NCBI GenBank assembly: GCA_024244705.1 | Contig: JAAEOK010000098.1 | Coordinates: forward strand, 124,001 to 188,000 | Direction: 5' to 3' | DNA: 64,000 nucleotides | Origin: Alphaproteobacteria bacterium | GTDB lineage: Bacteria; Pseudomonadota; Alphaproteobacteria; JAAEOK01 | Shown here: positions 1-64,000 of the stretch, piece after piece | How positions within the stretch are numbered: the first letter of the stretch is position 1 | Layout of the letters: each line of letters begins with the position of its first letter | Position numbers and translations under genes: made by a program | Notes under the pieces: generated by a model | Databases searched by the model: none | The model's input: the letters and a program-made list of their open reading frames with translations, nothing else | Told to the model about the DNA's origin: nothing

Positions 1-734
1 CCGGGCGATTCGGCACCATCCTCGAGAACGTCGTCATGGATCCGATAAACGGCGTGCTCGATTTCGACGACGCCTCGCACACCGAAAACACGCGTGCGTC
101 CTACCCCATCGACTATATTCCCGACATCGCCGAGGACGGCCGCGGCGGACACCCCGAGAACATCGTCATGCTGACCGCCGACGCCTTCGGCGTCCTGCCG
201 CCGATATCGCGGCTGACCGCCGCGCAGGCGATGTATCACTTCCTGTCCGGCTACACCGCCCGCGTCGCCGGCACTGAGAAGGGTCTCGGCAGCGAGCCCC
301 AGGCGACCTTTTCGACCTGTTTCGGCGCGCCGTTTATGCCGCGTCATCCGTCGGTCTATGCCCGGTTGCTGGGCGAGAAGATCCAACGCCACGGCGCCCG
401 CTGCTGGCTCGTCAATACCGGCTGGTCGGGCGGCAGCTTCGGCGTTGGCGAGCGCATGAAAATTGCCCACACCCGGGCCATGGTGCGGGCCGCGCTGGAC
501 GGGCAGCTCACCGAAGTGGCGACGACGCCGCATCCCGATTTCGGCTTGGCGATGCCCGATTCGTGCCCCGAGGTGCCGGGCGAGGTGCTCAACCCCAAGA
601 ACACCTGGGCCGACAAGTCAGCCTACGATACGACGGCGCGCGAGTTGACCAAACGGTTCGAGACCAACTTCAAGCAGTTCGAGCCCTATGTCGATGACGG
701 CGTCAAGGCGGCCGGCATTCACGCCGCGGCCTGA
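1..734 (+). CDS. pckA: Phosphoenolpyruvate carboxykinase (ATP), C-terminal part
   Basis: Catalyses oxaloacetate + ATP to phosphoenolpyruvate + ADP + CO2, the entry step of gluconeogenesis. The window begins inside the gene; the reading frame is open from base 3 and stops at TGA 732-734, leaving about 243 residues. Characteristic segments of the ATP-type family are visible: ENVVMDP, the [11 protein letters not shown] stretch, [17 protein letters not shown], the FLSGYTA(R)VAGTE segment, and [11 protein letters not shown]. The C-terminus is intact. The N-terminal half, with the kinase P-loop, lies outside the window. Codon use resembles the neighbours and nothing looks odd in the visible part. 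The call is secure because these motifs are specific to the ATP-dependent enzyme rather than the GTP-dependent one. Confidence 0.96.
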
Positions 735-746
735 GCGGTCCAACCC

Positions 747-1082
747 CTAACCGGCCAGCAGGCGGCTGCGCTCCTCGAACTCTTCCTTGTCGATTTCGCC
801 GCGCGCGAAGCGTTCGCGCAGGGTCGTCATGGCGGCGTCGTGGCCGCCGGCGCCTTGCCCCGCGATCCCGAGCCAGCGCAGGATCAGGATGACGACGCCG
901 ATGATCACCGCCAGGAACAGGATCATCATCAACGGGCCGAAGACCCAGCCGAAACCGCCGCCCCACATATGTTCGCGATAATAGGGGCCGCTCTGCTGGG
1001 CCCAGGCCGCGGCTGTGGCGAGCAATACGGTTGTGGTCGCCGACGCCGATGCCCAACCCGCATTCACGTATGCTGATCTCAT
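747..1082 (-). CDS. Small membrane protein with C-terminal SHOCT domain
   Basis: 111-residue protein of unknown specific role. It has an N-terminal hydrophobic segment (about residues 14-28, ending AWAQQ, possibly a cleaved signal), a glycine/tryptophan-rich linker (WGGGFGW), a strong membrane helix (about residues 48-70, PLMMILFLAVIIGVVILIL), and a C-terminal SHOCT motif (LRERFARGEIDKEEFEERSRLL, residues 88-109). SHOCT is a short oligomerisation helix pair usually found at protein ends. The start was chosen at ATG 1082 because AGGGAGA lies at ribosome-binding distance; longer in-frame extensions lack this. It converges on pckA with a 12-nt gap. The SHOCT assignment is firm; function is unknown. 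Confidence 0.8.
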   Translation of the reverse strand: MRSAYVNAGWASASATTTVLLATAAAWAQQSGPYYREHMWGGGFGWVFGPLMMILFLAVIIGVVILILRWLGIAGQGAGGHDAAMTTLRERFARGEIDKEEFEERSRLLAG

Positions 1083-1169
1083 GGCAAATCTCCCTACGGC
1101 CCGCCACCCGAGACGGACCGGCGCATGAACAAAGTTGCCTATATTTTCCAACAATCGGCGCGCGCCCTC

Positions 1170-1185
1170 GTTGACATGGGTCAAC
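1170..1185. promoter_or_regulatory. Inverted repeat, possible operator
   Basis: GTTGAC-ATGG-GTCAAC is a perfect 6-bp inverted repeat in the divergent gap between the SHOCT gene and the glutathione S-transferase. It could be an operator for either gene. No regulator is encoded next to it, so this is only a structural observation. Confidence 0.25.
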
Positions 1186-1279
1186 CGCTGCCAACACACT
1201 GAGTAACCAATCGAATCTGGGCGGCCGCGGGGGCCTGGCCGTCCCCCAAAGGAACGCGCACGGTGGTGAGGAGGAAGCG

Positions 1280-1908
1280 ATGAGTGACGTCGTTGTCTAT
1301 GGGTTTCCGCAGAGCACATATGTCCGTACAACGCGAATCTGCCTGCAGGAAAAGGGCGTCGCCTATACGATCGAGAGCGTGGATCTGAGCGCCGACGACT
1401 ACCCAACCCTGCACCCCTTCCGCAAGGTTCCGGCGTTTCGCCATGACGATTTCCACCTCTACGAAACGGCGGCCATCGCCCGATACGTCGATATGGCCTT
1501 CGACGGCCCGGCGCTGACGCCCGCCGATGCGCGGGGGTGGCGCGCATGGCGCAATGGATCAGCGCGATCAACGACTACGTCTATCCGGCCATGATCCGGC
1601 GCTGCGTTCTCGAGCGGTTCGCACCGGTGATCAGGGGGCGCGACCCGGACGAGGCGACGATCGCGGCGGCGCTGCCCGACATCGAATACCAGCTCGGCGT
1701 GTTCGACGCCGCGCTCGGCGGCAGCCCGATGCTGGTCGGCGATGCGCCGTCGGTCGCCGACTACTTCCTTGCCCCGATCCTGTTCTACATGTCGATCACG
1801 CCGGATTCGGCGGGCCTTGTCGAGGCGCGGCCCAACGTCGTCCGCTGGCACGCGGCGATGCAATCCCGCGCCAGCTACCAGGACACGATTCCCGAACTGC
1901 CGACCTAG
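1280..1908 (+). pseudogene. Glutathione S-transferase, interrupted by a frameshift
   Basis: A GST-family protein split over two frames. Frame 2 (1280 to about 1534) encodes the thioredoxin-fold half: VVVYGFPQSTYVRTTRICLQ, then HPFRKVPAF with the cis-Pro typical of GSTs, and YETAAIARYVD. Frame 1 (about 1537-1908) encodes the all-helical C-terminal half, including MLVGDAPSVADYFLAPIL, the N-capping motif of GST helix 6. The switch falls in a run of five G at 1533-1537; one extra G would give a continuous protein of about 209 residues, the normal family length. A GAGGAGGA ribosome site precedes ATG 1280. Either the gene is inactivated or one homopolymer base is missing from the assembly. The specific substrate is unknown. 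Confidence 0.82.
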
Positions 1909-1949
1909 CAGCCCGATCCGGGTCTCGCTCCGCCCACTTGCCGATCGGC

Positions 1950-4760
1950 TCAATGCGCCTCGGCCCAGTTGTCGCCGACGCCGGCATCGACGACCAGCGG
2001 CACGGAGAGCTCGACCGCGGGTAGCGCCGCCCCTTCCATCACCTGCTTCATCGCCGTGATCGTCGCCTCGACCTCGTCGGCGGCGACCTCGAACAGCAAT
2101 TCGTCGTGGACCTGGAGCAGCATGCTGGCGCCGAGCCCGACTTCGTCGAGCGCGCCGGGCACCCGGATCATCGCCCGCTTGATGATGTCGGCGGCGCCGC
2201 CCTGCAGCGGGGCGTTGATCGCCGCGCGCTCCGAAAAGCCGCGCCGCGCCGGGTTCTTGTCGCGGATGCCGGTGATGTGGATGCGGCGCCCGAACGGCGT
2301 CTCGACATAGCCGTGCTCGCGGCAGAACACCTTCATCGCGTCCATGTAATCGCGGATGCCGGGGTAGCGTTCGAAATACATCTTGATATAGGCCGCCGCC
2401 TCGTCCTGGGGGATGCCGAGATTGTTGGCCAGGCCGTAGGCGCTGATGCCGTAGATGATGCCGAAATTGATCGCCTTGGCGTTGCGCCGGACCATCGGGT
2501 CCATGCCCTCGATCGGCAGGCCGAAGATCTCGCTGGCGGTCATGGCGTGGATGTCGAGCCCGGCATGGAAGGCGTCCTTGAGCGACGCCACATCGGCGAC
2601 ATGGGCCAGCAGGCGCAGCTCGATCTGCGAATAGTCGAGCGAGACCAGCTTGTTGCCCTCGGCGGCGACGAACGCCTCGCGGATCTTGCGCCCGGCTTCC
2701 GTCCGCACCGGAATGTTCTGCAGGTTGGGGTCGGTCGACGACAGCCGGCCGGTCGAGGCGATGGCCATGCCGTAGGAGGTGTGGACGCGGCCGGTGTCGG
2801 GGTTGATGTAGCGCACCAGCGCGTCGGTATACGTGCTCTTGAGCTTGGCCAGTTGGCGGTGATCGAGAATCCGCGCCGGCAAGTCGTGGCCCTGGGCGGC
2901 GAGGCCTTCGAGCACGTCGGCGCCGGTGCCGTAGGCGCCGGTCTTGGTCTTGCGGCCGCCGGAAATGCCCATGCGGTCGAACAGGATCTCACCGAGCTGT
3001 TTCGGCGAGCCGATGTTGAACTCGCCGTCGGCGAGCTTGTAGATTTCCTTCTCGAGGACGCCGAGACGCTTGGTGAAATCCTTGCTCAGCTTTTCGAGGA
3101 CCTTACGGTCGACCAGGATGCCGGCGCATTCCATCGCCACCAAGACGTCGATCAGCGGCCGTTCGATGCGCTCATAGACCGCGGTCTTGTGCGCGGTCGC
3201 GAGCCGCGGCTTGAGCACCTGGTGGAGGCGGAGCGTGATGTCGGCGTCCTCGGCCGCGTAATCGCAGGCCTTGTCGAGCGGCACGTGATCGAAGGTGACC
3301 TGGTCCTTGCCGCTGCCCGCGACTTCCTTGAACTTGATCGTGCGGTGGCCGAGATGGAGCTCGGCGAGTTCATCGAGGCCGTGGCCGTGCATCCCCGCCT
3401 CCAACACATAGGACAACACCATCGTGTCGTCGACCGGCGTCACCGGCACGTCGTAGCGGTGCAATAGCTGCATGTCGTATTTCAGATTGTGCCCGACCTT
3501 GAGGATCGACGGGTCCGCGAGCAGCGGCCGCAGCAGACCGAGCACGGTGTCGAGGGCGATTTGGGGCGGCCGTTCGGTCTCCGACGCCGGGCCGTCGCCA
3601 AGGTCGAGGTTGCCCTGGACGCCGCCGCCCTTGTGGCCCACCGGGATGTAGCAGGCCTCGCCCGGGACCACCGCCATCGAGATGCCGACCAGCTCCGCCT
3701 GCATGGCATCGAGCGACGTCGTTTCCGTGTCGACACCGACGATCCCGGCCGCGTATGCGCGATCGATCCACCGCGTGAGCGCGTCCTCGGTCTGGACCAA
3801 CTCATAGCTCGCATCGCCGGCCGGTGCGCCCGCCGCCGTGCCGCCGGTCGCCTCGACGCCGAGTTCGCTCTCGAGCCGGGCGATGATCGACTTGAAGGCC
3901 TGCTCCTCGAGGAACGGCATGAGGAGCTCCGGGTCGAGCGCGCGCTTGGCGAAATCGTCCAAGGTCTCCGCGACCGGGACGTCGTCCCGCAGGCGCACCA
4001 ACTCCCGCGACATGCGCGCCTGGTCGGCGAACTCGATCAGGTTCTGGCGCCGTTTCGGCTGCTTGATCTCTTCGGCCCGGTCGAGCAACGTATCGAGGTC
4101 GTCATATTCGCCGATTAGCTGCGCCGCGGTCTTGACCCCGATGCCCGGCACCCCCGGCACATTGTCCGTCGAATCGCCGGCGAGCGCCTGGACATCGACG
4201 ACCTTTTCGGGACCGACGCCGAATTTCTCCACCACTTCGTCGGGGCCGATGGCACGGTTGTTGATTGGGTCCATCATGTTGACCCGGCCGTCGACCAGTT
4301 GCATCAGGTCCTTGTCCGACGACACGATGGTGACATCGGAGCCAAGGGCGGCCGCCTGGCGGGCATAGGTCGCGATCAAATCGTCGGCCTCGAAGCCTTC
4401 CATTTCGACGCAGGGCAGGTTCATCGCCCGGGTGGCATCGCGGATCAGGTCGAATTGCGGAATCAGGTCTTCCGGCGGCGCTTCCCGGTTGGCCTTGTAG
4501 TCGGGATAGATGTCGTTGCGGAAATTCTTGCGCGCATGATCGAAGATGACCGCGATGTGGTCGACCTCGGCATCCTTGAGCAGCTTCAGCAGCATGTTGA
4601 TGAAGCCGTAGACCGCGCCCACCGGCGTCCCGTCGGGCCGGTTCATCGGTGTCTTCAACGCATAGTAGGCACGGAAGATATAACCCGACCCGTCGACCAG
4701 GAAGAGGTGCTTGAGCGGCGACTTCTGAGTGGCGGTCACGGGCGTCTCGGCGGCAGTCAT
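1950..4760 (-). CDS. polA: DNA polymerase I
   Basis: 936-residue family A polymerase for Okazaki-fragment processing and repair synthesis. All three activities look intact. The N-terminal 5'-nuclease domain starts at FLVDGSGYIFRAYYAL (about residue 20), with the helix-hairpin-helix GVPGIGVKTAA near 203. The 3'-5' proofreading domain has DTET at 344, GHNLKYD near 423 and YAAEDAD near 501. The polymerase domain has motif A DYSQIELR at 709, motif B RRNAKAINFGIIYG at 758, and motif C QVHDELLFEV near the C-terminus. Length is normal for the family. ATG 4760 is preceded by TGAGG. Upstream on the same strand, 73 nt away, lies the lipoprotein/EI24 pair, so polA may be the last gene of a three-gene transcript. 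Confidence 0.98.
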   Translation of the reverse strand: MTAAETPVTATQKSPLKHLFLVDGSGYIFRAYYALKTPMNRPDGTPVGAVYGFINMLLKLLKDAEVDHIAVIFDHARKNFRNDIYPDYKANREAPPEDLIPQFDLIRDATRAMNLPCVEMEGFEADDLIATYARQAAALGSDVTIVSSDKDLMQLVDGRVNMMDPINNRAIGPDEVVEKFGVGPEKVVDVQALAGDSTDNVPGVPGIGVKTAAQLIGEYDDLDTLLDRAEEIKQPKRRQNLIEFADQARMSRELVRLRDDVPVAETLDDFAKRALDPELLMPFLEEQAFKSIIARLESELGVEATGGTAAGAPAGDASYELVQTEDALTRWIDRAYAAGIVGVDTETTSLDAMQAELVGISMAVVPGEACYIPVGHKGGGVQGNLDLGDGPASETERPPQIALDTVLGLLRPLLADPSILKVGHNLKYDMQLLHRYDVPVTPVDDTMVLSYVLEAGMHGHGLDELAELHLGHRTIKFKEVAGSGKDQVTFDHVPLDKACDYAAEDADITLRLHQVLKPRLATAHKTAVYERIERPLIDVLVAMECAGILVDRKVLEKLSKDFTKRLGVLEKEIYKLADGEFNIGSPKQLGEILFDRMGISGGRKTKTGAYGTGADVLEGLAAQGHDLPARILDHRQLAKLKSTYTDALVRYINPDTGRVHTSYGMAIASTGRLSSTDPNLQNIPVRTEAGRKIREAFVAAEGNKLVSLDYSQIELRLLAHVADVASLKDAFHAGLDIHAMTASEIFGLPIEGMDPMVRRNAKAINFGIIYGISAYGLANNLGIPQDEAAAYIKMYFERYPGIRDYMDAMKVFCREHGYVETPFGRRIHITGIRDKNPARRGFSERAAINAPLQGGAADIIKRAMIRVPGALDEVGLGASMLLQVHDELLFEVAADEVEATITAMKQVMEGAALPAVELSVPLVVDAGVGDNWAEAH

Positions 4761-4833
4761 CGACGGCCTCAGATTGCCGGATGGAAGGCCGCGAGTCGAG
4801 CGACCAGAAACCGCGTGCGGTGCGGTCGGCGGA

Positions 4834-5247
4834 TCAACTGGTCAGCGGCCGGCGGTCGCTCAGAATACCGTCGAGACAGGACTGCACCGTCGGCGGCACC
4901 CCGCCATCGACCCGCGACGGTCGCGCCTCGACATATTCGACGTAGTGACGCCTGCCGTTTTCGTAGAGGAACAGGTCGAGGATGCAGGCCTGATCGACGT
5001 ATTGCCAGATTTGCGCCGGGCCGTCGCGCCGCAGCAGGCCGGGCGTGCCGAGCAGGCGGTTGAGGTTGTCGCTGTCCATGCCCTGCAGCCGGTCCGCGGC
5101 GAAGCTCTGCGGCACCGAGGTGATCCGCGGCGCCGCGCTCGTCGGTTCGGGCGCGGTCGCGGTTTTGGCGGCGCAGCCAGCGACCAGGAAAAGACTGCAA
5201 GCGAGCCCAATCAGGCGGCCGGCTGGTGCGCGGAGCGATTTCGTCAT
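4834..5247 (-). CDS. Small outer-membrane-type lipoprotein, unknown function
   Basis: 137-residue predicted lipoprotein. The N-terminus has a positively charged start (MTKSLRAPAGR), a hydrophobic core and a lipobox LVAG-C with the acylated Cys at residue 25. After a Pro/Thr/Ala-rich linker the mature part contains LQGMDSDNLNRLLGTPGLLRRDGPAQIWQY and CILDLFLY. That arrangement resembles small SmpA/BamE-like folds, where a conserved 'LLG.P..r.dGpa..WqY' stretch precedes a strand, but I cannot assign it to a named family. The start overlaps the stop of the upstream EI24 gene (ATGA, 5244-5247), so the two are translationally coupled. The mature part has two Cys beyond the lipobox, possibly a disulfide in the periplasm. 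Confidence 0.82.
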   Translation of the reverse strand: MTKSLRAPAGRLIGLACSLFLVAGCAAKTATAPEPTSAAPRITSVPQSFAADRLQGMDSDNLNRLLGTPGLLRRDGPAQIWQYVDQACILDLFLYENGRRHYVEYVEARPSRVDGGVPPTVQSCLDGILSDRRPLTS

Positions 5248-5903
5248 CGGGTTCCGGAGTTTTGAAAGAGGTGGACCAGAAAGGCGGTGGCGATGATGGG
5301 CATGATCAGGTTGAGGACCGGGATTGTCATCAGGAAGGCGATCACGAGCCCGGCGGTGAACCAGCGCAGACGACCGCGCCGCCGCATCTCGATCGCCGAT
5401 TTTTCGTCGAGGCGGCGCAACGCCACCAGCTCGAAGTACTCGCGGCCGAGAAGATAACCGTTGAGGGTATAGAAGACCACTATGTTGACCACCGGGATGA
5501 GGTACAGCGGCAGCACGATCAGGTTGGCGAAGACGAGCACGCCGGCGAACTTGGCCGTGGTGCGGATTATCTCTCCCCAGCCCTGCTCGCGCGGCGGCGG
5601 CAGGTCGGGGTAGTCCCGTGCCTCGACCGCCTTGGCGACGCCTTCCAGCAGCACGCCGCTGACCAGCCCGACGACGCCGGGAAACAGCAGCCATGACAGC
5701 ACCAGGACGGCGACCCCGCCGAGAACGTCGATCGCGGTATCGAGCCACGGGATCGCGGTGATCGCCGACTGGGTCAGGAGAAGCGTGACCAGAACCCAGA
5801 GCAAGACGAGGATGGCGATGGCGCCGCCCACGCTATACCAAATGAAGCGGCGGAGACCGCGGTCGCCGAGATTGTCGAAGGCGCGGAAGAGCGCGGTGAT
5901 CAT
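5244..5903 (-). CDS. EI24/CysZ-type multispanning membrane protein
   Basis: 219-residue inner-membrane protein. Start chosen at ATG 5903 (MITALFRAFDNL). It has at least four long hydrophobic segments, including GGAIAILVLLWVLVTLLL, VLGGVAVLVLSWLLFPGVVGLVSGVLL, a double span around FAGVLVFANLIVLPLYLIPVVNIVVFY, and LVIAFLMTIPVLNLIMPIIAT near the end. The pattern PVVNIVVFYTLNGYLLGREYFELVALRR is typical of the EI24 domain (Pfam), which includes the sulfate channel CysZ. Nothing nearby concerns sulfur, so a sulfate-transport role is not supported. It is coupled by ATGA overlap to the lipoprotein gene. Family call reasonably sure, function not. Confidence 0.82.
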   Translation of the reverse strand: MITALFRAFDNLGDRGLRRFIWYSVGGAIAILVLLWVLVTLLLTQSAITAIPWLDTAIDVLGGVAVLVLSWLLFPGVVGLVSGVLLEGVAKAVEARDYPDLPPPREQGWGEIIRTTAKFAGVLVFANLIVLPLYLIPVVNIVVFYTLNGYLLGREYFELVALRRLDEKSAIEMRRRGRLRWFTAGLVIAFLMTIPVLNLIMPIIATAFLVHLFQNSGTR

Positions 5904-6065
5904 GTCTTCTGGCCCCCCGTCGGTGCTGCGGCGGCAGGGCCGGAAACGCCCGCCGGCGGCGTGATCGGGCTGGGAATGACGGCCTTCATCATGGGACCTG
6001 TTCTGGGTGGACGTGCATCGGTCATCATGTTTAGTCGGCTGTCCGGCGCCGAACAAGGGCCGCGC

Positions 6066-6093
6066 TTGCCCGCGCCCGGTCGGCGGCTATACT
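6066..6093 (+). promoter_or_regulatory. Candidate sigma-70 promoter for the PfkB kinase gene
   Basis: TTGCCC (6066-6071), 16-bp spacer, TATACT (6088-6093), 34 nt ahead of the kinase start. It sits in the 223-nt divergent gap between the EI24 gene and the kinase. Match is reasonable but judged by eye only. Confidence 0.4.
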
Positions 6094-6126
6094 GCGCCGC
6101 GCAATCCAGCCCAAAGGAGCTAAATT

Positions 6127-7125
6127 TTGGCGCCAGCCCCGACCCATGATGTCCTCGGCATCGGCAATGCGATCGTCGACGTCATCGGCCAGACCGACGA
6201 CGCGTTCCTGTCGTCTTACGGCCTCGTCAAAGGCGCGATGACCCTGGTCGATGCGGCGGGCGCAAAGCGGCTCTACGATGCCATGGGGCCGGCGACGGAG
6301 ATGTCCGGCGGGTCGGCCGCCAACACCATCGCCGGGCTCGCCTCCCTGGGCGGCCGCGGTGCCTTCATCGGCAAGATTAGCGACGATCAACTGGGCGGCA
6401 TTTTCCGCCACGACATCACCTCGGTGGGCATCGATTTCGCGACGCCGCCGGCCGCCGCCGACGGCACGCCGACGGGCATGTGCCTGGTCTATGTCACGCC
6501 GGACGGCGAACGCACGATGCAAACCTTCCTCGGCGTCTGCGGCGAGCTCGGCCCCGAGGATATCGACGGCGCCCAGGTCGCCGCCGCTTCGGTCACCTAT
6601 CTCGAGGGCTATTTGTGGGATCCGCCGGACGCCCGCGAAGCCTTTTTCACGGCCGCCACGGCGGCCCACGAAGCCGGCCGGCGGGTCGCGTTGACGCTCT
6701 CCGATCCCTTCGTCGTCGATCGTCACCGCACGGGCCTCCGCGAATTCACCGAAAACCATGTCGACATCCTGTTCGCCAACGAAGCCGAGATCACATCGCT
6801 TTATGAGGTCGAGAGTTTCGACAGCGCGCTCCAGCACGTGCGCGGTCATTGCGAAATCGCGGCGCTGACCCGCAGCGCCAAGGGCTCGGTGATCGTTTCC
6901 GGCGACGAAGTCCACATCGTCGACGCCGAGCCGGTCGCCGCGGTGATCGACACCACCGGCGCCGGTGATCTCTATGCCGCCGGGTTTCTGCACGGCCTGA
7001 CCCAGGAGCGGCCGCTCGCCGGCTGTGCACGGATCGGCAGCATCGCGGCGGCCGAGATCATCTCCCATATCGGCGCCCGTCCGCAGCGCGGGCTGGCGGA
7101 ACTGGTGGCCGAAAAACTTGGCTGA
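6127..7125 (+). CDS. PfkB-family carbohydrate/nucleoside kinase (adenosine-kinase-like)
   Basis: 332-residue ribokinase-fold enzyme that phosphorylates a sugar or nucleoside hydroxyl using ATP. Substrate-side motif: MSGGSAANTIAGLASLGGRG (about residues 59-78). The C-terminal catalytic signature DTTGAGDLYAAGFLHG (about residues 278-293) contains the anion-hole Gly-Ala-Gly and catalytic Asp. The N-terminus (DVLGIGNAIVDVIGQTDDAFL) matches the alphaproteobacterial subgroup usually annotated as adenosine kinase. Start is TTG 6127, supported by AAGGAGC just upstream; no ATG is suitably placed. The next gene (transporter) begins 7 nt after the stop, so they form an operon. Adenosine as substrate is inference from subgroup resemblance. 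Confidence 0.88.
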   Translation: MAPAPTHDVLGIGNAIVDVIGQTDDAFLSSYGLVKGAMTLVDAAGAKRLYDAMGPATEMSGGSAANTIAGLASLGGRGAFIGKISDDQLGGIFRHDITSVGIDFATPPAAADGTPTGMCLVYVTPDGERTMQTFLGVCGELGPEDIDGAQVAAASVTYLEGYLWDPPDAREAFFTAATAAHEAGRRVALTLSDPFVVDRHRTGLREFTENHVDILFANEAEITSLYEVESFDSALQHVRGHCEIAALTRSAKGSVIVSGDEVHIVDAEPVAAVIDTTGAGDLYAAGFLHGLTQERPLAGCARIGSIAAAEIISHIGARPQRGLAELVAEKLG

Positions 7126-7132
7126 GCGGGGC

Positions 7133-8530
7133 ATGGCGACGGGCGCGGCGCCGGCGCGGAGCTGGCGGGCGGCGTTTCTCGTCTACCTCCATCCGCGCGT
7201 CGTCGGCATGCTGTTCCTCGGCTTCTCCGCCGGCCTGCCGTTCCTTCTTGTCTTCACCACGCTGCAGTTCTGGCTCGCCGAATCGGGTTACGACCCGGCC
7301 ACCATCGCGTTCTTCTCGTGGATCGGCCTGACCTATTCGATCAAATTCTTCTGGGCCCCGGTGGTCGACCGCACGCCGCTGCCGGTTCTGACCCGGCGCC
7401 TGGGGCGGCGACGCAGCTGGATGCTGCTCGCCATGGTGGGTATCGCTCTCGGCCTCTGCGGGATGGCGCTGACCGATCCGCGCACCGATCTCACCGCGAT
7501 CGCGCTGTTCGCCCTGCTCGTCGCCTTTTCCTCCGCGACCCAGGATGTCGCCCTCGATGCCTATCGCATCGAGGCGGTCGAACGCACGCTGCAGGGGGCC
7601 ATGGCCGCGACCTACCAGCTCGGCTACCGGATCGCGATCCTGGTCGCCGGGGCGGGCGCCCTCTACGTCGCCGAGTTCGGCTCGTGGGCCGTCGCCTATC
7701 TGACCATGGCCGCCTGCACCCTGGTCGGCATCGTCACCGTGCTGATCGTCCGCGAACCCGACCATGTCCGCGATGCCGACGCCTGGGCCCGCGAGGAGCG
7801 GGTCGTCGCCTTCCTCGCCCGCAACGCTGCCATGCCGGCGCGCTGGCGGGCGATCTCGGCGTGGTTCATCGGCGCCGTCGTCTGCCCCTTCGTCGACTTC
7901 TTCACCCGCAAGGAGGCGTTGGCGGTGGTCATCCTGATCTTCATCGGATTGTTCCGCATCAGCGATATCACGATGGGCTCGATGGCGACCAAGTTTTACT
8001 ACGACCTCGGCTTCACCAAGACCGACGTTGCCAACGTGGCCAAGGTTTTCGGGCTCGCGATGACGATCTTCGGCGCCTTCGTCGGCGGCACCCTGGTGGT
8101 CCGCTTCGGTATCATGCGGCCGCTGGTTCTCGCCGCCGTGCTGATCGCCGCGACCAACCTGCTGTTCGCGCTGCTAGCGCTGGCCGGCGACAACATCTGG
8201 ATGCTGACGGTCGTAATCAGCGCCGACAACGTCACCGGCGGGCTCGCCGGTTCGGTCTTCATCGCCTATCTGTCGAGCCTGACCAGCGCCAACTACACCG
8301 CCACCCAATACGCCCTGTTCAGCTCGCTGATGACGCTGCCGGGCAAGCTCATCGGCGGCTTCTCGGGTCTCGTCGCCGAAGGCCTGGGCGTGCAGGTGGC
8401 CGCCGACGGCAGCGTGCTCAATCCCGACGCCTATGCCTACTTCTTCGTCTATGTCGCGGTGATCGGGGTGCCCTCGGTGCTACTCGCGCTTTATCTGGCC
8501 CGGGTCTCCCGCCGCGCGGCACCCGCATGA
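7133..8530 (+). CDS. AmpG-like MFS transporter (muropeptide permease family)
   Basis: 465-residue inner-membrane permease of the major facilitator superfamily. The early segment RVVGMLFLGFSAGLPFLLVFTTLQFWL followed by FFSWIGLTYSIKFFWAPVVDR is the hallmark of the AmpG branch. Next come the MFS loop motif (RRLGRRRSWML) and the SSATQDVALDAYR segment, also characteristic of AmpG. About 12 spans are visible. AmpG imports anhydro-muropeptides for cell-wall recycling and links to beta-lactamase induction, but no ampR, ampD or ampC lies nearby, so the exact substrate is unproven. Start ATG 7133 lies 7 nt after the kinase stop. Confidence 0.88.
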   Translation: MATGAAPARSWRAAFLVYLHPRVVGMLFLGFSAGLPFLLVFTTLQFWLAESGYDPATIAFFSWIGLTYSIKFFWAPVVDRTPLPVLTRRLGRRRSWMLLAMVGIALGLCGMALTDPRTDLTAIALFALLVAFSSATQDVALDAYRIEAVERTLQGAMAATYQLGYRIAILVAGAGALYVAEFGSWAVAYLTMAACTLVGIVTVLIVREPDHVRDADAWAREERVVAFLARNAAMPARWRAISAWFIGAVVCPFVDFFTRKEALAVVILIFIGLFRISDITMGSMATKFYYDLGFTKTDVANVAKVFGLAMTIFGAFVGGTLVVRFGIMRPLVLAAVLIAATNLLFALLALAGDNIWMLTVVISADNVTGGLAGSVFIAYLSSLTSANYTATQYALFSSLMTLPGKLIGGFSGLVAEGLGVQVAADGSVLNPDAYAYFFVYVAVIGVPSVLLALYLARVSRRAAPA

Positions 8531-8661
8531 CGGGACCCGGCGGCAGCGATCGAAGGAAGGGATGGCGCCGCCCCCGGTGACCGGCGTACCATTGTTGAAC
8601 CGGCCCATCGAATCGGGCATGAACGGGGGTACAACCGACATCCGCAGGGGAGTACAAGAAC

Positions 8662-9783
8662 ATGCTCATCGGCGTTCCCAAAGAGATCAAGAAGCAGGAA
8701 AACCGTGTCGGCCTGACGCCGGCGAGCGTTCGCGAATTGAACGAACACGGGCACAAGATCCTGGTCGAGACAACGGCCGGCGAAGGAATCGGGTTCACCG
8801 ACGCCGATTACCGCGCCGTCGGGGCCAAGATTTCCAAGACCGCTACCGAGGTTTTCGCCAAGGCCGAGATGGTGGTCAAGGTCAAGGAACCGCAGCCGAG
8901 CGAGATCCGGATGCTGCGCGCGGGACAGGTGTTGTTCACCTACCTGCACCTCGCCCCCGACCCGCGTCAGACCAAGGGGTTGGTCAAGTCGGGTTGTATC
9001 GCGATCGCCTATGAAACCGTGACCGGACCGGGCGGCAAGGGATTGCCGCTGCTGTCACCGATGAGCGAGGTGGCGGGGCGGATGTCGATCCAGGCCGGCG
9101 CCCATTGCCTGGAGAAACAACAGGGCGGGTCCGGCATGCTGCTCGGCGGCGTGCCCGGGGTCGCGGCGGCGAAAGTGGTCATTCTCGGCGGCGGCGTTGC
9201 CGGCACCAACGCGGCGCGCATGGCGATGGGCCTCGAGGCCCATGTCACGGTCGTCGACATCAGCTTGCAGCAGCTCTATGCGCTCGATCTCCAATTCGGG
9301 CCGATGCTCAACACCATTTACGCGACCCGCGATTCGATCGAGCAGCACGTCCTCGGCGCCGATCTGGTGGTCGGCGCGGTGCTGGTTCCGGGCGCGGCGG
9401 CGCCGAGGCTGGTCACCCGCGACATCGTGCGGCGGATGAAGAAGGGATCGGTCCTGGTCGACATCTCGATCGATCAGGGTGGCTGCTTCGAGACCAGCCG
9501 GGCGACGACCCACGCCGACCCGACCTACCTGGTCGACGACGTCGTCCACTATTGCGTCGCCAACATGCCGGGTGCCGTCGCCCGCACGTCGTCGATCGCC
9601 CTCAACAACGCAACGCTGCCGTTCGCCTTGGCGCTCGCCGACAAGGGCTACCGCCGCGCCTTGGCCGAGGACCACAACCTGATGCGCGGCCTCAACGTCC
9701 ATAAGGGCCTCGTCACCTACCCGGCCGTGGCCCAGGCGCTGGGCTACGATTTCGTCCACCCCGAGGAGGCCATCGCGGCATGA
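8662..9783 (+). CDS. ald: Alanine dehydrogenase
   Basis: 373-residue NAD-dependent enzyme interconverting L-alanine and pyruvate + ammonium. The N-terminal domain carries [20 protein letters not shown] (residues 4-23), the substrate-binding KVKEP (Lys ~74) and [10 protein letters not shown] (catalytic His ~96). The NAD-binding Rossmann core has [28 protein letters not shown] near residue 172. [15 protein letters not shown] near 271 is the second Ald/PNT signature. Length equals the typical enzyme (about 371). AGGGGAG precedes ATG 8662. The stop overlaps the start of ppa by 4 nt (ATGA), coupling alanine catabolism and pyrophosphate hydrolysis translationally. Confidence 0.97.
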
Positions 9784-10313
9784 ATCTCGACCACATCGCG
9801 ACCGGCGAGAACCCGCCCACGGACCTCAATGTCATCATCGAGATCCCGCTCGGCGGCAACCCGGTCAAGTACGAGGTCGACAAAAGATCGGGCGCCATGT
9901 ACGTCGACCGCTTTCTCCACACGGCGATGTTCTATCCGTCGAATTACGGCTTCCTGCCGCACACGTTGTCGGATGACGGCGATCCTTGCGACGTGATGGT
10001 GGTCAGCACGGTTCCGGTGGTCCCCGGTGCGGTCATTCGCTCGCGCCCGATCGGCGTGCTGATGATGGAGGACGAAGCAGGGATGGATGAAAAGATCCTC
10101 GCCGTGCCGGTCGACAAGCTCCACCCGTTCTATTCCAATGTCGCCTCCTACCGCCAGCTGCCGCCGATCCTGATCGAGCAGATCGGCCACTTCTTCGAAC
10201 ACTACAAGGACCTCGAGAAAGGCAAGTGGGCCAAGGTCGTGCGCTGGGGCGAAACCGAGGAGGCCTGCCGGCTCATACTGGAAGCGATCGAACGGGCCAA
10301 CGGCGAAGGCTGA
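9780..10313 (+). CDS. ppa: Inorganic pyrophosphatase (family I)
   Basis: 177-residue soluble pyrophosphatase that hydrolyses PPi to drive biosynthesis. The family I signature [12 protein letters not shown] (about residues 63-74) contains the metal-binding Asp triad. [16 protein letters not shown] and [13 protein letters not shown] (about 52-60) are the conserved active-site strands. The C-terminal part [16 protein letters not shown] is typical of bacterial hexameric enzymes. ATG 9780 overlaps the ald stop (ATGA). The family is essential and widespread; call is secure. Confidence 0.97.
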
Positions 10314-10348
10314 ATCCGGTCCGTGATGCGTTGCAAGGCGAAAGGGAG

Positions 10349-10873
10349 ATGACGGCCGACCCGCGGATCACCATCGTCGAAGGCGATATCACGACGCAGG
10401 AGGTCGATGCGATCGTCAATGCCGCCAACGAGAGCCTGCTCGGCGGCGGCGGCGACGGCGCCATCCATCGCGCGGCCGGCTCGGACCTGCTCGAAGAATG
10501 CGGCGCGATCGGCGGCTGCCCGACCGGTCAGGCACGAATCACCGCGGGCTACCGTTTGCCGGCCCGTCACGTCATCCACACGGTGGGGCCGGTATGGCGC
10601 GGCGGCGGCCACGACGAGGACGCGCTGCTCGCCGCGTGTTACCGAGAGAGCCTGCGGCTGGCACAGGAACACGGTCTGCGCCGCATCGCTTTTCCCGGTA
10701 TCAGCACCGGAATCTACGGCTTTCCCGCCGAGCGGGCGGCGCGGATCGCGATCGCCACGATCACCGCGGAACTCGCGGACGACGCCACGCTAACGGAAGT
10801 GCGGCTGGTCTGCTTCGGTGACCAGGCACGGCGGATCGCAGTGGCCGCCCAGGGCGCGCATGGTCTCGATTAA
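10349..10873 (+). CDS. Macrodomain protein, O-acetyl-ADP-ribose / ADP-ribosyl hydrolase type
   Basis: 174-residue stand-alone macrodomain. The ADP-ribose-binding loops are visible: [26 protein letters not shown] (about residues 19-44), [17 protein letters not shown], and the phosphate loop [10 protein letters not shown] (about 118-127). This is the MacroD/YmdB subclass, which removes O-acetyl-ADP-ribose or mono-ADP-ribose from acidic residues. Start ATG 10349 is preceded by AAAGGGAG; longer in-frame extensions overlap ppa. It follows ppa after 35 nt and may share its transcript. It converges on phoB. Confidence 0.93.
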
Positions 10874-10894
10874 ATTCCGAACGACGGTGGGCAG

Positions 10895-11580
10895 TCAGGC
10901 CGCTTCGAGGTCGAGAGCGTAGCCTGCGGAGCGGACCGTGCGGATGGGGTCGGGCGCCTGCTGGTCGTTGAGCGCCCGGCGCAATCGACGGATATGGACA
11001 TCGACCGTGCGCGGCTCGATATAGGCGTCGCGGCCCCACACCGCATCGAGCAGCTGCTCGCGCGAGAACACCCGGCCCGGGTGTTCGAGGAAATGGCGCA
11101 GCAGACGGAATTCGGTCGGGCCGAGGTGGACGCGGCGGCCGCCGCGGATGACGCGGTGAGATCCATCTCGATGTCCTCGAAGCTCAGCATGTCGGCGGCC
11201 AGCGCCGGCCGCGACCGGCGCAGCACCGCGCGAATGCGGGCGACCAACTCTTCCGGCGAGAACGGCTTGGTTACATAGTCGTCGGCGCCGCTGTCGAGAC
11301 CGCGCACGCGGTCGCCCTCCTCGCCCCGCGCGGTCAGCATGATGACCGGGATGTTCCGGGTTTCGGGCCGGCGCCGCAAACGGCGACAGACCTCGATGCC
11401 CGAGACCACGGGCAGCATCCAATCGAGCACGATAAGGTCGGGCAGTTCCTCGGCCACGACCATCAAGGCTTCCTCGCCGTCGACCGCCTCGGCGACGCGG
11501 AACCCGGCCTTTTCCAGATTGTAGCGCAGCAGGGTGACCAACGAGGCTTCGTCCTCGACCACTAGAATCAGTGGAGTCAT
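10895..11580 (-). pseudogene. phoB: Phosphate regulon response regulator PhoB, frameshifted
   Basis: OmpR/PhoB-class response regulator for phosphate starvation, broken between its two domains. One frame from ATG 11580 gives an intact receiver domain: ILVVEDEASLVTLLRYNLEKAG, phospho-acceptor in LIVLDWMLP, conserved Lys in DDYVTKPFSPEEL. At about 11155-11165, after the residues EMDLTA, the frame fails. The winged-helix domain (HLGPTEFRLLRHFLEHPGRV, REQLLDAVWG, RTVDVHIRRLRRAL) continues in the next frame to TGA 10895-10897. A deletion of one (or four) bases explains it. Read straight, the product would be about 236 residues with a nonsense C-terminus and no DNA-binding domain. The ATG overlaps the stop of the truncated pstS. 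Confidence 0.9.
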
Positions 11581-12296
11581 TCGCTGTCGCCCTCCAGCTT
11601 CTGGACGATCAAATTGTCGTTTTCGCCGGCTTCGACGTAGGCGCCGTCTTCGCGGATCGTGTGGCAGACCGCCTTGTACTGGTTCTTGTCCGATTTCTTC
11701 AGCGCGGCGATTGACCCGAAGGTCTTGCAGCCGCCCTCCATCGCCAACTCGACGAAGGCATCGCGGGTGCCCGAGGTCGGCGGCGGGCCGAGGACCTCGA
11801 TCTTGTGCGCCGGCAGGGCCGGGTCGATCTCGCCCCACGTCTTGTAGGGATTGGGGGCCAGGTTGCCGTCGGCGTCGGGAACATCCTTGGCCAGAGCCTG
11901 CCACAGCTGCTGGAGGGTGACGGTCATCTGCGGCGTCGACTTGGCGTTGGCCAGCACGATGCCGTCAAAGCCGATCTTCACTTCGGTGATATCGGTGACG
12001 CCGTTCTTGGCGCAGGATTCGATCTCGGAGTCCTTGATCTTACGCGAAGCGTTGGTCATGTCCGGGTGCTGCGTGCCGACGCCGGAGCAAAACAGCTTCA
12101 GGCCGCCGCCCGATCCCGTGCTCTCGACGACCGGAGTCTTGAACCCGCTGGTCCGGCCGAACCGCTCGGCGACCGCGGTCGAGAAGGGAAATACCGTCGA
12201 CGAACCGACGATTCGGATCTGGTCGCGCGCCTCGGTGGCGCCGGCGGCCAGGATAACGCTCGCCATGGCGGCGAAAAGCATGGTTTTCTTCAACAC
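11577..12296 (-). CDS. pstS: Phosphate-binding protein PstS, C-terminally truncated
   Basis: Periplasmic phosphate-binding component of the Pst ABC importer, 239 residues where this family is usually about 340. A signal peptide ends near TEARD. Phosphate-binding segments are present: IVGSSTVFPFSTAVAERF (about residues 28-45), ESTGSGGGLKLFCSGVG, DMTNASRKIKDSEI, and TSGTRDAFVELAM. The sequence matches the family up to NLIVQKLE and then ends GDSE-stop, with the stop overlapping the phoB start (ATGA). The last ~100 residues, part of the second lobe, are missing, as are pstC, pstA, pstB and phoU, which normally follow. The protein is unlikely to bind phosphate normally. A Pho box lies upstream. 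Confidence 0.9.
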   Translation of the reverse strand: MLKKTMLFAAMASVILAAGATEARDQIRIVGSSTVFPFSTAVAERFGRTSGFKTPVVESTGSGGGLKLFCSGVGTQHPDMTNASRKIKDSEIESCAKNGVTDITEVKIGFDGIVLANAKSTPQMTVTLQQLWQALAKDVPDADGNLAPNPYKTWGEIDPALPAHKIEVLGPPPTSGTRDAFVELAMEGGCKTFGSIAALKKSDKNQYKAVCHTIREDGAYVEAGENDNLIVQKLEGDSE

Positions 12297-12386
12297 GTCG
12301 AGTCCTCCTGCGCGGGAACGGGGAATATCCGGCCGCCCGGCGGCCGTCCGGCGAGCCGCACCCTAATCGTTCCGCGCTTTAGATTT

Positions 12387-12415
12387 ACTACAGTTGGATG
12401 ACAGTTTCGTGACAC
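12387..12415 (-). promoter_or_regulatory. Pho box (PhoB binding site), three tandem half-sites
   Basis: On the minus strand the sequence reads GTGTCAC-GAAA-CTGTCAT-CCAA-CTGTAGT: three 7-mers at exact 11-bp spacing. The middle and last match the Pho box pattern CTGTCAT-N4-CTGTCAT. It lies about 90 nt ahead of the pstS start and downstream of the small lipoprotein gene, so it should control pstS and, through it, phoB. Confidence 0.8.
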
Positions 12416-12448
12416 CCCGACCGAACCGGCCGCGGTGTCGGCCGCTGG

Positions 12449-12619
12449 CTAGTCGGGATAGGGCACCGAGAAACTGTAGACGCCGTCCTTGCCGGTGAAG
12501 AGGCCGGGGCCGGATTTGATCTCGTCCGGCCCGTCATAGGCGAAATCCTCGCCGCCGACGCAGGCCGAGAGGGCCACAACGAGGGCGGGAATAATCAGGT
12601 ATCGCATTTTCGATGTCAT
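12449..12619 (-). CDS. 56-residue lipoprotein in the Pho locus
   Basis: Small predicted lipoprotein of 56 residues. It begins MTSKMRYLIIPALVVALSAC, with a lipobox ALSA-C and the acylated Cys at residue 20. The mature part is only 36 residues and contains YDGPDEIKSGPGLFTGKDG followed by a short YSFSVPYPD end. I believe similar 'deIKSGPGLFsG.DG' micro-lipoproteins occur in other alphaproteobacteria, but I know no function. It sits between the porin (21 nt upstream) and the Pho box of pstS, so it probably shares the porin transcript. ATG 12619 was chosen because the lipoprotein signal begins there. It is too short for many gene finders. Confidence 0.72.
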   Translation of the reverse strand: MTSKMRYLIIPALVVALSACVGGEDFAYDGPDEIKSGPGLFTGKDGVYSFSVPYPD

Positions 12620-12639
12620 GGCCGTGTTTCCCCCGTGCT

Positions 12640-14013
12640 CTAGAATTTCTGCCGCACGCCGAGGAGGCCGACCCAGATGTCCTGGTAGGGATCCTCGGCC
12701 GGATCGGTGACCGAAAAATAGTTACCGCCGAAATAGATTTCGGTGCCGCTGGCGTCGACGTTCTGCACCAATTGGACGCCGTAATTGTCGGATTCGCTGC
12801 CGTTGTTCAAATAGTCCCAGCCCATCCACACATTGCCGGAGACGGCGGTCTTGCCGAAGCTGAACCATTTCTGCTGGATGCCGCCCTTGACATAGTAGAA
12901 AGACGGTTCCGGATCGGTGCCGGTCGCGGTGTCGAGTACCGTGCCGTAGGCGCCGGTGACGAACAGGCCGGTCGGCACGTGCAGCACAGAGGCCGAGCCG
13001 CTGATGCCCTCGACGCCTTCGTTGTTGGGGACATCGGTGTCGGTGTACCAGCCCGCGGCGGCGACCACCTTGAGGCCGCCGGCGACGTCGAGCTTTTGCT
13101 TGTACTGGCCGCGCGCATCCCACTGTCCGCCATCGCCGTAGCTGGTCGACAGGGAGAAACCGGCGAAGGTCGGCGTGTCGTAGCGCACCCGCTGTTGCCG
13201 GCTGAGGCCGTCGAGGTTGTCGAAATAATCGTTGACCGTATTGCCGCTCAGCACGCCGGAGGGGTCCAAGCGGAAGTCCAAACCGCCGCCGATCGTTTCG
13301 ACCTCGGACTTGCCGGCGACCGTGGTTCCGGAAAGATCCTGCTCGCTGATGCCGTTCGAGGCCATGTCGCCCTGGCCAACGGTGATCTTGCCGTATTCCT
13401 TGTTCTTGATGAAAGCCTCGGCCTTGCGCAAATTGAAATCGAAACTCCGCGTCTCGTCGTCGTCCTGGTTGACCTCGTTGCTGGCGTTCTGCTCGACCTC
13501 CAGTTCCATCGTGGCGCCGGCGCTCCAGTGGTCGTCAATCGGCGCCCTAACCTTGAAACGGAAGCGCGATGACGAGTTGTCGTTGTCGACGACCCAGACC
13601 TTGCGGTCATTGTCGGTGATGCCGGGACCGTCGCCGCTGTCGGCGGCCATGACGCCCATATTGACCTGGCCCGACAATTCGAAGGTCATGCCCTTCTTCC
13701 CGCTATTGACCAGGGAGCCCTCGTCCGGAATGCGGTCGGGATTGACCGCGGTTCCCGAAATCTGTTCGACCCGCTGGTTGATATTCTGGGTCTGCCCCTC
13801 CTGGAGCCTAAGGTTCTGCGCGTTGTCCTGGACCTGGGACTCGAGCTGGTTGAGCCGCGGCAGGAGATTTTGCAGCGTCTCCCATTGCTCCTTGGTCATG
13901 GTCACGGTGACTGTTTCGCCGGCGTCGGCGGCGCCGGCGCATATCAATGCGGCCAGCGATACCGAGCCGAACACCGGGCCGAGCCGCGGTCTCTTGGGTT
14001 TCCACCTTGTCAT
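12640..14013 (-). CDS. Gram-negative porin with N-terminal coiled coil (DcaP-like)
   Basis: 457-residue outer-membrane porin, read from its own ATG 14013, which has an excellent AAGGAGGG ribosome site 5 nt upstream. The signal peptide (MTRWKPKRPRLGPVFGSVSLAALICAGAADA) is followed by a Leu/Gln/Asn-rich coiled coil (about residues 42-80: EQWETLQNLLPRLNQLESQ). Then come alternating beta strands beginning FELSGQVNMGVM and ending in a terminal Phe (GVRQKF), the outer-membrane insertion signal. A periplasmic coiled coil before the barrel is known from trimeric DcaP-type porins. Its location in a Pho locus suggests anion or phosphate uptake, as for OprP-like channels, but this is inference. The frame upstream is open straight back into phoR. 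Confidence 0.85.
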   Translation of the reverse strand: MTRWKPKRPRLGPVFGSVSLAALICAGAADAGETVTVTMTKEQWETLQNLLPRLNQLESQVQDNAQNLRLQEGQTQNINQRVEQISGTAVNPDRIPDEGSLVNSGKKGMTFELSGQVNMGVMAADSGDGPGITDNDRKVWVVDNDNSSSRFRFKVRAPIDDHWSAGATMELEVEQNASNEVNQDDDETRSFDFNLRKAEAFIKNKEYGKITVGQGDMASNGISEQDLSGTTVAGKSEVETIGGGLDFRLDPSGVLSGNTVNDYFDNLDGLSRQQRVRYDTPTFAGFSLSTSYGDGGQWDARGQYKQKLDVAGGLKVVAAAGWYTDTDVPNNEGVEGISGSASVLHVPTGLFVTGAYGTVLDTATGTDPEPSFYYVKGGIQQKWFSFGKTAVSGNVWMGWDYLNNGSESDNYGVQLVQNVDASGTEIYFGGNYFSVTDPAEDPYQDIWVGLLGVRQKF

Positions 14014-15501
14014 CCTATCCCTCCTTGGCATGGAATAATTGCAATATCGGACGCGCGCTGTTTTGACCTCGTCCGAATCATTCCGGCGCCGGTCCGCTGG
14101 ACGCTGTGGCGCGTTTTCGGCGGCGACCAGATAAACCGAAAAAGTGGCGCCGCGACCCGGCGAACTTTCGATGGTCAGCGAGCCGCGATGCCGATTGACG
14201 ATGTGTTTGGCGATGGCCAGGCCGAGGCCGGTGCCGCCGAGTTCCCGCGAGCGTGCCGGATCGATCCGGTAAAACCGCTCGGTGAGCCGCGGCAGATGCT
14301 CGGGAGCGATACCGTCGCCGGCGTTGTGGACCGAGACCGAAACGACACTTTCACCGGGCGCGAGCCTGTCGAGCGGGCCGCGGCCGCTGGTGGCGACTGT
14401 CACCGTGACCGCGGTGCCGGCAGGGCCATACTTGATCGCATTGTCGACCAGGTTTTGCGCCACTTGCTCGAGTTGGTCGCCGTCACCGATCACCGGAGCC
14501 GGATCGAGTTCGAGACGGAGATCGATCGACATCTCCTTCTCCTGCGCTTGCAATTGCAGGCTCTCGGCAGCGCGGCGCATGGCGGCCACAAGATCCACGT
14601 GTTGCGTCGGCCGCGCATGCTCGCTGAGTTCGATCCGTGACAGCGACAACAGGTCATTGATCAGGCGCGCCATGCGCCCCGCCTGTTCCTGCATGATGCC
14701 GAGGAAACGTGCCCGCGCGCGCGCGTCGCCCGCGGCCGGACCGCGCAGGGTTTCGACGAAGCCGATCAACGCCGACAACGGCGTCCGCAACTCATGGCTG
14801 GCGTTGGCGACGAAATCGGCCCGCATGCGGTCGGCGCGCTTGACCTCGGTCAGATCATGAAGCGTTAAAACGAGAACCGCACCGTCCGCCGATTGCTCGC
14901 TCAGCCGCCGGACGCGGGCGCTGAAAGCGCGGTCGACGACCCCCGGCAGCGTGAACTCGGCCTCTTGTCCGGTTCCCTCCTCGAGCGTCCGCTGAACGGC
15001 GTCGATGACATTCGGGTGACGCAAAGTGGCCAATAGATCCTGCCCGGCGGCGACCCGGCTCAGCACCGACCGCGACGCCGCATTGGCCCGCACCAGCCGC
15101 ATTTGCTGGTCGAGGGTCAGGATCGGATCGGGCAGACTGTCGATGATGATTTCATCGGCCGCCAATTGCGTCCTCAGGTGTTCGTCCTGGGCGCGCCACT
15201 CCCGCCGATGGCGGCGCAGCGATCCATCGAGCCCGGCGACCAACGAACCTTCGGCAACCGCCGGAACCTGTTCGCGTTCGGGGCTCCTGAGCCCATCGGC
15301 GACGTGGCGTAAAATCTCGATATCCCGGAGATGACGCCAAACCAACGCGGCGACAACGAGTGCGCAGAACGCCGCCGCCGCCAGTGCCGGCAGCGGCGCC
15401 AGCCAGCCGACCACCACGAGCACGCCGAGGGCCGCCGCGACCGGCAGGGTCAACAGCGTGGTGGTGAGCAAAACGTCATTTTTCCGCGGCCGCGGCGCCA
15501 T
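12640..15501 (-). CDS. phoR: Phosphate sensor kinase PhoR, reading in frame through the porin
   Basis: Membrane histidine kinase for the phosphate regulon, whose frame lacks its own stop. Two N-terminal membrane spans (LLTTTLLTLPVAAALGVLVVV and ALAAAAFCALVVAALVW) are followed by a PAS domain (IIIDSLPDPILTLDQQ), HisKA (FVANASHELRTPL with the phospho-His), and HATPase (NLVDNAIKYG, GTGLGLAIAKHI). The kinase is complete and ends about base 14118. From there the same frame runs through a charged linker into the porin to 12640, about 953 residues in all. ATG 15501 is preferred (AAGGG upstream) over GTG 15528. Most likely the true phoR stop was lost by a small indel: another frame has TGA near 14076. 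The porin then starts independently. Confidence 0.82.
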   Translation of the reverse strand: MAPRPRKNDVLLTTTLLTLPVAAALGVLVVVGWLAPLPALAAAAFCALVVAALVWRHLRDIEILRHVADGLRSPEREQVPAVAEGSLVAGLDGSLRRHRREWRAQDEHLRTQLAADEIIIDSLPDPILTLDQQMRLVRANAASRSVLSRVAAGQDLLATLRHPNVIDAVQRTLEEGTGQEAEFTLPGVVDRAFSARVRRLSEQSADGAVLVLTLHDLTEVKRADRMRADFVANASHELRTPLSALIGFVETLRGPAAGDARARARFLGIMQEQAGRMARLINDLLSLSRIELSEHARPTQHVDLVAAMRRAAESLQLQAQEKEMSIDLRLELDPAPVIGDGDQLEQVAQNLVDNAIKYGPAGTAVTVTVATSGRGPLDRLAPGESVVSVSVHNAGDGIAPEHLPRLTERFYRIDPARSRELGGTGLGLAIAKHIVNRHRGSLTIESSPGRGATFSVYLVAAENAPQRPADRRRNDSDEVKTARVRYCNYSMPRRDRMTRWKPKRPRLGPVFGSVSLAALICAGAADAGETVTVTMTKEQWETLQNLLPRLNQLESQVQDNAQNLRLQEGQTQNINQRVEQISGTAVNPDRIPDEGSLVNSGKKGMTFELSGQVNMGVMAADSGDGPGITDNDRKVWVVDNDNSSSRFRFKVRAPIDDHWSAGATMELEVEQNASNEVNQDDDETRSFDFNLRKAEAFIKNKEYGKITVGQGDMASNGISEQDLSGTTVAGKSEVETIGGGLDFRLDPSGVLSGNTVNDYFDNLDGLSRQQRVRYDTPTFAGFSLSTSYGDGGQWDARGQYKQKLDVAGGLKVVAAAGWYTDTDVPNNEGVEGISGSASVLHVPTGLFVTGAYGTVLDTATGTDPEPSFYYVKGGIQQKWFSFGKTAVSGNVWMGWDYLNNGSESDNYGVQLVQNVDASGTEIYFGGNYFSVTDPAEDPYQDIWVGLLGVRQKF

Positions 15502-15619
15502 CACGAACCCTTGTGTAATCCCTGTCACTGTTCGCCGCCCCAGGGTCCTCTACCATATCGCACTTCTTGCGCAAGAAAACGCGCCATGGCCGATCGAGTA
15601 AATTGAGGGAGGCACCGCG

Positions 15620-16516
15620 ATGAGAAACCACCACCCCATGCTCGGCTTGATCGTTGCCGTCGGCGTGTTCGCCGGCGCCGCAGACGCCACGGCCCAGAGC
15701 AACCCGCCGTGGCTGTCGCCGGCCAACTCCGACAAGTTGCTGAGCGAATTGAAGGCATTGATCGATAAGGGCGCGAACGAAGGCCTGGCCAAGAAGAAGT
15801 ACATCAAGGAACTCAGGCAGTTGACCGCGCGCTACGACTGGCCATGGTCCCGATTGCTGATGATCGAGGAGTTCGCCGACGGCAATTACAGCGCCAACCC
15901 GCCCTGGACCGTGCGCTCCGGCCGCTTCGAGATGAACCGGGAATTCGGCTTGGTCAGCATTCAAAATCAAGCGCAGCAATCGACCAGTCAGCCGGGTCAG
16001 CCCCAAGGCACGGTCGGCCAACAATTGCTAGGCGCCGTATTGCAACAGGTGCTGCCGCCGCAAAATCAGCAGCAGCAACAGCAGCCGGCGGCGACCCGTG
16101 GCGACATCTATACCGCACTGGGCATTGCCAACGGATTTGATATCCGCCTCGTCCTCCGCACCCGCAACGAGCCCGGCCGCTTCGAGTTCGGCCCCTATAT
16201 CGCCGGGCAGAGCGACGAAGGCTATCGCATCGTCTATGCCCCCGGCGGCAATCCGTCACTGGCCCTGGTCCGCTATTCCGCGATCGGCAGCGGCGTCGTC
16301 GAGACAGCCAAATCGCAAGTCCAACTCACCGAGGGACAGGACCAATACATCCAATGGTTCCGCCACCCCAACGGCGACATGGCGGTCTATGTCAACGGCA
16401 AGGAAACCATCGTCGCCAGCGACCGCACCTTCACCAAGGGCTTCGACGGCATCATCATGAGCAACCTGGGCGGCACCTACGCGGTCGGCGAGGTCGCCGT
16501 CTACGGCACCAACTGA
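15620..16516 (+). CDS. Exported Gln-rich protein, unknown function
   Basis: 298-residue secreted protein without a recognised family. Residues 1-26 are a signal peptide ending DATAQS. An alpha-helical region follows (SDKLLSELKALIDKGANEGLAKKKYIKELRQL), then a Gln/Pro-rich linker (about residues 118-155, including a run of six Gln). A beta-rich C-terminal half (about 160-298) has WFRHPNGDMAVYVNGKETI and FTKGFDGIIMSNLGGTYAVGEVAVYG. That half reads like a lectin/LamG-type jelly-roll carbohydrate-binding domain, though I cannot name one with certainty. GAGGGAGG precedes ATG 15620. It diverges from phoR across 118 nt, so it may share regulation with the Pho locus. Confidence 0.72.
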   Translation: MRNHHPMLGLIVAVGVFAGAADATAQSNPPWLSPANSDKLLSELKALIDKGANEGLAKKKYIKELRQLTARYDWPWSRLLMIEEFADGNYSANPPWTVRSGRFEMNREFGLVSIQNQAQQSTSQPGQPQGTVGQQLLGAVLQQVLPPQNQQQQQQPAATRGDIYTALGIANGFDIRLVLRTRNEPGRFEFGPYIAGQSDEGYRIVYAPGGNPSLALVRYSAIGSGVVETAKSQVQLTEGQDQYIQWFRHPNGDMAVYVNGKETIVASDRTFTKGFDGIIMSNLGGTYAVGEVAVYGTN

Positions 16517-16561
16517 GCAAGAAGCCACCTCCGGCGTCGCTGCGACTCCGTCGCCGCGTGG

Positions 16562-18838
16562 TTAGAAAAGCGTCCCGTCGATCGCGTCATGGGCGGCGAC
16601 GGCGGCCAGATTGACCACGTCCGAAACGGTCGAGCCGATAGGCACGATCTGCACCGGCTTCGACAGGCCCTGCAGAATCGGCCCGATGACCGTGCCGCCG
16701 CCGAGTTTCTGCAACAGTTTGGCGGAAATGTTGGCGCTGTGCAGCCCGGGCATGATGAGAATGTTGGCGGGCCCCGACAGGCGGCAGAACGGGTAGAGTT
16801 GCATGATCTCCGGGTCGAGCGCCACGTCGGCGGACATTTCGCCGTCAAATTCGAAATCGACTTGCCGCGAATCGAGATGCCGCACCGCGTCGCGCACGCG
16901 CTCGGTGACCTCGCCGATGGGGTTGCCGAAATTGGAGAACGATAGCAAAGCGACCCGCGGCTCGTGCCCCATCTGACGCGCCAAGGCTGCGGTCTGGCTG
17001 GCAATATCGCAGAGCTCGACCGCCGTCGGCAGCTCGTGAACCGAGGTGTCGGCGATGAAGACCGTGCGCCCGCGCGCCAACGCGATAGTCACGCCGATGA
17101 CCCGTTGGCCGAGCTGCGGGTCGAGAACGCGGCGCACCTCGTCGTAGCAAACGGCGAAACGCCGGCTCAGCCCGGTCACCATGGCGTCGGCGTCGCCCAT
17201 CTGGACCATGCAGGCGGCGAACACGTTGCGGTCGTTGTTGACCATGCGCTGGCAGTCGCGATAGAGCGAGCCCTTGCGCTGCAGGCGCGAATAAAGGAAC
17301 GCGGTATAGGCCTTGTTGTGCTCCGATAGGCGCGCGTTGTGGATCTCGAACCCGTCGGCCTTACCGAGGCCGATGCGCGCCATGGTCTCGACCACTTGCT
17401 CTTCGCGGCCGACCAGAATCGGCGTCCCGTAGCCGCCGCTGTAGAACGCCGCGGCGGCGCGGATCGCGCGTTCGTCCTCGCCCTCGGCGAAAACGATGCG
17501 CCGCGGGTGCTGGCGCACCTTGTCGAAGATCGCCTGCAGGCCGGCCGCCGTCGGGTCGAGACGAGCCGACAGCTCCGCCCGGTAACGGTCCATATCGATG
17601 ATCGGTCGGCGGGCGACGCCGCTGTCCATCGCCGCCTTCGCGACCGCCATCGGCACCGCTTCGATCAACCGCGGGTCGAACGGAGCCGGGATGATATATT
17701 CGGGGCCGTATTGCAGGCGCCGGCCGGAATAGGCGGCGGCGACCTCGTCGGGCACGTCCTCCCGGGCGAGGTCGGCCAACGCATTGGCGGCGGCGATCTT
17801 CATCTCGTCATTGATGGTCGAGGCGCGGACGTCGAGGGCGCCGCGAAAGATGTAGGGGAACCCGAGCACGTTGTTGATCTGGTTGGGGTAGTCCGACCGC
17901 CCGGTGGCGATGATCGCGTCCGTGCGCACGGCGACGATGTCCTCGGGGTCGATCTCGGGTTCGGGATTGGCCATCGGGAAGACCAACGGCCGGTCGGCCA
18001 TCGATTTGACCATGGCCTGGCTGACCGCGCCGGCCACCGAGAGCCCAAAGAACATATCGGCGCCCTCGATCGCCTCTTCGAGCGTGCGCGCCTTGGTGTC
18101 GACGGCATGAGCGGACTTCCACTGGTTCATGCCGTCTTCCCGGCCCTGGTAGATGACGCCGCGCGTATCGCACATGACGACGTGTTCGTGGGGCATGCCC
18201 ATCGATTTGAGCAACTCGGCGCAGGCGATCGAGGCCGCGCCGGCGCCGTTGATCACTAACTTGGTCTCCGCAATGTCACGGTCGGTGAGATGCAACGCGT
18301 TGATCACCCCGGCGGCGGCGATGATGGCGGTGCCGTGCTGATCGTCATGAAACACGGGGATATCGAGCAACTCCCGCAGTTCCTGCTCGATAACGAAACA
18401 GTCGGGGGCGCGGATGTCCTCGAGGTTGATGCCGCCGAAGCTCTTGCCGAGGAACCGCGCGCAATCGATAAATTCGCGGACGTTGGAGGTATCGACCTCG
18501 AGATCGATGCCGTCGATGTCGGCAAACCGCTTGAACAGGACCGCCTTGCCTTCCATCACCGGTTTCGATGCGAGCGCGCCGAGATCGCCGAGGCCAAGCA
18601 CCGCGGTGCCGTTCGAGATCACCGCGACCAGATTGCCCTTCGCCGTATAGTCGTAGGCCAGCGCAGGATCGTCATGAATGCGCAGGCACGGCGCAGCGAC
18701 GCCCGGGGAATAGGCGAGCGACAGATCGCGCTGCGTGGTCAGCGGCTTGGTCGGCGCGATCTCGATCTTGCCGGGACGGCCGGACGCATGCAGCAGCAGG
18801 GCCTCTTCTTCGGTGATGCGGTTGGACTTCACGGACAT
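16562..18838 (-). CDS. maeB: NADP-dependent malic enzyme with phosphotransacetylase-like domain
   Basis: 758-residue two-domain protein that oxidatively decarboxylates malate to pyruvate, supplying NADPH. The malic enzyme part (about residues 1-430) begins RPGKIEIAPTKPLTTQRDLSLAYSPGVAAPC and includes LGLGDLGALASKPVMEGK, EDIRAPDCF, FHDDQHGTA and VINGAGAASIAC. The C-terminal part (about 440-758) is homologous to phosphate acetyltransferase (RIVFAEGEDERAIRAA, ANILIMPGLHSANI); it is known to regulate oligomerisation and bind acetyl-CoA rather than act as a Pta. ATG 18838 was chosen for its GAAAGG site; a start at 18868 is possible. Length is typical. Confidence 0.95.
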   Translation of the reverse strand: MSVKSNRITEEEALLLHASGRPGKIEIAPTKPLTTQRDLSLAYSPGVAAPCLRIHDDPALAYDYTAKGNLVAVISNGTAVLGLGDLGALASKPVMEGKAVLFKRFADIDGIDLEVDTSNVREFIDCARFLGKSFGGINLEDIRAPDCFVIEQELRELLDIPVFHDDQHGTAIIAAAGVINALHLTDRDIAETKLVINGAGAASIACAELLKSMGMPHEHVVMCDTRGVIYQGREDGMNQWKSAHAVDTKARTLEEAIEGADMFFGLSVAGAVSQAMVKSMADRPLVFPMANPEPEIDPEDIVAVRTDAIIATGRSDYPNQINNVLGFPYIFRGALDVRASTINDEMKIAAANALADLAREDVPDEVAAAYSGRRLQYGPEYIIPAPFDPRLIEAVPMAVAKAAMDSGVARRPIIDMDRYRAELSARLDPTAAGLQAIFDKVRQHPRRIVFAEGEDERAIRAAAAFYSGGYGTPILVGREEQVVETMARIGLGKADGFEIHNARLSEHNKAYTAFLYSRLQRKGSLYRDCQRMVNNDRNVFAACMVQMGDADAMVTGLSRRFAVCYDEVRRVLDPQLGQRVIGVTIALARGRTVFIADTSVHELPTAVELCDIASQTAALARQMGHEPRVALLSFSNFGNPIGEVTERVRDAVRHLDSRQVDFEFDGEMSADVALDPEIMQLYPFCRLSGPANILIMPGLHSANISAKLLQKLGGGTVIGPILQGLSKPVQIVPIGSTVSDVVNLAAVAAHDAIDGTLF

Positions 18839-18905
18839 TGTTGGCCTTTCGATCGGGAGCCGCGACAAACGCTCCTAGCTTCTACGAGGTATACGGTATC
18901 CGCTT

Positions 18906-18923
18906 CAGCCGGCGCAGCGGCTG
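18906..18923 (-). terminator. Possible terminator hairpin
   Basis: CAGCCG-GCGCAG-CGGCTG forms a perfect 6-bp stem downstream of the 18967-19464 gene and ahead of maeB. It lacks a clear U-tract, so it may be a weak terminator or simply a spacer hairpin. Confidence 0.3.
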
Positions 18924-18966
18924 GGAATCTTAGCACCCCGGCCGCGGCGCGCAACGTGTGGCTTGA

Positions 18967-19464
18967 TCAAGCATCCTTGCCGGCATCGCGCTCGTGGAGG
19001 TGAATGCGGTCGCCGCCGTTGGCGGCGAGAATTTCCTTCGCGGCCGCGATTTGCGCCTCGTCGCTGACGCGCACCCACAGAATAACGCCACCGGTCTCGA
19101 ACGCATGGGCGAACGACTCGGCATGCTCGACCGAGGTCAGGTCGTCGAGCAACTCCTTGGCTGCATAACCGCCGACGGCGGCGGCCACCAGCCCGGCGAA
19201 GAAAATTCCGGTCGGCCCGGTCGCGACGGCGATCATGCCGGCGGTCGCCAGCGGGCCGATATACTTGACCTCGCCGCCCAGCGAGGACAGCCAACTGCTG
19301 AACGGCGACTTGGCCGCGTCCGTGATCTCTAGCGAATCATGCGACCCCAGCACGCTGAGGTCGTTGCGGTCGACGCCGGATTCGACGAGGGCGTCGACCG
19401 CCGCCCGAAACGATGGCTCGTCGGCGAAGTGCGCAATCACCTCTTTGATGACTTCCTGGCCCAC
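18967..19464 (-). CDS. Putative membrane-associated stress protein (general-stress/YflT-like domain arrangement)
   Basis: 165-residue protein. The N-terminus (EVIAHFADEPSFRAAVDALVESGVDRNDLSVLGSHDSLE) looks like the ferredoxin-like alpha-beta domain that senses or binds in YflT-type stress proteins. A Gly/Ala-rich hydrophobic hairpin follows (about residues 80-112: YIGPLATAGMIAVATGPTGIFFAGLVAAAVGGYA), then a second alpha-beta repeat (FAHAFETGGVILWVRVSDEAQIAAAKEILAANGG). The duplicated fold around a glycine-zipper hairpin suggests membrane insertion. Start is GTG 19464 with an excellent AAGGAGG site. It is divergent from mutS. Function unknown; I am fairly sure it is a real gene. Confidence 0.78.
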   Translation of the reverse strand: MGQEVIKEVIAHFADEPSFRAAVDALVESGVDRNDLSVLGSHDSLEITDAAKSPFSSWLSSLGGEVKYIGPLATAGMIAVATGPTGIFFAGLVAAAVGGYAAKELLDDLTSVEHAESFAHAFETGGVILWVRVSDEAQIAAAKEILAANGGDRIHLHERDAGKDA

Positions 19465-19561
19465 TAAATTCCTCCTTGAACGGCACCGCCCCACCGGCCG
19501 GCGATGGATGTCGGCGCCACGGCTATGCTAATACCATCCATATCACCTGCCGCCGCATATC

Positions 19562-22243
19562 ATGTCAAAGCCCGAGACGCAAAACTCCCCCGATCCGGCC
19601 CCCGCCGCAAAACGCGATAATGTGTCGCCGATGATGGTGCAGTATCTGGAGATCAAGGCGGCCCATCCCGACTGCCTGCTGTTCTATCGCATGGGCGACT
19701 TCTACGAGCTGTTCTTCGAGGATGCCGCGACCGCCGCCCGCGCACTCGACATAACGCTGACCAAGCGCGGCTCCCACGACGGCAACCCGATCCCGATGTG
19801 CGGCGTCCCGGTGCACAGCGCCGATGGCTATTTGCAGCGGTTGATCCGCGATGGATTTCGTGTCGCCGTCTGCGAGCAGACGGAGGATCCCGCCGCCGCC
19901 AAGAAACGCGGCAGCAAGTCGGTCGTCCGCCGCGAAGTCGTGCGCCTGGTCACCCCCGGCACGCTGACCGAGGACGCCCTCCTCGACGCCCGCCGCCACA
20001 ATTACCTGGCCGCCCTGGCCGATGCCCACGGCGCGCTCGGGTTGGCCTGGCTCGACATGTCGACCGGCGACTTTTCGGTCGAGCCCGTCGAGCCCGCGGG
20101 GCTTGGTGCCGCGCTCGCCCGGCTCGAGCCCGGCGAGTTGCTGGTGCCGGAACGGCTGGTTCAGCGTCCCGATCTGTTCGAGACCTTCGCCGAGTGGACG
20201 GAAATCCTGACCCCGCAGCCGGACAGCCGGTTCGATAGCGAAAACGGACGGCGGCGTTTGGAGGCAACCTATGGCATCAAGGCGCTCGACGCCTTCGGCG
20301 CTTTCGGACGCGCCGAGATCGCCGTCGCCGGCGCCCTCCTCGATTATGTCGAGCTGACCCAGAAGGGACGGCTGCCGCGCCTGAATGCGCCACGCCGCAC
20401 CGGCTCGGGCAGCGTCATGGAGATCGACGCTGCGACGCGGCGCAACCTGGAACTGCTGCGGACCCTGTCAGGCGATCGCAAGGGCAGCCTGCTGTCGGTG
20501 GTCGACCGCACCGTAACCGGGGCCGGCGCGCGGTTGCTGGCGGAATGGCTGGCGGCGCCGCTGACCGAGCCCGAACCCATCCACCGGCGGCTCGATATGG
20601 TCGGCTACTTCGTCGACGGCGCGGCGGTCCGCGACCGGGTCCGGGCGTTGCTGCGCAAATGCCCCGATATCGAGCGGGCGCTGTCCCGGATCACCATCGG
20701 CCGCGGTGGACCGCGCGATTTGCAGGCGATCGCCATCGGACTGGGCCAGGCCCAGGACCTGCGCGCCGCATTCGCCGGCGGCGGCCTCGACACGCCACCG
20801 GCGGAGCTTGAGCGCTGCCTGAACGAGATCGGCCACCACGACCCGTTGATCGATCGCCTCGACCGCGCCCTGGCGCCGGAACTGCCGGTGCTCGCCCGCG
20901 ACGGCGGCTTCATCGCCGCCGGCTACTCCGAAGCGCTCGACGAACAGCGCACGCTGCGCGACGAGAGCCGCAAACTGATCGCCGGCCTCGAGGCGCGCTA
21001 CCGCGAGGAAACCGGCGTCGCCTCGCTCAAGGTCCGCCACAACAACGTCCTCGGCTATTTCGTCGAGGTCACCGCACTGCACGCCAACAAGCTCGCCGAG
21101 CCGTTCATCCACCGTCAAACCATGGCCAATGCGATGCGCTTCACGACGGTCGAGCTGGGAGATCTCGAAGAGCGCATCGGCCGCGCCGCCGACAAGGCAT
21201 TGGCCATCGAATTGGCATTGTTCGAAGACCTCGTCGGCGACGTCGCCGAGTACGGCGACCCGATCGCCCAGGCGGCGCGGGCGTTGGCCCGCATCGATGC
21301 CGTGGCCGGCCTCGCCGAATTGGCGGTCGATGGCCGCTATTGCCGTCCGGTCGTCGATTCCGGGACCGATTTCGAAATCCGCAACGGTCGTCATCCGGTG
21401 GTCGAGGCGGCGCTATCGGCGCGTAGCGAGGCCGCCTTTGTCGCCAACCACTGCGACCTCTCCAAAGACGACCGGATTTGGCTTGTGACCGGGCCCAATA
21501 TGGCGGGCAAGAGCACGTTCCTGCGCCAGAACGCGCTGATCGCGATTCTCGCTCAAATGGGCTCATTCGTGCCCGCCGAAGAAGCCCACATCGGAATCGT
21601 CGACCGGCTGTTCAGCCGCGTCGGCGCCGCCGACGACCTGGCGCGCGGCCGCTCGACATTCATGGTCGAGATGGTCGAAACGGCGGCGATTCTCAATCAG
21701 GCGGGAAGCCGCGCCCTGGTCATACTCGACGAGATCGGACGCGGTACGGCGACATTCGACGGCCTTTCGATCGCCTGGGCCACGGTCGAGCACCTGCACG
21801 GCGTAAACAAATGCCGCGCCCTGTTCGCCACCCACTACCACGAGCTCACCGCGTTGGCGGCCCGCCTCGACGCGCTCTCCTGCCACACCATGAGGGTCAA
21901 GGAATGGCAGGGCGACGTCGTCTTCCTGCATGAGGTCGCGCCCGGCGCCGCGGATCGCTCCTACGGTATCCACGTCGCCCAGCTCGCCGGCCTGCCGGCC
22001 GCCGTCATCGCGCGCGCCGAGGAGGTGTTGACGACCCTCGAGCAGGGCGAACAGGCCGGGGCGCTGAGCAAGCTCGCCGACGACCTGCCCCTGTTCAGCG
22101 CCGCCCCGCGGCCGCGCTCGGGGATTGCGGCCAAGGGCCCATCACCGGTCGAGGAGAAACTCGCCGCCGCCAACCCGGACGCGCTCAGCCCCCGGGACGC
22201 CCTCGAATTGCTCTACGAACTGCGACGGCTGCTCAAGCCGTAA
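19562..22243 (+). CDS. mutS: DNA mismatch repair protein MutS
   Basis: 893-residue mismatch-recognition ATPase. The N-terminal mismatch-binding domain shows [15 protein letters not shown] (residues 41-55), containing the Phe-X-Glu that stacks on the mispair. Connector, lever and clamp domains follow ([21 protein letters not shown] in the clamp/lever). The ATPase has Walker [15 protein letters not shown] near residue 643, the [14 protein letters not shown] signature, and Walker [23 protein letters not shown], with [11 protein letters not shown] after it. The C-terminal tail ([18 protein letters not shown]) matches the tetramerisation end. Length normal. It sits ahead of glnD-murJ-trpS as in many alphaproteobacteria, here separated by three accessory minus-strand genes. 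Confidence 0.98.
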
Positions 22244-22255
22244 AACGGCGCTTTT

Positions 22256-23245
22256 CTATTCCTTGGTCAGACTGAAGTTGATCTTGTCGAGGGCGGCCAC
22301 CGGATCGATCTCCGCCAAATCCGAGAGTTCCATCAGGTTGACCGGCGCCGCCGGCGCCAGCTTGAGGGTCAACCGGCCCGGCGACTTGACGAACTCCGCC
22401 AAGGCCACTCCCGCCATCTGCAACCGCGTATCGGGGATGTCGGCGGCCGATAGACCGATCATCATCACCGCCTGCTCCCTGACCTCGTCCACCGTGAGGC
22501 CGTTCTCGGCCGCCACCAGGCGCAGGACCCGGTCGAAGAAGGCATGATCGTCATAGGTGAAGGTCAGGTGGCCGATGGTGAGGGTATCGAGGTTGGCCAT
22601 TGCCGCGAACGGCTGGTCCGGGTTGGGCCATACGAAATAACCGCCGAACTTGGCCGAGAATTCGAGGGCGCCGATATTGTCCATGTCGATTTCATAGTAG
22701 GGGATATCGACCTCACCGCTTTCCGGATCGGCCGAATAGCGAAGCCGAAGATTGCCGCGAACGGCGGTGTCGCCGAACAGCGTCTCCATTGCCGCTCTTT
22801 CCTCGCCGGGAAGAAAATCCGCGAAATCGAAGGTGAAGCCCTGCACTTCTTGGGTCATGAAGAGCGGCGGGTTGTGATCCAGATCGACGTCGGAGATGAG
22901 CCAAGTGTCGGCGCTCACCGAAAGGACCATGTCCTCCATCTCGCTGAGCGCTTTCGCGGCTTCCGGGTCGTCGGCCGCCAGCTCCCCGATCTCGGCGCCG
23001 TAGGCGGCGACGAATTCGGCGAGATCGACGTCGATGCGAAGCTTGGTCACGGTAAGCTCGCCGCTGATGGCGGACGCCTCGGCGTCGTCGTAGGTCACCG
23101 TGTAACCGGGCGGCAATTCGGCAAACAATTGGTCGAGCGTTTCGGTGGCGCGGCGATCGACATACCAGTCGTCAAACAGCCAGACGGCGAGGGCCGCGCC
23201 GACGGCGAGCCCGATGATCACGATCAGGATGTTCCGACGGTTCAT
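22256..23245 (-). CDS. Single-pass membrane-anchored protein, unknown function
   Basis: 329-residue protein with an N-terminal signal anchor (MNRRNILIVIIGLAVGAALAVWLFDDW) and a large periplasmic part. The soluble region has many short strands and acidic patches (YDDAEASAISGELTVTKLRIDVDLAEF; FTFDFADFLPGEERAAMETLFGD; YYEIDMDNIGALEFSAKFGGYF). The style recalls lipid-transfer or AsmA/DUF945-like periplasmic proteins, with helices alternating with strands, but I do not recognise a specific family. ATG 23245 is supported by AGGAGG 7 nt upstream. It converges on mutS with a 12-nt gap. Codon use is like its neighbours. Confidence 0.75.
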   Translation of the reverse strand: MNRRNILIVIIGLAVGAALAVWLFDDWYVDRRATETLDQLFAELPPGYTVTYDDAEASAISGELTVTKLRIDVDLAEFVAAYGAEIGELAADDPEAAKALSEMEDMVLSVSADTWLISDVDLDHNPPLFMTQEVQGFTFDFADFLPGEERAAMETLFGDTAVRGNLRLRYSADPESGEVDIPYYEIDMDNIGALEFSAKFGGYFVWPNPDQPFAAMANLDTLTIGHLTFTYDDHAFFDRVLRLVAAENGLTVDEVREQAVMMIGLSAADIPDTRLQMAGVALAEFVKSPGRLTLKLAPAAPVNLMELSDLAEIDPVAALDKINFSLTKE

Positions 23246-23407
23246 GGGTCGTCCTCCTAGAGCGAAGCGCCCGTCGTGGTTGCGAGCATGCGCACACAAT
23301 GACGGCTCGGCGTGGCGAGCGCAATCTCGGACACCCTAAACCAACAGGGTTAAGCCATCGTAAGGCATGCAATCATCGGAGGAACGTCCGCCGTGCTAGG
23401 GCGGGAT

Positions 23408-23511
23408 CGGCTCACATCGAAACGAAATGAGCCGTGAATCACGCCCCAACATATTGAGTTAGAGCAAGATTCACGTTTCAGGTCGATTCGATCCGGAACG
23501 ATCTTGCTCTA
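23408..23511. repeat. Intergenic palindromic repeat (alphaproteobacterial REP-like)
   Basis: Two stem-loops. The first is CGGCTCA (23408-23414) paired with TGAGCCG (23428-23434). The second is TAGAGCAAGAT (23460-23470) paired with ATCTTGCTCTA (23501-23511), an 11-bp perfect inverted repeat with a 30-nt centre. The 'TTAGAGCAAGAT...ATCTTGCTCTAG' form resembles palindromic intergenic repeats common in alphaproteobacteria. Its right arm includes the TAG stop of the 23509-24069 gene. Confidence 0.7.
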
Positions 23512-24069
23512 GGGCCGGGGAGCGCCGATCACGACGTTGTCAAAGCCGCCATTGGCCCGCGCGATCGTGATCCGAATCTTGTAGAAGCTCCAATTGATAT
23601 CGTAATCGCGGCTATCCTGGATTTCGATTTCGGCTTCGGTCCGGATTTCCTTGGTGACCGTCTCGGTCGTGGTCGTCGTCCGGCTGCCGCCGCCGAAAAT
23701 CGGGAAGCCGAAGCCGATCCCGACGCCGCCCCCACTATAACCGCCGGTGCCGAAGCCAAAGCCGACACCGGCCCCCGGGCTTGCGCCGTAATTGTCGCTG
23801 GTCACCGTCCTCGTTTCGGTCACGGTGTCGGTGTCGAGGCGTTCGGCGCGAACGCTGCCGCCTTCGGGCAGGACCAGCTCGACATCGCTGATCCGGTCCT
23901 CGGGCAGGTCGTGGCTGATCGAGACCTTTACTGCCGGCGGCGGGCCGGCCCAATAGGTCGCGGTGGCGTCGAACCCCGGCGCCATGGTCTGGGCGTAGAG
24001 CGTTCCGCCGATCAACGCCGCGGCGCTCGCGGCGGCGAAGCCGGCTACTCGAGAAAGGTTCCTAATCAT
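23509..24069 (-). CDS. Exported Gly/Thr-rich protein, unknown function
   Basis: 186-residue secreted protein. The signal peptide spans about residues 1-26 (MIRNLSRVAGFAAASAAALIGGTLYAQ). The mature part has a beta-type segment (VKVSISHDLPEDRISDVELVLPEGGSV), a glycine-rich stretch (GVGFGFGTGGYSGGGVGIGFGFPIFGGG) and a Thr-rich run (TTTTTETVTKEI), then IEIQDSRDYDINWSFYKIRITIARANGGFDNVVIGAP. No family recognised. The stop codon TAG lies inside the arm of a palindromic repeat, so the natural C-terminus may have been altered by that element. Start ATG 24069. Confidence 0.7.
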   Translation of the reverse strand: MIRNLSRVAGFAAASAAALIGGTLYAQTMAPGFDATATYWAGPPPAVKVSISHDLPEDRISDVELVLPEGGSVRAERLDTDTVTETRTVTSDNYGASPGAGVGFGFGTGGYSGGGVGIGFGFPIFGGGSRTTTTTETVTKEIRTEAEIEIQDSRDYDINWSFYKIRITIARANGGFDNVVIGAPRP

Positions 24070-24113
24070 GCCCAAATCATAACACGGCGGCGGGGCCCAA
24101 AATATGACATCTG

Positions 24114-24608
24114 TCACAACCCGTGGACGATCTGGTCGCCGCCGATGAACCGGGCCAGCAGCAGCAACCCGGCCTGATGGCATTCGGGGCCTCCATGGCT
24201 GGCGCAATAATCCGCCATTACCACCGGCTCGATGCCGCGTTCGAACAAATCGACCGCCGTCTTGAGGACACAATTGTCGGTCGCAATACCGCAAAGATGG
24301 GCGCGCTCGATACCGCTCGATGTCAGGAATTCCGCGACCTCGGCCGTCAGGCAGGAATATTGCGCCTTGTCGACGATCCGCGCGTCGACCCGCGGCGTGA
24401 AGGCCAGGGCGATGTCATCGCTGCCCGGGGCGAACCGATCCCATCCGATCAGGCGGCGATAGAACGAGCCTTCGGGATTGTAGAATCGGGTCGCGACGAG
24501 ATGGTCGAATCGGTTCTGCAGGGCCTCGACCCGGGCCGGAATGTCGCTGGTCCACCGGTTGATGAATCCGCTTTGCACATCGATGATAAACAGGCAACTG
24601 GGCGGCAT
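24114..24608 (-). CDS. Isochorismatase-like cysteine hydrolase
   Basis: 164-residue member of the isochorismatase/nicotinamidase superfamily. The catalytic triad is visible: Asp in LFIIDVQSGF (residue 10), Lys in VDKAQYS (about residue 81), and Cys in GIATDNCVLKTAVDLFERG (about residue 112). The ATDNCV motif is classical for the fold. Substrates across this family include nicotinamide, isochorismate, carbamoylated amines and ureides; nothing nearby narrows it. Length slightly short (family usually 180-210) but the core is complete. It diverges from glnD across 113 nt. Confidence 0.88.
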   Translation of the reverse strand: MPPSCLFIIDVQSGFINRWTSDIPARVEALQNRFDHLVATRFYNPEGSFYRRLIGWDRFAPGSDDIALAFTPRVDARIVDKAQYSCLTAEVAEFLTSSGIERAHLCGIATDNCVLKTAVDLFERGIEPVVMADYCASHGGPECHQAGLLLLARFIGGDQIVHGL

Positions 24609-24721
24609 TGGATTATTGGGATTGGTGGGGCCGGCATAGGATTTACGGCCGATAGGCCGGATCCTGTATTATATGGTATCACGACACGGCCAAGAACGGC
24701 GGCAGCGGGAAACGGAGCGTC

Positions 24722-27514
24722 ATGGGCACGATTCCGAAGCAACGCGAGATTATCGACCGGCGCGAGATTATCGCCCGGCTCGATGAGGTGCGTGACCGGT
24801 GCCGGGCGCGCCCCGAGGACTCGCGGTCGGCTGTCCTGAATCTCCTCAAGGACGCACTGAAAGGCGGCCGGGACGAGATCCGGCGGCGCTACGAGGATGG
24901 CGCCAGCGGGACCGAAAACGTCCGCGCCACCGCGTTCCTGATGGATCAGATCCTGCGTGTTTTGTACGATCACGCCTTCGAGGACGTCTACCCGCGGGCC
25001 AACCCGACCGCCGGTGAAAGGCTGTGCGTGACGGCGGTCGGCGGCTATGGACGCGGCGAGCTCGCGCCGTGGTCCGACCTCGATCTGCTTTTTCTCCACC
25101 CCTACAAGGCGACCGCTCATACCGAGCAGGTCATCGAATACATTCTCTATATGCTGTGGGATCTGGGTCTCAAGGTCGGCCACGCCAGCCGTTCGGTCGA
25201 CGACTGCATCCGCCGCGCGCTCAACGACATGACGATTCGCACGTCCGTTCTCGAGGCGCGCTATATCTGGGGCGACCAAAAGCTGCACAACGAGCTCCGC
25301 CATCGCTTCGGCACCGAGGTAATCGCCGGCAGCGAAGCGGCGTTTGCCGAGGCCAAGCTCGCCGAGCGCGACGCACGCCACCAGCGGATGGGCGATTCGC
25401 GCTACGTGCTCGAGCCCAATATCAAGAACGGCAAAGGCGGTTTGCGCGACCTCCATACCCTGTTCTGGATCGCCAAGTATATCTACCGCGTCGATGACGT
25501 TCGCGACCTGGTGGCGAAGGGCGTGTTCACCGAAAAGGAGGCGCAGGACTTCGCCAAGGCGCAGAACCTGCTGTGGACGATTCGCTGCCACCTGCATTAC
25601 CTGGCGGGACGGCCCGAGGACCGCCTGACCTTCGACCTCCAGCCCGAGATCGCGCAGCGGATGGGCTATACGGATCACGCCGGCACACAGCGTGTCGAGC
25701 GTTTCATGAAGCGGTACTACCTGACCGCCAAGGAGGTCGGCGACCTGACCCGCATTTTCTGCGCGGCGCTGGAATCGGAGCAAAAGCGCGAGCGCGTCTC
25801 CGGTCTACGCCGGCTGATCACCCGCCACCGCGAGGTCGAGGGCTTTCCCCTGGAAGGCGGGCGGCTGACCGTGAAGAGCGAGGCCGCGCTGGCGGCGGCG
25901 CCGGTCGACATCTTGCGCCTGTTCCACGTTGCCCAGGCGCACGACCTCGATATCCATCCGACCGCGCTCAGGGCGATCACCCGAACCCTCGATCGCATCG
26001 GGCCCGAATTGCGCCGCGATCCCGAGGCCAACCAACTGTTCCTGGAAATGCTCGCCTCGCGCCACGATCCGGCGACAGCCCTCAAGCGGATGAACGAGGC
26101 CGGCGTGTTCGGCAAGTTCGTCACCGATTTCGGCCGCGTCGTCGCCCAGATGCAACACGACATGTACCATGTCTACACGGTCGACGAGCACACCATCCGC
26201 GCGATCGGCATCCTCGCCGCGATCGAGGCCGGCGAACTCAAGGAGGACCACCCGCTGTCGACCGACATCATCCACAAGGTGGTGTCGCGGCGGGCGCTCT
26301 ATGTCGCGGTGCTGCTCCACGATATCGCCAAGGGCCGGGGCGGCGACCATTCCGTACTCGGCGCCGAGATCGCCGAGCGGCTCGGCCCCCGCTTCGGCCT
26401 CAGCGAGGAGGAGACCGAGAACGTGGCGTGGCTGGTCCGCCATCACCTGCTGATGAACAACACCGCCCAGAAACGCGACATCAACGACGCCAAGACGATC
26501 TCCGACTTCGCCGCGATCGTCCAATCCCCCGAGCGGCTGCGCATGCTGCTGGTGTTGACCGTGGCCGATATGCGCGCCACCGGACCGACGGTTTGGAATG
26601 GGTGGAAGGCGGCGCTCCTGCGCGAGCTCTACTGGCGCACCGAAGAGGTGCTGTCGGGACGCTTCGACGACGCCAGCGTGCAATCGCGCGCGCGCGACGT
26701 CGTCGATCGCCTGCGGCCCGAGCTTTCGGACTGGTCCGAAGCCGAGTTCGACGCCCATATCGCGCGCGGCAACTCGACCTATTGGCTGGGCCACGAGATC
26801 GCCACCCTGGTCCGGCACGCGCGGCAAATCCGCGCCGCGGAGCAGGACGGGCAAGCGATCTCCGTGGCGACCCATATCGACGCGGCGCGGGACGTCACCG
26901 AGGTTTCGATCTACGCCCCCGACCATCCGGGGCTGTTCGCCCGCATCGCCGGCGCCCTGGCGATGAGCAACACCAACATCGTCGTCGCCTCGGTCTGCAC
27001 GCTGACCAACGGCAAGGCGCTCGACACCTTCTGGGTGCAGAACCAGGACGGCGAGGCGGTGGGCCGCGATGACCGGTTGCCGCAACTGCCGCGGCTCATC
27101 GCCGACAGCCTGTCGGGCAAGATCAATCCCGAACGGGCGCTCCACGGCTGGGAGCGGCTGCCCGAACGGGCCCAGGTCTTCACCGTGCGGCCGCGCGTGC
27201 TGATCGATAACCAGGCCAGTGCGACCCATACCATTATCGAGATCAACGGCCGCGACCGTCCCGGCTTTCTCTATGACGTGACGCGAACGCTGGCGGCACT
27301 CAACCTGCAGATCAATACCGCCAAGATCGCCACCTATGGCGAACGCGCGGTCGACGTTTTCTACGTCAAGGACGTCTTTGGCATGAAGGTTCAGCACGAC
27401 CGCAAATTGGAAGAAATCCGCGAACGGATCGGCGCGGTGATCGGCGATGACGACGGCTCCGCCGGCGATGCCGCCGCGACGGCGGAGGGCGCCAAGATCG
27501 CCGCCGCCGAATGA
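24722..27514 (+). CDS. glnD: Bifunctional [protein-PII] uridylyltransferase / uridylyl-removing enzyme
   Basis: 930-residue nitrogen sensor that adds UMP to PII proteins when glutamine is low and removes it when high. Nucleotidyltransferase domain: GGYGRGELAPWSDLDLLFLH (about residues 107-126), with the G-G-G and D-X-D signature. HD hydrolase domain: LLHDIAKGRGGDHS (about 531-544). Two C-terminal ACT domains bind glutamine: VSIYAPDHPGLFARIAGAL (about 727) and IIEINGRDRPGFLYDVT (about 839). All four domains are present and length is normal. It is followed after 45 nt by murJ, a common alphaproteobacterial pair. GGAGCGTC precedes ATG 24722. Confidence 0.98.
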   Translation: MGTIPKQREIIDRREIIARLDEVRDRCRARPEDSRSAVLNLLKDALKGGRDEIRRRYEDGASGTENVRATAFLMDQILRVLYDHAFEDVYPRANPTAGERLCVTAVGGYGRGELAPWSDLDLLFLHPYKATAHTEQVIEYILYMLWDLGLKVGHASRSVDDCIRRALNDMTIRTSVLEARYIWGDQKLHNELRHRFGTEVIAGSEAAFAEAKLAERDARHQRMGDSRYVLEPNIKNGKGGLRDLHTLFWIAKYIYRVDDVRDLVAKGVFTEKEAQDFAKAQNLLWTIRCHLHYLAGRPEDRLTFDLQPEIAQRMGYTDHAGTQRVERFMKRYYLTAKEVGDLTRIFCAALESEQKRERVSGLRRLITRHREVEGFPLEGGRLTVKSEAALAAAPVDILRLFHVAQAHDLDIHPTALRAITRTLDRIGPELRRDPEANQLFLEMLASRHDPATALKRMNEAGVFGKFVTDFGRVVAQMQHDMYHVYTVDEHTIRAIGILAAIEAGELKEDHPLSTDIIHKVVSRRALYVAVLLHDIAKGRGGDHSVLGAEIAERLGPRFGLSEEETENVAWLVRHHLLMNNTAQKRDINDAKTISDFAAIVQSPERLRMLLVLTVADMRATGPTVWNGWKAALLRELYWRTEEVLSGRFDDASVQSRARDVVDRLRPELSDWSEAEFDAHIARGNSTYWLGHEIATLVRHARQIRAAEQDGQAISVATHIDAARDVTEVSIYAPDHPGLFARIAGALAMSNTNIVVASVCTLTNGKALDTFWVQNQDGEAVGRDDRLPQLPRLIADSLSGKINPERALHGWERLPERAQVFTVRPRVLIDNQASATHTIIEINGRDRPGFLYDVTRTLAALNLQINTAKIATYGERAVDVFYVKDVFGMKVQHDRKLEEIRERIGAVIGDDDGSAGDAAATAEGAKIAAAE

Positions 27515-27559
27515 CGCCGATGGCGGCCGTTTCAGCTCCCCCCCTGTGACCGGCACCCG

Positions 27560-29104
27560 ATGCGGCTTTTCCGTTCCTTCGCCACCGTCAGCGGCTTCGT
27601 CGCCCTCAGCCGGGTTCTTGGATTTACGCGGGATATCCTGATCGCCGACGTGCTCGGCGCCAAGGAAGTCGCCGACGCCTTCTTCGTCGCCTTCCGCTTT
27701 CCCAACATGTTCCGCAACTTGTTCGCGGAGGGCGCCTTCAACGTCTCCTTCGTGCCGGTTTTTTCGGCCATCCTCGAGCAGCGCGGACGGGCCGAAGCGC
27801 AGGTCTTCGCCGAGCTGGTGCTGGCCGGCCTGCTGTCGATTCTGGTCTTGTTCCTGTTCGCGGTCGAAGCGGCGATGCCGTGGTTCCTCGCAATCGTCGC
27901 GCCCGGGTTCATCGACAACCCCGAAACCCTGGCGCTGGCGGTCGAATATACCCGCCTGACGTTTCCCTATCTGTTGTTCGCCGCCCTCGGCGCGATGCTC
28001 AGCGGCGTGCTCAATTCGCTCTATCGTTTCGCCGCCGCGGCGGCGGCGCCGATCGCCCTCAACGTGGTTATGATCGCCGTGCTGCTGATCGGCTGGGCGT
28101 CGCAGGAAGAGGCCGGGTTTTCGCTTTCGCTCGGTATCGCCTGCGGCGGCGTCTTTCAATTCCTTATCCTGGTCTGGGCCTGCCACCAAGCCGGGATCGA
28201 CCTCCATCTGCCCCGCCCCCGCCTGTCGCCCGACGTCAAGCGCATGCTGCGGCTGATGGTGCCGGCGGCGATCGGCGCCGGCGCGGCGCAGATCAATCTC
28301 CTGGTCGGCACGGCGCTGGCGTCGATCGTCGGCGTCGGCGCCATCTCCCACCTCTATTACGCCGAGCGCGTCACCTGGCTGCCGGTCGGCATCGTTGGCG
28401 TCGCCATGGGCACCGCGCTGCTGCCCCGGGTCGCCCGGCTGCTCAAGGCCGGCGAGGCGGACGCCGCGCTCAACGCCCAGAACCGGGCGCTCGAGCTCGG
28501 CCTGCTCCTCGGCATGCCGGCGATGGCGGCGCTGATCGTGATTCCGCTGCCGATCCTGACCGTGTTGTTCGTCCGCGGCGCCTTCACGATGACCGACGCG
28601 CTGGTCTCGGCGGGCGCGCTCGCCGCCTTCGCCATCGGGGTCCCGGCCTATGTCTCGGTCCGCGTCCTGGCGCCCGGGTTCTTCGCCCGCCAGGACACCA
28701 AGACCCCGGTCAAGGTGGCCTTCGTCGCCGTCGCCGTGAACGTGCTCGCCAGTATCGCGCTGATGGGGCCGTTCGGCGTCCTGGGCCTCGCCTTCGCCAA
28801 CGCCGTGGCGGCCTGGACCAACGCCGCCCTGCTGACCGTCCTGCTGCATCGCCGCGGCTATCTCAGCTTCGATGCCCGCCTCAAACGCCGCGCCCCCCGG
28901 ATCGTCTTGGCCAGCGCCCTGATGGCGGCGGCGTTGTTCGTCGCGGCCCCGCTGGTGGCGCCGCTGCTCAGCGCGACACTGGTCGTCAAGATCGCCGCCC
29001 TGGCCGCGCTCATCGGCGGCGGCGTCGTGGTCTACGGCCTCGCGGTATTGGCGACCCGGGCGGCGACGCTGGCCGACATGCGGGCGGCGCTCAGCCGGTC
29101 GTAA
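27560..29104 (+). CDS. murJ: Lipid II flippase MurJ (MviN)
   Basis: 514-residue inner-membrane MOP-superfamily flippase that moves the lipid-linked peptidoglycan precursor to the periplasm. The N-terminus RSFATVSGFVALSRVLGFTRDILIA and the following ADAFFVAFRFPNMFRNLFAEGAFNVSFVPVF are the diagnostic MurJ signature, including the conserved Arg residues of the central cavity. About 14 membrane segments are visible. Located between glnD and trpS as in many relatives. Normal length; ATG 27560. Confidence 0.98.
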   Translation: MRLFRSFATVSGFVALSRVLGFTRDILIADVLGAKEVADAFFVAFRFPNMFRNLFAEGAFNVSFVPVFSAILEQRGRAEAQVFAELVLAGLLSILVLFLFAVEAAMPWFLAIVAPGFIDNPETLALAVEYTRLTFPYLLFAALGAMLSGVLNSLYRFAAAAAAPIALNVVMIAVLLIGWASQEEAGFSLSLGIACGGVFQFLILVWACHQAGIDLHLPRPRLSPDVKRMLRLMVPAAIGAGAAQINLLVGTALASIVGVGAISHLYYAERVTWLPVGIVGVAMGTALLPRVARLLKAGEADAALNAQNRALELGLLLGMPAMAALIVIPLPILTVLFVRGAFTMTDALVSAGALAAFAIGVPAYVSVRVLAPGFFARQDTKTPVKVAFVAVAVNVLASIALMGPFGVLGLAFANAVAAWTNAALLTVLLHRRGYLSFDARLKRRAPRIVLASALMAAALFVAAPLVAPLLSATLVVKIAALAALIGGGVVVYGLAVLATRAATLADMRAALSRS

Positions 29105-29770
29105 TCATTCTTCCTCCGGCGCGCGGCAGTAATCGAGATCGAGGTCGGTCCGCGCGGCGGCATGGAACCGCACCGTGACCCGCCGCGGCAGCGAGCTGCG
29201 CTTGATGCGCCGGCGTTCATAGGACGGCCGGCGTACGTCGCGCTTGGTATTGGGGTCTTCGGTCAGGATGCCGGGAATGTTCATGTCGATCAGGCCCGCC
29301 TGGACCGTCGACCCGGAACCGTTCCAGGTCGCCGCCAGCGTCGCCGTGGCGCCATCGGGAAACGCCGCCTCGACCCTACAGGCCGGTTCGCCGTAGCGCC
29401 CGCCGAGGGCATCGACCACCGCCGCCATGACCCGGTCGGGCGCCTCGAGGCGGCGGATATCCAACAGCACCTGGGCCAGCCGCGCGGTCGAGCGGTCCAT
29501 CTGCAGGAAGGCGGTGAAGCGATAGCCGCCGAGCTCGACACCGCGCCACAGACGGTCGACATACAGCGGCCCGAAATCGAGCGGCGCCGAGAGTCGCGTC
29601 AGGTCGGACCCGAAGACGCGGTCGAGCGCCGCCCCATCCATGCCCCATTCGGCGCCGCGCCAGCCGGCTTCGTCCTGGGCCGCGGCCGGGGCGAAGCAAG
29701 CGAGAACGAGACCGAACGCGAACCCGCCGGCGGTGCGGCCCAATGCCCGGCGCGTGGTCATCTGTCCCAT
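29105..29770 (-). CDS. Exported protein, unknown function
   Basis: 221-residue secreted protein. A signal peptide with twin-Arg-like start (MTTRRALGRTAGGFAFGLVLACFAPAAAQ) precedes WRGAEWGMDGAALDRVFG, a beta-rich middle (LDFGPLYVDRLWRGVELGGYRFTAFLQMD) and an alpha-beta part (VMAAVVDALGGRYGEPACRV). The basic C-terminus ends DLDLDYCRAPEEE. The 'WgM...ev...fg' opening followed by a folded small domain occurs in many short periplasmic proteins and does not define a function. ATG 29770 is chosen; 29761 (MTTRR) is a possible alternative. It overlaps neither neighbour: murJ stops one base before its stop codon. Confidence 0.75.
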   Translation of the reverse strand: MGQMTTRRALGRTAGGFAFGLVLACFAPAAAQDEAGWRGAEWGMDGAALDRVFGSDLTRLSAPLDFGPLYVDRLWRGVELGGYRFTAFLQMDRSTARLAQVLLDIRRLEAPDRVMAAVVDALGGRYGEPACRVEAAFPDGATATLAATWNGSGSTVQAGLIDMNIPGILTEDPNTKRDVRRPSYERRRIKRSSLPRRVTVRFHAAARTDLDLDYCRAPEEE

Positions 29771-29977
29771 GCCCCGACCTTTCCACATCGGCGACGCGGT
29801 TTCGAGTCCGCCGCGCGCGGGCCGCATTACCGATGATTTCTTGAATTCCATGACCGAGCCGCGCGCGTGGCCAACCCAGCCATCCCCACGCGCGCGGTAT
29901 TGAACCGCTCCTTGACCCGGGCCGGGGGAGCGGCGATAAAGCCGGCGGAATTCCCGGCCAGTCGAAAGACCCAGCCC

Positions 29978-31006
29978 ATGAATCGCGTCTTCTCCGGCGT
30001 CCAGCCGACCGGCAATTTGCATCTCGGCAACTATCTCGGCGCGATCCGCAACTTCGTCGCCTTGCAAGAGACGCACGAATGCATCTATTGCGTCGTCGAC
30101 CTCCACGCCATCACGGTGTGGCAGGACCCGGCCGAACTGCGCGCCAACACCCGCGAGGTGACCGCCGCCTTCCTCGCCGCCGGCATCGACCCGGCGCGCA
30201 GCATCATCTTCAACCAGAGCCAGGTCTCGGCCCATGCCGAGCTGGCCTGGATCTTCAATTGCGTGGCCCGGCTCGGCTGGCTCAACCGGATGACCCAGTT
30301 CAAGGAGAAGGCGGGCAAGAACCGCGAGAACGCCTCGGTCGGGCTCTATGCCTATCCCGACCTGATGGCGGCCGACATTCTCGCCTACAAGGCGACCCAC
30401 GTGCCGGTCGGCGAAGACCAGAAGCAGCACCTCGAGCTGACCCGCGACATCGCGCAAAAATTCAACAGCGATTACGGCGTCGATTTCTTCCCGATCACCG
30501 AGCCGTTGATCCTCGGCGAGGCGGCGCGGGTGATGAATTTGCGCGACGGCAGCAAGAAGATGAGCAAGTCCGATGCCTCCGACTACACGCGCATCAACAT
30601 GACCGACGACGCCGACACGGTGGCGCAAAAGGTCCGAAAGGCGCGCACCGATCCCGACCCGGTGCCCGAGCCCGACACGCTCGACGAGGCCGGGCGGGTG
30701 CTCGACGACGCCCGCGCCGCACGCCCCGAAGCCTTCAACCTGGTCGGCATCTATGGCGCGCTGGTCAACCGGCCGGTCGCCGACGTGTTGGACGAGATGG
30801 GCGGCAAGCCGTTCTCCGAGTTCAAGGCCGCGCTGACCGAGGTCGCGGTGGCAACGCTCGGCCCGATGGGCGCCGAGATGCAACGCCTGACCGCCGAGCC
30901 GGAGCTCGTCGATGCGGTGCTCCGCGACGGCGCCGCCCGGGCCCGCGAACTGGCCGGCCCGATCCTGCGCGAGGTCCATGACATCGTTGGGTTACTGCGC
31001 GCTTAA
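29978..31006 (+). CDS. trpS: Tryptophanyl-tRNA synthetase
   Basis: 342-residue class Ic aminoacyl-tRNA synthetase charging tRNA-Trp. The HIGH-type motif [13 protein letters not shown] lies at residues 10-22 and the KMSKS motif [11 protein letters not shown] near residue 193. Other family segments: [46 protein letters not shown]. Start ATG 29978 ([13 protein letters not shown]) places the motif at the expected distance from the N-terminus; a longer reading from 29867 has no family resemblance. Length typical (about 334 in E. coli). Confidence 0.98.
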
Positions 31007-31029
31007 GTCTGCTCCACGAACGTAGATCG

Positions 31030-31065
31030 GGCGGCACCCAGAGACATTCATAGCTGGGTGGCGCC
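31030..31065. terminator. Hairpin downstream of trpS
   Basis: GGCGGCACCCAG (31030-31041) pairs with CTGGGTGGCGCC (31054-31065) with one mismatch over 12 bp and a 12-nt loop. It lies 24 nt after the trpS stop. No U-tract follows on the plus strand, so it may be an RNA-stabilising or Rho-assisted end rather than a canonical terminator. Confidence 0.4.
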
Positions 31066-31153
31066 GACCAAAAAAACTTGCCGAATGGCGGCCTGGCAAA
31101 AGGCAGGGGTGAATGCGCTATGATCCGGCGATCAATCCCAGCGGAGATTGGCA

Positions 31154-31609
31154 ATGTTTACGACCCCGGCAATCGTCAGCGACCGGCTCTATTCGCGACA
31201 CCTGGAAACCATCATCGCCCTGGTCAGCTATCTGGCGATAACGTCCAGCAAAAGTCGAACCGCCGTGTTGATGGCGAACGATTTGGGCCTCGAAGCAGGC
31301 GAGGTGAAGACAGTTGTCGAAACGTTTAAAGCACTGTTCCGGGAGGCGCCCGACCCGCAAGGCGGCCCGCCCTATTATACACTGCATTTGCGCTATGCGA
31401 TGCGGTCTCAGGATGGCAAGGACGTGGAGGGAGAGGCCGAGAAATCTCGCGAGCCCATTAGCGACGCCAAGCTCGATTCGCTGCTCCGTTTCGTTGTCCA
31501 TAAATCGGAACAGGAAACCGCTCTTGTGGTAGCCCGGCGATCTCAATGGATCAGCGTCACCTGCGCCGTCATCGCGGCCATGGCGGCCCTCGTTGCTACG
31601 GTCGGCTAG
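31154..31609 (+). CDS. Winged-helix-like small protein with C-terminal membrane anchor
   Basis: 151-residue protein of unrecognised family. The N-terminal part looks like a winged helix: RHLETIIALVSYLAITSSKSRTAVLMANDLGLEAGEVKTVVETFKALFRE resembles the helix-turn-helix of 'does loss of repressor' wHTH domains, and PPYYTLHLRYAMR would be the wing. A charged linker (KDVEGEAEKSREPISDAKLDSLLRFVVHKSEQETALVVARRSQ) leads to a single C-terminal membrane helix (WISVTCAVIAAMAALVATVG). ATG 31154 has GGAG upstream; an in-frame TTG at 31148 is possible. Stand-alone gene between trpS and the TSUP operon. Tail-anchored wHTH proteins are unusual; function unknown. Confidence 0.7.
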   Translation: MFTTPAIVSDRLYSRHLETIIALVSYLAITSSKSRTAVLMANDLGLEAGEVKTVVETFKALFREAPDPQGGPPYYTLHLRYAMRSQDGKDVEGEAEKSREPISDAKLDSLLRFVVHKSEQETALVVARRSQWISVTCAVIAAMAALVATVG

Positions 31610-31780
31610 ATTCCCAGGCCGAAATAATCCGCCGCTAAGGCCGCGATGCAACGGAATTCGCTTTCCCGCCGCGAATCGGGGGAGTAAGGTGGGCAGCGAA
31701 ATTCGTTAAGGAATCCAGGCCTTTGCCGGTCAGTTCCTGCGAAGCTCTGTCCGTGGGCCTTCTCACCTTTCGAAGCGCGT

Positions 31781-32701
31781 ATGCAGATCTACCTGCCGAT
31801 TGCCGAGATGTCAGTGGATATTTTTCTGCTGCTCGGCATGGGCGGCGCGGTCGGTATTCTGTCCGGCCTGTTCGGCGTCGGCGGCGGTTTTCTGATGACC
31901 CCGCTGCTGATCTTCATCGGCGTACCGTCGCCGGTGGCGGTCGCGACCGAGGCCAACCAGATCGTTGCGTCCTCGGTTTCCGGCGCCCTCGCGCATTGGC
32001 GCCGCGGCAACGTCGACTTCAAGATGGGGCTGGTGCTGCTGTTCGGCGGCATACTCGGCTCGACCTTCGGCGTCGTCCTGTTTACCTGGCTGCGGTCGCT
32101 GGGACAGGTCGATTTGGTTATCAAGCTGTCTTACGTGATCTTCCTCGGCATCATCGGCGCGCTGATGTTCGTCGAAAGCCTGCGCGCGATCTTCCGCCGC
32201 CGCCAACAAACCGGCGGCCGGAGGCGGCTTCATGAACACATGTGGGTTCACGGCCTGCCGCTGAAGATGCGCTTTCGCAGGTCCAAGCTCTATATCAGCG
32301 CCCTGTTGCCCCTTGGCGTCGGCTTCCTGGTCGGCATCCTGGCCGCGATCATGGGCGTCGGCGGCGGCTTCCTGATGGTCCCGGCGATGATCTATCTGAT
32401 CGGCATGCCGACCTCGGTCGTCGTCGGCACGTCCCTGTTCCAGATCATTTTCGTCACCGCCAACGTCACCTTCCTGCAGGCGATGAACAACCAGACCGTC
32501 GACGTGGTGCTGGCGCTGATCCTGTTGATCGGCGGCGTCGTCGGCGCCCAGATCGGGACCCGGCTGGGCGCCCGCCTGCGCGGCGAGGAATTGCGCGGGC
32601 TGCTCGCGCTCATGGTCCTCGGGGTGTGCGGAAAACTGCTCTTCGATTTGGTCACGACGCCGGACGACCTTTATTCGATCGGCGTGGAGATCGGACATTG
32701 A
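31781..32701 (+). CDS. TSUP-family (TauE/SafE) transmembrane permease
   Basis: 306-residue inner-membrane permease of the 4-toluene-sulfonate uptake permease family, members of which export sulfite, sulfoacetate or take up sulfonates. The duplicated family signature is present in both halves: GILSGLFGVGGGFLMTPLLIFIGVP (about residues 25-49) and GILAAIMGVGGGFLMVPAMIYLIGMP (about 187-212). About eight membrane segments. Its stop overlaps the start of the next gene (TGATG), making a coupled pair. No sulfur-oxidation genes are close, so substrate is open. Confidence 0.9.
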   Translation: MQIYLPIAEMSVDIFLLLGMGGAVGILSGLFGVGGGFLMTPLLIFIGVPSPVAVATEANQIVASSVSGALAHWRRGNVDFKMGLVLLFGGILGSTFGVVLFTWLRSLGQVDLVIKLSYVIFLGIIGALMFVESLRAIFRRRQQTGGRRRLHEHMWVHGLPLKMRFRRSKLYISALLPLGVGFLVGILAAIMGVGGGFLMVPAMIYLIGMPTSVVVGTSLFQIIFVTANVTFLQAMNNQTVDVVLALILLIGGVVGAQIGTRLGARLRGEELRGLLALMVLGVCGKLLFDLVTTPDDLYSIGVEIGH

Positions 32702-33444
32702 TGCCCCGCCTGCTGCGCTATATCGCCCTCCTGCTGGTGCTCGCCATCGGTCCCGCGTCGGTCCACGGCAACGGGCTGGTCGCCGACCTTTCGAAACATT
32801 TGGTCGCCATCACCACCGGCTTCAGTGGCGCCGATGTGCTGTTGTTCGGAACCACCGAGGAAGAGGGCGACATCGCGGTCGTCGTCCGCGGCCCGGGCGA
32901 GGACATCGTGGTCCGGCGCAAGCAGCGGGTCGCCGGCATCTGGATCAACGGGCGCAGCCTCACCTTCGGCCACGTGCCGGCGTTCTACGCCGTGGCGGCG
33001 ACCGGCGACGTCGAGGGTTTCGCGCCGCCGTCGGTGCTCCACCGCCACCAGATCGGAGCGCAGTATCTGCGCTTCATCAATCCGAAGCGGGCCGAAGACG
33101 ACGAAATCCAGGAATTTCGCGAGGCTCTGCTGCGCAACAAGGCGGCGCAGGGCCTCTATCCCCATCATGTCGGCGAGGTGCAACTTCTCGGCGGCCGGCT
33201 GTTCCGAACGCCGGTCGTGTTTCCGGCCAACGTGCCGACCGGAACCTATGTCGTCGAGGTCTTCGTCCTCAAGGACGGCAACGTCATCGCCGCCCAGACG
33301 ACCCCGCTTCTCGTCAGCAAGGTGGGCACCGAGGCGGAGATTTTCGACTTCGCCCACGACCAGAGCGCGCTCTATGGCATCGTTGCCATCATCATCGCGC
33401 TGGTGGCAGGATGGTTGGCTGGCGCGATCTTCCGAAAGGCTTAG
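32701..33444 (+). CDS. TIGR02186-family membrane protein, partner of TSUP permease
   Basis: 247-residue protein with a cleavable signal (MPRLLRYIALLLVLAIGPASVHG), a periplasmic beta-rich domain (LVADLSKHLVAITTGFSGADVLLFG; VVVRGPGEDIVVRRKQRVAGIWING; VVFPANVPTGTYVVEVFVLKDGNVI), and a C-terminal membrane helix (LYGIVAIIIALVAGWLAGAIF). This matches the conserved alphaproteobacterial TIGR02186 family, which is habitually encoded next to a TSUP permease; its molecular role is not established. ATG 32701 overlaps the permease stop by one base. Its TAG stop lies inside the arm of the palindromic element that follows. Confidence 0.85.
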   Translation: MPRLLRYIALLLVLAIGPASVHGNGLVADLSKHLVAITTGFSGADVLLFGTTEEEGDIAVVVRGPGEDIVVRRKQRVAGIWINGRSLTFGHVPAFYAVAATGDVEGFAPPSVLHRHQIGAQYLRFINPKRAEDDEIQEFREALLRNKAAQGLYPHHVGEVQLLGGRLFRTPVVFPANVPTGTYVVEVFVLKDGNVIAAQTTPLLVSKVGTEAEIFDFAHDQSALYGIVAIIIALVAGWLAGAIFRKA

Positions 33445-33714
33445 AGGCCTATGTGTTCATATAGAAGCAATTCTGTTGCGGGTTGGGCGCGGCCGCCCGC
33501 AAGGCGCCGCCCGAAATGCGATGCCGAAGCATCGGGTGAGGACGGCAACGAAGCGGAGGCCCGCCCAAACGCAACCCTGTCGGGCCGGGGCCTGTTTCGC
33601 CATGACCGCGTCAACCACCTCGACCGTATGCCGGATACGCTCCGCGGTGCTTTCCTGGTCATGGCGAAACATGCCTTCGGCAAAATGGTTCTACATGAAC
33701 ACATAGGGCTCTAG
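33441..33714. repeat. MITE-like palindromic element with nested inverted repeats
   Basis: About 270 bp with no convincing gene. The outer arms are 26 bp with three mismatches (left 33441-33466, right 33689-33714), sharing the core CCTATGTGTTCAT then TAGAA. Nested inside is a perfect 15-bp inverted repeat: TGTTTCGCCATGACC (33593-33607) and GGTCATGGCGAAACA (33657-33671). Each strand is open for about 87 codons only because the element is palindromic; these ORFs look like artefacts. It begins TTAGAG and ends CTCTAG, like the smaller repeat at 23.4 kb. Confidence 0.8.
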
Positions 33715-33716
33715 CC

Positions 33717-34205
33717 ATGGCAGAACCAGCCACGAGCAGCAGCGATGGTCGTATCTTCCTGGTCGTCGTCGATGACACGCCCGAGCTGCGCGTCGCGCTC
33801 CGCTTCGCCTCGCGGCGGGCCAAGAGCACCGGCGGCCGGGTTGCCATGCTCTATGTCATCGAGCCGGCCGATTTCCAGCACTGGGCCGCGGTCGAGAATT
33901 TGATGGAACAGGAGCGCCGCCAGGAGGCCGAGGAGATCCTGCAAAAACACTCGGAAATGGTCCAGGAGTGGTCGGGCTCGATGCCGATGCTCTATGTCCG
34001 CGACGGCCGCCCGCAGGACGCGTTGCTGGCGTTGCTCGAGGAGGAACCGGGGATCTCCATTCTTGTGCTCGGCGCCGATACCGGTCCGAAAGGTCCCGGG
34101 CCCCTGGTCTCCGCCTGTGCCGGCAAGCTGGCGGGGAAACTGCGCACCCCGGTCACCATCGTACCGGGCAGCCTCGACGACGACGAGGTCGACGCCCTGA
34201 CTTAG
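33717..34205 (+). CDS. Universal stress protein (UspA family)
   Basis: 162-residue cytosolic USP-fold protein. The N-terminal strand (GRIFLVVVDDTPELRVALRFASRRAKSTGGRVAMLYVIEP) and the C-terminal nucleotide-binding loop (ISILVLGADTGPKGPGPLVSACAGKLAGKLRTPVTIVPG) fit the G-2X-G-9X-G(S/T) type site only loosely, so ATP binding is uncertain. USPs of this kind stand between trpS and nfu in many alphaproteobacteria, so this gene marks the conserved backbone. ATG 33717 lies 3 nt beyond the palindromic element, which may therefore carry or disturb its ribosome site. Confidence 0.9.
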   Translation: MAEPATSSSDGRIFLVVVDDTPELRVALRFASRRAKSTGGRVAMLYVIEPADFQHWAAVENLMEQERRQEAEEILQKHSEMVQEWSGSMPMLYVRDGRPQDALLALLEEEPGISILVLGADTGPKGPGPLVSACAGKLAGKLRTPVTIVPGSLDDDEVDALT

Positions 34206-34444
34206 GGACCGTCCCGTGAAACAACCTTGCACGCAATAGTCGGCACGACACCGGACACGCCTTTCGCACGGGCGCCGACGAACGCGGCGGTCATTGCCGG
34301 ACGCCGTCAAGACAACCATATGAACATGCGCGATATAAGCCGCCGGAACCGGCCCCGCGGGCGGCCTTGGGGTGCGAGATAACACAGCGCGTGTGCGGAA
34401 CGAGGGTGAAAACTGGTTCATCAAAGACTGACCCGTTGAATCGC

Positions 34445-35326
34445 ATGAGCGCCAAATCCCTCGCCCTTCGATTGAGTTATCCGTTGGCGATGTTGGGCGC
34501 CTTCACGGCGTTCGGCCTATTGATGTCGCTGACCGACATCGTCTGGATCGCCGCCTATGGCGCCGGATTGTTCGCCGCCATCTGGGTCACCGGGCATGAG
34601 TTGAGTTTCCCCCATCGCATCGAATGGACGCCGAGCCGCCAAAGCATCGCGACCGATGCGGCCTATATGATCGGCGTCCAGGTTCTCCTGGCGAAGGGCC
34701 TCGCGATTGCCACGGTGGCGGCATTGACGATTTGGTGGACGTCCGACGGCGGCGCGCCGAGCCGGTTATGGCCGCATGACGGACCGATCGTTCTCCAGGT
34801 CGTGTTGATGATCTTGGCGGCCGATTTATTCCGCTACTGGCTGCATATCGCCTGCCACCGCCTCGCCCCGCTGTGGCGATTGCACGCGGTCCACCACTCG
34901 GTAAAACAATTGTACTGGTTGAACGTCGGGCGATTTCATCCCTTCGAAAAATCGATTCAGTTCGTGTTCGATACCCTGCCCTTCATCGTCCTGGGTGTCG
35001 CCGACGAAGTCGTCGCTCTCTATTTTGTCTTCTACGCCGTGAACGGCTTTTTTCAGCATTCCAACTGCGATGTCAGGCTCGGCATTCTCAACCAGATCGT
35101 CGCCGGGCCGGAATTGCACCGCTGGCATCATGCGTTGGACCTTGAGAAGGCGAACCACAATTATGGCAACAACCTGATCGTCTGGGATCGATTGTTCGGC
35201 ACGCGTTACCTACCCGCCGATACGGCGGTCAAAGAACTCGGCTTGGATGAGCCGGCCTATCCGCAATCGTTTCTCGGACAGATGCTCGCACCATTTCGAA
35301 ACAAGGCGCCGGGAACGCAGCGGTGA
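34445..35326 (+). CDS. Sterol desaturase / fatty acid hydroxylase superfamily protein
   Basis: 293-residue integral-membrane di-iron oxygenase expected to hydroxylate or desaturate a lipid chain. The three His clusters of the superfamily are present: H-X3-H (LHIACHR, about residues 134-138), H-X2-HH (LHAVHHS, about 146-150), and the C-terminal HRWHHALDLEKANHNYG (about 222-238), plus QHSN near 205. Several N-terminal membrane spans precede them. Start ATG 34445 has no strong ribosome site, which leaves translation control open. Its stop overlaps the GH3 start (GTGA). It is the first of a three-gene coupled unit unlike the neighbouring housekeeping genes. Confidence 0.88.
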   Translation: MSAKSLALRLSYPLAMLGAFTAFGLLMSLTDIVWIAAYGAGLFAAIWVTGHELSFPHRIEWTPSRQSIATDAAYMIGVQVLLAKGLAIATVAALTIWWTSDGGAPSRLWPHDGPIVLQVVLMILAADLFRYWLHIACHRLAPLWRLHAVHHSVKQLYWLNVGRFHPFEKSIQFVFDTLPFIVLGVADEVVALYFVFYAVNGFFQHSNCDVRLGILNQIVAGPELHRWHHALDLEKANHNYGNNLIVWDRLFGTRYLPADTAVKELGLDEPAYPQSFLGQMLAPFRNKAPGTQR

Positions 35327-36996
35327 TCCCCAATTTCTTGTCGGCCGCCGCGCTGGGCCTCGCAATGACCGCCGTCCGGTGGACGAGCTGGCGACGATTG
35401 ATGGCCGCCAGCAAACAGCCAAGTGACGCACAGGCAGCTGTCCTGCGATCGATCCTAAGACGCCAGGCGGAAACGACGTTCGGCCGCGAACATGGTTTTT
35501 CCACGGTCGCCGATCACGCCGATTTCGCCCGCCAGGTCCCGGTCCAGACCTATGAGACCTTGGCCCCGCTAATCGCTCGCCAACGCACGACCGGCGAGCC
35601 CGCCCTGACGATGGAGCCGCCGGTACGCTATGCACGGACCAGCGGCACCACGGGCGAGCCCAAACTCCTGCCATTGACCGCCGGCGGCATCGAACAGGCG
35701 CGACGGTTGCAGCGCGTCTTCGCATTCCCGCTGTTTCGCGATACCGCCATGTTCGACGGCAGGATCCTGGGTATCGGCGGCGCGGCAATCGAAGACGAAG
35801 TCGATCCCGGCCTGCCGATCGGATCGGTCACCGGGCACATCTATGCGACCATGCCATGGCCGGTGCGGCGCAAATATGTGCTCCCGAGCGAAGTCTTCGG
35901 GATCGAAGATTACGACCAAGAATACTATACGATTGCCTTGCTGGCCCTCGCCGAGAGAAATTTGACCGGCATCGCCACGGCCAATCCGTCAACGATCGTT
36001 CGCGTCATTTCGACAATCGCCGAGAGGTGGGAGGATTTGCTTGCCGACATAGAAGCGGGGACGATTTCGGACAACGCTCTGCTCTCCACCGCCCAGCGCA
36101 CGGCGATCCTAGGGCGGATGATTTCCGACCCGGAGAGAGCCGATACGCTGTCCGCGCGACGCCGGTCCGGAACCCCGGTCATGATCAAGGATCTGTGGCC
36201 CGACCTCAGAGCCGTCGTCACGTGGACGCGGGGAAATTCGGCCATTCCCTTGGCTGCGCTCAGCCGACAATTCCCGGCCGCCACCAAAGTCATAGACGCC
36301 GGCTACATCGCCAGCGAACTGCGCGCGACGATCGCGGTCAATCCGTCGGAAGACGGCACGATGCCGCTTTTGAATGAACATTTCTTGGAATTCGTCGAGC
36401 GCAACGAGCGCGGATCCGGGGGCGGAGATTTCAAAACCGTCGACCGCCTGGAAGGCGGGCGCCAATATTATGTTTTCGTGACCACCGGTGATGGGCTCTA
36501 CCGCTACGACATGAATGACATCGTAGAGGTGACGGGCCGGTTCAACGCGACGCCGCTTCTGTCATTCGTGCAAAAGGGGCAGGGCATAACCAACATCACC
36601 GGAGAAAAGCTTTCGGAAGCGCAAGTCATCGAAGCGGTGACCGCGGCCGCGAAGCAATTTTCCTTGAGCCCGGCATTTCTCCTGATGCTGGCCGACGCCG
36701 AGCATGCGACCTACCGCCTCTATGTCGAGGCGGAGGCCGGCCGGCCGGCGACGGATGAATTCGCCGGGATCGTCGAGGTGCAATTGCAGGCGCTCAATAT
36801 CGAATATCGCGAGAAGCGCCGAAGCGGCAGACTGTGCCCGGTCGTCTGCCGCTGGCTCCGTGTCGGGACGGCGGCGGACTATCGTCGATTTTGCGTCGCC
36901 GGCGGACAGCAGGACGCCCAGTTCAAAATACTGGCATTGCAAAATCGCCGGGATCTGACCTTCGACATAGATCGCCACGTGGCATCGGGAATATGA
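35323..36996 (+). CDS. GH3 family acyl-acid-amido synthetase
   Basis: 557-residue member of the GH3 branch of the adenylate-forming (ANL) superfamily; plant relatives conjugate auxin or jasmonate to amino acids, bacterial ones are little studied. Motifs: the ATP loop YARTSGTTGEPKLLPLT (about residues 102-118, motif I), and VFVTTGDGLYRYDMNDIVEVTG (about 385-406, equivalent to the plant 'T..GLYRYR.GD' motif), followed by NITGEKLSEAQV, where the C-terminal domain begins. Start is GTG 35323, overlapping the hydroxylase stop, and its own stop overlaps the next gene (ATGA 36993-36996). Likely activates a carboxylic (perhaps hydroxylated fatty) acid and joins it to an amine or amino acid; the partners are inference. 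Confidence 0.92.
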   Translation: MIPNFLSAAALGLAMTAVRWTSWRRLMAASKQPSDAQAAVLRSILRRQAETTFGREHGFSTVADHADFARQVPVQTYETLAPLIARQRTTGEPALTMEPPVRYARTSGTTGEPKLLPLTAGGIEQARRLQRVFAFPLFRDTAMFDGRILGIGGAAIEDEVDPGLPIGSVTGHIYATMPWPVRRKYVLPSEVFGIEDYDQEYYTIALLALAERNLTGIATANPSTIVRVISTIAERWEDLLADIEAGTISDNALLSTAQRTAILGRMISDPERADTLSARRRSGTPVMIKDLWPDLRAVVTWTRGNSAIPLAALSRQFPAATKVIDAGYIASELRATIAVNPSEDGTMPLLNEHFLEFVERNERGSGGGDFKTVDRLEGGRQYYVFVTTGDGLYRYDMNDIVEVTGRFNATPLLSFVQKGQGITNITGEKLSEAQVIEAVTAAAKQFSLSPAFLLMLADAEHATYRLYVEAEAGRPATDEFAGIVEVQLQALNIEYREKRRSGRLCPVVCRWLRVGTAADYRRFCVAGGQQDAQFKILALQNRRDLTFDIDRHVASGI

Positions 36997-38108
36997 GACT
37001 CGCGGCCCTTGAATTGCGCCGATTCGCGGTCCGGTTTCGCACCCCCGTGGCCCACGCGGCCGCGACCCGCCGGCAGACGAGCAACATTATCGTCATCGCC
37101 CGGGGCGCCGACGGATCCGTGGGCTTCGGCGAGGGCTGTCCGCGGCCCTACGTGACCGGGGAGAGCGAGCACAGCGCCGCTTCCTTCGTTGCCGCGGCCG
37201 CCGATGATGTGATCGCCAACGTCACCGATCTTGACGATCTCCGCGCGTGGATCGACGCCCATGAAGCGGATATCGATGACAACCCCGCCGCGTTTGCGGC
37301 TTTGGAGCTGGCGATACTCGATTTGCTGGCGCGGCAGGATACACAACCCGTTGAGACGCTTCTTGGCCTACTTGGACCAACGCGGGCGTTCCGCTACTCG
37401 GCGGTGGTCGGAGACAGCAGCGCGACGAAACTGGTTTTGCGCCTGCTACGATATCGCTTGGCGGGCTTCGCCGATTTCAAGATCAAGATAATCGCCGACG
37501 CGACACGCGACCGCAGAAAGGAAGCGCTCCTGCGGCTGATCCATGGAACCGGATGTCGCCTCCGGGCGGATGCCAACAACGCCTGGTCGGACGCCGAAGG
37601 CTTTATCCGCGATCTCGGTCCAATGAAGGACCTGTTCGTTGCGATCGAAGAGCCGGTCAAGGCCGGGGACTTGGATGGCTGCCGGTCCATCGCCAAGGCG
37701 CTTCGGGTCCGCATCGTCCTCGATGAGAGCCTCTGCAGATTGGCTCAGGCCGAGGCGCTTTCGCGGGATCCCGAAACGTGGATTGCCAACATCCGGGTGT
37801 CAAAAATGGGTGGCCTCATTCGTTCGCTGAGGGTCGCCGATCGGCTGGTATCGATGGGCGTGACCCTGATCGTGGGCGCCCAGGTCGGCGAGACGAGCCT
37901 GCTGACACGAGCCGGCCTGGCCGTCGCGGCAGCGCATCAAGAGCATCTATTCGCGCAGGAGGGCGCCTTCGGCACCCACTTGCTGGCGCACGACCTTTGC
38001 GACCCGCCAGTGATGTTCGGCCGCCGCGGATTGTTGGCCGACGCCGGGGCGATCTTGAAGCGACCGGGATGGGGGGTCGAAGTGCGGCAGGAACGTCTCA
38101 CCGATTGA
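36993..38108 (+). CDS. Enolase-superfamily enzyme, dipeptide-epimerase-like (MLE subgroup)
   Basis: 371-residue enzyme of the muconate-lactonizing subgroup. All catalytic positions are visible and correctly spaced: K-X-K in FADFKIKII (about residues 161-163), metal ligands Asp in RADANNAW (~191), Glu in AIEEPVKAG (~219), Asp in VLDESLC (~243), and the opposing base Lys in IRVSKMGGL (~270). The 20s-loop/capping part (VGFGEGCPRPYVTGES) resembles L-Ala-D/L-Glu epimerases. This predicts 1,1-proton transfer on an amino-acid- or amide-containing substrate. It is the third coupled gene after the GH3 synthetase, so its substrate may be the amide made by that enzyme. Confidence 0.88.
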   Translation: MRLAALELRRFAVRFRTPVAHAAATRRQTSNIIVIARGADGSVGFGEGCPRPYVTGESEHSAASFVAAAADDVIANVTDLDDLRAWIDAHEADIDDNPAAFAALELAILDLLARQDTQPVETLLGLLGPTRAFRYSAVVGDSSATKLVLRLLRYRLAGFADFKIKIIADATRDRRKEALLRLIHGTGCRLRADANNAWSDAEGFIRDLGPMKDLFVAIEEPVKAGDLDGCRSIAKALRVRIVLDESLCRLAQAEALSRDPETWIANIRVSKMGGLIRSLRVADRLVSMGVTLIVGAQVGETSLLTRAGLAVAAAHQEHLFAQEGAFGTHLLAHDLCDPPVMFGRRGLLADAGAILKRPGWGVEVRQERLTD

Positions 38109-38150
38109 CCGCGGCGCGGGTCTGTCGCGGTTACTCGTAGAGTCCTTCGC

Positions 38151-39056
38151 CTAGCCCTCGATGACACCAAAGGCCCGCGCCCGCTCGAGCAGTCGCCTGG
38201 CGTTGTGCACCGACGGAACCTCAATCAGATTTCCATCCACTTCGACCCGGTCGACACCGTCGGCGCGAGCCCGTTCGAAAGCGGTGACCATCGCTCCGGC
38301 TCGATCGACCTCGGACTGGCTGGGCGTCAGGATTCGGTTGACGACGACGGCATGCGACGCCATGACCGCGCTTTTCGCGGTGTAGCCGAGACGGCGCGCG
38401 GTCCTGGCCTCGGCTTCGACACCGGCCTCGTCGGACCAGGTATAGGGACAATCCACCGACACCACACCGGCGGCAACGCATTCGAGATGGAAGCGCGCCC
38501 TGACATAGGCCAGCTCCTGTCCGTCGCGGCCGCGCTCGGCGCCGAGGTCGGCGGCCATATCCTCGCTCGCCACCAGACAGGCGGTGACGCGCGGGCTCGA
38601 CACGGCGATCGCGTGGGTCTGCATCAGGCCCTGGGCCGATTCGATATTGGGCAACAATTCGGTGCTGCCGGAGGGCAAGCCAAAGCGATCCTCGAGGTCG
38701 GTCACCGCGCGGTCCAAATCGCGCACCTGTTCCGGTGTCGAAACCTTGGGCAGCGCGACCAGGTGGGGGGCCGCCGCCATCACCGCCTCGAGATCATCAC
38801 ACCCGCCGTCCCAGAACGGATTGATCCGAACGCCGGCGACGGCCTGCGCGGCTTTCCAGGCGGCGACGACTTCGCCGCACAGCGCCCGGGCCTCGCCGCG
38901 CCGGCCGCGGGGCACGAAGTCCTCCATCTCCTGTATCAGGACGTCGGCCTGCGAAGCCGGCCCGGAAAGTAGCATTTCCCGCTCGGCGCCGGGCACGAAC
39001 AGCCAGCTTCGTCGCAGGGCCGGCGGTCGGCGATCACGTTGATTTGCATTTGACAT
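38151..39056 (-). CDS. HpcH/HpaI aldolase / citrate lyase beta-like protein
   Basis: 301-residue CitE-like TIM-barrel lyase that cleaves or forms C-C bonds of CoA thioesters or keto acids. Family motifs: RRSWLFVPGAEREML (about residues 15-29), VLIQEMEDFVPRGRR with the conserved Glu-Asp, RINPFWDGGCDDL, ELLPNIESAQGLM (metal-binding Glu), and TACLVASEDMAADLGAERG (metal-binding Asp). It converges with the GH3-epimerase unit across 42 nt and diverges from the Bax-like gene. Start uncertain: ATG at 39056 is used, but 39065 and 39071 are in frame and none has a strong ribosome site. Substrate unknown; it may act on malyl-CoA-type thioesters like its relatives. Confidence 0.88.
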   Translation of the reverse strand: MSNANQRDRRPPALRRSWLFVPGAEREMLLSGPASQADVLIQEMEDFVPRGRRGEARALCGEVVAAWKAAQAVAGVRINPFWDGGCDDLEAVMAAAPHLVALPKVSTPEQVRDLDRAVTDLEDRFGLPSGSTELLPNIESAQGLMQTHAIAVSSPRVTACLVASEDMAADLGAERGRDGQELAYVRARFHLECVAAGVVSVDCPYTWSDEAGVEAEARTARRLGYTAKSAVMASHAVVVNRILTPSQSEVDRAGAMVTAFERARADGVDRVEVDGNLIEVPSVHNARRLLERARAFGVIEG

Positions 39057-39122
39057 CGGCCTCATTCCCATAATTTGTAGGGCAGTATTTCTCGCCGCCA
39101 AGAAGATTGCCCGCGCAGACCA

Positions 39123-40085
39123 ATGTCGCCGCAACCGCGTTCGAAATCCAAGACCCATTCGACCTCGATCCGGCACCGCCGGATGGTGATCGGCGGCGGC
39201 ATCGTCCTGGTTATCGGCCTGGCCGTCGGTTTCTGGGTTGTCTATCAGGGTCTGAGCGAGGATTTGCGCATCCAATGGGCGCGCACCACGCCGCCTTTTG
39301 TCGGCGATCTCGCCGTCGCCAAACCCCGCGGAATAGTCTTGCCGCGCGCCGCCGACGCCGCCGAATTGCTGGCCGTCATCGACCTCGATGCGGTCCGCGA
39401 ACAGGGCGCCACGGTGCCGACATTTTACCTCGCCAAGATCCCCGATGACCTGCTCGAGTTCGCCGAGAGCAACGACCAGAAGCAATTGTTCTTCAAGTTC
39501 ATGTTGCCGATCGTGCTCAAGGTCAATGCCGAGATCGCCCGATTGCGGGACCGGCTGCTGTTCATCAAGAATCGCCGCAACGGTGTCCTATTGCCCGAAG
39601 ACCAGGAATTCATCGATCGCCTGGGCGACTGGTACGGCGTCAAGGACGGCGACCTCGACGAGCTGATCCGCCGCGTCGACGCGGTGCCGCCGTCGCTGGC
39701 CCTGGCCCAGGCCTTGGAGGAAAGCGGCTGGGGCATGTCACGCTTTGCGCGGATCGCCAACGCTTTGTTCGGCCAGCATGCGTTTCGGCCCGGCCGGCCG
39801 CAAGTGCCGCATCCGGTCGACGGGACGCCGCCGATCCGAGCGTTTCCCGATCTCATCAGCTCGATCAGCGCCTATATGCACAACCTCAATACACACAAGG
39901 CCTATGAGGAATTCCGAGCGCTGCGCGGACAGGCGCGGGATGGGGGCCAACCGCTCGACGGCAATATGCTGGCGGCGGCGCTGGTCCGTTATTCCGAGCG
40001 CGGCGAAGACTATATAGCGACAATCCAGAACCACATCGCCGCCAACCGGTTGAAACAGTTCGACAAAGCAAGCCTTGCCGAGTAG
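39123..40085 (+). CDS. Bax-like membrane-anchored N-acetylglucosaminidase
   Basis: 320-residue protein with an N-terminal membrane anchor (MVIGGGIVLVIGLAVGFWVVY, about residues 21-41) and a periplasmic glucosaminidase domain (Pfam family of Bax and autolysins). The catalytic-Glu segment is PSLALAQALEESGWGMSRFARIANALFGQ (about residues 190-218). Further family features: IRAFPDLISSISAYMHNLNTHKAYEEFRALR and VRYSERGEDYIATIQNHIAANRL. It probably trims peptidoglycan glycan strands. The ATG start lies in a short gap divergent from the CitE-like gene. Confidence 0.9.
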   Translation: MSPQPRSKSKTHSTSIRHRRMVIGGGIVLVIGLAVGFWVVYQGLSEDLRIQWARTTPPFVGDLAVAKPRGIVLPRAADAAELLAVIDLDAVREQGATVPTFYLAKIPDDLLEFAESNDQKQLFFKFMLPIVLKVNAEIARLRDRLLFIKNRRNGVLLPEDQEFIDRLGDWYGVKDGDLDELIRRVDAVPPSLALAQALEESGWGMSRFARIANALFGQHAFRPGRPQVPHPVDGTPPIRAFPDLISSISAYMHNLNTHKAYEEFRALRGQARDGGQPLDGNMLAAALVRYSERGEDYIATIQNHIAANRLKQFDKASLAE

Positions 40086-40197
40086 CTGCCGACGGCCGAC
40101 GTTTCCCACGCGGCCACCTCCTTGGGGCTTGATCTCGAACCGGCGGCGTCCCAGATTAGAGGCCATGCGCCCACGCGCGGCGCCGAGGAGATTGCCG

Positions 40198-40746
40198 ATG
40201 TTCATCCAGACCGAAGCCACGCCGAATCCGGCGACATTGAAGTTCTTGCCGGGACGCGCCGTACTTGAGAATGCGACCGCCGACTTTCCGGATGTGGATT
40301 CGGCGGCGCGATCGCCGCTGGCCGAACGTCTGTTTGAAGTCACCGGCGTGACCGGCGTATTCCTGGGCGCCGATTTCATCACCGTTACCAAGCAACATGA
40401 CAGCGACTGGCAACTCCTCAAGCCCGCCATTCTCGGCGTAATCATGGAGCATTTCACCGCCGGCCGGCCGACCCTTCTCGACGCCGCCGAGGCGGTCGAC
40501 GAGGCGCTCGACGACGATCCGGTCATCGTTCAGATCAAGGATCTGCTGGACACCCGCGTCCGTCCGGCGGTGGCGATGGACGGCGGCGATATCGTCTTCG
40601 ATCGCTTTGAGAACGGGGTCGTCTATCTGTACATGCAGGGCGCCTGTGCCGGTTGCCCGAGTTCGACGGCGACCCTGAAGATGGGGATCGAGAACATGTT
40701 GCGCCACTACATCCCCGAGGTCATGGAAGTCCGTCCCGTAATGTAG
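40198..40746 (+). CDS. Fe-S cluster scaffold/carrier NfuA-type protein
   Basis: 182-residue Nfu protein delivering Fe-S clusters to apo-targets. The N-terminal Nfu_N domain begins MFIQTEATPNPATLKFLPGR and includes PLAERLFEVTGVTGVFLGADFITVTK. The C-terminal NifU-type domain has VAMDGGDIVFDRFENGVVYLYMQGACAGCPSSTATLK with the cluster-binding CXXC (about residues 150-153). ATG 40198 gives the exact family N-terminus; longer readings are unconvincing. In the conserved alphaproteobacterial order it directly follows the usp gene; here 6 kb separate them. Confidence 0.95.
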   Translation: MFIQTEATPNPATLKFLPGRAVLENATADFPDVDSAARSPLAERLFEVTGVTGVFLGADFITVTKQHDSDWQLLKPAILGVIMEHFTAGRPTLLDAAEAVDEALDDDPVIVQIKDLLDTRVRPAVAMDGGDIVFDRFENGVVYLYMQGACAGCPSSTATLKMGIENMLRHYIPEVMEVRPVM

Positions 40747-40749
40747 TGT

Positions 40750-40776
40750 CGCCGATCGGCGCCGCGCCAATCGGCG
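40750..40776. terminator. Stem-loop after nfu
   Basis: CGCCGAT (40750-40756) pairs with ATCGGCG (40770-40776), 7 bp with a 13-nt loop, just past the nfu stop. No U-tract is seen, so the terminator role is uncertain. Confidence 0.3.
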
Positions 40777-40848
40777 GCGGTCACTCCATCGGCTGCGCCG
40801 GCGCGCTGTCCGAAAGCAGCGGATAGCCGCCGAACGGAATTCGCCGCC

Positions 40849-41538
40849 ATGATGATCCTTGCCTTACACTGTGCCACGGCCTCCTGCTCGGTCGCGCTAT
40901 GGCGTGACGGGCGGGTGGTGGCCGATCGCTTCGAAGCCATGGCTCGCGGGCAGGCGGAGGCATTGGTGCCGATGATCGTCGCGACGATGGACGCCGCCGG
41001 CTGGGACTACGGTGATCTCGATCGGTTGGCCGTGACCATCGGACCGGGGACGTTCACCGGGCTTCGCATCGGATTAGCGACGGCGCGCGGCCTCGCCTTG
41101 GCCACCGGGCTGCCGCTGCTCGGCATCACCACATTCGATGCGATCGCCTTCCGCGCCGAGCCGGAAGACACCGTGGACGGCGCTTTACTGGTGGCCATCG
41201 AATCGAAGCGCTCGCCAATCTATGTGCAACGCTTCGTCGACGCTCGGACACCGGTTTCGGTGCCGGCCTTGATCGCGCCGCAAGACCTCGCCCGCTGGGT
41301 CGACGGCCGCGCCCAAGTTGTCATCGGCGATGCCGCCGTCCGGGCCGCCGCCGCCCTCCGAGCCGATGGCGTGCCGGCGACAGAGTCGGCGGCGCCGTCG
41401 GAGCCCACGGCCTCGGCGGTGGCGGCGATCGCGGCAAATCGGGACGTGGCCGCTGACGCTCCCCTGCCGCGGCCGCTCTATCTCGCCGAGCCGCAGACCA
41501 CACTGCCGCCGCCAGACCCCCGCCGCGCCGTCCGATGA
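40849..41538 (+). CDS. tsaB: tRNA threonylcarbamoyladenosine biosynthesis protein TsaB
   Basis: 229-residue partner of TsaD in making the t6A37 modification of tRNAs reading ANN codons. The N-terminal actin-like fold shows ILALHCATASCSVALW, ARGQAEALVPMI, and the family signature DRLAVTIGPGTFTGLRIGLATARGLALA (about residues 60-87). It is shorter than TsaD and lacks its HMEGH metal motif, which fits TsaB. Double ATG start (40849 or 40852). Overlaps rimI by ATGA, a frequent tsaB-rimI coupling. Confidence 0.95.
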   Translation: MMILALHCATASCSVALWRDGRVVADRFEAMARGQAEALVPMIVATMDAAGWDYGDLDRLAVTIGPGTFTGLRIGLATARGLALATGLPLLGITTFDAIAFRAEPEDTVDGALLVAIESKRSPIYVQRFVDARTPVSVPALIAPQDLARWVDGRAQVVIGDAAVRAAAALRADGVPATESAAPSEPTASAVAAIAANRDVAADAPLPRPLYLAEPQTTLPPPDPRRAVR

Positions 41539-42050
41539 CGGTCCGTATCATCGACTTGAACGCCACCGCCGCCGGTCCGATCGCCGACCTGCACCGGCTT
41601 TGCTTTGATGACGGGTGGAGCGCCGATGCCGTCGACCGGATACTCGGCCTGCCCGGCGTCGCGGCACGCCTGGCGGTAGACCCCGGCTCGGCCTCGGCGA
41701 TCGGCTTTGTTATTTGGCGCAACGCGGCAGACGAAGCGGAAATTGTAGCGCTTGGCGTCGCACCGGTTTCGCGCCGCCGGGGCATCGCCGGAAAATTGAT
41801 CGCGGCGGCCGAATCCGAAGCCGCTGCGGCCGGCGCGCGGCAATTGTTTCTCGAAGTCGCCGACGACAATGTGGCCGCGTGCGCCCTCTATGCCAATCGC
41901 GGCTATCGCCAGGTCGGACGACGGTCCGGCTACTATCGCGACGGCGACGGGCGGCCCCGCGATGCCCGGGTCATGATGCGCGCGCTTGATGCGGACGAGC
42001 GCGGTGATGTGGGCGGCGGTGAACGCCCACCGACACCATTCGCCGACTGA
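41535..42050 (+). CDS. rimI: Ribosomal-protein-S18-alanine N-acetyltransferase RimI
   Basis: 171-residue GNAT acetyltransferase. Acetyl-CoA binding motif A: VAPVSRRRGIAGKLIAAAESEAAAAGARQLFLEV (about residues 73-106), with the RRRGIA pyrophosphate loop; motif B: AACALYANRGYRQVGRRSGYYRDG. The DEAEIVALGV strand is typical of RimI. Coupled to tsaB by a 4-nt overlap. The C-terminal ~20 residues are extra and low-complexity. Confidence 0.9.
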   Translation: MTVRIIDLNATAAGPIADLHRLCFDDGWSADAVDRILGLPGVAARLAVDPGSASAIGFVIWRNAADEAEIVALGVAPVSRRRGIAGKLIAAAESEAAAAGARQLFLEVADDNVAACALYANRGYRQVGRRSGYYRDGDGRPRDARVMMRALDADERGDVGGGERPPTPFAD

Positions 42051-42160
42051 GAAGAGCGGGGCATGACCGACCGCGACGCGCGGAATCTGGAGGTTCGCGG
42101 CGGATACCGTGAGCAGGCGGGGGAATCTGACTTCACCTATGCGCGACCTTGATTATCCTT

Positions 42161-42199
42161 TATAATCCCAGCCCTTGTCGCCCACCGATTCCAGGAATC
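42161..42199 (+). promoter_or_regulatory. fur -10 element and palindrome over the ribosome site
   Basis: A perfect TATAAT (42161-42166) sits 34 nt ahead of the fur ATG, standing out in this GC-rich sequence; the -35 is not clear. GATTCC-A-GGAATC (42187-42199) is a perfect inverted repeat covering the AGGA ribosome site, possibly an operator or a translation-blocking hairpin. Confidence 0.45.
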
Positions 42200-42200
42200 A

Positions 42201-42626
42201 ATGCGATCACGAATTGAACAGCTGTGCGTCGATAAAGGCTTGAAGATGACCGAGCAACGACGCGTCATCGCGCGCGTCTTATCCGAATCGGAAGATCATC
42301 CGGATGTCGAGCAGGTTTATCGGCGAGCAACCGAGTTCGATTCGAATATCAGTATCGCGACCGTCTACCGGACGGTGAGGTTGTTCGAGGAGGCAAGCAT
42401 CCTGACGCGTCACGATTTCGGCGATGGACGCGCCCGCTACGAGGAGCTGCCCGAACAACATCACGATCATCTGATCGATCTCAACACCGGTGAGGTTATC
42501 GAATTCAGCAGCGTCGAGATCGAGGCGTTGCAGGAGCACATCGCGCGCAACCTGGGCTACGAGCTCGTCGACCACCGGCTCGAGCTTTATGCACGCAAGA
42601 TGAAGTCGCCATGCGGGGCCGAGTGA
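42201..42626 (+). CDS. fur: Fur-family metalloregulator (Fur/Mur type)
   Basis: 141-residue metal-dependent repressor of iron or manganese uptake genes. Winged-helix part: MTEQRRVIARVLSESEDHPDVEQVYRRA and ISIATVYRTVRLFEEASIL (recognition helix, about residues 50-68). Metal-binding part: RYEELPEQHHDHLIDLNTGEVIEFSS (about residues 81-106). The CXXC structural zinc site found in E. coli Fur after HHDH is replaced by D-L-N-T, as in alphaproteobacterial Fur/Mur proteins, where the family often senses manganese. It stands in the conserved place between rimI and the ols genes. Whether it is Fur or Mur cannot be decided here. Confidence 0.92.
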   Translation: MRSRIEQLCVDKGLKMTEQRRVIARVLSESEDHPDVEQVYRRATEFDSNISIATVYRTVRLFEEASILTRHDFGDGRARYEELPEQHHDHLIDLNTGEVIEFSSVEIEALQEHIARNLGYELVDHRLELYARKMKSPCGAE

Positions 42627-42654
42627 GTGGCGCAATGATAGTCGAAGGGGTCAC

Positions 42655-43488
42655 ATGACAGCTGCAGAAGAAAGTGGCATTCCTATGGAATCGACTGCCC
42701 CATCGGAGACCAAGACCGTTCACGTCCGTTCCGGCAACCTCGAAATGCGGCTCGCCCAGACGACGGATGAAGTCGCGGCGGCGCAAGCCCTGCGTTATCG
42801 GGTGTTCTACGACGAAATGAAGGCCCAACCGACGCCCGAGATGGCGGCGCAGCACCGCGATTTTGACCATTTCGACGCTTATTGCGATCATTTGCTGACC
42901 ATCGACCACGACCGCGGCACGGGGCCCGAATCGGTTGTCGGCACCTATCGGCTGTTGCGTCGCGAGGCGGCCGATCGCGCCGGCGGGTTCTATACGGCGG
43001 ACGAATTCGACATCGACAAGCTGTTGGCGATGCCGGGTGAAATTATCGAGCCCGGGCGTTCCTGCGTCGATGCCGCCTACCGCAACCGGCCGACTCTTTC
43101 ACTGCTTTGGAATGGACTCGCCGCCTACTGCCTGCATTACGGCGGCACCTTGTTCTTTGGCTGCGGTAGTCTGCACAGCACCGATCCGGAAAAGCTCGCC
43201 GTGCCGTTGAGCTACCTCTACCATTATCATTTGGCGCCGGAATCGATGCGTCCGCGCGCGGTTCAAAGCCGCTATGTCGATATGAACATACTGCCGCGGG
43301 AAAAGGTTGATCCGCGCAAGGCGATCGCCGAATTGCCGCCGCTGCTGAAGGGCTATCTGTGGGCCGGTGGATTCGTCGGCGACGGCGCCGTGATCGACGA
43401 GCAGTTCAATACCGTTGACGTCTGCATCGTCGTCAAGACCGACCTGGTCACCGATCGGTATCTCAAACGGTTCGCGGGCAACGAATAG
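42655..43488 (+). CDS. olsB: L-ornithine N(alpha)-acyltransferase (OlsB-like GNAT)
   Basis: 277-residue acyltransferase that moves a 3-hydroxyacyl chain from ACP to ornithine, giving lyso-ornithine lipid. Family features: LEMRLAQTTDEVAAAQALRYRVFYDEM, FDAYCDHLLTID, VVGTYRLLRREAA, EPGRSCVDAAYRNRPTLSLLWNGLAAYCLHY (about residues 136-166), and FFGCGSLHSTDP. The next gene is an OlsA/PlsC-type acyltransferase, which completes the two-step pathway. It lies 28 nt after fur, probably in the same transcript. Confidence 0.9.
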   Translation: MTAAEESGIPMESTAPSETKTVHVRSGNLEMRLAQTTDEVAAAQALRYRVFYDEMKAQPTPEMAAQHRDFDHFDAYCDHLLTIDHDRGTGPESVVGTYRLLRREAADRAGGFYTADEFDIDKLLAMPGEIIEPGRSCVDAAYRNRPTLSLLWNGLAAYCLHYGGTLFFGCGSLHSTDPEKLAVPLSYLYHYHLAPESMRPRAVQSRYVDMNILPREKVDPRKAIAELPPLLKGYLWAGGFVGDGAVIDEQFNTVDVCIVVKTDLVTDRYLKRFAGNE

Positions 43489-43673
43489 AACCTTGTTTGG
43501 TCAGACTGAAACACTATCGCATTTAGCCGGCCGCGGTGACGCGCCGCGGGAGCGGCGGCAGAGCGAGGCCGCGCTTCGACCGACCGCGGTCCGCGTCTTG
43601 GTAGCGGTTGCGGAGAGCTCGCTCGGAGTGGGCGGAGTGTTCCGCTTTCCGGCGCCGGCGCACTAGGAACGCG

Positions 43674-44483
43674 ATGCCCTCGTTCTTTCTCGCAACCGGA
43701 CGCCTCACACTCTACGCATCGCTGACCGCGATTCTGGTGCCCATACAATTGGTGGCTATGGCCTTGAACCTGCCGCTGAAGAAGAAGGTTCCGTTCTTCT
43801 ACCACGGTATGGTTTGTCGAATTCTCGGAATTCGGCGGATTGTCCGCGGCCGGATGTCGACCGTCCGGCCGACCCTATTCGTGTCGAACCACAGTTCCTA
43901 CATGGACATCGAGGTGCTCGGCGCCGTCATCAACGGTTCATTCGTGGCCAAGAGCGAGGTCGCCGACTGGCCGGTCTTCGGAACCTTGGCGAAACTCCAG
44001 AATACGGTCTTCGTCGAACGCCGACCGCGTCAGGTCGGAGCGCAGCGCGAGGTCATGGCCGCGCGCATCGCAGTTAAGGAAAACCTTATCCTTTTCCCCG
44101 AAGGAACGAGCAACGACGGCAACCGGACTCTGCCCTTCAAGAGCGCACTGTTCAGCGTCGCCGAACTCGAGCACGAGGGACAGCCGATCACCGTGCAACC
44201 AGTCAGTATCGCTTATACCCACCTCGATGGCATACCGTTGGGACGCGATCTGCGCCCGCTCGTCGCCTGGTATGGGGATATGGACCTCGCGCCACACCTA
44301 TGGACATTGGTCGGGCTTGGGCGGCTGACCGTTCGAATCATCTTCCATGAACCGGTAACGATGGCGGATTTCAGCTCCCGCAAGGCGATGGCGGAATATT
44401 GCTACCGGGTCGTTGCCGGCGGCGTCGCGGCGGCACTCTATGGCCGTCGGCAGCCCGAGATCGAGCTTCAAGCGGCGGCATGA
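43674..44483 (+). CDS. olsA: Lyso-ornithine lipid / 1-acylglycerol-phosphate acyltransferase (OlsA/PlsC type)
   Basis: 269-residue membrane acyltransferase. Acyltransferase blocks: SNHSSYMDIEVLG (motif I H-X4-D, about residues 66-78), FVAKSEVADWPVFG, TVFVERRPR (block II), FPEGTSNDGNRTLPFKSALF (block III, about 141-160), and VQPVSIAY (block IV). An N-terminal membrane helix (LYASLTAILVPIQLVAMALNL) precedes them. Placement right after olsB supports OlsA, O-acylation of lyso-ornithine lipid, though PlsC activity is possible and some enzymes do both. The 185 nt between olsB and this gene contain no recognisable gene. ATG 43674. Confidence 0.85.
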   Translation: MPSFFLATGRLTLYASLTAILVPIQLVAMALNLPLKKKVPFFYHGMVCRILGIRRIVRGRMSTVRPTLFVSNHSSYMDIEVLGAVINGSFVAKSEVADWPVFGTLAKLQNTVFVERRPRQVGAQREVMAARIAVKENLILFPEGTSNDGNRTLPFKSALFSVAELEHEGQPITVQPVSIAYTHLDGIPLGRDLRPLVAWYGDMDLAPHLWTLVGLGRLTVRIIFHEPVTMADFSSRKAMAEYCYRVVAGGVAAALYGRRQPEIELQAAA

Positions 44484-44577
44484 TCGCGTCATCAATCCGC
44501 TTGACTCCGGGTTTCGCCCTGATAGGGTGCGCGCCCTCTCAACAGGACGGTGCGACCGGTAAGTGCGGGGAACGCTC

Positions 44578-45969
44578 GTGACCAAGCGCGTGTTCATAAA
44601 GACCTATGGCTGCCAGATGAACGTCTACGATTCGGCGCGCATGACGGATATCCTGCGCTCGCTCGGCTACCAGCCCGTAGACCGCCCGGACGGCGCCGAC
44701 ATGGTCATCCTCAACACCTGCCACATCCGCGAGAAAGCGGCGGAGAAGGTCTATTCGGAATTGGGCCGACTGCGGCCGCTGAAGGTGGAACGCCGACGTC
44801 GGGGTGGCGATATGATCGTCGCCGTCGCGGGGTGCGTGGCGCAAGCCGAAGGTGAGGAACTGCGCCGGCGCGCGCCCTATGTCGACATTGTTTTCGGGCC
44901 CCAGACCTATCACCGGCTGCCGGAAATGATCGCCCGCGCCGCCCGCACCGCGGGCGGCGAAGCGGTGCTCGATACGGAGTTTCCGGTCGAGAGCAAATTC
45001 GACCTCCTGCCGCGCCAAATCGGCCCACGGGGGCCGAGCGCCTACCTGACCATTCAGGAGGGTTGCGACAAGTTCTGCACATTTTGCGTCGTCCCTTACA
45101 CCCGCGGCGCCGAATTTTCGCGGCCGGTCGCCGACATCGTCGCCGAGGCTGAACGTCTTGTCGCCGCCGGGGCTCGCGAGGTCACGCTGCTCGGTCAGAA
45201 CGTCAATGCTTATCACGGCGCCGCGCCGGCCGACGGCGGCCAAAACGAGTGGCGACTCGGGGCGTTGGTCCGCCGCGTCGCGGAGATCGACGGCCTCGAC
45301 CGTATCCGCTACACGACGTCGCACCCACGTGACATGGATGACGACCTGATTGCCGCCCACGGCGACGTACCGGCGCTGATGCCATTCCTGCACCTTCCGG
45401 TCCAGTCGGGCTCCGACCGGATCCTGGCGGCGATGAACAGGCGCCACACGGCGACCGATTACTTGCGGACCGTCGACCGGCTTCGCCGGGCCAACCCCGA
45501 TCTCGCCCTGTCGAGCGACTTCATCGTCGGCTATCCGGGCGAAACCGACGACGACTTCGCGGCGACGATGGCGCTGATCGAGCGGGTGGGATTCGCGCAG
45601 GCCTATTCCTTCAAATACAGTGCGCGGCCCGGAACGCCGGCGGCGCTCGATGTTCAGGTTCCCGAACACGTCAAATCGGCGCGGCTCGACGCCTTGCAAA
45701 GCCTCCTGGGACGGCAGCAGGACGCCTTCAACGAAGCGCTGATCGGCCGTACCGTCGATGTGCTGTTTGATCGCGCCGGGCGTCATAGCGGCCAGTTGGT
45801 GGGCCGCTCGCCATACAACCAGGCGATCCATGTCGAGGCGCCCGAAACCTATTATGGCGATATCGTCCCTGTCACCATTCTCGATCGCACCACGCACAGT
45901 CTGAGGGGTATCATCGCCAGCCCTTCGGCGAGCGCGGCGACAGCCAGTGCGGAAAGGACCTCTGCTTGA
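44578..45969 (+). CDS. miaB: tRNA-2-methylthio-N6-dimethylallyladenosine synthase MiaB
   Basis: 463-residue radical-SAM methylthiotransferase acting on i6A37 of tRNA. The N-terminal UPF0004 domain supplies three auxiliary-cluster Cys: [10 protein letters not shown] (~residue 11), [10 protein letters not shown] (~47), [11 protein letters not shown] (~84). The radical SAM motif [15 protein letters not shown] (C-X3-C-X2-C) lies near residue 163. The C-terminal TRAM domain includes [16 protein letters not shown] 44578 was chosen since GGGGA lies at proper spacing; GTG 44563 is an alternative. Ends in TTGA overlap with phoH. Confidence 0.97.
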
Positions 45970-46961
45970 CCAGCGCGATCGCGGCCACCCACGACAATCC
46001 CATTTTGCTGCAATTCGATGACAACAGCTTGCTGCCGCCCTTGTTCGGCGAGCATGACGAGCATCTGGCGCGCATCGAAGCGGCGCTCGGCGTTTCGGTG
46101 ACGTCCCGCGGCAACCGGGTCGCCATCACCGGACCGGCGGATTCGGCGGATCTTGCCCGGGTCGCGCTTCAGCGCCTGTATCGCCGCCTCGAAGACAACC
46201 TTGCCGTCGACGCCGCCGAAGTCGATGCGGCGATCCGATTGGCCGGTCACAGCCAAGCCACCGGTGGTCCGGGCGGAGATCTCACGGTGCGGACACACAA
46301 GCGCCAGGTTTCGCCGCGATCGCCGGCACAAGCCGCCTATATCTCGGCGCTGAGGGACACCGAGCTGGTATTCGGACTGGGCCCCGCCGGCACCGGCAAG
46401 ACCTATCTTGCCGTCGCAACCGCGGTCGAGATGATGTCGACCGGGCAAATCGATCGCATCATCCTTTCGCGGCCCGCGGTCGAGGCCGGTGAAAGGCTTG
46501 GCTTCCTGCCCGGCGATGTGCGCGACAAAGTCGATCCCTATCTGCGGCCCCTTTATGATGCGCTGCACGACATGATGCCGTCGGACCACGTGATGAAGAG
46601 GCTCGATAGCGGAGAGATTGAAATCGCGCCTCTCGCCTTCATGCGCGGCCGCACGCTAAGTCACGCCTTCATTATTCTCGACGAGGGGCAAAATACGACC
46701 GCGGTTCAGATGAAGATGTTTCTTACCCGCATCGGCGAAGGGTCGCGAATGGCGGTAACCGGGGATCTGAGCCAGATCGATCTGCCGGCCGGCACAAAAT
46801 CCGGGCTTCATGAGGCGGTTGCGGTCCTGGAAGGTGTTCCTGGCGTCTCGACTATCCGTTTTACCGACGCCGACGTCGTACGGCATTCGCTGGTCACTCG
46901 GATCGTACGCGCCTACGACGAGGCCGAACGGAACCGATCGTCGGGAGACGACAGGACGTGA
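45966..46961 (+). CDS. ybeZ: PhoH-like ATPase (YbeZ)
   Basis: 331-residue P-loop ATPase linked to YbeY in rRNA and RNA processing. Walker [23 protein letters not shown] (about residues 136-157). [36 protein letters not shown] is the PhoH family signature; Walker [45 protein letters not shown] 45966 start overlaps the miaB stop, and the stop overlaps ybeY, making a coupled miaB-ybeZ-ybeY unit as in many proteobacteria. It is unrelated to the Pho locus at 11-15 kb. Confidence 0.95.
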
Positions 46962-47467
46962 CCGTTTCCGTCGACGTGACTATCCCCTGTGGCGACTGGC
47001 GCCAGCACCTGCCTCAAGCAACGGCGATTTGCCGCGCCGCCGCCCGTGCCGCCGTGGGTGGGAGTGTCGCCGCACCCCGCGGCGGAAACCTGGAAGTGAG
47101 CATCGTGCTCGCCGACGATCAATTGGTGCGGGCGCTCAACCGCGACTACCGCGGCTTCGACAAGGCGACCAATGTGCTGTCCTTTCCGTCCGACAAACTG
47201 GACTCGCCGCCGTTAACCGAACCGTTGCTTCTCGGCGATATCGTGCTCGCCCATGAGACGATTATCCGCGAAGCCGGGTCGCGTGGGATCAGCATTCGCG
47301 ATCACGTGTCGCACTTGGTTGTTCATGGCGTTCTGCACCTATTGGGCTATGATCATGAACGGAACAGCGATGCCGAGGCGATGGAGCGGGTCGAGGTTCG
47401 CATCCTGGCCGGGCTCGGTATCGGCGATCCATATCGGGTTGTTTCCATGCCCGCATTGGAGGCATAA
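46958..47467 (+). CDS. ybeY: Endoribonuclease YbeY
   Basis: 169-residue metal-dependent endoribonuclease for 16S rRNA 3' maturation and ribosome quality control. The zinc motif HLVVHGVLHLLGYDHERN (about residues 112-129) matches H-G-X-L-H-L-X-G-Y-D-H. LVRALNRDYRGFDKATNVLSFP is the other family signature. GTG 46958 overlaps the ybeZ stop by 4 nt (GTGA). Length normal. Confidence 0.96.
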   Translation: MTVSVDVTIPCGDWRQHLPQATAICRAAARAAVGGSVAAPRGGNLEVSIVLADDQLVRALNRDYRGFDKATNVLSFPSDKLDSPPLTEPLLLGDIVLAHETIIREAGSRGISIRDHVSHLVVHGVLHLLGYDHERNSDAEAMERVEVRILAGLGIGDPYRVVSMPALEA

Positions 47468-47482
47468 GATCGGCCACGCAAA

Positions 47483-48394
47483 ATGAGCGACGGCGACAGT
47501 AGCAGCATATCGCGATCCAACGGAACGGTGCACGATTCGTCGATCGTGCAAACGATTTTGGAGTGGCTGCGCTTGCGGCGGCGGTCGCGCAACGGCGAAG
47601 CTTGGCGCGACACGATCGAAGAGCTGATCGATGAGCGGGAAGGCCCCCAAGCCGATATCGAGCCCGACGAACGGGTCCTTATCAAGAATATCCTCAATCT
47701 CCACGACCTGACCGTGGAGGACGTGATGTGGCCGCGGACGGACATCGTCGCCATCGATGCGGATACTTCCTTGCAGGAGACCGTGGCGATCATGGTCAAG
47801 GCCGGACACTCCCGGTGTCCGGTCTATCGCGGCGTCCTCGACGACACCATCGGGATGATTCACATCAAGGATATCGTGCCGTTCCTCACCACCGCCGAGC
47901 TGGATTTCAACCTCGCCAAATGCGTCCGCCGGGTGCTGTTCGCGGCGCCGTCGATGCGGGTCTTGGATCTCCTGCTGCAGATGCGAAACAATCATATCCA
48001 CATGGCGCTGGTGGTCGACGAGTACGGCGGTATCGACGGCCTCGTGACGATCGAGGATCTGGTCGAGGAAATCGTCGGCGACATCGAGGACGAGCATGAC
48101 GATCCGGATGTCCCGTTGATTTCGGTCGGCAGCGATGAAACGATCACCGCCGACGCGCGGATCACGATCGAAGAGTTTGAGAATCTCGCCGGCGCGGTGC
48201 TCAACGAAGAAGAGCGCGAGGAGTTGGATACCCTGGGCGGGCTCGTTTTCTCCCTGGCCGGGCGCGTTCCCGGCCGCGGCGAATTGATCGCCCATCCGTC
48301 CGGCCTCGAGTTCGAAATCGTCGATGCCGATCCGCGGCGGATCCGGCGCCTCCGAATTCGCAACCTGTCTGCTGCCAAGCAAACCGTTGACTGA
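47483..48394 (+). CDS. CorC/HlyC-family CBS-domain protein
   Basis: 303-residue soluble protein with an N-terminal region ([10 protein letters not shown]...[30 protein letters not shown]), two CBS domains ([36 protein letters not shown] and [47 protein letters not shown]), and a CorC_HlyC transporter-associated domain at the end. It lacks membrane helices, like CorC of Enterobacteria. It follows ybeY and precedes lnt in the conserved order. Proposed in Mg/Co efflux; exact role unsettled. Confidence 0.92.
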
Positions 48395-48407
48395 GGCGAC
48401 AGGCAAG

Positions 48408-49973
48408 GTGCAGGCGGTCGCCCTGCCCGCGCGCCTCGGCAATCTCGGCGGTTGGCGGCGACGCGGCGCTGCTTTGTTTCTCGGCGCGCTGATGACGGCG
48501 GCGCTGACCCCCATTCACGTGGTCGTTGTGCTTGTGCCCGCCTTCGTCGGCCTGTTGTGGCTGCTCGACGCCAGCCGGACCCCGGTTTCGGCATTCGGTG
48601 CCGGATGGTGGTTCGGCCTCGGTTATTTTGTCCTCGGCCTTTATTGGATCGCCTTCGCACTGCTGACCGACGCCGCAAAGTTCGGCTGGATGGTGCCCTT
48701 CGCGGTCTTCGGGTTGGCCGCCGGGTTCGCGATTTATACCGGCCTCGTCACCCTCCTGGTGTGGTGGAGCGGGCTTCGCGGTCTACCCCGCGTCGTCCTG
48801 CTGGCCACGGCGTGGACGCTCGCCGAATTCGTCCGCGGCCAGCTCTTCACCGGATTCCCGTGGAACCTCATGGGCCAAGTATGGGCGTTTTCCGATCAGG
48901 TCATTCAGGCAACAGCGATCGTGGGTGTCTACGGGCTCGGTTTCTTGACCGTGCTGGCGGCGGCCCTGCCGGCGCTGTGGTGGGAGTGGGAGCGCCCCGC
49001 CGCCAAGACGCTGGCTTGGGCCCTGCCCGTGGTCATCGTCGGTGTGTTGTGGATCGGCGGCAGCGCCCGGTTGGCCAATGCCGAGGTCACTCTGGTTCCC
49101 GACGTCAGACTCCGCATCGTCCAGCCGAACATAGAGCAGACCGAGAAATGGAAGCCGACGATGCGCGACAACCATCTCATCAAGACCATGCGGTTGACCG
49201 CGGGCCCCGGTTGGGATCAGGTGTCGCATGTCATCTGGCCCGAGGCCGCCATACCATTTTTCATTGCCCAGGACGACGCCCGCCGCGCCGCGCTGGCACA
49301 GGTCATTCCCGGCAATGGTTTGTTGCTGACCGGCGCCCCGCGAATCGACCAACAGGCGGCCACGGCGCGCGTATGGAACGCGCTTCATGCGATCGATCCG
49401 CAGGGCACGGTCGTCGCCACCTACGACAAGTTTCACCTCGTCCCCTTCGGCGAATATGTGCCGTTTCGTTCGGTCTTGCCGATCGACAAGATTACCGCCG
49501 GCGCCGGCGACTTCTCTGCCGGTCCCGGGGTTCGCACGCTGTCGCTGGCCGGGCTACCGCCGTTCAGCCCGCTGATTTGCTATGAGGGCATTTTTCCCGG
49601 CGCCGTCGCCGATCGATCCGATCGTCCCCAATGGCTGCTCAATGTCACCAACGACGCCTGGTTCGGCATCACCGCGGGGCCGCATCAGCATTTCGCCGCG
49701 GTGCGGCTGCGGGCGATCGAAGAAGGTTTGCCACTGGTCCGTGCAGCCAACAATGGCATCTCGGCCGTCGTCGACCCTTTCGGACGCGTCTTGGCGCGGC
49801 TCGAGCTTGGCGATGAGGGCGTGCTCGATGTCGAACTTCCGCGTCCGCTGGCCACCCCAACGCCTTTCGCCGGCTATGGAAATGGGCTCGTAGTTGGAGG
49901 GCTGGCCATTCTTGGCGTGCTGCTGCTGCTCTACGCGATTTCCACACGCCGGCGGAAATCGCAGTTGTCCTAA
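48408..49973 (+). CDS. lnt: Apolipoprotein N-acyltransferase
   Basis: 521-residue inner-membrane enzyme that adds the third acyl chain to lipoproteins. About six N-terminal membrane spans are followed by a nitrilase-type periplasmic domain with the catalytic triad: Glu in [10 protein letters not shown], Lys in [17 protein letters not shown], and Cys in [13 protein letters not shown], then [18 protein letters not shown]. Start is uncertain: GTG 48408 is taken; TTG 48387 overlaps the CorC stop region but lacks a ribosome site. A C-terminal membrane helix ([20 protein letters not shown]) closes the protein. Length matches the family. Confidence 0.96.
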
Positions 49974-50016
49974 AGAGCTAGAAGGTACCTTTTAGATTCC
50001 GCAAAGCACGTAACGG

Positions 50017-50071
50017 TTGACTGACAGTTTTGTAAAAAATACAAACACTCCGTGGACTGACATTCAATGTC
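50017..50071 (+). promoter_or_regulatory. Promoter and operator-like palindromes of the XRE regulator gene
   Basis: TTGACT (50017-50022), 17-bp spacer, TACAAA (50040-50045) form a good promoter in an unusually AT-rich gap. TTTGTA-AAAAA-TACAAA (50029-50045) is an inverted repeat over the -10. GACATT-C-AATGTC (50059-50071) is a second perfect palindrome. GACTGACA occurs twice, 36 bp apart (50019-50026 and 50055-50062). Together these look like an autorepression region. Confidence 0.55.
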
Positions 50072-50082
50072 GAGAGAATCCA

Positions 50083-50562
50083 ATGGCAAAACCAAAACGA
50101 GGCCGGGGTGCCCGCAAGGCACGCTACAGTAGCGAGCGGCCAAACCCGGTCGATATCCACGTCGGAGGTCGGGTTCGATTGCGTCGAACGATGCTTGGCA
50201 TGAGCCAGGAAAAATTGGGCGAGGCGATCGGGCTAACCTTTCAGCAAGTTCAAAAGTATGAACGCGGCACCAATCGTATCGGGTCGAGCCGGCTCTTCGA
50301 GCTCAGCCGTGTGCTCGACGTTCCGATAACCTTCTTTTTCGACGATATGGCGCCGCAAGTCGCAAGCAAGTCGCACCGAGCCAGTGCCGGCTTGGCCGAG
50401 AAGGCCGGTCCGGCATATGAGACAGAGACCCTCGCACGGCGCGAGACTCTGGAACTCATGCGCAACTATTACCAGGTCGTCGATCCGACCGTGCGCAAGC
50501 GCATCTTCGAGCTGGTGAAAGCGTTGGCCAGGGCCACCGGCGGAAAAAAAGGGAAGAAATAG
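50083..50562 (+). CDS. XRE-family transcriptional regulator (HTH, Cro/CI type)
   Basis: 159-residue DNA-binding protein. A basic N-terminal tail (MAKPKRGRGARKARYSSERPNPVD) precedes an XRE helix-turn-helix: VGGRVRLRRTMLGMSQEKLGEAIGLTFQQVQKYERGTNRIGSSRLFELSRVLDVPITFFF (about residues 27-86). The C-terminus (ETLELMRNYYQVVDPTVRKRIFELVKALA) is the conserved tail of the alphaproteobacterial regulators encoded between lnt and metK. Its own gap carries palindromes suited to autoregulation. Target genes unknown. ATG 50083; the longer frame back to 50017 would run through the promoter. Confidence 0.9.
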   Translation: MAKPKRGRGARKARYSSERPNPVDIHVGGRVRLRRTMLGMSQEKLGEAIGLTFQQVQKYERGTNRIGSSRLFELSRVLDVPITFFFDDMAPQVASKSHRASAGLAEKAGPAYETETLARRETLELMRNYYQVVDPTVRKRIFELVKALARATGGKKGKK

Positions 50563-50568
50563 CAGAGG

Positions 50569-50605
50569 GGTGAGGTGACCGGCGCCTGCCGCAAGCCACC
50601 TCACC
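50569..50605 (+). promoter_or_regulatory. Stem-loop at start of the metK leader
   Basis: GGTGAGGTG (50569-50577) pairs perfectly with CACCTCACC (50597-50605), 9 bp with a 19-nt loop, starting 7 nt after the XRE stop. No U-run follows, so it is either a processing or stabilising hairpin or part of a metK leader. It does not match a SAM riboswitch that I can recognise. Confidence 0.4.
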
Positions 50606-50704
50606 GCCAATTCGGGAAACCGCCAACCACCCCGGACCGCCGCCCGATTTCGCGGCGCACGTTCGGCGATTTGTCGCGACGGCGATGGGCGACCGGTGTC
50701 GGCC

Positions 50705-50842
50705 ATGAAACCGACTCGAAAGCTCTTGACGTGCCAGGGGCGGGGCTGCAACAAGATCGCGCCGTTGCCGACGCCGGCTGCCCATCGCCGGACGACCGCG
50801 GCGCCAATTTGTGCCCGTTGCAAGCATCGAGAAGTTCTGTGA
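50705..50842 (+). CDS. 45-residue zinc-ribbon-like ORF coupled to metK
   Basis: Short ORF of 45 codons, start ATG 50705, stop TGA 50840-50842, overlapping the GTG start of metK by 4 nt (GTGA). The product is basic and has two Cys pairs, [10 protein letters not shown] (C-X4-C, residues 10 and 15) and ICARCKHR (C-X2-C, residues 36 and 39), a zinc-ribbon pattern. The ATG lies in the loop of a small hairpin (GTCGG 50698-50702 / CCGAC 50711-50715). No strong ribosome site is seen; a GTG at 50696 is an alternative start. It may be a real small protein, or a leader peptide that couples metK translation. Not recognised as a family. Confidence 0.55.
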
Positions 50843-52014
50843 CCAGATCCTCTTACCTGTTTACCAGCGAATCGGTTTCGGAAGGCCATCCGGATAAGGT
50901 TTGCGACCGGATATCGGATGCCATCGTCGACGCCTACCTGACGGCGGACCCGTTATCCCGTGTCGCCTGCGAGACTCTCGTCACGACCAACCGGATCGTG
51001 TTGGCCGGCGAAGTGCGTGGCCCGGATTCGGTTACCCGCGACCTCGTGGAAGATATTGCCCGGGCCAGCGTGCGCGAGATCGGCTACGAGCAGGAAGGCT
51101 TCCACTGGAAATTCGCCGAATTCGAAAACTACATCCACGCGCAATCGAGCGACATCGCCCAGGGTGTCGACGCCAGCGGCAACAAGGACGAAGGCGCCGG
51201 TGACCAGGGCATCATGTTCGGCTATGCCTGCGATGAAACCGAAGCGCTAATGCCGGCGCCGATCCACCTGGCGCACAGCATTCTGAGATCGCTGGCCGAG
51301 GCGCGTCATTCGGGCGCCGAGCCCGGCCTCGGGCCTGACGCCAAGAGTCAGGTTACGCTGCGCTATGAGAACGGCAAGCCCGCCGCCGCGGCCTCGATCG
51401 TCGTTTCGACCCAGCACGCCGAGGATCTGGATCAGGACCAGGTGCGCCAAGTCGTGCGGCCTCACGTCGAGAACGTGCTTCCCGACGGCTGGATGTGCGC
51501 CGAGGACGAGTTCTACGTCAATCCAACCGGCCGGTTCGTGATCGGCGGTCCCGACGGTGACGCCGGACTGACCGGTCGCAAGATTATCGTCGACACCTAC
51601 GGCGGCGCGGCCCCTCATGGCGGCGGCGCCTTTTCGGGCAAGGACCCGACCAAGGTCGACCGCTCGGCGGCCTACGCCGCGCGGTACCTGGCCAAGAACG
51701 TCGTCGCCGCAGGCCTGGCGCGGAAATGCACGATCCAGCTATCCTACGCCATTGGCGTATCGAAGCCGCTGTCGGTCTATCTCGATACCCATGACACCGG
51801 AGAGGTCGACGAGACGAAGCTCGCCCGCACGCTGTGTGATGCCGTCGACCTTTCGCCGCGGGGGATTCGCGAGCACCTCAAACTCAGCCGCCCGATCTAC
51901 GCCCGCACCTCGGCATACGGCCATTTCGGTCGCACGCCGGAGCCCGATGGCGGATTCTCCTGGGAGCGCACCGACCTCGTCGATGATTTGCGTTCTGAAT
52001 TCGGCGAACGCTAG
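50839..52014 (+). CDS. metK: S-adenosylmethionine synthetase
   Basis: 391-residue enzyme making SAM from methionine and ATP. Signatures: [27 protein letters not shown] (residues 6-32), [15 protein letters not shown] (~118), and the P-loop-like [34 protein letters not shown] (~258). GTG 50839 was chosen because it gives the family N-terminus and length (about 390); the frame is open further upstream but that part has no similarity. It overlaps a zinc-ribbon ORF (GTGA). Confidence 0.97.
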
Positions 52015-52056
52015 AGCCATCGCCGCGACGTCGCAGGAGCGTTCGCGCCACCGCTG

Positions 52057-52773
52057 ATGTCCGATCAGCGCCGCCCACCCCGCGATCACGATTTTCACGG
52101 CCGCCGTCACGGCCGCCGCCTGCGGCCGAAACGCCAAGCCTTGCTTGATCGGGAATTGCCGCGATTGGCGATCACCCTGCCGCCGCGGCCGTACCTCGAT
52201 CCGGCGACGTTGTTCGGAGCCTCCTGCCGCCATTTCGAGATCGAGATCGGGTTCGGCGCCGGCGAGCATCTGGTGGCGCGGGCCGAGGCCCTGCCCGCGG
52301 TCGGTTTCATCGGTTGCGAAGCCTATATCAACGGCGTAGCCCGGCTCATCGACCACATATCGGAGCGCGGCGTGACCAATATTCGCATCTGGCCGGACGA
52401 TGCGCGGCGGCTGTTGCCGATGCTGGCTACGGCCTCATTCGCCCGCGCCTGCATCCTGTTCCCCGATCCGTGGCCCAAGGCCCGCCATGCCAAGCGCCGG
52501 CTGATCTCGGCCGAGACCCTGGATGCTTTGGCCCGTATTCTGGCCGACGATGGAGAACTCCGTTTGGCAAGCGACGACATGGCCTATATTCGCGCCATCC
52601 TGCTCCACCTGCGGCGCCACCCGGAATTCACCTGGTCGGCTAGCGGGCCGGCCGATTGGCGGCACCGGCCCGACGGCTGGCTGGAGACCCGCTACGAGCG
52701 CAAGGCCATCGAGCAGGGGCGCCGGACGATTTACCTCACCGCCCGCCGGGAACCCCGCCAGCCGGTGCGATAG
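52057..52773 (+). CDS. trmB: tRNA (guanine-N7-)-methyltransferase
   Basis: 238-residue SAM-dependent enzyme modifying G46 of tRNAs. A basic N-terminus (RRPPRDHDFHGRRHGRRLRPKRQALLDRELPRL) precedes the SAM site EIGFGAGEHLVARAE (about residues 61-75), GCEAYINGVARLI, and the TrmB signature ILFPDPWPKARHAKRRLI (about 131-148). The last part includes ETRYERKAIEQGRRTIYL. It follows metK, which supplies its SAM, at 42 nt and precedes the rimP operon. Confidence 0.95.
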   Translation: MSDQRRPPRDHDFHGRRHGRRLRPKRQALLDRELPRLAITLPPRPYLDPATLFGASCRHFEIEIGFGAGEHLVARAEALPAVGFIGCEAYINGVARLIDHISERGVTNIRIWPDDARRLLPMLATASFARACILFPDPWPKARHAKRRLISAETLDALARILADDGELRLASDDMAYIRAILLHLRRHPEFTWSASGPADWRHRPDGWLETRYERKAIEQGRRTIYLTARREPRQPVR

Positions 52774-52844
52774 ACCTTGAAGAAACGCTTGAAATGCGTA
52801 TATTCACCGGCAATCCCATAGGGTCGATCGTCATCGACCAAGAA

Positions 52845-52880
52845 AAACAAAGGGTGGGCCCTGGGCCCGCCTTTTTGTTT
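52845..52880 (+). terminator. Strong hairpin in the trmB-rimP gap (terminator/leader)
   Basis: GTGGGCC (52854-52860), loop CTG, GGCCCGC (52864-52870), extended by an A/G-rich left side pairing with CTTTTTGTTT on the right. The run of five T after the GC stem gives a rho-independent terminator shape. It lies 26 nt before the rimP start, so it may end trmB transcripts or attenuate the rimP-nusA-infB operon. Confidence 0.7.
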
Positions 52881-52905
52881 GGGAAAGCCGTAATAGGAGA
52901 CCCAC

Positions 52906-53406
52906 TTGGCGGAAGCAGCGCTTGCCGACCGCGTCGCAGACCTGATCGCCCCGTCGCTCACCGCGTTGGGTTACGCAATCGTCCGCGTACAGCTGACAGG
53001 AACCAAACGCCGGACGCTGCAGATTATGGCCGAACGCAGCGACGCACGGCAGATGACCGTCGATGATTGCGCCGAGATCAGCCGCAACGTATCGGCGATC
53101 TTGGACGTCGATGATCTCATTCACGGCTCCTACACGCTAGAGGTGAGTTCGCCCGGCATCGACCGGCCGCTGGTCAAGCCGCAGGATTACGAAACCTTCG
53201 CGGGTCATCAGGCGCGGATCGAGTTGGTCGATCAAATCGCCGGCCGGCGCCGGTTTCAAGGCCGACTGATGGGCCTCGATGCGGGAAACGTGAGAGTTGA
53301 ACTGGCGGATGGGACGGTTGATCTGCCGATCGATCGAATCGCCCGTGCCAAATTGATCCTGACCGACGAATTGCTCGCCGAGTCACAGCAACAACAGAAA
53401 GATTGA
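52906..53406 (+). CDS. rimP: Ribosome maturation factor RimP
   Basis: 166-residue 30S assembly factor. N-terminal domain: VADLIAPSLTALGYAIVRVQLTGTKRRTLQIMAE and VDDCAEISRNVSAILDVDDLIHGSYTLEVSSPGIDRPL (the EVSSPGIDRPL segment is diagnostic, about residues 76-86). The C-terminal SH3-like domain runs to LILTDELL. TTG 52906 is preceded by AGGAGA, and no ATG is better placed. It opens the rimP-nusA-ylxR-infB operon. Confidence 0.95.
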   Translation: MAEAALADRVADLIAPSLTALGYAIVRVQLTGTKRRTLQIMAERSDARQMTVDDCAEISRNVSAILDVDDLIHGSYTLEVSSPGIDRPLVKPQDYETFAGHQARIELVDQIAGRRRFQGRLMGLDAGNVRVELADGTVDLPIDRIARAKLILTDELLAESQQQQKD

Positions 53407-53417
53407 ACGGATAGATT

Positions 53418-54989
53418 ATGGAAGCGACAACAGCCCTTCCCAGATTGGAACTCCTTCAGGTCGCGGACGCCGTCGCCCGCGAGAAAAGCATCGAGCGCGA
53501 TGAGGTTCTGGAGGCGATGGAGCAGGCGATTCAAAAGGCGGCGCGCTCGAAATACGGCCATGAGCTGGATATCCGCGCCACCATAAACCGGCAGACCGGT
53601 GAGATCAGCCTGTTCCGCTACCGCGAGGTCGCGGAAGAGATCGAGAACGAATCGACGCAATTGACGCCCGAGGAAGCTGCCGGCATCGAGGCCGGGAAAG
53701 AGATCGGCGATTTCATCATCGACCCCTTGCCGCCCGTCGATTTCGGCCGCATCGCCGCCCAGACCGCCAAGCAGGTGATCGTGCAAAAGGTCCGAGAGGC
53801 CGAGCGCGAGCGGCAGTACGCCGAATACAAGGACCGCGTCAGCGAGATCGTAACCGGCGTCGTCAAGCGGGTCGAATTCGGCAACGTCATGGTCGACCTC
53901 GGCCGCGGCGAGGCGGTGCTCCGCCGGGAAGAGGTCATCCCACGGGAAATGCTGCGCAACGGCGATCGCGTACGCGCCTACATCTTCGATGTCCGGCGGG
54001 AGCAACGCGGGCCGCAGATTTTTCTGTCGCGGACCCACCCCGAGTTCATGTCCAAGCTGTTTGCCCTCGAGGTGCCCGAAATCTACGACAGCATCATCGA
54101 AATCCGGGCGGTCGCCCGCGACGCCGGCAGCCGCGCCAAGATCGCGGTTATCTCCAACGACGGCAGCATCGATCCCGTCGGCGCCTGCGTCGGCATGCGG
54201 GGCAGCCGCGTCCAGGCCGTGGTCGGCGAATTGCAGGGCGAAAAGATCGATATCATTCCGTGGTCGAACGACCCGGCGACGTTCGTGGTCAATGCGCTGG
54301 CCCCGGCGGAAGTGGTCAAGGTCGTGCTCGACGAGGAGGCCAATCGAATCGAAGTCGTCGTCCCCGACGATCAGCTCAGTCTGGCGATCGGCCGCAAGGG
54401 GCAAAACGTCCGCCTCGCTTCTCAGCTTTCGGGCTGGGACATCGACATCATGACCGAGGCCGAGGAATCGGAGCGGCGACAGGAAGAATTCCGCGTCCGT
54501 TCGCAACTCTTTATCGACGCGCTCGACATCGATGACGTGATCGCTCACTTGCTGGTCACCGAAGGCTTCACCTCGGTCGAGGAAGTTGCCTATGTCCCGG
54601 TCGAGGAAATGTCCAATATCGAGGGCTTCGACGAGGACGTTGCGTCGGAGCTGCGTGATCGCGCGCGGCGCTATCTCGACGAGCAGAATGCCATTTTCGA
54701 GAGCCGCCGACAGGAACTCGGTGTCAGCGACGAGTTGGCCGCCAGCGAAGGATTGACGCCGGCGATGCTGGTCGCGCTGGGAGATGCCGGCATCAAGACT
54801 CTCGATGATCTCGGCGACCTGGCGAGCGATGAATTGATTGAAGTCCTGCCCGTCGACACGGTGACCACGGAGGACGCCAACAAGATCATCATGGCCGCGC
54901 GCGCGCATTGGTTCGAGGACGATGACGAGGTTGCGGCCGAGGAGGTGGCAACCGACGCGGAGGCCCCAGCCGAGGAGGAAGAGGCATAG
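53418..54989 (+). CDS. nusA: Transcription termination/antitermination protein NusA
   Basis: 523-residue elongation factor that binds RNA polymerase and nascent RNA. Domains in order: N-terminal RNAP-binding part (VADAVAREKSIERDEVLEAMEQAIQKAARSKYG), S1 (VTGVVKRVEFGNVMVDLGRGEAVLRREE), KH1 (ARDAGSRAKIAVISNDGSIDPVGACVGMRGSRVQAV), KH2 (DQLSLAIGRKGQNVRLASQLSGWDI), and two helical C-terminal repeats (VAHLLVTEGF type and LGDAGIKTLDDLGDLASDELIEVLP). The acidic tail is normal for alphaproteobacteria. 11 nt after rimP. Confidence 0.97.
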   Translation: MEATTALPRLELLQVADAVAREKSIERDEVLEAMEQAIQKAARSKYGHELDIRATINRQTGEISLFRYREVAEEIENESTQLTPEEAAGIEAGKEIGDFIIDPLPPVDFGRIAAQTAKQVIVQKVREAERERQYAEYKDRVSEIVTGVVKRVEFGNVMVDLGRGEAVLRREEVIPREMLRNGDRVRAYIFDVRREQRGPQIFLSRTHPEFMSKLFALEVPEIYDSIIEIRAVARDAGSRAKIAVISNDGSIDPVGACVGMRGSRVQAVVGELQGEKIDIIPWSNDPATFVVNALAPAEVVKVVLDEEANRIEVVVPDDQLSLAIGRKGQNVRLASQLSGWDIDIMTEAEESERRQEEFRVRSQLFIDALDIDDVIAHLLVTEGFTSVEEVAYVPVEEMSNIEGFDEDVASELRDRARRYLDEQNAIFESRRQELGVSDELAASEGLTPAMLVALGDAGIKTLDDLGDLASDELIEVLPVDTVTTEDANKIIMAARAHWFEDDDEVAAEEVATDAEAPAEEEEA

Positions 54990-55000
54990 GGCCGCGGATC

Positions 55001-55627
55001 ATGGCGATACCGGCGATTGATATTGCGGTTACGGAAACCGGCACGGCCGACGTGCCGGGCGAAGCCGAGCGGCGTTGTGTGGCAACCCGCAGCGTCCTGC
55101 CGAAGGGACGGCTCATCCGTCTCGTCGCCGGCCCCGGTAACGAACTTGTCCCCGATCTCGCCGAACGGCTACCCGGCCGCGGTTTGTGGATCACCTCGTC
55201 CCGCGATATAGTCACCGCTGCGACCGACCACGTCTTTTCCAAGGCGGCGCGGGCACGGGTTACGGTGCCCGATGGATTGGCCGACAGCATCGAAACCTTG
55301 CTGGCGCGGCGCTGCATCGAAACGCTCGGATTGGCCCGGCGCGCCGGGCAGGCCGTGGCCGGCTTCGAGAAGGCTCGCGAGTGGTTGCGCAATGGCCGCG
55401 GCCATGTGATTTTGGCGGCGACGGATGCGGCCGCCGGCGGACGCGAAAAGGTTGCCAGGCTGGCGCCGTCGGTACCGGTTCTGGAGGTCTTGACGCGCGA
55501 CGAACTGGGGTCGGTATTTGGGCGCGACGAATCTGCTCACGCGGTCGTCTCGGCCGGTCGCTTGGCCGAGCGGCTGCTGTTCGACGGGCGGCGTCTGGCT
55601 GGATTCCGTGTGCGGACCAAAGATTAA
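55001..55627 (+). CDS. YlxR (DUF448) RNA-binding protein fused to L7Ae-like domain
   Basis: 208-residue protein. The N-terminal DUF448/YlxR domain (RRCVATRSVLPKGRLIRLVAGPGNELVPDLAERLPGRGLWIT, residues 24-65) has the arginine-rich basic cleft that binds RNA. The C-terminal half resembles an L7Ae/L30e fold: LGLARRAGQAVAGFEKAREWLRNGRGHVILAATDAAAGGREKV. This fusion between nusA and infB is common in alphaproteobacteria. It probably acts in translation or ribosome biogenesis, perhaps with NusA; YlxR homologues have been reported as regulators. Confidence 0.9.
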   Translation: MAIPAIDIAVTETGTADVPGEAERRCVATRSVLPKGRLIRLVAGPGNELVPDLAERLPGRGLWITSSRDIVTAATDHVFSKAARARVTVPDGLADSIETLLARRCIETLGLARRAGQAVAGFEKAREWLRNGRGHVILAATDAAAGGREKVARLAPSVPVLEVLTRDELGSVFGRDESAHAVVSAGRLAERLLFDGRRLAGFRVRTKD

Positions 55628-55653
55628 ATGAGCGAAAGATCGGACAGTAGAAG

Positions 55654-58200
55654 ATGACAAAAGTAACAGAGAGAGACGGCAAGAAGCCGCTGACACTGTC
55701 CAAGCCGGGCAAGCTTTCGCTCAAGAAACGCGAAGAACGGACCCAGGTGGAACAGAAGTTCCCGCACGGCCGCCGCAAGACCGTCGAGGTCGAGGTGCTC
55801 AAGAAGAGGACCTTCCAACGCGACGAAGGCGGCAAGATGCGACGGGTGTCCGAGGTCGAACAACAGGCCGAATCGGCCGCCGAAAGGGCGGAGATCAAGG
55901 CCCCGGCGCGAACCTTGACCGAAAAGGAGCGCGAGGCGCGGGCGCGGGCGCTGCAAAGCGTCGGGCAGGATGGCGAGCCCGAGCGGGTACAGCACGACCT
56001 CGAGGCGGCGCGCGAGATTGAGCGCGCCGAAGGCGACCAACTGCGCAACGAAGAGGAAGAGCGCAAACGCGAAGAGGAAGAGGCGCAGCAGCGTCGCGAG
56101 GAGGAGGAGCGGCGACGGGCCGAGGAGGAGCGGCGCAAGACCGAGGCCTCGCGGCTCGCCGCCAAGGCCGAAGCGGCCGCGGCCGCACGCGGCGAAGCGG
56201 AAACCGCGGTTGCCGAGGAAGACGAGCGCAAATCCCGTGCCCGGCGCGCCGATCAGCGCCGGCAGGCACCGGCCGCGCGGCGCAACGAACCGCGTCGGCG
56301 CGACGGCAAACTCACCATCAGCCAGGCCTTGAGCCAGGAAGACGGCGCCCGCCAACGCAGCGATGCGGCGTTCCGGCGCAAACAGGAGCGCGAACGCAAA
56401 CGCGCGATGGAGGAAGCCGGCTTGGCGCCGCTGAAAATTGTTCGCGAGGTGATCATCCCGGAAACGATCACGGTCCAGGAATTGGCCGGCCGGATGGCCG
56501 AGCGCGGCGCCGAAGTCGTCAAGACGCTGATGAAAATGGGTGTCATGGTGACGATCACCCAGAACATCGACGCCGACACCGCGGAGCTCGTGGCGACCGA
56601 GTTCGGTCACAACGTCAAGCGCGTCTCCGAAGCGGACGTCGAGATCGGCCTCGACGGTGCGCCCGACGACGAATTGTCGATGGAGCCGCGGGCGCCGGTC
56701 GTGACCGTCATGGGACATGTCGACCACGGCAAGACGTCGTTGCTCGATGCGCTTCGCGAGACCGACGTGGCGGGACGCGAGGCCGGCGGGATCACGCAGC
56801 ACATCGGCGCCTATCAGGTGACGCTGAAGAGCGGCAGCAGGATCACCTTCCTCGACACGCCGGGTCACGAGGCTTTTACCGCGATGCGATCGCGTGGCGC
56901 GAAGGTGACCGATATCGTCGTCCTGGTCGTGGCCGCGGATGACGGTATCCAGCCGCAAACCGTGGAGGCGATCAATCACGCCCGCGCGGCCGAGGTGCCG
57001 ATGATCGTCGCCATCAACAAGATGGACAAGCCCGAGGCCGACGCCAACCGCGTACGCCAGGAGTTGCTGCAGCATGAGATCGTCGTCGAGCAAATGGGCG
57101 GCGAGGTCATCGACGTCGAGGTTTCGGCGACCGAGAAAATGAATTTGGACAAGCTCGAGGAACTGATCCTGCTGCAGGCCGAGATCCTCGAACTCAGGGC
57201 CAACTCGGATCGTCCGGCGCAGGGCGTAATCATCGAAGCCAAGCTGGAACAGGGCCGCGGTCCGGTGGCCACCGTGCTGATCGAACGCGGCAAGCTGCGC
57301 GTCGGCGACATCTTCATCGCCGGCGGCGAATGGGGCCGCGTCCGGGCGCTGATCAACGACCATGGCGATCACGTCGAAGAAGCCGGCCCGGCGATGCCGG
57401 TCGAGGTTCTGGGGTTGAACGCGACGCCCTCGGCCGGCGACGATTTCGCCGTCGTCGACAGCGAGGGCCGGGCGCGTGAGATTTCCGAGTTCCGCCAACG
57501 TCAGACCAAGAATCTGAACCAGGGCGCGGGCGCCGTCAGTTCCGTCGAACAGATGTTCTCCCAAATTCAAAACGGCGCCGCCAAGGAGCTCGCCGTCGTC
57601 GTCAAGGGCGACGTCCAGGGTTCGGTCGAGGCCATTGTCGGCTCGCTCGAGCGACTGGTCGCCGACAACGAGGAACTCAATGTCCGCGTCCTGCATGCGG
57701 GGGTCGGCGGGATCAACGAATCCGACGTGTCGCTGGCCAAGGCATCGAACGGTCTGGTGATCGGGTTCAACGTGCGCGCCAATCCGCAGGCTCGTGAAGT
57801 CGCCCGGCGCGACAATCTGGACGTCCGCTACTATTCGGTCATTTACGACATCATCGATGACATCAAGGGTGTGCTCACCGGCATGCTGGCGCCGAGCAGG
57901 CGGGAAAAGACGCTTGGCAACGCCGAAATCCGCGAAGTCTTCAAGATCAGCAAGGTCGGGCGGGTGGCCGGCTGCATGGTGACCAACGGCACCGTAAAAC
58001 GCGGCGCCCGGGTCCGCCTGCTGCGCGACGATGTCGTCATCCACGAAGGCGGACTGTCGACGCTGAAGCGGTTCAAGGATGACGTGCGCGAGGTCAAGGA
58101 AGGTTTCGAGTGCGGCCTTGCCTTGGAAAACTACCAGGACATCAAGGAAGGCGACATCATCGAGTGCTACGAGGTCGAGGAGGTCGCGCGCGAATTGTAA
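55654..58200 (+). CDS. infB: Translation initiation factor IF-2
   Basis: 848-residue GTPase that brings fMet-tRNA to the ribosome. A long, charged N-terminal region with an E/R/K-rich coiled coil (about residues 110-215) precedes the IF2_N segment ([22 protein letters not shown]). The GTPase has G1 [15 protein letters not shown] (about residues 353-367), G3 DTPGHEAF, and G4 NKMDKPEAD. Domains II-IV follow, with domain [25 protein letters not shown]. Length typical for alphaproteobacteria. Confidence 0.97.
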
Positions 58201-58288
58201 CGCGCCGACAGCGTGGATCGCGATGCCGAGTTCGCACCGTCGACGTGCGAATATTCCCGCGCCACCCGAGACAAGAAACGAGGCCATT

Positions 58289-58696
58289 ATGGGAAAAGGG
58301 CGGGCATCGGCGCCGAGCCAGCGTCAATTGCGTGTCGGCGAGGAGCTGCGCCACGTCCTGGCGCAGATTATCGGCCGCGGGATCATCCGCGACCCGGATC
58401 TGACCGGCGTCGCGATCACCGTGACCGAAGTTCGGGTCAGCCCCGATCTGCGCAATGCGACCGTTATGGTGGTTCCGCTCGGCGGCGACGAGATGGACCA
58501 GATGGTGACCGCATTGGGCCGGGCGGCGTCTTTTTTGCGGCGCGAGGTGGCCCGCGAGATCACCCTCCGCAATGTGCCGGCATTGACGTTTCAAGGCGAC
58601 GCATCGTTCGACGCCGCGGCGCGGATCGACGATTTGCTGCGCCGGCCGGAAATCGCCCGCGACCTGATTGGCGTGGAAGAAGACGATGGCGCGTAG
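58289..58696 (+). CDS. rbfA: 30S ribosome-binding factor RbfA
   Basis: 135-residue KH-fold cold-shock and assembly factor for the 16S 5' end. Family segments: RQLRVGEELRHVLAQIIGRGIIRDPDLTGVAITVTEVRVSPDLRNATVMVVPLG and FLRREVAREITLRNVPALTFQGDASFDAAARIDDLLRRP. Start ATG 58289 gives the standard N-terminus. It follows infB by 88 nt and overlaps truB by 11 nt. Confidence 0.95.
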   Translation: MGKGRASAPSQRQLRVGEELRHVLAQIIGRGIIRDPDLTGVAITVTEVRVSPDLRNATVMVVPLGGDEMDQMVTALGRAASFLRREVAREITLRNVPALTFQGDASFDAAARIDDLLRRPEIARDLIGVEEDDGA

Positions 58697-59612
58697 GCGT
58701 AAAGGCGACAAGATCGACGGCTGGCTGGTTATCGACAAACCGTGCGGCCTGACTTCGACGGCGGTCGTCAATCGGGTCAGGCGCCAAACCTCGGCCGCCA
58801 AGGTCGGCCACGCCGGCACCCTCGACCCGATCGGCACCGGTGTCTTGCCGCTCGCCTTCGGTGAAGCGACGAAGACGCTTCCCTATGTGGTCGATGCGGC
58901 GAAAACCTACCGGTTCACGGTGCGGTGGGGTGAGGCGCGCACCACCGACGACCGTGAGGGGGAAGTCACCGCCACCTCGCCGGAACGGCCGACGGCGGCC
59001 GAGATCGTGGCCGCATTGCCGCAATTCACCGGACTCATCGAACAGGTGCCGCCGGCCTATTCGGCGATAAAGGTCGATGGCGAGCGCGCCTACGATCTGG
59101 CTCGCGCCGACCTGGTGCCGGACTTGGCGTCACGCCCGGTGATGATCGACAGTATCGAGCTGGCGGAAACTTCCGATGCGGACCACGCGATATTTCTTGT
59201 CACCTGCGGCAAGGGTGCTTATATGCGCGGCTTGGCGCGTGACCTCGCGGTCGCGGTCGGCACGGTTGGACATGTCACGGCGTTGCGCCGGCTGTCGGTC
59301 GGGCCGTTCGACGAAAGCCTAGCGATTCCGCTGGAATGTGAAGGTGAAGTTGGGCATAGTGCGCGCCTCTTGGAGCATTTGCTCGCGGTTGAGACCGCGC
59401 TGGACGACATCCCGGCGCTGGCCGTGACCGAGAGCGAGGTGGCCCGTATCAGACGCGGGCAAGCCGTGCCGGTGGTTCGAACCGCCGACCGCGACCTCAT
59501 CGGTAACCTGGACGACGGTGCGACGATTTGCGCGCTGCGCGACGGCAAGCTGGTGGCTTTGACGCGGCTCGACGGTAGGCAGATCCGACCGGTACGGGTG
59601 TTGAACCCATAG
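58686..59612 (+). CDS. truB: tRNA pseudouridine(55) synthase
   Basis: 308-residue enzyme making pseudouridine 55 in the T-loop of tRNAs. Signature GWLVIDKPCGLTSTAVVNRVRR (residues 11-32) and catalytic-Asp motif KVGHAGTLDPIGTGVLPLAFGEATK (residues 39-63; Asp in TLDP). EQVPPAYSAIKVDGERAYDLAR and GAYMRGLARDLAVAVG also fit. ATG 58686 has GGAAGA upstream and overlaps rbfA. Length normal. Confidence 0.96.
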   Translation: MARRRKGDKIDGWLVIDKPCGLTSTAVVNRVRRQTSAAKVGHAGTLDPIGTGVLPLAFGEATKTLPYVVDAAKTYRFTVRWGEARTTDDREGEVTATSPERPTAAEIVAALPQFTGLIEQVPPAYSAIKVDGERAYDLARADLVPDLASRPVMIDSIELAETSDADHAIFLVTCGKGAYMRGLARDLAVAVGTVGHVTALRRLSVGPFDESLAIPLECEGEVGHSARLLEHLLAVETALDDIPALAVTESEVARIRRGQAVPVVRTADRDLIGNLDDGATICALRDGKLVALTRLDGRQIRPVRVLNP

Positions 59613-59627
59613 ACATGGAGTTACACG

Positions 59628-59897
59628 ATGTCGATTACCGCCGAGCGGAAGCGCGAACTCATCACCGAGTTCGGAGGCAAGGAGGGCGATACCGGTTCGC
59701 CGGAAGTTCAAGTCGCAATCCTGAGCGAGAGAATCCGCAATCTCACCAGTCATCTTGGCGACCACAAGAAGGACCATCACTCACGTCGTGGTCTCTTGAT
59801 CATGGTCGGCAAGCGCCGCCGCCTACTGGACTACGTCAAGAAAAGCAATCAGGAGCGTTACCAGACCTTGATCCAGCGGCTTGGAATCCGGCGCTAA
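59628..59897 (+). CDS. rpsO: 30S ribosomal protein S15
   Basis: 89-residue primary 16S-binding protein. The sequence [70 protein letters not shown] carries the GDTGSPEVQ and HxKDxHSRRGL motifs; complete length. GGAG precedes ATG. It lies 15 nt after truB and 200 nt before pnp, the usual rpsO-pnp order. Confidence 0.98.
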
Positions 59898-59971
59898 GTG
59901 CCCGCGGTCGATGAGCCCGGCGATACCGTGCTGGCCGAGGCGGGTGCTCCTGCGGAATGAAATCTGTGAAT

Positions 59972-60097
59972 CGGTGCGGACGGCCCTGCGACGTCCGGAC
60001 GGGCAATGGTGTCCGCCCGCCGCCGCACCGACAATGACCGTAGACGTCGCGCAAGGCCACGGCCCATGGGGGGCCGCGGCGAAGGAAGGAAGCAAAT
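59972..60097 (+). promoter_or_regulatory. pnp leader with stem-loops
   Basis: CGGTGCGG (59972-59979) pairs with CCGCACCG (60023-60030), 8 bp, enclosing a smaller CGGAC/GTCCG stem. GGCCC (60061-60065) and GGGCC (60071-60075) form a second hairpin near the AAGGAAGGAAG ribosome site of pnp. In enterobacteria a leader hairpin cleaved by RNase III lets PNPase control its own mRNA; a similar role here is inference. Confidence 0.45.
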
Positions 60098-62242
60098 ATG
60101 TTTACCATTCATCGTAAGGAATTGGATTGGGGCGGGCGCAAGCTGGTCCTCGAGACCGGAAAGATCGCTCGCCAGGCCGACGGCGCCGTCGTCGCCACCC
60201 TGGGCGAGACGACCGTGCTGTGCACGGCGGTCGCCCAAAGAACAGCGCGGGAGGGGATCGACTTCTTTCCCCTGACCGTCAACTACCAGGAAAAGACATT
60301 CGCCGCCGGCAAGATCCCCGGCGGCTTCTTCAAGCGCGAAGGGCGCCCGACCGAGAAGGAGACGCTGACCTCGCGACTCATCGACCGTCCGATTCGGCCG
60401 CTCTTCCACCCGAATTTCCGCAACGAGACCCAGGTCATTTGCACCACCATGAGCCATGACCTGGTCAACGACCCCGATATCGTCGCCATGGTCGGCGCCT
60501 CGGCGGCGTTGACGCTTTCGGGTATCCCCTTCATGGGCCCGATCGGCGGTGCGCGGGTCGGCTATATCGACGATGAATACGTCCTCAACCCGGCGCAGGA
60601 CGAACTCGCGCAATCGGCGCTCGACTTGATCATCGCCGGAACCGAAGGCGGCGTTCTGATGGTTGAATCCGAGGCCCACGAATTGTCCGAGGAAATCATG
60701 CTGGGCGCGGTCAAGTTCGGCCATCAGCAGATGCAGCCGGTAATCCAGGCAATCGTCGAGCTGGCTGAAATGGCGGCCAAGGAACCGTGGCAGGTTCCAG
60801 AAGCGGCTCCCGATACGGAGACCGTGGCGGCGCGCCTCAAGGAAATCGCCGAGGCGCCGCTGCGCGAGGCCTATGGCGAGACCGTCAAGCTGGATCGCCA
60901 GGAAAAGGTCGCCGCCGTCAAGGCCGAGGCGGTGAGTGCACTGACCGAGGACGGCTTCGACGAATCCCTCGTCTCGGGCCAGTTCAAGCGGCTCGAAAAA
61001 TCGATTGTGCGCGGCAATATCCTCGACACCCGCCACCGCATCGACGGCCGCGATACGAGCACCGTGCGACCGATTGTCAGCGAGGTCGGCATCCTGCCCC
61101 GTGCCCATGGCAGCGCGCTGTTCACCCGCGGCGAAACTCAGGCCGTCGTTACCGCCACCCTTGGCACCGGCCAGGACGAGCAGATCATCGACGCGCTCGA
61201 GGGGGAATATCGGGAGCATTTCATGCTGCACTACAACTTCCCGCCCTATTCGGTCGGTGAAGCAAGCTTCCTGCGCTCCCCGGGTCGCCGCGAAATCGGC
61301 CACGGCAAGCTGGCGTGGCGGGCGGTGCGGCCGGTGATGCCGTCGAAGGAAGACTTCCCCTATACCGTTCGCGTGGTGTCCGAGATCACCGAATCCAATG
61401 GCTCGTCTTCGATGGCCACGGTGTGCGGAACCTCGCTCGCGTTGATGGACGCAGGCGTGCCGCTGCCGCGGCCAATCGCCGGCATCGCCATGGGGCTGAT
61501 CAAGGAGGAAAACGACTTCGCCGTGCTGTCGGACATCCTCGGCGACGAGGATCATCTCGGCGACATGGACTTCAAGGTCGCCGGTACCGAGAACGGCGTA
61601 ACTTCGCTGCAGATGGACATCAAGATTACCGGGATCACCGAGGAAATCATGGGTGTCGCACTCAACCAGGCGAAAGACGGGCGGCTCCATATCCTCGCCG
61701 AGATGGCCAAGGCGCTGACCAGGGCGCGCGAGGGAGTCAGCGACCACGCGCCGCGGATCACCACCATCAACATCCCGATCGACAAGATCCGCGAGGTCAT
61801 CGGACCGGGCGGCAAGATGATCCGCGAAATCGTCGCCGAAACCGGCGCCAAGATCGATATCGAGGACGATGGCACGGTCAAGGTGGCGGCGGTCGACGAG
61901 AACGCGAGCCGTGCCGCGATCGAGCGTATTCGCGAGATCACGGCCGAACCGGAAATCGGCGTCATCTACACCGGCAAGGTCGTCAAGATCGTCGATTTCG
62001 GCGCCTTCGTGAATTTCCTCGGCGCCAAGGACGGCCTCGTTCACATCAGCGAATTGGCCGATTACCGTGTCAGCAAGGTCACCGACATCGTCCAGGAAGG
62101 GGCCGAGGTCAAGGTCAAGGTCCTCGACCTCGACGACCGCGGCAAGGTCCGCCTCAGCATGCGTGTCGTCGACCAGGAGACCGGCGAGGACATCAGCGAC
62201 AAGGTCAAGCCGAAGCGGCCCGCCAAGGCCGCCAACGAGTAG
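60098..62242 (+). CDS. pnp: Polyribonucleotide nucleotidyltransferase (PNPase)
   Basis: 714-residue 3'-5' phosphorolytic exoribonuclease, the main RNA degradosome exonuclease. Two RNase PH domains: the first begins [42 protein letters not shown], and [20 protein letters not shown] follows. The second contains [37 protein letters not shown] and [37 protein letters not shown]-terminal KH ([25 protein letters not shown]) and S1 ([22 protein letters not shown]) bind RNA. Length normal. Confidence 0.98.
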
Positions 62243-62253
62243 CGTGACAAGGT

Positions 62254-62274
62254 GGGGCGGCTTTCAGCCGCCCC
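62254..62274 (+). terminator. GC-rich hairpin after pnp
   Basis: GGGGCGGC-TTTCA-GCCGCCCC, an 8-bp perfect stem 12 nt after the pnp stop. The following sequence has only scattered T, so termination may be partial, allowing read-through into the next gene. Confidence 0.6.
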
Positions 62275-62302
62275 GGTCCCTTCCGCCGTCTTGATTGCAT
62301 CC

Positions 62303-63046
62303 ATGATCGCTCTTCCGCGCGTGATCGGCCATCGGGGCTGCGCCGGAACGGCGCCCGAGAACACACTCGCCGGACTGCGCCGAGCGCGGGACCTGGGCTG
62401 CACCTGGGTCGAGTTCGATGCCCGCATCGCGGCCGATGGCACAGCCGTATTGATGCACGACGCGACCGTCGACCGCACCACCGACGGCAAGGGCGCGGTC
62501 GCCGACAAGACGGCTGCCGACCTGGCGCGACTCGATGCCGGGTCGTGGTTTGGCCACGGCTTCGCCGGCGAATCCCCACCATCCCTCGAGGCCGTGCTGG
62601 CCCACTGCATGGCGCTTGGTCTCGGCGCCGATATAGAAGTCAAGGCCGACCGCCGGGGGCCGGGCCGCGATCGCCGCGCGGCGGTCGCTGCGGTGGCGCG
62701 GGCGATCGCTGCCAGCGGCGCGCGGGACACAATGCCAATATTGCTCTCGAGCTTCGACGTCGAGGTGATTTCCTGGGCCCGGCGCTTGCTGCCGCAACTG
62801 CCCCGCATGCTGGCGGCGGGGTCGCCGGGCGGTGAATCGCTCCCTACCGCGCAGAGGCTTGATTGCATGGCCATCGCCTGCAATGCGGAGCGCGCGCGGC
62901 CCGATGATGTCAACCGGATCCGGGCCGCGGGCCTGGCCGTCGTGACCTATACGGTAAACCAGGCCGCGCGGGCGACGGCCCTCTATGCCATCGGCGTCGA
63001 CGCCATCGTCAGCGACCACCCGGACCGCATCGGCGGCGCAGGGTGA
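62303..63046 (+). CDS. Glycerophosphodiester phosphodiesterase
   Basis: 247-residue TIM-barrel enzyme that cleaves glycerophosphodiesters to glycerol-3-phosphate and an alcohol. Active-site motifs: IGHRGCAGTAPENTLAGLRRA (His ~8, Arg ~9, Glu ~15), WVEFDARIAADGTAVLMHDATVDRTTDGKG (metal Glu and Asp, His ~50). Then DIEVKADRR and VVTYTVNQ. ATG 62303 gives the family N-terminus. It has no signal peptide, so it is cytosolic like UgpQ. It follows the pnp hairpin and converges on fabI. Confidence 0.93.
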   Translation: MIALPRVIGHRGCAGTAPENTLAGLRRARDLGCTWVEFDARIAADGTAVLMHDATVDRTTDGKGAVADKTAADLARLDAGSWFGHGFAGESPPSLEAVLAHCMALGLGADIEVKADRRGPGRDRRAAVAAVARAIAASGARDTMPILLSSFDVEVISWARRLLPQLPRMLAAGSPGGESLPTAQRLDCMAIACNAERARPDDVNRIRAAGLAVVTYTVNQAARATALYAIGVDAIVSDHPDRIGGAG

Positions 63047-63109
63047 TCTCGACGGATCGCGGGAATGAACGGCGTCGCGTCAACGAACGGCGGCCCTTGC
63101 CCCGGCTTC

Positions 63110-63928
63110 CTATGCCTCTGATTTCCGCGCGTTGATGCGGTCGGGCGAAGGGATGGCGATGGCATGGAAGCCGCAATCGACATGGTGGACCTCACCGGTA
63201 ACGCCGCGCGACAGATCGGAGGCCAAATAGAGGCCCGCGGCGCCGATGTCCTCGAGGGTGGCGTTGCGTTCCATCGGGGATTGGTCGGCGGTCCAGCGAT
63301 AGACGAAGCGGGCATCGGCGATCGCCGATCCGGCGAGCGTGCGCACCGGCCCGGCAGAGATCGCGTTGACTCGGATCCCCTGCGGTCCGAGGTCGTTGGC
63401 GAGGTAGCGTACGCTGGATTCGAGCGCCGCCTTGGCCACCCCCATCACGTTGTAGTTCGGGGTGACCCGTTCGGCGCCGAGATAGGTCAAGGTGATGAGA
63501 CTGCCCCCGCTGTCCATGACCGAGCGCGCGGCGCGGGCGACGGCGGTAAAGGAATAGCAGGAGATCTGCAAGGTACGGGTGAAATTGGCCTTGGTCGTGT
63601 CGAGGTAGGCACCCTTGAGCCCGGCCTTATCGGAATAGGCGATCGCGTGGACGATGAAATCGAGCTGGCCCCACTGCGCGGCCACGGCATCGACCGCGCC
63701 CTGGATCTCGTCGTCCTTCTCGACGTCGCACTTGACGACGATTTCGGCGCCCACCGATTCGGCGAGCGGGCGAACCCGCTTGACGAAGGCGTCGTCCTGG
63801 TAGGTAAAGGCCAGGGTGGCGCCGGCCTCGCTGAGCGCACTGGCGATGCCCCAGGCGATCGACCGGTCATTGGCGACGCCCATCACGACGCCACGCTTTC
63901 CGGCCATCAGGCCCTGGACATTGCTCAT
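63110..63928 (-). CDS. fabI: Enoyl-[acyl-carrier-protein] reductase (NADH)
   Basis: 272-residue last-step reductase of fatty acid elongation. SDR fold with GVANDRSIAWGIASALSEAGA (cofactor loop, residues 17-37), SLITLTYLGAERVTPNYNVMGVAKAALESSVRYLAND (catalytic Tyr-X6-Lys), and IRVNAISAGPVRTLAGSAI (flexible substrate loop). This is the triclosan-sensitive FabI type. ATG 63928 was chosen because GAGGA of the fabB stop region sits 7 nt upstream; an in-frame start at 63949 would overlap fabB. Part of the conserved fabA-fabB-fabI order. Confidence 0.96.
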   Translation of the reverse strand: MSNVQGLMAGKRGVVMGVANDRSIAWGIASALSEAGATLAFTYQDDAFVKRVRPLAESVGAEIVVKCDVEKDDEIQGAVDAVAAQWGQLDFIVHAIAYSDKAGLKGAYLDTTKANFTRTLQISCYSFTAVARAARSVMDSGGSLITLTYLGAERVTPNYNVMGVAKAALESSVRYLANDLGPQGIRVNAISAGPVRTLAGSAIADARFVYRWTADQSPMERNATLEDIGAAGLYLASDLSRGVTGEVHHVDCGFHAIAIPSPDRINARKSEA

Positions 63929-63938
63929 CAAAGATTCC

Positions 63939-64000
63939 TCAGGCATCAAATTTCTTGAACACCAGCGAAGCGTTTGTCCCGCCGAATCCGAACGAGTTGG
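63939..64000 (-). CDS. fabB: 3-oxoacyl-[acyl-carrier-protein] synthase I, C-terminal end
   Basis: The last 19 codons of a gene entering from the right edge: NSFGFGGTNASLVFKKFDA-stop. The NSFGFGGTNA motif is the conserved C-terminal strand and loop of beta-ketoacyl synthases of the KAS I/II class, near the active site; the ending LVFKKFDA and the position 10 nt ahead of fabI point to FabB. The rest is outside the window. Confidence 0.88.
   Translation of the reverse strand, partial: NSFGFGGTNASLVFKKFDA

Follow-up and report, generated by a model that had tools for sequence, protein, structure and literature searches.

What would a bacterium make with a membrane hydroxylase, a GH3 synthetase and an epimerase encoded in one set of overlapping genes? 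Three genes on the + strand, for a PF04116-superfamily di-iron hydroxylase, a GH3 synthetase and an MLE-subgroup epimerase, fill positions 34445-38108 of the 64,000-nucleotide stretch of DNA analyzed here (the window), which lies on contig C98 of a 4.5 Mb alphaproteobacterial assembly (G000). The original prediction presented this trio as an undescribed acyl-amide pathway inserted between usp and nfu, and the sequence confirms the coordinates and the two 4-nt overlaps that it gave (Table 1). A promoter/terminator scan found no promoter-like site, and its terminator-like matches fell inside genes.

Table 1. Positions of the trio, its gene overlaps and the ornithine-lipid-type genes of the window
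Feature	Position	Strand	Details
Membrane di-iron hydroxylase, PF04116 superfamily, OlsE-like	34445..35326	+	ATG start, TGA stop, 293 aa
GTGA overlap, hydroxylase stop / GH3 start	35323..35326	+	direct sequence reading
GH3-type acyl acid amido synthetase (ANL adenylating enzyme)	35323..36996	+	GTG start, 557 aa
ATGA overlap, GH3 stop / epimerase start	36993..36996	+	direct sequence reading
Enolase-superfamily (MLE subgroup) epimerase, N-acyl-amino-acid-racemase-like	36993..38108	+	ATG start, 371 aa
OlsB-like gene	42655-43488		291.9 bits, cut-off 320
OlsA-like gene	ends 44483		276 bits, cut-off 300

Conservation of the trio as a unit

In relatives sampled from the same class, the nearest level of kinship to the source genome, usp and nfu are neighbors at roughly twelve of the 29 nfu loci. 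This adjacency is common enough that the trio can be said to interrupt a shared backbone, which agrees with the predicted accessory insertion. Two more genes, one HpcH/CitE-like and one with a glucosaminidase domain, separate the trio from nfu.

Searching 385 alphaproteobacterial genomes, we found GH3 in 47, with just two proteins near the window GH3 (46% and 41% identity) and all remaining matches at 71 bits or less to it. A complete trio with 46-50% identity per protein is present in G207 at another site, between an AmpD-like amidase and mraZ, and the second close genome has GH3 and the epimerase where a contig begins. When 84,980 species genomes were scanned, 24 GH3 loci emerged, and the order of the three genes is identical in every trio-clade locus with enough flanking DNA. 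Another sample, of 398 Pseudomonadota genomes, contributed two further trio loci, while seven of its genomes have weaker GH3 matches and no trio. Hydroxylase and epimerase genes accompany GH3 at all 14 trio-clade loci with flanks, but at 0 of the 16 proteobacterial GH3 loci outside the clade; the Fisher p of 7e-9 counts related genomes as independent and serves as a description only, because shared ancestry is ignored. The three families are thus regular neighbors within this clade, as the original prediction of a coupled trio had supposed.

The trio is hosted by alpha-, gamma- and one beta-labelled proteobacteria. In a GH3 tree that left out loci L119 and L120, the 13 trio proteins form one clade with 100/100 support, separate from the alphaproteobacterial OlsH-like clade. 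Moreover, pairwise distances of the three trio proteins correlate with each other (r 0.80, 0.74 and 0.73), values reached in 0 of 2000 permutations. In four loci (L051, L056, L057 and L119) hydroxylase and GH3 are fused as a single reading frame of 855-899 aa, and Pfam places PF04116 and GH3 within one protein of Marinobacterium profundum (L057). Read from sequence, this fusion is strong evidence that the two enzymes would share a pathway, with GH3 working at the membrane. The trio is a real, conserved unit.

Eight trio loci have a conserved membrane protein of 150-160 aa directly upstream, apparently with four helices by a count made by eye, and it has no relative in Pfam, NCBIfam or PDB. It is absent from the window genome; G207 and G385 encode it at another site. 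Among more distant relatives, GH3 lies beside an MLE enzyme in L058 and beside an MLE enzyme plus alpha/beta hydrolases in L059 and L071, so this pairing extends beyond the trio. Omnitrophota, an uncultured bacterium and actinobacteria likewise have GH3 next to an MLE enzyme, in some cases along with an alpha/beta hydrolase. A plasmid collection was rejected as a source of the same unit, since its GH3 proteins have no more than 20-31% identity and different surroundings, such as Streptomyces PKS and Citrobacter radical-SAM genes.

Families and catalytic residues of the three proteins

The complete catalytic motifs noted at the outset for all three proteins are conserved across homologues. In the hydroxylase, which matches PF04116 at 6e-29, the ten His of the di-iron clusters are invariant in 11/11 homologues. 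Its sole NCBIfam match is OlsE (NF052566), with 172.8 bits over residues 12-287 vs an equivalog cut-off of 475; the trio hydroxylases as a group score 153-203 bits, all below this cut-off, and even the best member, at about 203, was therefore rejected as OlsE proper. OlsE hydroxylates the ornithine headgroup of the finished lipid (PMC3972451, PMC11631085).

The synthetase matches PF03321 (2e-60), PF23571 (2e-15) and PF23572 (7e-12), all above cut-off, and the GH3 motifs TSGTTG, GY(I/M/V)xSE and GL(Y/L)RY are conserved in the alignment. Plant GH3 structures match it in a profile comparison (E 2e-52), and its structure is predicted with a pLDDT of 88. The closest named bacterial family is OlsH (NF052613), which makes N-acyl-ornithine from ornithine, fatty acid and ATP and favors non-hydroxylated fatty acids (PMC12493201). 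At 80.4 bits vs the required 620, identity with the OlsH lyso-ornithine lipid synthetase was rejected, and the score and tree place the window GH3 as an OlsH-related protein in its own clade.

The epimerase matches PF13378 (1.5e-27) and PF02746 (6e-9), and K163xK165, D193, E219, D244 and K271 are invariant in 12/12 sequences. Its predicted structure has an enolase barrel fold (pLDDT 89.5), with 3jva, 2p88 and 1jpm as the nearest solved structures. Fold neighbors include dipeptide epimerases, N-succinyl-Arg/Lys racemase and muconate cycloisomerases, and their VIA-align Z values at the top are tied, leaving the fold comparison uninformative as to the substrate. The DxD motif of dipeptide epimerases binds the dipeptide ammonium. 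All 12 epimerases have A/G/V-x-E in its place, vs DLD in 3jva and 3rit, and by this feature of the motif together with the alignments we rejected an AEE-type dipeptide epimerase, and with it the original label of an enzyme for dipeptide-like amides. Since DxD is missing, N-acyl-amino-acid-racemase-like is the better label; the catalytic di-lysine seen in N-acyl/N-succinyl amino acid racemases is present and is common to other MLE enzymes too. MLE enzymes of such type abstract the alpha proton beside an amide (PMC8142540), which fits the amide that GH3 would make, and on this analogy the enzyme probably acts on an N-acyl amino acid.

Proposed pathway and its alternatives

We propose, with confidence evenly divided for and against, that the three genes serve specifically to make an amino lipid, a modified N-acyl amino acid, by coupling, hydroxylation and inversion. 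This model builds on the gene set, its co-inheritance, the fusion, the families and the intact catalytic residues, and we infer from them all substrates, the order of the steps and the lipid nature of the product. GH3 would adenylate a free fatty acid with ATP and transfer the acyl group to the alpha-amine of an amino acid in the manner of OlsH, and this amide formation is the safest step, which we consider very likely by analogy. The membrane hydroxylase would then oxidize the conjugate, most likely at the amino-acid headgroup as OlsE does, a site that the OlsE precedent slightly favors; alternatively, it would hydroxylate the acyl chain and so create an O-acylation site absent from the free fatty acid. 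Finally the MLE epimerase, with lysines flanking the alpha carbon on both faces, would invert or racemize the N-acyl amino acid to a D-configured or DL end product. The original prediction had acyl-chain oxidation come first, and this order is not favored, since OlsE, the best precedent, modifies the amino-acid headgroup once the lipid is complete.

Neither OlsI nor another O-acyltransferase was found inside the trio unit, and no alpha/beta hydrolase adjoins the window trio. OlsI above cut-off is absent in all trio genomes searched, and the weak matches to its model elsewhere in these genomes occur in control genomes too. Because the unit has no O-acyltransferase, the pathway may have an end point other than a membrane lipid.

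The genes around the trio suggest a different reading, in which the hydroxylase acts on the OlsBA product, with salvage or remodeling of that lipid by the other two enzymes, so that the whole would be an ornithine-lipid modification module. The OlsB-like and OlsA-like genes, both near their equivalog cut-offs, lie about 5 kb downstream of the trio, and the hydroxylase does match the OlsE model. However, OlsBA is ordinary backbone in the window genome, which also has a much closer OlsE homologue on contig C77 (353.5 bits vs 172 for the trio hydroxylase) and a near-OlsH on contig C110, a second GH3 that scores 555 bits (cut-off 620) and falls in the alphaproteobacterial OlsH-like clade. Moreover, five trio genomes of proteobacteria (G387-G390 and G394), some of them MAGs, gave no match to PF13444 (OlsB), and given this lack of OlsB, dependence of the trio on OlsBA was rejected as a general rule. 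Such a module is improbable. With a separate OlsBA, a closer OlsE and a near-OlsH in the same genome, the trio probably makes a product other than ordinary ornithine lipid, and OlsBA seems to be neither needed nor duplicated by it.

The MLE enzyme might instead be a dehydratase or cyclase, in which case the hydroxylase would add a beta-hydroxyl and syn-elimination of water, the reaction of OSBS and 3-hydroxyproline dehydratase, would lead either to a ring or to the amide of a dehydro-amino acid. The epimerase has similar bit scores with the MLE models of OSBS, muconate cycloisomerase and cis-3-hydroxyproline dehydratase, the hydroxylase would furnish the leaving group, and cycloisomerization or elimination is conceivable since, in the tied fold matches, the epimerase lies equally near to muconate cycloisomerases. 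We nevertheless think this unlikely: the lysines on both faces in 12/12 are racemase-like, though OSBS has them too, and OlsE targets C4 of ornithine and not the beta carbon, according to the title of a reference in PMC11631085. It is similarly doubtful that the acid used by GH3 is a small one other than a fatty acid, such as a hormone-like or aromatic acid, and that the trio serves detoxification, signaling or a small-natural-product pathway. The solved relatives of GH3 come from plants and act on jasmonate, auxin and benzoate, and actinobacterial GH3 genes adjoin polyketide synthases, but the hydroxylase that accompanies GH3 here, and is fused to it in four genomes, is a membrane enzyme from a family that acts on lipids, and the closest characterized bacterial GH3 takes long-chain fatty acids (PMC12493201).

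In its fullest form, the couple-hydroxylate-invert model would have the hydroxylase-GH3 pair and a dedicated MLE racemase produce a hitherto unknown class of amino lipid, with its headgroup hydroxylated and inverted, in parallel to OlsBA/OlsH. We offer this version tentatively, as possible rather than probable.

Comparison with known systems

The literature on bacterial GH3 clusters and reviews, with few subscription papers covered, yielded no hydroxylase-GH3-epimerase set, in keeping with the view that no described pathway has all three. The words "epimerase", "racemase" and "hydroxylase" do not occur in the main text of the OlsH paper (PMC12493201). The undescribed acyl-amide pathway of the original prediction thus survives as to its full set, but not as to its central chemistry, for bacterial GH3 lipid amide synthesis is known from OlsH (PMC12493201). 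Since GH3-dependent amino-lipid synthesis has been known since 2025, the trio is not a new category; what appears new, within the literature covered, is the combination of a hydroxylase and an epimerase with GH3, whereas GH3 amino-lipid synthesis itself is already published. According to the OlsH authors, GH3 enzymes are likely to use further amino acids and make further products (PMC12493201), and while most bacterial GH3 functions are open, the trio gives one GH3 clade defined partners and a testable product. The review literature held no D-configured or epimerized amino lipid, so a racemase for a lipid-linked amide would be a new step. If true, such a dedicated racemase would mean new chemistry, and the enzymes might be of use as a biomarker or for making surfactants.

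Judged from their sequences, hydroxylase, GH3 and epimerase are divergent cousins of OlsE, of OlsH, and of N-succinyl-Arg/Lys racemase and the dipeptide epimerases, none of them qualifying for those families. The epimerase shares the fold and the KxK/D/E/D/K set with the dipeptide epimerases (3jva, 3rit, 1jpm; about 22-28% identity), in contrast to its substituted DxD motif. With the racemases 2p88, 1sja and 2zc8 it shares the fold (Z 42.7 to 2p88, tied with cycloisomerases), the catalytic di-lysine common to MLE enzymes and, in the proposed reaction, an amide beside the reacting carbon, yet it has about 20-23% identity to them and is associated with GH3 and a hydroxylase. Like rhizobial OlsE, the trio hydroxylase is a PF04116 membrane di-iron type matched over nearly its full length, whereas the trio hydroxylases score far below the OlsE cut-off and overlap or are fused to GH3. 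The nearest described pathway is that of OlsH-OlsI for ornithine lipid in planctomycetes, with Singulisphaera acidiphila (PMC12493201; JBC 2025). As in that system, the trio GH3 would make an N-acyl amino acid with ATP and is in an operon with putatively lipid-modifying partners; unlike it, the trio GH3 belongs to another clade (80 bits vs the cut-off of 620), and in place of OlsI or OlsG the trio has a hydroxylase and an MLE epimerase.

Genes flanking the trio

A putative membrane protein of 150-160 aa is conserved immediately 5' of the hydroxylase, GH3 and epimerase trio in eight loci; it has no relatives in Pfam, NCBIfam or PDB, and the window genome lacks it. In the window, an HpcH/CitE-family gene sits between the trio and a glucosaminidase-domain gene, and it is not among the genes common to the flanks of other trio loci.

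Ornithine-lipid genes and a near-OlsH GH3

Judged from its OlsB-like (291.9 bits, cut-off 320) and OlsA-like (276 bits, cut-off 300) genes, which lie in an nfu-tsaB-rimI-fur-olsB-olsA-miaB-phoH backbone, the source organism probably makes ornithine lipid. Elsewhere in this genome, a near-OlsH GH3 scores 555 bits versus the OlsH cut-off of 620. A penicillin-acylase-family gene (PF01804) adjoins it, and its product could hydrolyze N-acyl amides.

GH3 in other contexts

Two actinobacterial MLE enzymes encoded beside GH3 are extended at the N terminus by about 290 aa in which Pfam finds no domain; an ATP-grasp ligase adjoins the L070 set. Citrobacter plasmid NZ_CP134684 carries a natural-product-like cluster that looks unrelated, in which four radical SAM genes and one for an N-acetyltransferase stand in a row with a divergent GH3.

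Coordinates of the features
Feature	Location	Strand
Membrane protein	L062:6605-7054	
Membrane protein	L051:4033-4500	
Membrane protein	L053:6629-7111	
Membrane protein	L055:6645-7124	
Membrane protein	L057:6643-7104	
Membrane protein	L065:6569-7051	
Membrane protein	L119:8905-9375	
Membrane protein	L054, about 3340-3882	
HpcH/CitE-family lyase gene	window 38154-39146	minus
OlsB-like and OlsA-like genes	window 42655-44483	
Near-OlsH GH3 and PF01804 gene	L040:698-4556 (contig C110)	
Actinobacterial MLE enzyme	L069:8534-10657	
Actinobacterial MLE enzyme	L070:9624-11666	
Divergent GH3 cluster	L075:5983-13470
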